Positions 1 through 15,410 of a DNA stretch of 15,410 nt are shown piece by piece. The notes under the pieces were generated by a model that was given only the letters and a program-made list of their open reading frames with translations, searched no databases and was not told the origin of the DNA. Position numbers and translations under genes: made by a program. Position 1 is the stretch's first letter; the number at the start of each line of letters is the position of its first letter. The stretch is from an uncultured Mycoplasma sp. (GTDB taxonomy: Bacteria; Bacillota_I; Bacilli_A; RF39; UBA660), in the NCBI GenBank assembly GCA_947388575.1, contig CANDSI010000006.1, positions 1 to 15,410 on the forward strand. Direction: 5' to 3'.

Positions 1-61
1 TTAATATGAGATATTTTTTTATCTTCATTGTTGCACTTCGTTTGAAAATATTTAATTTAGA

Positions 62-90
62 TTTAAAAATTACTTAGTGTATGATAAAAT
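62..90 (+). promoter_or_regulatory. Candidate promoter of the murT-gatD-femX operon
   Basis: An extended -10 element TGaTAAAAT lies at 82-90. A weak -35 (TTTAAA, 62-67) sits 17 nt upstream of the TAAAAT hexamer. Transcription would start near 97, giving a leader of about 30 nt to the ATG at 129. The same TGATAAAAT string forms the -10 of the promoters at 6534 and 12112, so it looks like a preferred form in this genome. The -35 is poor, and the call rests on the extended -10 and on position. Confidence 0.5.
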
Positions 91-128
91 AAATATATAA
101 AATATTTATGAATATAAGGAGGGATTTT

Positions 129-1448
129 ATGAAGTTATTAGCCATATTAACAGGAAAATTAATCATAATCGCAGGAAATATAATGAAGCGTGGTTCTTCG
201 CTTCCAGGAAAGTTAGCTTTGAAAATAGATAAAAATCTTTTAAGTAAATTAAAATATCCTGATATAAGAATTGCAGTTACTGGTTCTTCAGGCAAGGGAA
301 GTACGTCTAGTTTAATTGCCAAGGTATTAAAAGATAATGGTTATAAAGTTAGTTATAATGATATGGGTTCTAACTTAACATGGGGGTGTACTACTAGTTT
401 TTTACGTAAAAGTAGTTTAACTGGCAAAATTAAAGCTGATGTTCTTGTTATCGAAATAGATGAAAGAGATACAAAAGAAATGTTTCCAAATTTACATCCA
501 ACACATATAGTTATAACGAATTTAACCAAAGACCAACCACCACGCCAACATCATGTCGATAATGTATATAAAGATATTTTAAAGGGAATAACATCAAACT
601 CTAAAATAATAACAAATATAGATGAACCATATTTAAGAAAGTTTGAGCGAGATACTAAAAATGAGATGATATATTTTAGTTTAGAAAAAAACAAATATAG
701 TTACAAGAACCAAATATTTGAAAACTTAAATACATATTATTGTCCTTATTGTAAAGGAAAGTTAGAATATGAATATTATAATTTTGAAACTTTAGGCAAA
801 TATAATTGTACGAAATGTGATTTTAGAAATGAAAATGCTAAAGTTATAGGAAGTAATTTAGATTTAGAAAACGAGACACTTGAGATAAATGACAATAAAT
901 TAAATATAGGTGGCAACTTTTTATATCACGCATATAACACACTTGCTAGTTTTACAACACTAAAAGATATAGGTTTAGAAGAAGATAAAATAATAAAGTC
1001 CATCAATAAATTTAATGATTATAGTACATATAGTTATGAAAAAAATGATAAAGTGTACTTTCCTATGTCATGTAAGGCCGAGAATGCTACTACATATAAT
1101 GGAGCAATCTTTAAAACAATAATGAATAAAGAAAAGAAAAATATAATTATCGGCTGGAAAGAAATATCACGTCGCTATGCTCATTTTGATATTTCGTGGT
1201 TATATGATATAGAATTTGAGCTGTTAAACAATGAATCTTTAAATAAAGTATATGCTGTAGGAATTGATGCTGAGAATATTAAGAAGCGATTAATTCTCGC
1301 AGGCATACCAGAAGATAAAATAATCATGGCTGAATCTATACCTGAAATTAAAGATATGGTTAATAAAGATGAAGTAAAATATGTATATGGTATCTTAAAC
1401 TTTGATTATATTGACCCATTTAATGAAACATTTAAGGAGGAGCTATGA
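129..1448 (+). CDS. murT: MurT-like Mur ligase (lipid II isoglutaminyl synthase ligase subunit), divergent
   Basis: The 439-residue protein aligns along its length with MurT. In the known pathway MurT activates the D-Glu alpha-carboxylate of lipid II with ATP and receives ammonia from GatD, in the cytosol at the membrane. Visible features are the N-terminal RGSSLPGKLALKID segment, a P-loop-like GSSGKGST (residues 52-59), a four-Cys zinc ribbon (C205, C208, C227, C230) and the C-terminal MurT block FDISWLYDIEFE. D354 in that block matches the Asp that completes the GatD triad in S. aureus. The start at 129 is preferred over the in-frame ATG at 108 because AAGGAGGG (117-124) sits just before it and the family N-terminus begins there. 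Oddities: the usual Mur-ligase GTNGKTT reads GSSGKGS, and NPAGMN reads CKAENA. The stop overlaps gatD as ATGA. Family assignment is firm; the exact reaction is inferred. Confidence 0.88.
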   Translation: MKLLAILTGKLIIIAGNIMKRGSSLPGKLALKIDKNLLSKLKYPDIRIAVTGSSGKGSTSSLIAKVLKDNGYKVSYNDMGSNLTWGCTTSFLRKSSLTGKIKADVLVIEIDERDTKEMFPNLHPTHIVITNLTKDQPPRQHHVDNVYKDILKGITSNSKIITNIDEPYLRKFERDTKNEMIYFSLEKNKYSYKNQIFENLNTYYCPYCKGKLEYEYYNFETLGKYNCTKCDFRNENAKVIGSNLDLENETLEINDNKLNIGGNFLYHAYNTLASFTTLKDIGLEEDKIIKSINKFNDYSTYSYEKNDKVYFPMSCKAENATTYNGAIFKTIMNKEKKNIIIGWKEISRRYAHFDISWLYDIEFELLNNESLNKVYAVGIDAENIKKRLILAGIPEDKIIMAESIPEIKDMVNKDEVKYVYGILNFDYIDPFNETFKEEL

Positions 1449-2047
1449 AAATAAAGATAGGACATTTATATCCATATGAACTAACATTATATGGTGAAAA
1501 TGGTAATTTAAAAGCTTTAAAATATGCTTTAGAACAAAAAAATATCGAAGTAGAAATAACAAGTATAAATAAAGAAGATAATTTTGATATCAAAGTCTAT
1601 GATTTTGTATATATAGGAAGTGGCAGACCTGAATTTTTAGAAGAGATAAAAGAGAGGTTAGAGCCGTATAAAAAAGATATTAAGGATTATATTAATAAAG
1701 ATAAGGTATTATTAGCAACGGGTAATAGTATTGCTATATTAGAATTATTAAGACTATATGAAATTGAATATTATGATAAAAGAAAAGTATCTGATATTGA
1801 AGGAACAACATCATTATGTAATGGAAAGATTTATGGTTTTCAAAATACAGAATATTTAATAAAAACCACTAAAAATATCTTATTTAGTTTAGAAAAGGGA
1901 TATGGTAATAATGAAACTTGTATGGAAGGATATAAGAAAAATAACTTTTATGCAACTTCAATAATTGGTCCCATACTAGCTAGAAATGATAATTTAACAA
2001 GTTATTTAGTAGATACATTAATAAAAAATAAAAAAGAAGAAAAATAG
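1445..2047 (+). CDS. gatD: GatD-like class I glutamine amidotransferase homologue lacking catalytic Cys and His
   Basis: The 200-residue protein starts 4 nt inside murT with a strong AAGGAGG (1434-1440). Homology to GatD is clear at the N-terminus (LYPYELTLYGENGNLKALK) and C-terminus (GYGNN..., GPILARND...SYLVD), matching S. aureus GatD blocks GYGNND and GPILPKN. GatD normally hydrolyses glutamine and feeds ammonia to MurT. The nucleophile motif (ICGGYQ in the family) reads ATGNSI at residues 91-96, so the Cys is a Thr or Gly. The catalytic His of YLHGP reads SIIGP (I174). The FENHGG region is also shortened, and the protein is about 40 residues shorter than S. aureus GatD. The reading frame is intact and coupled to murT, so this looks like a maintained pseudo-amidotransferase that may be structural, use free ammonia, or support a changed reaction. 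Confidence 0.82.
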   Translation: MKIKIGHLYPYELTLYGENGNLKALKYALEQKNIEVEITSINKEDNFDIKVYDFVYIGSGRPEFLEEIKERLEPYKKDIKDYINKDKVLLATGNSIAILELLRLYEIEYYDKRKVSDIEGTTSLCNGKIYGFQNTEYLIKTTKNILFSLEKGYGNNETCMEGYKKNNFYATSIIGPILARNDNLTSYLVDTLIKNKKEEK

Positions 2048-2076
2048 ACAAAAAGAAGCAAAGAAGGTAGTTTAAG

Positions 2077-3156
2077 ATGAAAGAAAAGAAAATAGACATC
2101 CAAGAAGAATATGAAACATTTATCCAAAACGATGAAATGTGTGATTTTGAACAAAGTTTAGCCTGGAACAAAATAAAAACATATTGGACTAATGAACAAA
2201 TAATTATTAAAAGAGATAAAGACATAAAATTAGGTATTAATGTTTTAATTAGAAAAATGCCAATATTTGGTAATATAATGTATGTACCAAGAGGACCTAT
2301 AGGAGACATACATAGTGAAGAATTACTAGAAGAATTAACTACTAAGTTAAAAGAGTTAGCTAAGAAAGTAAAAGCATTTGTAGTTTTAATGGAACCAGAT
2401 ATAAGAGTAGATGATGAAGAATTTAAAGCCATAGCTAAAAAATTAGGATATAAAATAAAAAGTAATAGTAAAAGTTTTAGAGATGAGATACAAGCAAGAC
2501 ACAATTTAAGATTAAATTTAAAAAATAGAACTGAAGAAGAAGTATTTGAAAGTTTTGCTTCTAAGACCAGATATAATATTCGTTTATCAATGAAAAAAGG
2601 CGTAGAAATAAAAGAATTAGGCAAAGATGGAATTGAAGAATTTTACGAATTATTAAAAATAACAGGTAATAGAGATGGATTTATAATAAGACCAATTGAA
2701 TATTACAAAGATTTATTTAATTATTTTGATGGCTTAACAATATTAATCGCCTATTATGAATCTACACCAATCGCTGGAATAATGCCTCTTACATATGGCA
2801 ATAAAACCTGGTATTTATATGGAGCAAGCAGTAATATCCATAGAAATGTTATGTCAACATATTTATTGCAATGGGAAGCTATAAAAATAGCAATGAAAAA
2901 CAATTCAATTCTTTATGATTTTAAAGGCTTTTCATTTAAAGATGGCAAACCAGATGGTTTATATCGTTTTAAAAGTGGATTTGGTACAGAGTTAGTAGAA
3001 CTTATTGGAGAAGTTAACTTAGAGATTAAACCATTAAAATATCGTTTATTTAAAACTAGCAAAAAATTATATACAACCTTAAGAGGTTTTAAACATAACC
3101 ATAAAGTAAAAAAAGAGGAACAAAAAGAAAAAACTTTACAACAAGAAGAAAAATAA
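2077..3156 (+). CDS. FemABX/MurM-type peptidoglycan cross-bridge aminoacyltransferase
   Basis: The 359-residue protein carries FemABX hallmarks. There is an N-terminal half with PRGPIGD (residues ~70-76), then FASKTRYNIRLSMKKGVEIKE (~165-185), then a second GNAT-like half with PIAGIMPLTYG, YLYGASS and the diagnostic YDFKGFSF...DGLYRFKSGFG near residues 285-308. Family members transfer an amino acid from aminoacyl-tRNA to the lysine of lipid II on the inner face of the membrane. Which residue is added cannot be read from sequence. The tail (~residues 340-359) is Lys/Glu-rich and likely disordered. The gene lies 29 nt after gatD, preceded by GAAGG (2063-2067), and is likely cotranscribed, so operon context supports a role in stem-peptide or cross-bridge synthesis. 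The last 22 nt also hold the -35 of the next gene's promoter. Confidence 0.85.
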   Translation: MKEKKIDIQEEYETFIQNDEMCDFEQSLAWNKIKTYWTNEQIIIKRDKDIKLGINVLIRKMPIFGNIMYVPRGPIGDIHSEELLEELTTKLKELAKKVKAFVVLMEPDIRVDDEEFKAIAKKLGYKIKSNSKSFRDEIQARHNLRLNLKNRTEEEVFESFASKTRYNIRLSMKKGVEIKELGKDGIEEFYELLKITGNRDGFIIRPIEYYKDLFNYFDGLTILIAYYESTPIAGIMPLTYGNKTWYLYGASSNIHRNVMSTYLLQWEAIKIAMKNNSILYDFKGFSFKDGKPDGLYRFKSGFGTELVELIGEVNLEIKPLKYRLFKTSKKLYTTLRGFKHNHKVKKEEQKEKTLQQEEK

Positions 3157-3163
3157 GTATAAT
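3135..3163 (+). promoter_or_regulatory. Near-consensus internal promoter at the end of femX
   Basis: TTTACA (3135-3140), a 17-nt spacer and a perfect TATAAT (3158-3163) form one of the best promoters in the window. Transcription would start near 3170, about 22 nt before the ATG at 3192, driving the HExxH gene independently of the femX operon. Confidence 0.6.
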
Positions 3164-3190
3164 AGCATCCTACTAGAAGGGGATGTTTTT
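3164..3190 (+). terminator. Terminator-like hairpin overlapping the downstream ribosome binding site
   Basis: The arms GCATCC (3165-3170) and GGATGT (3181-3186, one G-U pair) enclose a 10-nt loop, and the 3' arm runs into a T-run (3186-3191). The loop and 3' arm contain AGAAGGGG, the ribosome binding site of the next gene. Read-through RNA from femX could terminate here or hide the site, while RNA starting near 3170 would lack the 5' arm. The stem is short, so function is uncertain. Confidence 0.4.
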
Positions 3191-3191
3191 T

Positions 3192-3947
3192 ATGTATCAA
3201 AAGTTAGCTACTATATTAGATACATATTCTAGTAATCAAAGATTATTAGATAAAAACGCATTAGAAGACATAGCAAGCATAAGCATTCAAGGAAATAAAA
3301 AACTTGCACCCTACATAAAAGATATCATAATAATGCCTAAAGGAAAACTACGCACTTTAGCTACATATCACTATGAAGATAAAATAATTAAAGTATATTT
3401 AGATTATATTTACCAAGTATTAAGTAAAATATTTGGGGAAAACAATTATTATAGAAAAAATGAAGAAATCATGCAAACTTTATTACATGAAGTATGTCAT
3501 GGTGACCAAAATTCAATCGCTAATAGTGATAGAGAAGATTTAGAATGTAATATAATTAGAGCTTGTATACTTTCGTTAAAAGATGAAACATACTATTTAA
3601 AAAATAATTTAATATGCCCAACAGAGCGAATGGCCGAAATAGATTCATTATTACAAATGATGTCAATAGGAGTTATAAGTCATAACAATCATGAATTAGA
3701 GTATTTTAGAAAAATAAACAGAGAAATGCATTTAGGTTATTCTAAAAATTTAAAAAGTTCTCCTACTGAAAAGTACATACAAGAAGCATTTATTGATTCA
3801 TATTTTAAATTTTCCAGAAGAGCCTTAGAAGAAATTAAAAAATTATACTCATTAGAACAAAGATTAAGACTGGGATTGCAAGTTACAAGAAGCGAATTTA
3901 ATAAAGAATTAGAACCATTTTTAACATTAGAAAGACTAAGAAAATAA
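3192..3947 (+). CDS. Putative cytosolic zinc metalloprotease-like protein (HExxH), family not recognised
   Basis: The 251-residue protein has no signal peptide or membrane segment. It contains HEVCH at residues 99-103, within LLHEVCHGDQ, a typical zincin helix. About 45 residues later comes ERMAEID (145-151), whose E149 or E145 could be the third zinc ligand, recalling the E-x-x-A pattern of ImmA/IrrE-like and other gluzincins. The rest is largely helical, with charged residues and a C-terminal Lys/Arg-rich helix. I do not recognise the full-length family, so peptidase activity is inferred from the motif alone. The ATG at 3192 is chosen over the ATG at 3183 because AGAAGGGG (3176-3182) overlaps the latter and is spaced 9 nt from the former. 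It follows the femX operon but has its own promoter. The neighbour at 3955 converges on it. Confidence 0.7.
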   Translation: MYQKLATILDTYSSNQRLLDKNALEDIASISIQGNKKLAPYIKDIIIMPKGKLRTLATYHYEDKIIKVYLDYIYQVLSKIFGENNYYRKNEEIMQTLLHEVCHGDQNSIANSDREDLECNIIRACILSLKDETYYLKNNLICPTERMAEIDSLLQMMSIGVISHNNHELEYFRKINREMHLGYSKNLKSSPTEKYIQEAFIDSYFKFSRRALEEIKKLYSLEQRLRLGLQVTRSEFNKELEPFLTLERLRK

Positions 3948-3958
3948 TCATTTTTTAG
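3936..3958. terminator. Weak bidirectional terminator between convergent genes
   Basis: CTAA-g-AAAAT and ATTTT-TTAG form an all-AT stem with one bulged G and an AATC loop. It covers the stop codons of both the plus-strand HExxH gene and the minus-strand nuclease gene. T-rich sequence follows the 3' arm on the plus strand only for a short stretch. It is weak, but it is the only structure in the 7-nt gap. Confidence 0.3.
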
Positions 3959-4860
3959 TTTATTACTTCATAAGTAACAGGAATTAAATTATCACTTTTA
4001 ACAAAATTAGCTACATAACCATCTTGTTCTTTACTTATGATAATTCCTAATGTTTTAGAGTGATGTGATTCTTTTAAGTTATCATCTACTAATTTCATAT
4101 ACATTTCTGTTTGAGCTTTATCTTCTACTTTAAGTTTTCTAAGCTTTAATTCAACTACAACAAAACAATTTGATTTATAATTAAATAATAAGATATCTAT
4201 ATAATAGTTATTTATTTTTACCTGATTTCCCACGTAAGTATAACCCTTACCAAGCTGTGTTAATATAAAAGCAAGCTCAGAAATAATAGCTAATTCTAAA
4301 TCTTTTTCATTTTTTATTATTTTATTTTTCTCTACTTTAATTATAATAGGATTTTTCATACCACTAGTTATATCATATTTTTCTCTAGTGGTAATTAATT
4401 CAATATGTTCAGGTTTATTTATGAGTCTTTCATATGAGCCAGATTTTATTTCTTCAATTAATTGTCTTTTAGATAAATTTCTTTCTATACATAAATTTAA
4501 ATAATAATTTCTTTTGTTTATTTTTTTAATTGGTAAAACCTCTCTTATATGACTCCATAATAATTTGCCACCCATTGGGTGACCATTTATAAACATTAAA
4601 TAAAAGGCTCTATAATACTTCATATTAGTAACATTATATCCTTTACCATAATTTTTAGTAAATTCTTGACTCCATTTCTTAATTAACTCATTGCCATATT
4701 TTGCTCTATTGCTTCCACCTTGAGCTTCAACTAAAAGTCTACCTATCTCCCAATAATTTTTTAATGTATCATAATTCTCTTCAAATAATCTTCTTCTTTT
4801 ATTTATTTCATTTCTTTTTATATAACTTTCAATCTCAATATAATATTGTTGTTCTTGCAT
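3955..4860 (-). CDS. DUF1016/YhcG-type PD-(D/E)XK nuclease domain protein
   Basis: The 301-residue protein has two parts. Residues ~20-145 match the DUF1016 N-terminal helical domain (YWEIGRLLVEAQGG, AKYGNELIKKWSQEF, LLWSHIREVL). Residues ~185-300 match the PD-(D/E)XK domain, with YIDILLFN (D222), VVVELKL (E238, K240) and QTEMYMKLVDD (Q250, Y254). Family members are predicted DNA nucleases, found both near restriction loci and as solitary genes; the biological role is not settled. No restriction partner lies next to it here, and it stands alone on the minus strand between two plus-strand genes. The start is supported by AGAAAGGA 8 nt upstream on the minus strand and by an extended -10 (TGTTATTAT, 4906-4914). 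All expected catalytic residues are present, so it is probably active. Confidence 0.85.
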   Translation of the reverse strand: MQEQQYYIEIESYIKRNEINKRRRLFEENYDTLKNYWEIGRLLVEAQGGSNRAKYGNELIKKWSQEFTKNYGKGYNVTNMKYYRAFYLMFINGHPMGGKLLWSHIREVLPIKKINKRNYYLNLCIERNLSKRQLIEEIKSGSYERLINKPEHIELITTREKYDITSGMKNPIIIKVEKNKIIKNEKDLELAIISELAFILTQLGKGYTYVGNQVKINNYYIDILLFNYKSNCFVVVELKLRKLKVEDKAQTEMYMKLVDDNLKESHHSKTLGIIISKEQDGYVANFVKSDNLIPVTYEVIN

Positions 4861-4905
4861 ATAAAAATTCCTTTCTAAAGATAAAGCAATATTAACATTC
4901 AGAGC

Positions 4906-4914
4906 ATAATAACA
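4906..4914 (-). promoter_or_regulatory. Extended -10 of the DUF1016 gene
   Basis: On the minus strand the sequence reads TGTTATTAT, an extended -10 with no good -35. It would start transcription near 4899, leaving a leader of about 39 nt. Confidence 0.35.
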
Positions 4915-4954
4915 TAAGCAAAATAAGTATTTAGGGTAAGATTTGACTTATCTA

Positions 4955-5001
4955 CGACATTTCTCAACAAATATCGACATAAAACGCTAAGAAAATAGAC
5001 A
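4955..5001. repeat. Helically phased CGACAT-type repeats between divergent genes
   Basis: CGACAT occurs at 4955-4960 and 4975-4980, exactly 20 bp apart, with the related CAACAA midway at 4965-4970 and a looser AGACA at 4997-5001. The 10-bp phase puts the copies on one DNA face, as for paired direct-repeat sites of some response regulators. They lie about 65-90 bp upstream of a TATAAT (5031-5036) that lacks a usable -35. An activator site for the lysozyme gene is an inference. Confidence 0.35.
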
Positions 5002-5030
5002 ATAGTAAAGTCATTTAAAATACCACTTAA

Positions 5031-5036
5031 TATAAT
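5031..5036 (+). promoter_or_regulatory. Candidate -10 (TATAAT) for the lysozyme gene
   Basis: A perfect TATAAT lies just before the ribosome binding site at 5041-5049. Transcription would start near 5042-5044, leaving a very short leader that begins at the Shine-Dalgarno sequence. No -35 is recognisable 17 nt upstream (AAGTCA), so an activator or another promoter would be needed. Confidence 0.3.
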
Positions 5037-5055
5037 ATAATAGGAGGTGTTTTTT

Positions 5056-6243
5056 ATTAAAAAAATAAGTCTAATAATTATATCTTTATTAGCATTTTTA
5101 ACCTTTTCTTCAAAAGTAAAAGCAATTGAAGGAATAGATGTAAGTGAATTTCAAGGTAATATTAACTTTAGAGAAGTAAAAGATTATGGGATTGAAATAG
5201 TATATATAAGAAGTAGTGCCAGTCATTCTTACATTGATGCTAAATTTGAAGAAAATTACCAAAAAGCCAAAGAAAACAATTTAAAAATAGGATTTTATCA
5301 TTATGTAACAGCAAGAAACATAGAAGAAGCGCAAGAACAAGCGAGATTTTTTGCAACAGTTATCAAAGGAAAAGAAGCAGATTGTCGATTAGCAATGGAT
5401 TTTGAAACCTTTAGAGGTTTAACAAAAGAAGAAATAAATAGTATAGCAAAGTCATTTTTAGAAGAATTAAAAAGGCTAACCGAAAAAGAAGTCGTAATAT
5501 ATAGTGATGCATATAATGCCAAATATACATTTGATGAAGCATTATTTGAAGAATATCCATTATGGTTAGCAGAATATGGAGTTAAAGAACCTGAAGGCAA
5601 GAATTATATTGGTTGGCAATATACAGATAAAGGAAGTATTCCAGGTATCAAGGGTTATGTAGATAGAGATATTTTTAAAAATGAAATATATTTAGAGAAT
5701 AGTAGTATTATAAAAGAGCCAGAACTAAAACCAGAAGAAAAGAAAAAAATAATATATTATCGAGTTAAATTTGGTGATACATTATATCATATAGCAAAAG
5801 AATACAATGTAACAATTAATGATTTAATAGTAGAAAATAATATAAAAAATCCTAATTTAATATTTCCAAATGAAGTATTAAAGATAAATACTAATATTGA
5901 AAAACAAGTTACAAAAAGTGGAAATAATGACAATTACATTGTAAAAATAGGAGACACATTAACAAGAATAGCAAATATTTTTCATGTAACAATAAGCAAT
6001 TTAGTTAGTTGGAATGATATAAAAAATCCCAATTTGATATATCCAAATGAAAGATTAGAAATAAAACCTACCAATAATAATCATTTAATAAAATATGTAG
6101 TAAAAAAAGGTGATACATTATCATTAATAGCAAGCTACTATCGCACATCAGTATTTGAATTAGTATTAATAAATAAAATAAAAGATAAGAATCAAATCAA
6201 AGTAGGAGAAGTATTATATATTCCAGAAACATATTTATATTAA
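5056..6243 (+). CDS. Secreted GH25 muramidase with three C-terminal LysM repeats; probable ATT start
   Basis: The exported enzyme is predicted to cleave the MurNAc-GlcNAc bond of peptidoglycan. Residues 1-23 form a classic signal peptide (KKISLIIISLLAFLTF, cleavage after VKA). The GH25 domain spans ~24-215, with DVSEFQG near its start, the catalytic pair in MDFE (D115, E117) and WQYTDKGSIPGIKGYVD near its end. Three LysM units follow at about 225-275, 290-338 and 348-395, each with a YxVKxGDTL-type opening, for wall attachment. The first Met-type codon in frame is GTG at 5047, but it lies inside the ribosome binding site AGGAGGTG (5042-5049) and so cannot be its start. ATT at 5056 is 8 nt from AGGAGG and immediately precedes the KK of the signal peptide. 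ATT starts are known (infC) but rare. An ATG-to-ATT change or a sequencing error would explain it. Confidence 0.87.
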   Translation: MKKISLIIISLLAFLTFSSKVKAIEGIDVSEFQGNINFREVKDYGIEIVYIRSSASHSYIDAKFEENYQKAKENNLKIGFYHYVTARNIEEAQEQARFFATVIKGKEADCRLAMDFETFRGLTKEEINSIAKSFLEELKRLTEKEVVIYSDAYNAKYTFDEALFEEYPLWLAEYGVKEPEGKNYIGWQYTDKGSIPGIKGYVDRDIFKNEIYLENSSIIKEPELKPEEKKKIIYYRVKFGDTLYHIAKEYNVTINDLIVENNIKNPNLIFPNEVLKINTNIEKQVTKSGNNDNYIVKIGDTLTRIANIFHVTISNLVSWNDIKNPNLIYPNERLEIKPTNNNHLIKYVVKKGDTLSLIASYYRTSVFELVLINKIKDKNQIKVGEVLYIPETYLY

Positions 6244-6252
6244 AATTAAAAA

Positions 6253-6287
6253 ACTAGCAATCTAAATTATTTGCTAGCTTTCTTTTT
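6253..6287. terminator. Bidirectional terminator of the lysozyme gene and the small minus-strand ORF
   Basis: CTAGCAA (6254-6260) and TTGCTAG (6271-6277) form a 7-bp stem with a 10-nt loop, followed by a T-rich tract (6279-6287). On the minus strand the same stem is followed by CTAGTTTTTTAATTTTA, so it can also end the small ORF, whose stop codon lies in the loop. Confidence 0.7.
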
Positions 6288-6401
6288 ATCTAAATTTTTG
6301 TTAATAAATCTTACTTTAACGCCTTTAACTTTACCAAATTGTTTTTTTACTCCATCTGGTAAATTCTTTTTTATAGTTTTCAAAAACTCCACCTCACTCA
6401 T
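6267..6401 (-). CDS. Small basic protein (38-44 residues), unknown
   Basis: On the minus strand an ORF runs from ATG at 6401 to TAA at 6267, encoding 44 residues that begin MSEVEFLKTIKKNLPDGVKK and are rich in Lys, with one Pro-Asp-Gly turn and a V-K-G-V-K-V-R-F strand-like patch. Alternatively it starts at TTG (6383-6381), with GAGGTGGAG 5 nt upstream, giving 38 residues; this start fits better because the extended -10 TGCTATAAT (6409-6417) would begin RNA near 6402, leaving no leader for the ATG. Support comes from promoter, ribosome binding site, ORF and terminator all in order. I do not recognise the family. No signal peptide is seen. A nucleic-acid-binding or regulatory role is only a guess from its charge. 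Confidence 0.5.
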   Translation of the reverse strand: MSEVEFLKTIKKNLPDGVKKQFGKVKGVKVRFINKNLDKKKASK

Positions 6402-6408
6402 CCCCTTA

Positions 6409-6417
6409 ATTATAGCA
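6409..6417 (-). promoter_or_regulatory. Extended -10 for the small minus-strand ORF
   Basis: The minus strand reads TGCTATAAT, a perfect extended -10. No clear -35 is present. Transcription would begin near 6402. Confidence 0.45.
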
Positions 6418-6533
6418 CTAATTAATAAAAAAATACATAAAAAGTCGAAAAAAGAAGCTAAAAAATAAAATTAACAATTAAGAAATTAAAATAATAAAAA
6501 ATATTTATAAACTTTTAACCATTCTAAAAGATA

Positions 6534-6562
6534 TTGTCAAGACCAAAAACCCATGATAAAAT
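6534..6562 (+). promoter_or_regulatory. Promoter of the large surface protein gene
   Basis: TTGTCA (6534-6539), a 17-nt spacer and TAAAAT (6557-6562), with TGa in front making it an extended -10. Transcription would start near 6569, giving a leader of about 45 nt that contains the Fur-box-like element. Confidence 0.68.
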
Positions 6563-6574
6563 ATATATAAATAA

Positions 6575-6595
6575 TAGATAATGATAATCTATATT
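6575..6595. promoter_or_regulatory. Fur-box-like operator in the 5' leader of the surface protein gene
   Basis: GATAATGATAATCTATATT (6577-6595) matches the classical 19-bp Fur consensus at 16 of 19 positions. It also contains the inverted repeat TAGAT(6575-6579)/ATCTA(6587-6591). It lies just downstream of the predicted transcription start, where a bound repressor would block transcription. Caution: a 15-nt stretch identical to its first part recurs inside coding DNA near 9509, so chance in an AT-rich genome is possible. Confidence 0.4.
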
Positions 6596-6613
6596 AGTGA
6601 GAGGAAGAGTGTA

Positions 6614-9600
6614 ATGGATATTAATAAGATTTTGAGTTTTAGTAAAATTCTAAAATCGAGAATTTTTTATGTAATGTGTGGGGTAATATTTTTAATAGGA
6701 ATACTTATATATTTTAGCCATCCTACAAGGAGTTATGCCCTACCAGAGACAGTATTAATTGATAGAGGTAATGTCTCTGAACAAGTTTTATACTTATCAG
6801 ATATAACTTATAATAAAGCACAGGTAGGTTGGGGAACAGTATCTCTTGATAAAACCCAATCAAATACACCATTAATATTAAAGTTAAATGGTTATTCCAC
6901 AACGTTTAAAAAAGGAATATGGGCTCATGCTACTTCAACTGTAGAATATGATATTAGTGAATATAAAGATTATGCATATTTTACGACATATTATGGTTTA
7001 AATACTACTGCTGGTAATACTGGTAATGGTGTCAAATTTTATATTTATACTTCTGTAGATGGTAAAGAATGGACATTACAAACTGAAGAAAATCCTGATG
7101 CTAAAAAAGGTGTAAGCAATGCTTCTTATGCTAAGATAGACATTAGAGGAGTAAATTATATAAGATTATATGCTCATGATAATGGTTCTAATGCTTCAGA
7201 CCATGCTGTATGGGGAGATAGTAAATTAATCAAAGAAGGTTATAGTGATGATATAACTATACCAGTAAGCGAATTTGATAAAGCAATAAAAGCTAATTAT
7301 ACATCAGGAGCAATAGAAGATAATTTAAAACTTACATTATTACAAAGAAACTTTATTGATAGAGTAGGACAATTTCAATTAAGAGCTTTTGTAGATGCAG
7401 ACCCTAAAAATATGGAAACATTAAAATGGTTCATATATAATGAAGAGGCATTAAGATTGTGGACAGTCGGTGGAAATCCTAATGGTACATATGCTAATTC
7501 ATTACAAGTACTTAGTAATTTATATCATGCGCACAAAGAAGACTTAGAGAATGAAGGGGTAACAGCAAATGGCACTAAATATAAAGATTTATATTTAAGA
7601 ATGATGTTATCTTTATCATTAACTCATTCTTCAAACGTATGCTTATGGATTAACAATAGTCAATGTTCCAATGCAGTAACTCGATATGAAATATATAAAG
7701 ATATGCATTTAAACAATAAATTAATGTCAAATTCAATGTTTGAGAGTTACACTGTGGAAGAAATGCGTTGGTTAATGCATAACAACATAGATGACGAAGA
7801 AATCAAATGGTTAAGAGATTACTCAGCTAAAAGATATCCAAATACAACAGATAGATTTAATCCATATAAATATATAACTTATACCTTCGGATATAGTTAT
7901 TACAGACCACAATATTATAGTCAAGAAAACTATGCTAAATGGGACCAAAAATACAATTTATCAGATTACAATATAACATATAAATCAGGCAATCCAAAAT
8001 TATGGATAGTATTTGAAGAAGGAGCAGTATGTGGAGGACTTTCGAAAACAGCAGCCAATTTATATGGTGTATGGGGAGTACCAGCAAGCGTTGTAGGTCA
8101 ACCTGCTCATGCAGCTTATATATATTATTATAATGTTGGTGGCAAAGGAGCATGGCAATTAGCATACAATGTCGCAGAAACTGCATGGGCTAATACCCAA
8201 GGATATTCAAGAATGCCTAATGACTGGGGAAATCTCAGTAGTGGAATTGTAACAAATACAGGTACAATAAAATCAGCTTCATATTTCTTCTTATCACAAG
8301 AAGCGCAAAATGAATATGACAAATATGAAAAAGCAGAATTAATAATGATGCTTGAAAGAGTATATAAAGATGATAGCAAGAAGTTAGAAAAAATATATCG
8401 TGATGCTTTAAAAGAAGAAATAATAAACTGGGATGCATGGTTAGGGTTAGTAAATTTATATATAAAAGATGGAACTAAAACTGAGGAAGAGTTAATCAGT
8501 TTAGCGGAAGAAATAAGTGCAGTTTATACATATAATCCGCTTCCTATGTATGATTTAACTCGTAGAATCGGACTTAAGATTACATCACCAGAGTATAAAA
8601 GTAAATTAATGCTTTTACAAAATAAAACTTTACGACAAGCTACAAAAGCAACTGGCGCAAATACATTACAATATAAAGAAGTACCAGTTGTAGCACAAGC
8701 TTTATTAGGTGAGATAAATTCTGATATAGCATCATTCTCATTTAGCGGATCATCAGCTAATAAAATTACATTATCAAAACAATTACAAAGTTCACAAGTT
8801 AATTGGAGTTATAGTTTAGATGGAGGTAATACATGGAAAGATGTATATGAACACTCAGTAGAACTAACTCCAGAGGAAGTAGCAAGTATAACAGTAAATA
8901 ATGATATTAAAGTTCATATTTCAGGTTTACCAATGACTGATGCTAATATTTATACCATAGATATTACTAAAAGGTCATTCCCAACTGGTTTAATTTCTAT
9001 CAATGATGAAGAAGATAGAATGATTGGTGTAACTGATGAAATGGAATGGACGCTAAATCCAGCAGATGGATGGAATTCATTTGCTAATACAAATCCAATA
9101 TTTAGTGGCAATAAAAGAGTTTATGTAAGAGTAATTGCCAAAGGAACACAAATTGCAAGTGACCCTGTATATTACACATTTAAAGAAAACAACACTAATG
9201 ATGAAAAATGGTATATTCAATCTAAATATTTAAGCATTCATGAAGTAAATGCTACTCAAACAGGAAAAGTAGAAAACATGTTAGACGGTAATGTAAATAC
9301 TTCTTGGCAATCTAAACATGGAATAATGCCAGCATATGTTACAATAAAATTAGACCAACCAAGATACATCTCAGGTCTAGATTATATTCCAGATAAAAAT
9401 GCTAAGTATATTACTTTTGTTCCATATGGTCGTGCTAGAAATGTTAAAATTTATGTTAGTATGGATAATCAAAATTGGGAACTAGCTGCCACAAAGAATA
9501 ATTTAGGAGATAATGATAATCTAAAACATATAGAATTCCCAGTCGCTAAAAAAGCTTTATATGTAAAATTCGAATGCCAAAGTGCTTATGACAGTGAGAT

Positions 9601-11473
9601 TATTGCTTTAGCTGTATCGGTTATAAAACTATATGAAAACGTTTTAGTAAATGATACACCAAGAGCAGATGTTAACTATAACATTGTAAATCCAACTAAC
9701 AAAGATGTAGTCGCTGAATTAGTAAATCCAATTAGACCAATAACCGTAACTAATAATGATGGTAAAATGACTCATACATTTACGGAAAATGGCGAGTTTA
9801 CATTTGAATATGTTGACGATAATGGTAATAAAGGAAGTACAACAGCAAAAGTAACATGGATAGATAAAACTGCACCAAAATTAGATGTAACATTTAATAC
9901 AACAACTATTACTAATGAAGAAGTTGTAGCAACACTGAAATTTGATAAAAATGTAACAATATTATCAAAAGATGTTCAAATAGCAACCAATCCTGTAGAC
10001 AATAGTAAGACAATAACTTTCTTAGAAAATGATACAATTGAATTAGAGTTTATGGATGATTTAGGAAATATAGGTAAGAAAACTATTTCTGTTAATTGGA
10101 TAGATAAAACAGCCCCTACAGCTGAAGTAGAATATAGTACAATTCATTTAACAGATAAAGCAGTTACAGCCAAATTAAAACCAAGTGAACCAATAACAAT
10201 TACTAATAATGGTGGCAGTGACGAATATGTATTTACTGACAATGGTGAATTTACTTTCGAATTTGTTGATAGAGCAGGTAATACTGGTTCGATAAAAGCG
10301 ATAGTAACATGGATAGCAAGAGTACCACATTACGAATTAAAATATTCAACAACTAATCCAACCAGAGATAATGTTGAAGTAACATTAACCCTTGAAGATG
10401 GATTTAGAATAGTAAACAATGATGCTAGTAATAAATATACATTTACCGAAAATGGCACATTTGGCTTCCAATATTTAGATAGTCGAGGTAATGTTGGTCA
10501 AATTGAAGCAACTGTCACATGGATAGATAGAGTTGCTCCTACTGCCGAATTAAAATACGACAAGACAAAAGACAAAGTAACAGTCACTGTAATAAATCCA
10601 AGTGAAGAAATAACATTTAAAGAAGGTAATGGCGTTTATGAATTTACTGAAAATGGAACATATGAAATAATATTCTATGACAAAGTAGGAAATGAAGGAA
10701 AAGTTACAGCTATTATCGATACAATTGGTATCGATGATATCAAACCAGATGTCCCTGAAAAACCTGAAGAACCAGATAAGCCTGATACTCCAGACAATCC
10801 TAATGAATCAGAAAAACCAGACGACAAACCTAATACTGATAAACCAAATGAAGGAAATAAACCTGAAAACCCTGATACACCAAATATTCCAAATAAACCA
10901 AATGAACCTAATAAGCCAGGAAACTCTGGTAATAATAACAAGCCAAGTGATAAACCTGATATAGAAAAACCAGATGATAGTGAATATAAAAATTATACAA
11001 CAGATAAAGTTGATGTTAAAATTCCATCAAATGCAATTAAAGAAGATGGTAAACTAAGTGCTAATGGTTTTGAATTAGATGAAAACTTAAAATATAGTTT
11101 TGGTGATTTAAGTGAATATTATGATATCTATTTAGAAAATGACAAATATGAAAGAATTAATGTTAATGCAACAAGTCCAATCAAAATAAATATAAAAATA
11201 GATAATAATAAAGACTTTATTGGTGTATATGAAATAACAGAAGATAATATAATAAAACCTGTTGATTATGTAAAAGATGGCGAAAACATTGAAATATCAG
11301 CTAAAAACTTAGGTAGGTTTGTAGTATCATACAAAAAATTAAGTACAAGCAATCCTATACATAACTCTAACAAAGTAACTAGAAAAAATAATTATATTAT
11401 ATGGTTAATGACAGCTATAATGACAATACTTATAGGACTATCAGTATATGTATTCAAAAAGAAAAATAAATAA
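6614..11473 (+). CDS. Large multidomain surface protein: NPCBM, transglutaminase-like core, F5/8 type C, five Ig-like repeats
   Basis: The 1619-residue protein is predicted to be exported and membrane- or wall-anchored. In order: signal sequence (hydrophobic ~17-35, possible cleavage after SYA); NPCBM-like carbohydrate-binding domain (~60-205); helical region (~210-450); transglutaminase/cysteine-protease-like core with AVCGG (C473), GVPASVVGQPAHAAY (H499) and WQLAYN (N519, where Asp is usual); TPR-like helices (~565-690); beta domains with SLDGGNTW (~700-860); F5/8 type C-like domain (~865-1010, LDGNVNTSWQS); five Ig-like repeats of ~60-70 residues (~1016-1370), most ending WIDxxAP; Pro/Asn/Lys/Glu linker (~1375-1455); a C-terminal domain; and a membrane helix plus KKKNK tail. 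No LPXTG is present; NPIHN near 1580 could be a degenerate sortase-B-like signal. The ATG at 6614 is preferred over 6581 because AGAGGAAG lies before it. A glycan-binding adhesin or processing enzyme is likely; the substrate is unknown. Confidence 0.82.
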   Translation: MDINKILSFSKILKSRIFYVMCGVIFLIGILIYFSHPTRSYALPETVLIDRGNVSEQVLYLSDITYNKAQVGWGTVSLDKTQSNTPLILKLNGYSTTFKKGIWAHATSTVEYDISEYKDYAYFTTYYGLNTTAGNTGNGVKFYIYTSVDGKEWTLQTEENPDAKKGVSNASYAKIDIRGVNYIRLYAHDNGSNASDHAVWGDSKLIKEGYSDDITIPVSEFDKAIKANYTSGAIEDNLKLTLLQRNFIDRVGQFQLRAFVDADPKNMETLKWFIYNEEALRLWTVGGNPNGTYANSLQVLSNLYHAHKEDLENEGVTANGTKYKDLYLRMMLSLSLTHSSNVCLWINNSQCSNAVTRYEIYKDMHLNNKLMSNSMFESYTVEEMRWLMHNNIDDEEIKWLRDYSAKRYPNTTDRFNPYKYITYTFGYSYYRPQYYSQENYAKWDQKYNLSDYNITYKSGNPKLWIVFEEGAVCGGLSKTAANLYGVWGVPASVVGQPAHAAYIYYYNVGGKGAWQLAYNVAETAWANTQGYSRMPNDWGNLSSGIVTNTGTIKSASYFFLSQEAQNEYDKYEKAELIMMLERVYKDDSKKLEKIYRDALKEEIINWDAWLGLVNLYIKDGTKTEEELISLAEEISAVYTYNPLPMYDLTRRIGLKITSPEYKSKLMLLQNKTLRQATKATGANTLQYKEVPVVAQALLGEINSDIASFSFSGSSANKITLSKQLQSSQVNWSYSLDGGNTWKDVYEHSVELTPEEVASITVNNDIKVHISGLPMTDANIYTIDITKRSFPTGLISINDEEDRMIGVTDEMEWTLNPADGWNSFANTNPIFSGNKRVYVRVIAKGTQIASDPVYYTFKENNTNDEKWYIQSKYLSIHEVNATQTGKVENMLDGNVNTSWQSKHGIMPAYVTIKLDQPRYISGLDYIPDKNAKYITFVPYGRARNVKIYVSMDNQNWELAATKNNLGDNDNLKHIEFPVAKKALYVKFECQSAYDSEIIALAVSVIKLYENVLVNDTPRADVNYNIVNPTNKDVVAELVNPIRPITVTNNDGKMTHTFTENGEFTFEYVDDNGNKGSTTAKVTWIDKTAPKLDVTFNTTTITNEEVVATLKFDKNVTILSKDVQIATNPVDNSKTITFLENDTIELEFMDDLGNIGKKTISVNWIDKTAPTAEVEYSTIHLTDKAVTAKLKPSEPITITNNGGSDEYVFTDNGEFTFEFVDRAGNTGSIKAIVTWIARVPHYELKYSTTNPTRDNVEVTLTLEDGFRIVNNDASNKYTFTENGTFGFQYLDSRGNVGQIEATVTWIDRVAPTAELKYDKTKDKVTVTVINPSEEITFKEGNGVYEFTENGTYEIIFYDKVGNEGKVTAIIDTIGIDDIKPDVPEKPEEPDKPDTPDNPNESEKPDDKPNTDKPNEGNKPENPDTPNIPNKPNEPNKPGNSGNNNKPSDKPDIEKPDDSEYKNYTTDKVDVKIPSNAIKEDGKLSANGFELDENLKYSFGDLSEYYDIYLENDKYERINVNATSPIKINIKIDNNKDFIGVYEITEDNIIKPVDYVKDGENIEISAKNLGRFVVSYKKLSTSNPIHNSNKVTRKNNYIIWLMTAIMTILIGLSVYVFKKKNK
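9661..10722 (+). repeat. Five tandem Ig-like repeats within the surface protein gene
   Basis: Units run at about 9661-9880, 9881-10120, 10121-10330, 10331-10543 and 10544-10722. Shared marks are a T-FTENGEFTFE-type strand (repeats 1, 3, 4 and 5) and a D-x-x-GN-x-G turn. Units 1, 2 and 4 close with WIDKTAP or WIDRVAP, unit 3 with WIARVPH, and unit 5 lacks the closing motif. They probably form an extended stalk. Sequence divergence between units argues for old duplication, not recent expansion. Confidence 0.75.
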
Positions 11474-11480
11474 AAAAAGA

Positions 11481-11518
11481 AAGTAGACAAGTTTAAATGC
11501 TAGTCTACTCTTTTTTTT
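11481..11518 (+). terminator. Rho-independent terminator of the surface protein gene
   Basis: AGTAGAC (11482-11488) pairs with GTCTACT (11503-11509), with a 14-nt loop and a run of eight T after it. It lies 8 nt past the stop codon. Confidence 0.8.
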
Positions 11519-11551
11519 ATAAAAATACTTTGTTTAATGAAATTTAGAAAT

Positions 11552-11577
11552 AAAAAGGATTGAAATGTAAATCAATC
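11552..11577 (-). terminator. Terminator of the uS11-like gene
   Basis: GATTGA (11558-11563) and TCAATC (11572-11577) form a 6-bp stem. On the minus strand it is followed by CCTTTTTATTTC. It lies just past the stop codon of the minus-strand gene. Confidence 0.5.
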
Positions 11578-11581
11578 AATA

Positions 11582-11938
11582 TTATTTATGTGTTCTAATT
11601 CTTTTATTAGGAACGCAGCCATTATGAGGAACAGGGGTTTTATCTTTTATCCATCTTACATTAATGCCATTTGATTCTAAGAAATATAAATCTACTAAGC
11701 CAGTACTAAGATGACCTTTAACCTCTACTTCAATAGTATCTATTCCATATATTTTAGCACATTCACAAACCATTGTTGCAATATCTCTCTTCATTTTTTC
11801 TTTTTCTTCTTTCCTAGCTTCAGTTCCAACAGAAGTAAACTCTCCGTGGGTATAACAAAGAAGTTGTTTATCTTTAACTAGTATAGCTATAAATGATGTA
11901 AAACCACTTGTTATTCTTAAAATTGGTAAACTATTCAT
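11582..11938 (-). CDS. Stand-alone divergent paralogue of ribosomal protein uS11
   Basis: The 118-residue protein aligns with bacterial S11 (129 residues in E. coli). The C-terminal half is clear: YGIDTIEVEVKG (64-75) matches YGIKNLEVMVKG, and IKDKTPVPHNGCVPNKR (97-113) matches ITDVTPIPHNGCRPPKK. Residues 7-60 fit the S11 strand and helix pattern more loosely. The N-terminal basic tail of S11 is absent, and the conserved GFRGSRKST rRNA-contact loop reads TSVGTEARKEE. True rpsK lies in the rpsM-rpoA operon; here the gene stands alone, with its own promoter, a good AAAGGAGA site 6-7 nt before the ATG and its own terminator. It is therefore probably a paralogue with an altered role, not the main S11. 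Candidate roles are an alternative ribosome part, an assembly factor or an RNA-binding regulator; none is shown by the sequence. Confidence 0.72.
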   Translation of the reverse strand: MNSLPILRITSGFTSFIAILVKDKQLLCYTHGEFTSVGTEARKEEKEKMKRDIATMVCECAKIYGIDTIEVEVKGHLSTGLVDLYFLESNGINVRWIKDKTPVPHNGCVPNKRIRTHK

Positions 11939-11959
11939 ATTTTTCTCCTTTAATATATT

Positions 11960-11987
11960 ATTCTACACTTTATTACATAATAGTCAA
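11960..11987 (-). promoter_or_regulatory. Promoter of the uS11-like gene
   Basis: On the minus strand TTGACT (11982-11987), a 16-nt spacer and TAGAAT (11960-11965). Transcription would start near 11953, about 15 nt before the ATG, just ahead of AAAGGAGA. Confidence 0.6.
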
Positions 11988-12111
11988 GTGTAAAACTCTA
12001 AAAATATTATTTCAGAATAGCATTTATTTATATGAAGAGTAACAAACAAAAACAATAACACAAACTATATAATAAATTATAATATATAGTAAATACTAAA
12101 TAAAAAAGAAA

Positions 12112-12140
12112 TATACATTAATACCATTCTATGATAAAAT
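12112..12140 (+). promoter_or_regulatory. Promoter upstream of the uvrB fragment
   Basis: TATACA (12112-12117), a 17-nt spacer and TAAAAT (12135-12140), with TGa making an extended -10. The leader to the start codon would be about 108-120 nt, unusually long for this window. Confidence 0.5.
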
Positions 12141-12254
12141 ATGGTTTAGAAAAAGTTATTTAATATTAAATTATTAATTTAAGACTAGTACTTATAAAAA
12201 TAAATATTTTTTATAATGAAATAGTATAAATAAAATTATAAATAATTAACAGAA

Positions 12255-12617
12255 ATGAGTGATATAATGTTTAAGTTAGTATCAAGATTTGAACCATCGG
12301 GAGACCAACCAGAAGCAATTAAAGAACTTGTAGAAGGAATTAAAGAAGGCAAGAAAGAGCAAGTTTTACTAGGAGCAACAGGTACAGGTAAGACTTTTAC
12401 TATTGCTAATGTAATTAAAGAAGTTAATAAACCAACACTAGTTTTAGCACATAATAAAACTCTAGCAGGACAACTTTATTCAGAATTAAAGGAATTCTTC
12501 CCTGATAATCACGTTGAGTATTTTGTTAGTTATTATGATTACTCCCAAAAAAGTGACTTATTTAGGCTTAATTTGTGTGATTTAATTTATTTCAAAAATC
12601 TAAATAAACCTAGATAA
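12255..12617 (+). pseudogene. uvrB: 5' fragment of uvrB, truncated after about 96 codons
   Basis: UvrB is the damage-recognition helicase-like subunit of nucleotide excision repair, normally about 650-670 residues. Residues 5-96 match UvrB perfectly in form: [20 protein letters not shown], Walker A GATGTGKT (40-47), [15 protein letters not shown] and [11 protein letters not shown]. After YYDY (codon ends at 12542) the family continues YQPEAYVP, but here the sequence becomes SQKSDLF... and stops at 12617. There is no frameshift before the break, so truncation is abrupt and probably recent. The remaining 24 residues come from foreign DNA. The start may be 12255 (MSDIMFK, no clear ribosome site) or 12267 (MFK, with GAGTGAT close before it). 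A working protein is not expected from this piece. Confidence 0.85.
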
Positions 12618-12630
12618 AATCAAGTAACAG

Positions 12631-12692
12631 ACATATAATATGTGGCCGATTGTAGTCCAAATTCGTACAATACTTTAATAAACATATAATAT
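12631..12692. repeat. Paired 11-bp direct repeats flanking an inverted repeat at the element end
   Basis: ACATATAATAT occurs at 12631-12641 and again at 12682-12692, 51 bp apart. Between them ATTGTA (12649-12654) and TACAAT (12666-12671) form an inverted repeat with an 11-nt centre. Such layouts occur at recombinase arm sites and at operators, but AT-rich repeats also arise by chance. Confidence 0.35.
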
Positions 12693-12696
12693 AATA

Positions 12697-12725
12697 TTGA
12701 TATGATAATAGTCTTATAATATAAT
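12697..12725 (+). promoter_or_regulatory. Promoter of the first element gene
   Basis: TTGATA (12697-12702), a 17-nt spacer and perfect TATAAT (12720-12725). Transcription would start near 12732, about 16 nt before the ATG and just ahead of AAAGGG (12736-12740 region). Confidence 0.65.
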
Positions 12726-12747
12726 AAGCAAATGAAAGGGAATTAAA

Positions 12748-13398
12748 ATGAAATATTTAACAATATTAAAGATAAATAGTAAATATAGAGTAGATGCTTT
12801 ATCAACGATGTTTTGTTGTTCTGAATCAAAAGAAAATGATTATCTTGTTAAAGGCGTATTAAAAGTAAAGAATCCAAAAGGACAACTAAGAGAAGATGAA
12901 GAAATAGTAGTAATAGAAAATCCAAATAATCTAAGCAAAAAAGATTTTCTTAAATTATTTAATATAGCTGATTCAGAAAACATCCAAATGATAGTTATTC
13001 CTGATTATATATTAGAATGTGGTGAATTAATTCCATTTAATGATTATAAAAATAATTATAAAGAACAAGTGAAAATAAAAAGCAAACAAGCTATGATTAA
13101 AAGTAAAGCTAGAAAAGATATTGAAAACAATAAAAAATTAACTGAAAAGCAGATAAATGAACTATGTGAAATATATCATTGTTCAAAAGATGATAGTATT
13201 GATATATTATCCTATTTAGAATATTGCTTATTTTACAAAACCAACGGAAAGCTCAATGATTGCTTTAGTCAGATTAGTAATATAAGATATAGAGATTTTG
13301 ATGAGAAAGAAATTAAAATAAAAGAAAAAGATAGCACAAACTTAAATAGAAGGATAGGAATATCAAAAGACATAGCCAAAAAGTACTATTGCCGTTAA
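12748..13398 (+). CDS. Hypothetical protein of the element, unknown function
   Basis: The 216-residue protein begins with ATG 7 nt after AAAGGG. I do not recognise the family. It has no signal peptide or membrane segment. The N-terminal ~100 residues look alpha/beta (strands such as EEIVVIEN and IQMIVIPDYILECGE), residues ~105-135 form a Lys/Arg-rich helix (KIKSKQAMIKSKARKDIE), and residues ~135-165 read as paired helices with IYHCSKDDSIDILSYLEYC. The C-terminus is basic. It has its own promoter and terminator, so it is a single-gene unit ahead of parA. It contains seven Cys, none in a clear zinc-finger spacing. A DNA-binding or element-specific regulatory role is possible but not shown. Confidence 0.6.
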   Translation: MKYLTILKINSKYRVDALSTMFCCSESKENDYLVKGVLKVKNPKGQLREDEEIVVIENPNNLSKKDFLKLFNIADSENIQMIVIPDYILECGELIPFNDYKNNYKEQVKIKSKQAMIKSKARKDIENNKKLTEKQINELCEIYHCSKDDSIDILSYLEYCLFYKTNGKLNDCFSQISNIRYRDFDEKEIKIKEKDSTNLNRRIGISKDIAKKYYCR

Positions 13399-13400
13399 AA

Positions 13401-13426
13401 ATAAACTGATTAAATTCAGTTTTTTT
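13401..13426 (+). terminator. Rho-independent terminator before parA
   Basis: AAACTGA (13403-13409) pairs with TCAGTTT (13416-13422) around a 6-nt loop, followed by more T up to 13426. It separates the unknown gene from parA. Confidence 0.75.
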
Positions 13427-13428
13427 AA

Positions 13429-13437
13429 TGCTATTAT
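13429..13437 (+). promoter_or_regulatory. Extended -10 upstream of parA
   Basis: TGCTATTAT forms an extended -10 with no clear -35, because the terminator hairpin occupies that space. Transcription would start near 13444, directly in the palindrome at 13443. Confidence 0.45.
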
Positions 13438-13442
13438 ACATA

Positions 13443-13460
13443 GCCATTTTAATTAATGGC
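13443..13460. promoter_or_regulatory. Palindrome between -10 and ribosome site of parA (candidate operator)
   Basis: GCCATT (13443-13448) and AATGGC (13455-13460) form 6-bp arms around TTAATT. It covers the expected transcription start and lies 14 nt before AGGAGA. Partition operons are often self-regulated by ParA or ParB binding at such a place, so an operator (or a parS-like site) is a reasonable inference. Confidence 0.4.
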
Positions 13461-13487
13461 AAGAAATGTTAGAGAGGAGATGAAAAA

Positions 13488-14312
13488 TTGAAAGATTGCG
13501 AAGTAATAGCAGTTGCAAACCAAAAAGGTGGTGTAGGAAAAACGACAACGGTCTTTAATTTAGGTGTAGCGCTTGCTAAAGAAGGTAAAAGAGTATTGCT
13601 AATTGATGGTGATCCACAAGGAAATCTAACAACGTATATGGGATTTGATAGTCCTGATGATTTAAAAGTTACTCTAAGTACAATCATGCTGAATGAAATT
13701 AATAATGATGATAGCAATATTAAAGAGTCAGTACTACATCATAAGGAAAATATAGATTTAATTCCTTCAGATTTAGAATTGTCATCATTAGAGTTCTCAT
13801 TAGTAAATGCAATGTGTCGTGAAAGTACAATGAAGAAATCATTATGTCATTTAAAAAGAGAATATGATTATATTCTAATTGATTGTCAACCATCGCTTGG
13901 AATACTAACAATAAATGCCTTAGCTTTTGCTAATAGAGTCATTATACCAACTCAAGGACATTATTTTTCAGCTAAAGGTATGACAGAATTGATTAAAACG
14001 ATTAAAAGAATAAATAGGAAAATTAATTCGGATTTAATTATTGACGGCGTGTTATTTACTATGATAGATAATAGAACTAATTTATCAAAGGAATTAAAAT
14101 CTGATTTAATAACTAATTATGGGAGTAAAATTCACTTTTATAATTCACAAATACCAATGGCAATAAAAACAGCAGAATCAACAGCTTATGCCAAAAGCAT
14201 ATTTGAATATGACAAAAATAGCAAAGTAGCAATAGCTTATACTTCATTAGCAAAGGAGATATTAGAAGATGAGAGAAGAAGAACAAAAAAAGAAACTGCC
14301 ATCGTTAGATGA
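13488..14312 (+). CDS. parA: ParA-family partition ATPase, TTG start
   Basis: The 274-residue protein is a Walker-type ATPase that, with ParB, moves or positions replicated DNA. Visible motifs are the deviant Walker A QKGGVGKTT (residues ~10-18), A' motif LLIDGDPQGN (~37-46) and Walker B YILIDCQPSLG (~125-135, where most ParA have DCPP). There is no N-terminal helix-turn-helix extension, so it is the short ParA/Soj type. The start is TTG at 13488, spaced 7 nt from AGGAGA (13475-13480); the ATG at 13480 leads straight to a stop. The 3' end overlaps parB by 44 nt. In an integrated element this pair probably helps the excised circular form persist. The assignment to the ATPase family is firm. 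Confidence 0.92.
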   Translation: MKDCEVIAVANQKGGVGKTTTVFNLGVALAKEGKRVLLIDGDPQGNLTTYMGFDSPDDLKVTLSTIMLNEINNDDSNIKESVLHHKENIDLIPSDLELSSLEFSLVNAMCRESTMKKSLCHLKREYDYILIDCQPSLGILTINALAFANRVIIPTQGHYFSAKGMTELIKTIKRINRKINSDLIIDGVLFTMIDNRTNLSKELKSDLITNYGSKIHFYNSQIPMAIKTAESTAYAKSIFEYDKNSKVAIAYTSLAKEILEDERRRTKKETAIVR

Positions 14313-15225
14313 ATTATTTTCTACTGAGGAAGAAAGGCAAGAAAATAACATAGAGAAAGTTGTAGACATTCCTATTTCAAAAATACAAGACTTTAAAAAT
14401 CATCCATTTAAAGTTGAAGAAAATGAAGAACTGATTAGTATGTCTGAAAGCATAGCAAAGTATGGCGTATTAGAACCAGCAGTAGTTAGGCCTTTAAATG
14501 ATGGAACTTATGAAATGATATCAGGACATAGAAGAAAAAAAGCAAGTACTATGGTAGGTAAAGAAACTATTAGATGTATTGTAAAAGAATTAAGCGATGA
14601 TGAAGCTACAATAATAATGGTTGATAGTAATATTCAACGTGAGAAAGTGTTACCTTCAGAAAAAGCCTTTGCATATAAAATGAGATTAGAAGCAGAAAAA
14701 CACCAAGGTAGAAAGATTGAAATATCTTTGTGCCAAGTTGGCACGAAGTTAAGAAGTGATGCTATTCTAGCTCAACAATTAAATGAAAGTGCAAGAAATA
14801 TTCATAGATACATTAGATTAACAAACCTTATACCTGAAATCTTAGAAATGGTGGATAATGGAATAATTGCACTAACACCAGCAGTGGATATCTCTTATTT
14901 AGAAATAGATGAGCAAGCAGTATTACTAGATGTAATGGGATATAATGGTTGTACACCCAGTGTATCACAAGCTAAGCAAATAAAATATTTAAGTGAAAAA
15001 GGAGAATTTGAAGAATCAAAAGTAAAAAAAATATTAAACCAAGCTAAACCTAATCAAATTGAAAGGATACACCTAGATAAAAAGAAAATTAGCCAAGTAC
15101 TGCCAAAGTTAAAGGATGACAAAGTAGAAGATTATATTTACCAAGCTATTATTTTTTACAATAAACATTTAGAACATCAAAAATTAATAGATAAAAAAGT
15201 TAAATTATCCGAACAAGTTAGATAA
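14269..15225 (+). CDS. parB: ParB-family partition protein (element type)
   Basis: The 318-residue protein would bind parS-like DNA and partner with ParA. An N-terminal acidic/Lys segment (SLDELFSTEEERQ, ~11-23) precedes the ParB/Spo0J nuclease-like CTPase domain (~32-125): IPISKIQDFKNHPFKV, YGVLEPAVVRP, then the nucleotide-binding SGHRRKKA (~84-91), and DSNIQREKVLPSEKAFAYKM. A helix-turn-helix region follows (~155-185: AILAQQLNESARNIHRYIRLTNLIP). The C-terminal third is helical and Lys-rich. AAGGAG (14253-14258) lies 10 nt before the ATG inside parA, so translation is probably coupled. The SGHRR spelling and extended N-terminus fit the conjugative-element branch better than chromosomal Spo0J, which is my judgement from memory. 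Confidence 0.9.
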   Translation: MREEEQKKKLPSLDELFSTEEERQENNIEKVVDIPISKIQDFKNHPFKVEENEELISMSESIAKYGVLEPAVVRPLNDGTYEMISGHRRKKASTMVGKETIRCIVKELSDDEATIIMVDSNIQREKVLPSEKAFAYKMRLEAEKHQGRKIEISLCQVGTKLRSDAILAQQLNESARNIHRYIRLTNLIPEILEMVDNGIIALTPAVDISYLEIDEQAVLLDVMGYNGCTPSVSQAKQIKYLSEKGEFEESKVKKILNQAKPNQIERIHLDKKKISQVLPKLKDDKVEDYIYQAIIFYNKHLEHQKLIDKKVKLSEQVR

Positions 15226-15245
15226 TGGGAGTATTATTTCCACAT

Positions 15246-15298
15246 CCCTCCTATAACCTCCCTATAATATATATACTAACTGAAAATACTAACTGAAA
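15246..15298 (+). repeat. Tandem 13-bp repeat and paired CCTCC repeats after parB
   Basis: ATACTAACTGAAA occurs twice without a gap (15273-15285 and 15286-15298). Just before it are two 11-nt units, CCCTCCTATAA (15246-15256) and CCTCCCTATAA (15257-15267). The first pair could be a regulator or replication/partition site. The CCTCC strings could base-pair with the AGGAG ribosome site of the next gene at 15351. Confidence 0.45.
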
Positions 15299-15311
15299 AA
15301 ATATTATAGAA

Positions 15312-15340
15312 TTGCAATATAAAATAAAATATATTACACT
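15312..15340 (+). promoter_or_regulatory. Candidate promoter of the last, partial gene
   Basis: TTGCAA (15312-15317), a 17-nt spacer and TACACT (15335-15340). Transcription would start near 15347, about 17 nt before the ATG. Confidence 0.4.
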
Positions 15341-15363
15341 ACGTACCAAAAGGAGAGATTTTA

Positions 15364-15410
15364 ATGAAATTAAAATTAATTTTGATATTTGTAAGCAGTT
15401 TAATAGTTTT
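15364..15410 (+). CDS. 5' end of a probable exported protein (partial)
   Basis: ATG at 15364 follows AAAGGAGAG (15349-15357) at good spacing. The 15 complete codons read as Lys-containing start plus a hydrophobic core (KLKLILIFVSSLIV), the beginning of a signal peptide or membrane helix. The rest lies outside the window, so the product cannot be named. Its place after parB in the element suggests a small exported or membrane protein. Confidence 0.6.
   Translation, partial: MKLKLILIFVSSLIV

Follow-up and report, generated by a model that had tools for sequence, protein, structure and literature searches.

The stretch of DNA analysed here (the window; 15,410 nucleotides of contig CANDSI010000006.1 from an uncultured Mycoplasma sp.) carries a strongly diverged copy of rpsK, the gene encoding ribosomal protein uS11. 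The explanation that we prefer, and to which we give about an even chance, is that of a real, selected and horizontally mobile uS11 paralogue, whose product would dock on the 16S platform as an alternative or competing S11. Judging from the sequences compared below, the protein may give rise to ribosomes of a second type or have a role in ribosome assembly. The gene and the signals around it are as follows:

11582..11938, minus strand: divergent uS11 paralogue (family A), 118 aa, ATG start, from the ORF call and profile matches
11945..11951, minus strand: ribosome binding site AAAGGAG, 6 bases 5' of the ATG, read from the sequence
11960..11987, minus strand: promoter TTGACT-16-TAGAAT with 10/12 consensus matches, from the sequence and its conservation in genome G482
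11558..11577, minus strand: hairpin GATTGA/TCAATC and, behind it, CTTTTTATTT, immediately after the stop codon, a possible terminator (folding z -3.3)
11482..11509, no strand: two-way hairpin flanked by T-rich tails, located between the convergent genes for a 1630-aa protein and the S11-like protein (z -3.0 and -2.7)
11570..12004, minus strand: putative transferred unit of promoter, gene and 12 bp downstream, the sole blastn match to the G482 locus

Assignment to the S11 family

The coordinates given in the initial annotation are exact: the open reading frame lies on the minus strand, starts with ATG and encodes 118 aa. The initial annotation had assigned its product to S11. The protein matches the profile PF00411 (Ribosomal_S11) with 34.2 bits, above the cut-off of 25.1 (E 3.6e-8). 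Against the NCBIfam profile uS11_bact (TIGR03632) it scores 42.4 bits and does not reach the equivalog cut-off of 154.5, and is therefore a homologue but not an ordinary S11. A search of the sequences of solved structures returned 66 matches at E<=0.001, and all 60 among the matches listed are S11. The PF00411 score and these matches rule out chance similarity; the assignment thus stands, and the profile search pointed to no different family. Identity to ordinary S11 of the same genus is about 30% (29-32%) across most of the length.

The protein is predicted to have the S11 fold. Its AlphaFold model (pLDDT 80, pTM 0.67) consists of five strands and two helices, and helix 1 (22 residues, 43-64) is aligned with the loop and the first helix of S11. 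In a Foldseek search the best 50 of 1556 rows were ribosome or small-subunit entries, the names being those of entries and not of chains. The top chains are chains of the ribosomal small subunit, with TM scores normalised by query of 0.54-0.65, and several of them (7nhn_l, 8rd8_KU, 3j9m_AI, 5aj3_K, 9h90_k and 6v39_k) are S11 according to the naming in the sequence search. Since 22 of the 37 rows of the AlphaFold input alignment are ordinary S11, the model is pulled towards the S11 fold, and the result is support and no independent proof.

Residues lost and residues spared

We aligned 149 ordinary S11 sequences (from the genus, the class and databases) with nine sequences of family A (window, G023, G482 and the database members P0001-P0006) and eight of a sister family B described below. 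In this alignment 47 columns are >=90% identical in ordinary S11, and a residue was counted as kept if present in at least half of the rows of a family. The boundary between the C-terminal part and the rest was set at residue 105 of the G012 rpsK product, which was our choice. Family A keeps 12 of the 13 near-invariant columns in the C-terminal part and 8 of the 34 elsewhere, counting the start methionine, and family B keeps 11/13 and 13/34, respectively. The S11-type C-terminal block (TPVPHNGC) noticed in the initial annotation is retained as part of a wider spared tip, I-x-D-x-T-P-x-P-H-N-G-C-x-P-x-K-x-x-R. The proline preceding the histidine is replaced by threonine in 3/9 family A rows, while His-Asn-Gly is present in all nine, and H105 and N106 of the window protein are invariant in families A and B. 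H105-N106-G107 align with the His118-Asn119(isoAsp)-Gly site of E. coli uS11. There, His118 is reported to stack on A718 of 16S rRNA, Asn119 is an isoaspartate, and the tip packs on a three-helix junction of the 16S rRNA on the E-site side of the platform (PMC7550191).

The remainder of the protein has changed strongly. As the initial annotation had claimed, the basic N-terminal tail is missing and a loop of the GFRGSRKST type has been replaced; both are borne out by the alignment, in which 12 basic N-tail residues (AYNRRKRKVKKN of G012 rpsK) are gone and the GYKGSKKKTP loop of ordinary S11 is replaced by SVGTEARKEEKEKMKRD. Family A also lacks the conserved lysines of the loop, R91 and R96 (G012 rpsK numbering) and the GPGxGRE residues. 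The net charge of the window protein is +4, compared to +12 for G012 rpsK, and its C-terminal end is altered and longer than that of the genus's rpsK.

Selection on the protein

The three copies for which DNA was seen (window, G023 and G482) remain open through all 118 codons. Pairwise dN/dS values are 0.52 for window-G023, 0.34 for window-G482 and 0.43 for G023-G482, with Fisher p values for synonymous against non-synonymous changes of 0.15, 0.004 and 0.035, respectively. The ratio is thus significantly below 1 in the latter two pairs but not in window-G023; the three pairs depend on one another, and the counts behind them are low. For window-G023, 13.5 non-synonymous changes were counted, compared to 38 expected without constraint (Poisson p 2.5e-6); for this expectation, the synonymous changes of six neighbouring genes were pooled into one rate. 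By these measures, the protein is under constraint. The dN/dS of the six neighbours (window-G023, leaving out the gene for a 254-aa protein) is 0.05-0.12, about four to eleven times lower, and the S11-like gene is therefore less constrained than its neighbours.

Genomic context and expression signals

The genes adjoining the S11-like gene encode the 1630-aa surface protein and uvrB, in agreement with its earlier description as free-standing outside ribosomal operons. Gene names in this region (murT, gatD, femX, uvrB, galE) were assigned from sequence. The S11-like gene has the same neighbourhood in G023, a second genome of the genus: murT, gatD, FemX-like genes, a GH25-LysM gene, the 1630-aa surface protein, the S11-like gene and uvrB. 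In G482, from another genus, the S11-like gene lies between a galE-like gene and a transposase fragment. At none of the three loci is it located between rpsM and rpoA, the position of ordinary uS11. In G012, about 170 bp separate uvrB from a gene resembling that for the 1630-aa protein, and an S11-like gene is absent there, but the alignment of the left flank is not good enough to locate the break.

The initial annotation had proposed an own promoter. The counterpart of this promoter in G482 reads TTGACA-16-TAGAAT, and the claim is backed by the conservation of the stretch in this other genus. The region contains 6 promoter-like sites, compared to 5.4 expected from shuffled sequences (sd 2.3), that is, no excess. 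G023 is without the promoter stretch common to the window and G482 (window 11939-12266 compared): the match to the window ends at 11965 and is found again from 12063, so that the -35 side is other DNA. A terminator had been proposed as well, and this claim stands in part: two hairpins fold behind the gene, but a simple terminator scan finds none there. The hairpin at 11558..11577 is absent in G482. Scans of the window for Rfam families and tRNAs gave no match.

Several observations concern the surroundings. The 108 bp behind the S11-like gene (11474-11581, corresponding to L053:10382-10489) are identical in the window and G023, and the two-way hairpin falls inside them; in the same comparison, the synonymous sites of the neighbouring genes are about 14% different. 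The surface-type protein (6581-11473) has NPCBM and F5/8 type C domains, a proline-rich stretch and a hydrophobic C-terminus. Upstream of the S11-like gene, an additional gene for a HAD hydrolase is present in G023 (L053:11045-11809). The window contains a gene for a YhcG-type PDDEXK nuclease (DUF1016; 3955-4860, minus strand, within the region 3944-4987), and none is present at the otherwise syntenic G023 locus.

In the region 12267-15410 (L151, L152), an element whose ParA and ParB are identical to those of G001, the bin nearest the window, interrupts uvrB at about codon 95. In G001 this element occupies about 33 kb between a 5' fragment of uvrB and the full gene. It carries genes for a conjugative coupling protein, a TraG-type ATPase, and CHAP and ArdC-type proteins, and two phage-integrase-family proteins are encoded immediately before the full uvrB. 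It has the appearance of an integrative conjugative element supplying an extra 5' end for uvrB; 5' fragments of uvrB are also present in G013, G018 and G009. That the S11-like gene is cargo of this element is disfavoured, since in G023 it occupies the same position and the uvrB beside it is uninterrupted.

Distribution

Family A has nine known members. A protein search of 5.8 billion sequences returned six homologues at E<=0.001 (P0001-P0006), which are 78-97% identical and comprise 118 aa in five cases and 124 aa in one; these database sequences are open by construction. An orthologue was found in one of 36 genomes of the genus (G023, 89% identical) and in one of 386 genomes of the family (G482); the two sets overlap by five genomes, and their members are mostly 0.8-1.6 Mb in size.

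We considered widespread S11 paralogy in the class and rejected it. PF00411 has a match in 385 of 394 class genomes, and the one genome with two among the matches listed (G074) owes the second to a 24-aa frame. Three family genomes with two A3 matches (G446, G610 and G648) were rechecked with PF00411. G648 has a single PF00411 match. The second S11 match of G446 is a 27-aa frame, and that of G610 is a full-length, ordinary-looking S11 with 138.6 bits in a bin with 5% contamination. A scan of further genome contigs returned four ordinary S11 loci and nothing else.

Phage or plasmid cargo was rejected too, since the phage, plasmid and viral-contig scans contain no close copy. Four scans of viral contigs gave no copy of family A or B. 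Six phage and 16 plasmid records match with 43.5-48.1% identity over 44-53% of the query, and 15/16 of these plasmid records are annotated as rpsK.

A sister family

Two further genomes of the genus (G033 and G004) encode a second divergent S11 of 112 aa with about 66 bits to PF00411, which we call family B:

L051:2605-2943 and L052:77-415, strand not given: family B loci, downstream of rpsU and a yqeY-like gene

Between the yqeY-like gene and the family B gene, G033 has two more small genes. Database members form six clusters (P0007-P0012) with 51-100% identity. Family B shares with the window protein the loss of the N-tail, the spared tip, a similar KRIR end and the genus. It is only 28-33% identical to the window protein, is near rpsU in both loci seen, has the loop lysine in 8/8 rows and keeps more of GPGxGR than family A.

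In the phylogenetic tree family A forms one group (support 100/99) and family B another (96/95). The two are together on one side of a branch with support 88/82, but long branches make their joint origin unsure. In AU tests, an origin from the genus's own rpsK had p values of 0.055 and 0.067 for family A or B, and of 0.086 for both plus rpsK; such an origin of either family is, on these alignments, disfavoured, though the tests do not reject it. The G004 bin contains, besides its family B gene, the start of an ordinary rpsK behind rpsM on another contig, where it is cut by the contig end. This is the sole direct sign of a diverged and an ordinary S11 in one bin.

Transfer between genera

The window and the 19.9-kb G482 locus share a single blastn match of 439 columns with 89.3% identity. 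It comprises the gene with 66 bp upstream, including the promoter, and 12 bp downstream. The dS of the S11-like gene is 0.235 for window-G482 and 0.167 for G023-G482, compared to 0.80-1.06 (four pairs) for the ordinary rpsK of the same two genera. The confinement of homology to 439 columns and a dS far below that of rpsK are best explained by a recent transfer between genera, in which this one gene moved together with its promoter, about 440 bp in all. A search for repeats at the ends of the transferred unit gave nothing convincing. The epimerase gene next to the G482 copy has no close partner in three genomes of G482's genus that were searched for an empty-site comparison. A caution applies to the transfer: the G482 copy is located on a 250-kb contig of a bin and may be misbinned.

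Alternative explanations

Four other explanations have to be weighed. That the window protein is the sole S11 of its organism would fit the lack of an ordinary S11 in G001, G023 and G482, but G001 and G023 are likewise without S13, RpoA and SecY, and G482 without S13 and SecY. SecY and RpoA are essential, and their absence indicates that the DNA of the ribosomal supercluster is missing from these bins, so that their lack of rpsK says nothing. (G482 is oddly without SecY and S13 for a bin of about 20 contigs rated 92% complete, given that 242/251 good family genomes have some S11 match.) Ordinary rpsK is present in 29/36 bins of the genus, full length in 26 and cut in three (G004, G011 and G035). 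We therefore regard a sole S11 as very improbable. A decaying rpsK duplicate on its way to loss, open by chance, would account for the high dN/dS relative to the neighbours and for the patchy presence in single genus and family genomes. Against it stand three open DNA copies, invariant C-terminal residues, between-genus ratios below 1 and the retention of the gene after transfer with its promoter. Decay is disfavoured by this constraint and by the transfer, and we give it little credence.

The two remaining alternatives accept a functional protein. The tip could have been reused off the ribosome, on a fold resembling the 16S junction in mRNA or precursor rRNA, making the protein a regulator or an assembly chaperone but never a ribosome subunit. 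A spared tip on a protein that has lost its N-tail and most of the conserved residues of its body, the reduced net charge and an own promoter apart from ribosomal operons would all agree with this. However, what has been retained are the residues that match the 16S junction proper, and we consider this explanation unlikely. Alternatively, a mobile S11 variant could alter the drug pocket at the 30S E site or shield it from a toxin or phage factor. To our knowledge, neither a drug nor a toxin has been described for these hosts. Such a function would suit a one-gene unit transferred with its promoter and a changed, extended C-terminal end, and changes at the uS11 C-terminus have been reported to confer resistance to cryptopleurine and emetine in eukaryotes (PMC4906347); bacterial uS11 is not named as a resistance site in the relevant part of the same source (PMC4906347). 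No resistance gene was noticed next to the S11-like gene, just the YhcG-type nuclease gene 6.7 kb off and the conjugative element. We regard protection or target replacement as improbable.

Discussion

We prefer an alternative or competing S11 on the platform. According to this proposal, the spared tip (Lys-Asp-x-Thr-Pro-x-x-His-Asn-Gly...Lys-x-x-Arg) would still dock next to the E site, on the platform of the 30S subunit. As the protein has fewer contacts otherwise, its binding would be weaker or later than that of ordinary uS11, and with R91, R96 and the basic loop lost, docking may also fail. Two roles would follow from this. Some of the 30S subunits could carry the protein as their alternative S11 in the platform, with an effect on initiation or on the behaviour of the E site, or the protein could hold the place for a limited time while subunits are assembled or the cell is under stress. 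bS21 is reported to join the platform after uS11 (PMC7550191), and together with the location of family B near rpsU this would fit a platform role.

The window protein resembles bacterial uS11 (rpsK; PF00411, TIGR03632) in its predicted fold and in the tip KDxTPxPHNGC..K..R, with the Asn-Gly at which isoaspartate is formed in E. coli uS11. It differs in its low identity of about 30%, the missing N-tail, the loss of the loop and of GPGxGRE, its location outside the alpha operon and a score under the equivalog cut-off. A literature search returned no diverged bacterial S11 paralogue among the matches listed, with most subscription journals and preprints outside its scope; to that extent, the remark in the initial annotation that such a protein had not been seen described holds.

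As a highly diverged ribosomal-protein paralogue, it is comparable to the zinc-independent alternative ribosomal proteins (bL31, bL33, bL36, uS14 and others), which are kept beside an ordinary copy. A 2012 survey of 995 bacterial genomes reports that all highly diverged paralogues carry zinc-motif forms (PMC3353972). The S11-like protein, in contrast, has no conserved zinc motif. Its cysteines are located at positions 28, 58, 60 and 108; Cys60 is replaced by tyrosine in 5/9 family A rows and Cys28 by phenylalanine in P0004, leaving no conserved cysteine set in the family. The 23 rpsK rows of the genus listed have one cysteine each, in PHNGC, and neither S11 copy therefore carries the zinc motif expected in one of the two under a zinc switch.

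bS21 is small and not universal, unlike uS11, which is a universal core protein, and here the gene for its paralogue has probably also moved between genera. The likeness of the S11-like protein to bS21-2 of Francisella is that of a platform protein paralogue. Francisella has three bS21 homologues, loss of bS21-2 is described to change the proteome, and the homologues have been proposed to tune which mRNAs get translated (PMC9578407). Phages are reported to carry bS21, bL12 and other ribosomal protein genes outside their operon and under purifying selection (PMC6375957). The S11-like gene resembles these in both respects but differs in having no phage copy in our scans; in its main text, that study does not mention S11 at all (PMC6375957).

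More tentatively, and with distinctly less confidence than in the paralogue as such, the gene may represent a transferable second version of a universally conserved core 30S protein. As a cassette with its promoter it would spread between genera and give rise, in the recipient, to a second class of ribosomes with an altered platform and E site, and would be the first zinc-free case for a core protein. It is commonly assumed that core ribosomal proteins tolerate duplication poorly, since each has to fit into a single complex. A uS11 that has diverged under selection and been transferred would offer a natural way to test if bacteria whose genomes measure about 1 Mb make more than one kind of ribosome. 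It would also test the role of the isoaspartyl tip of uS11 alone, as this is the part best kept by both paralogue families.
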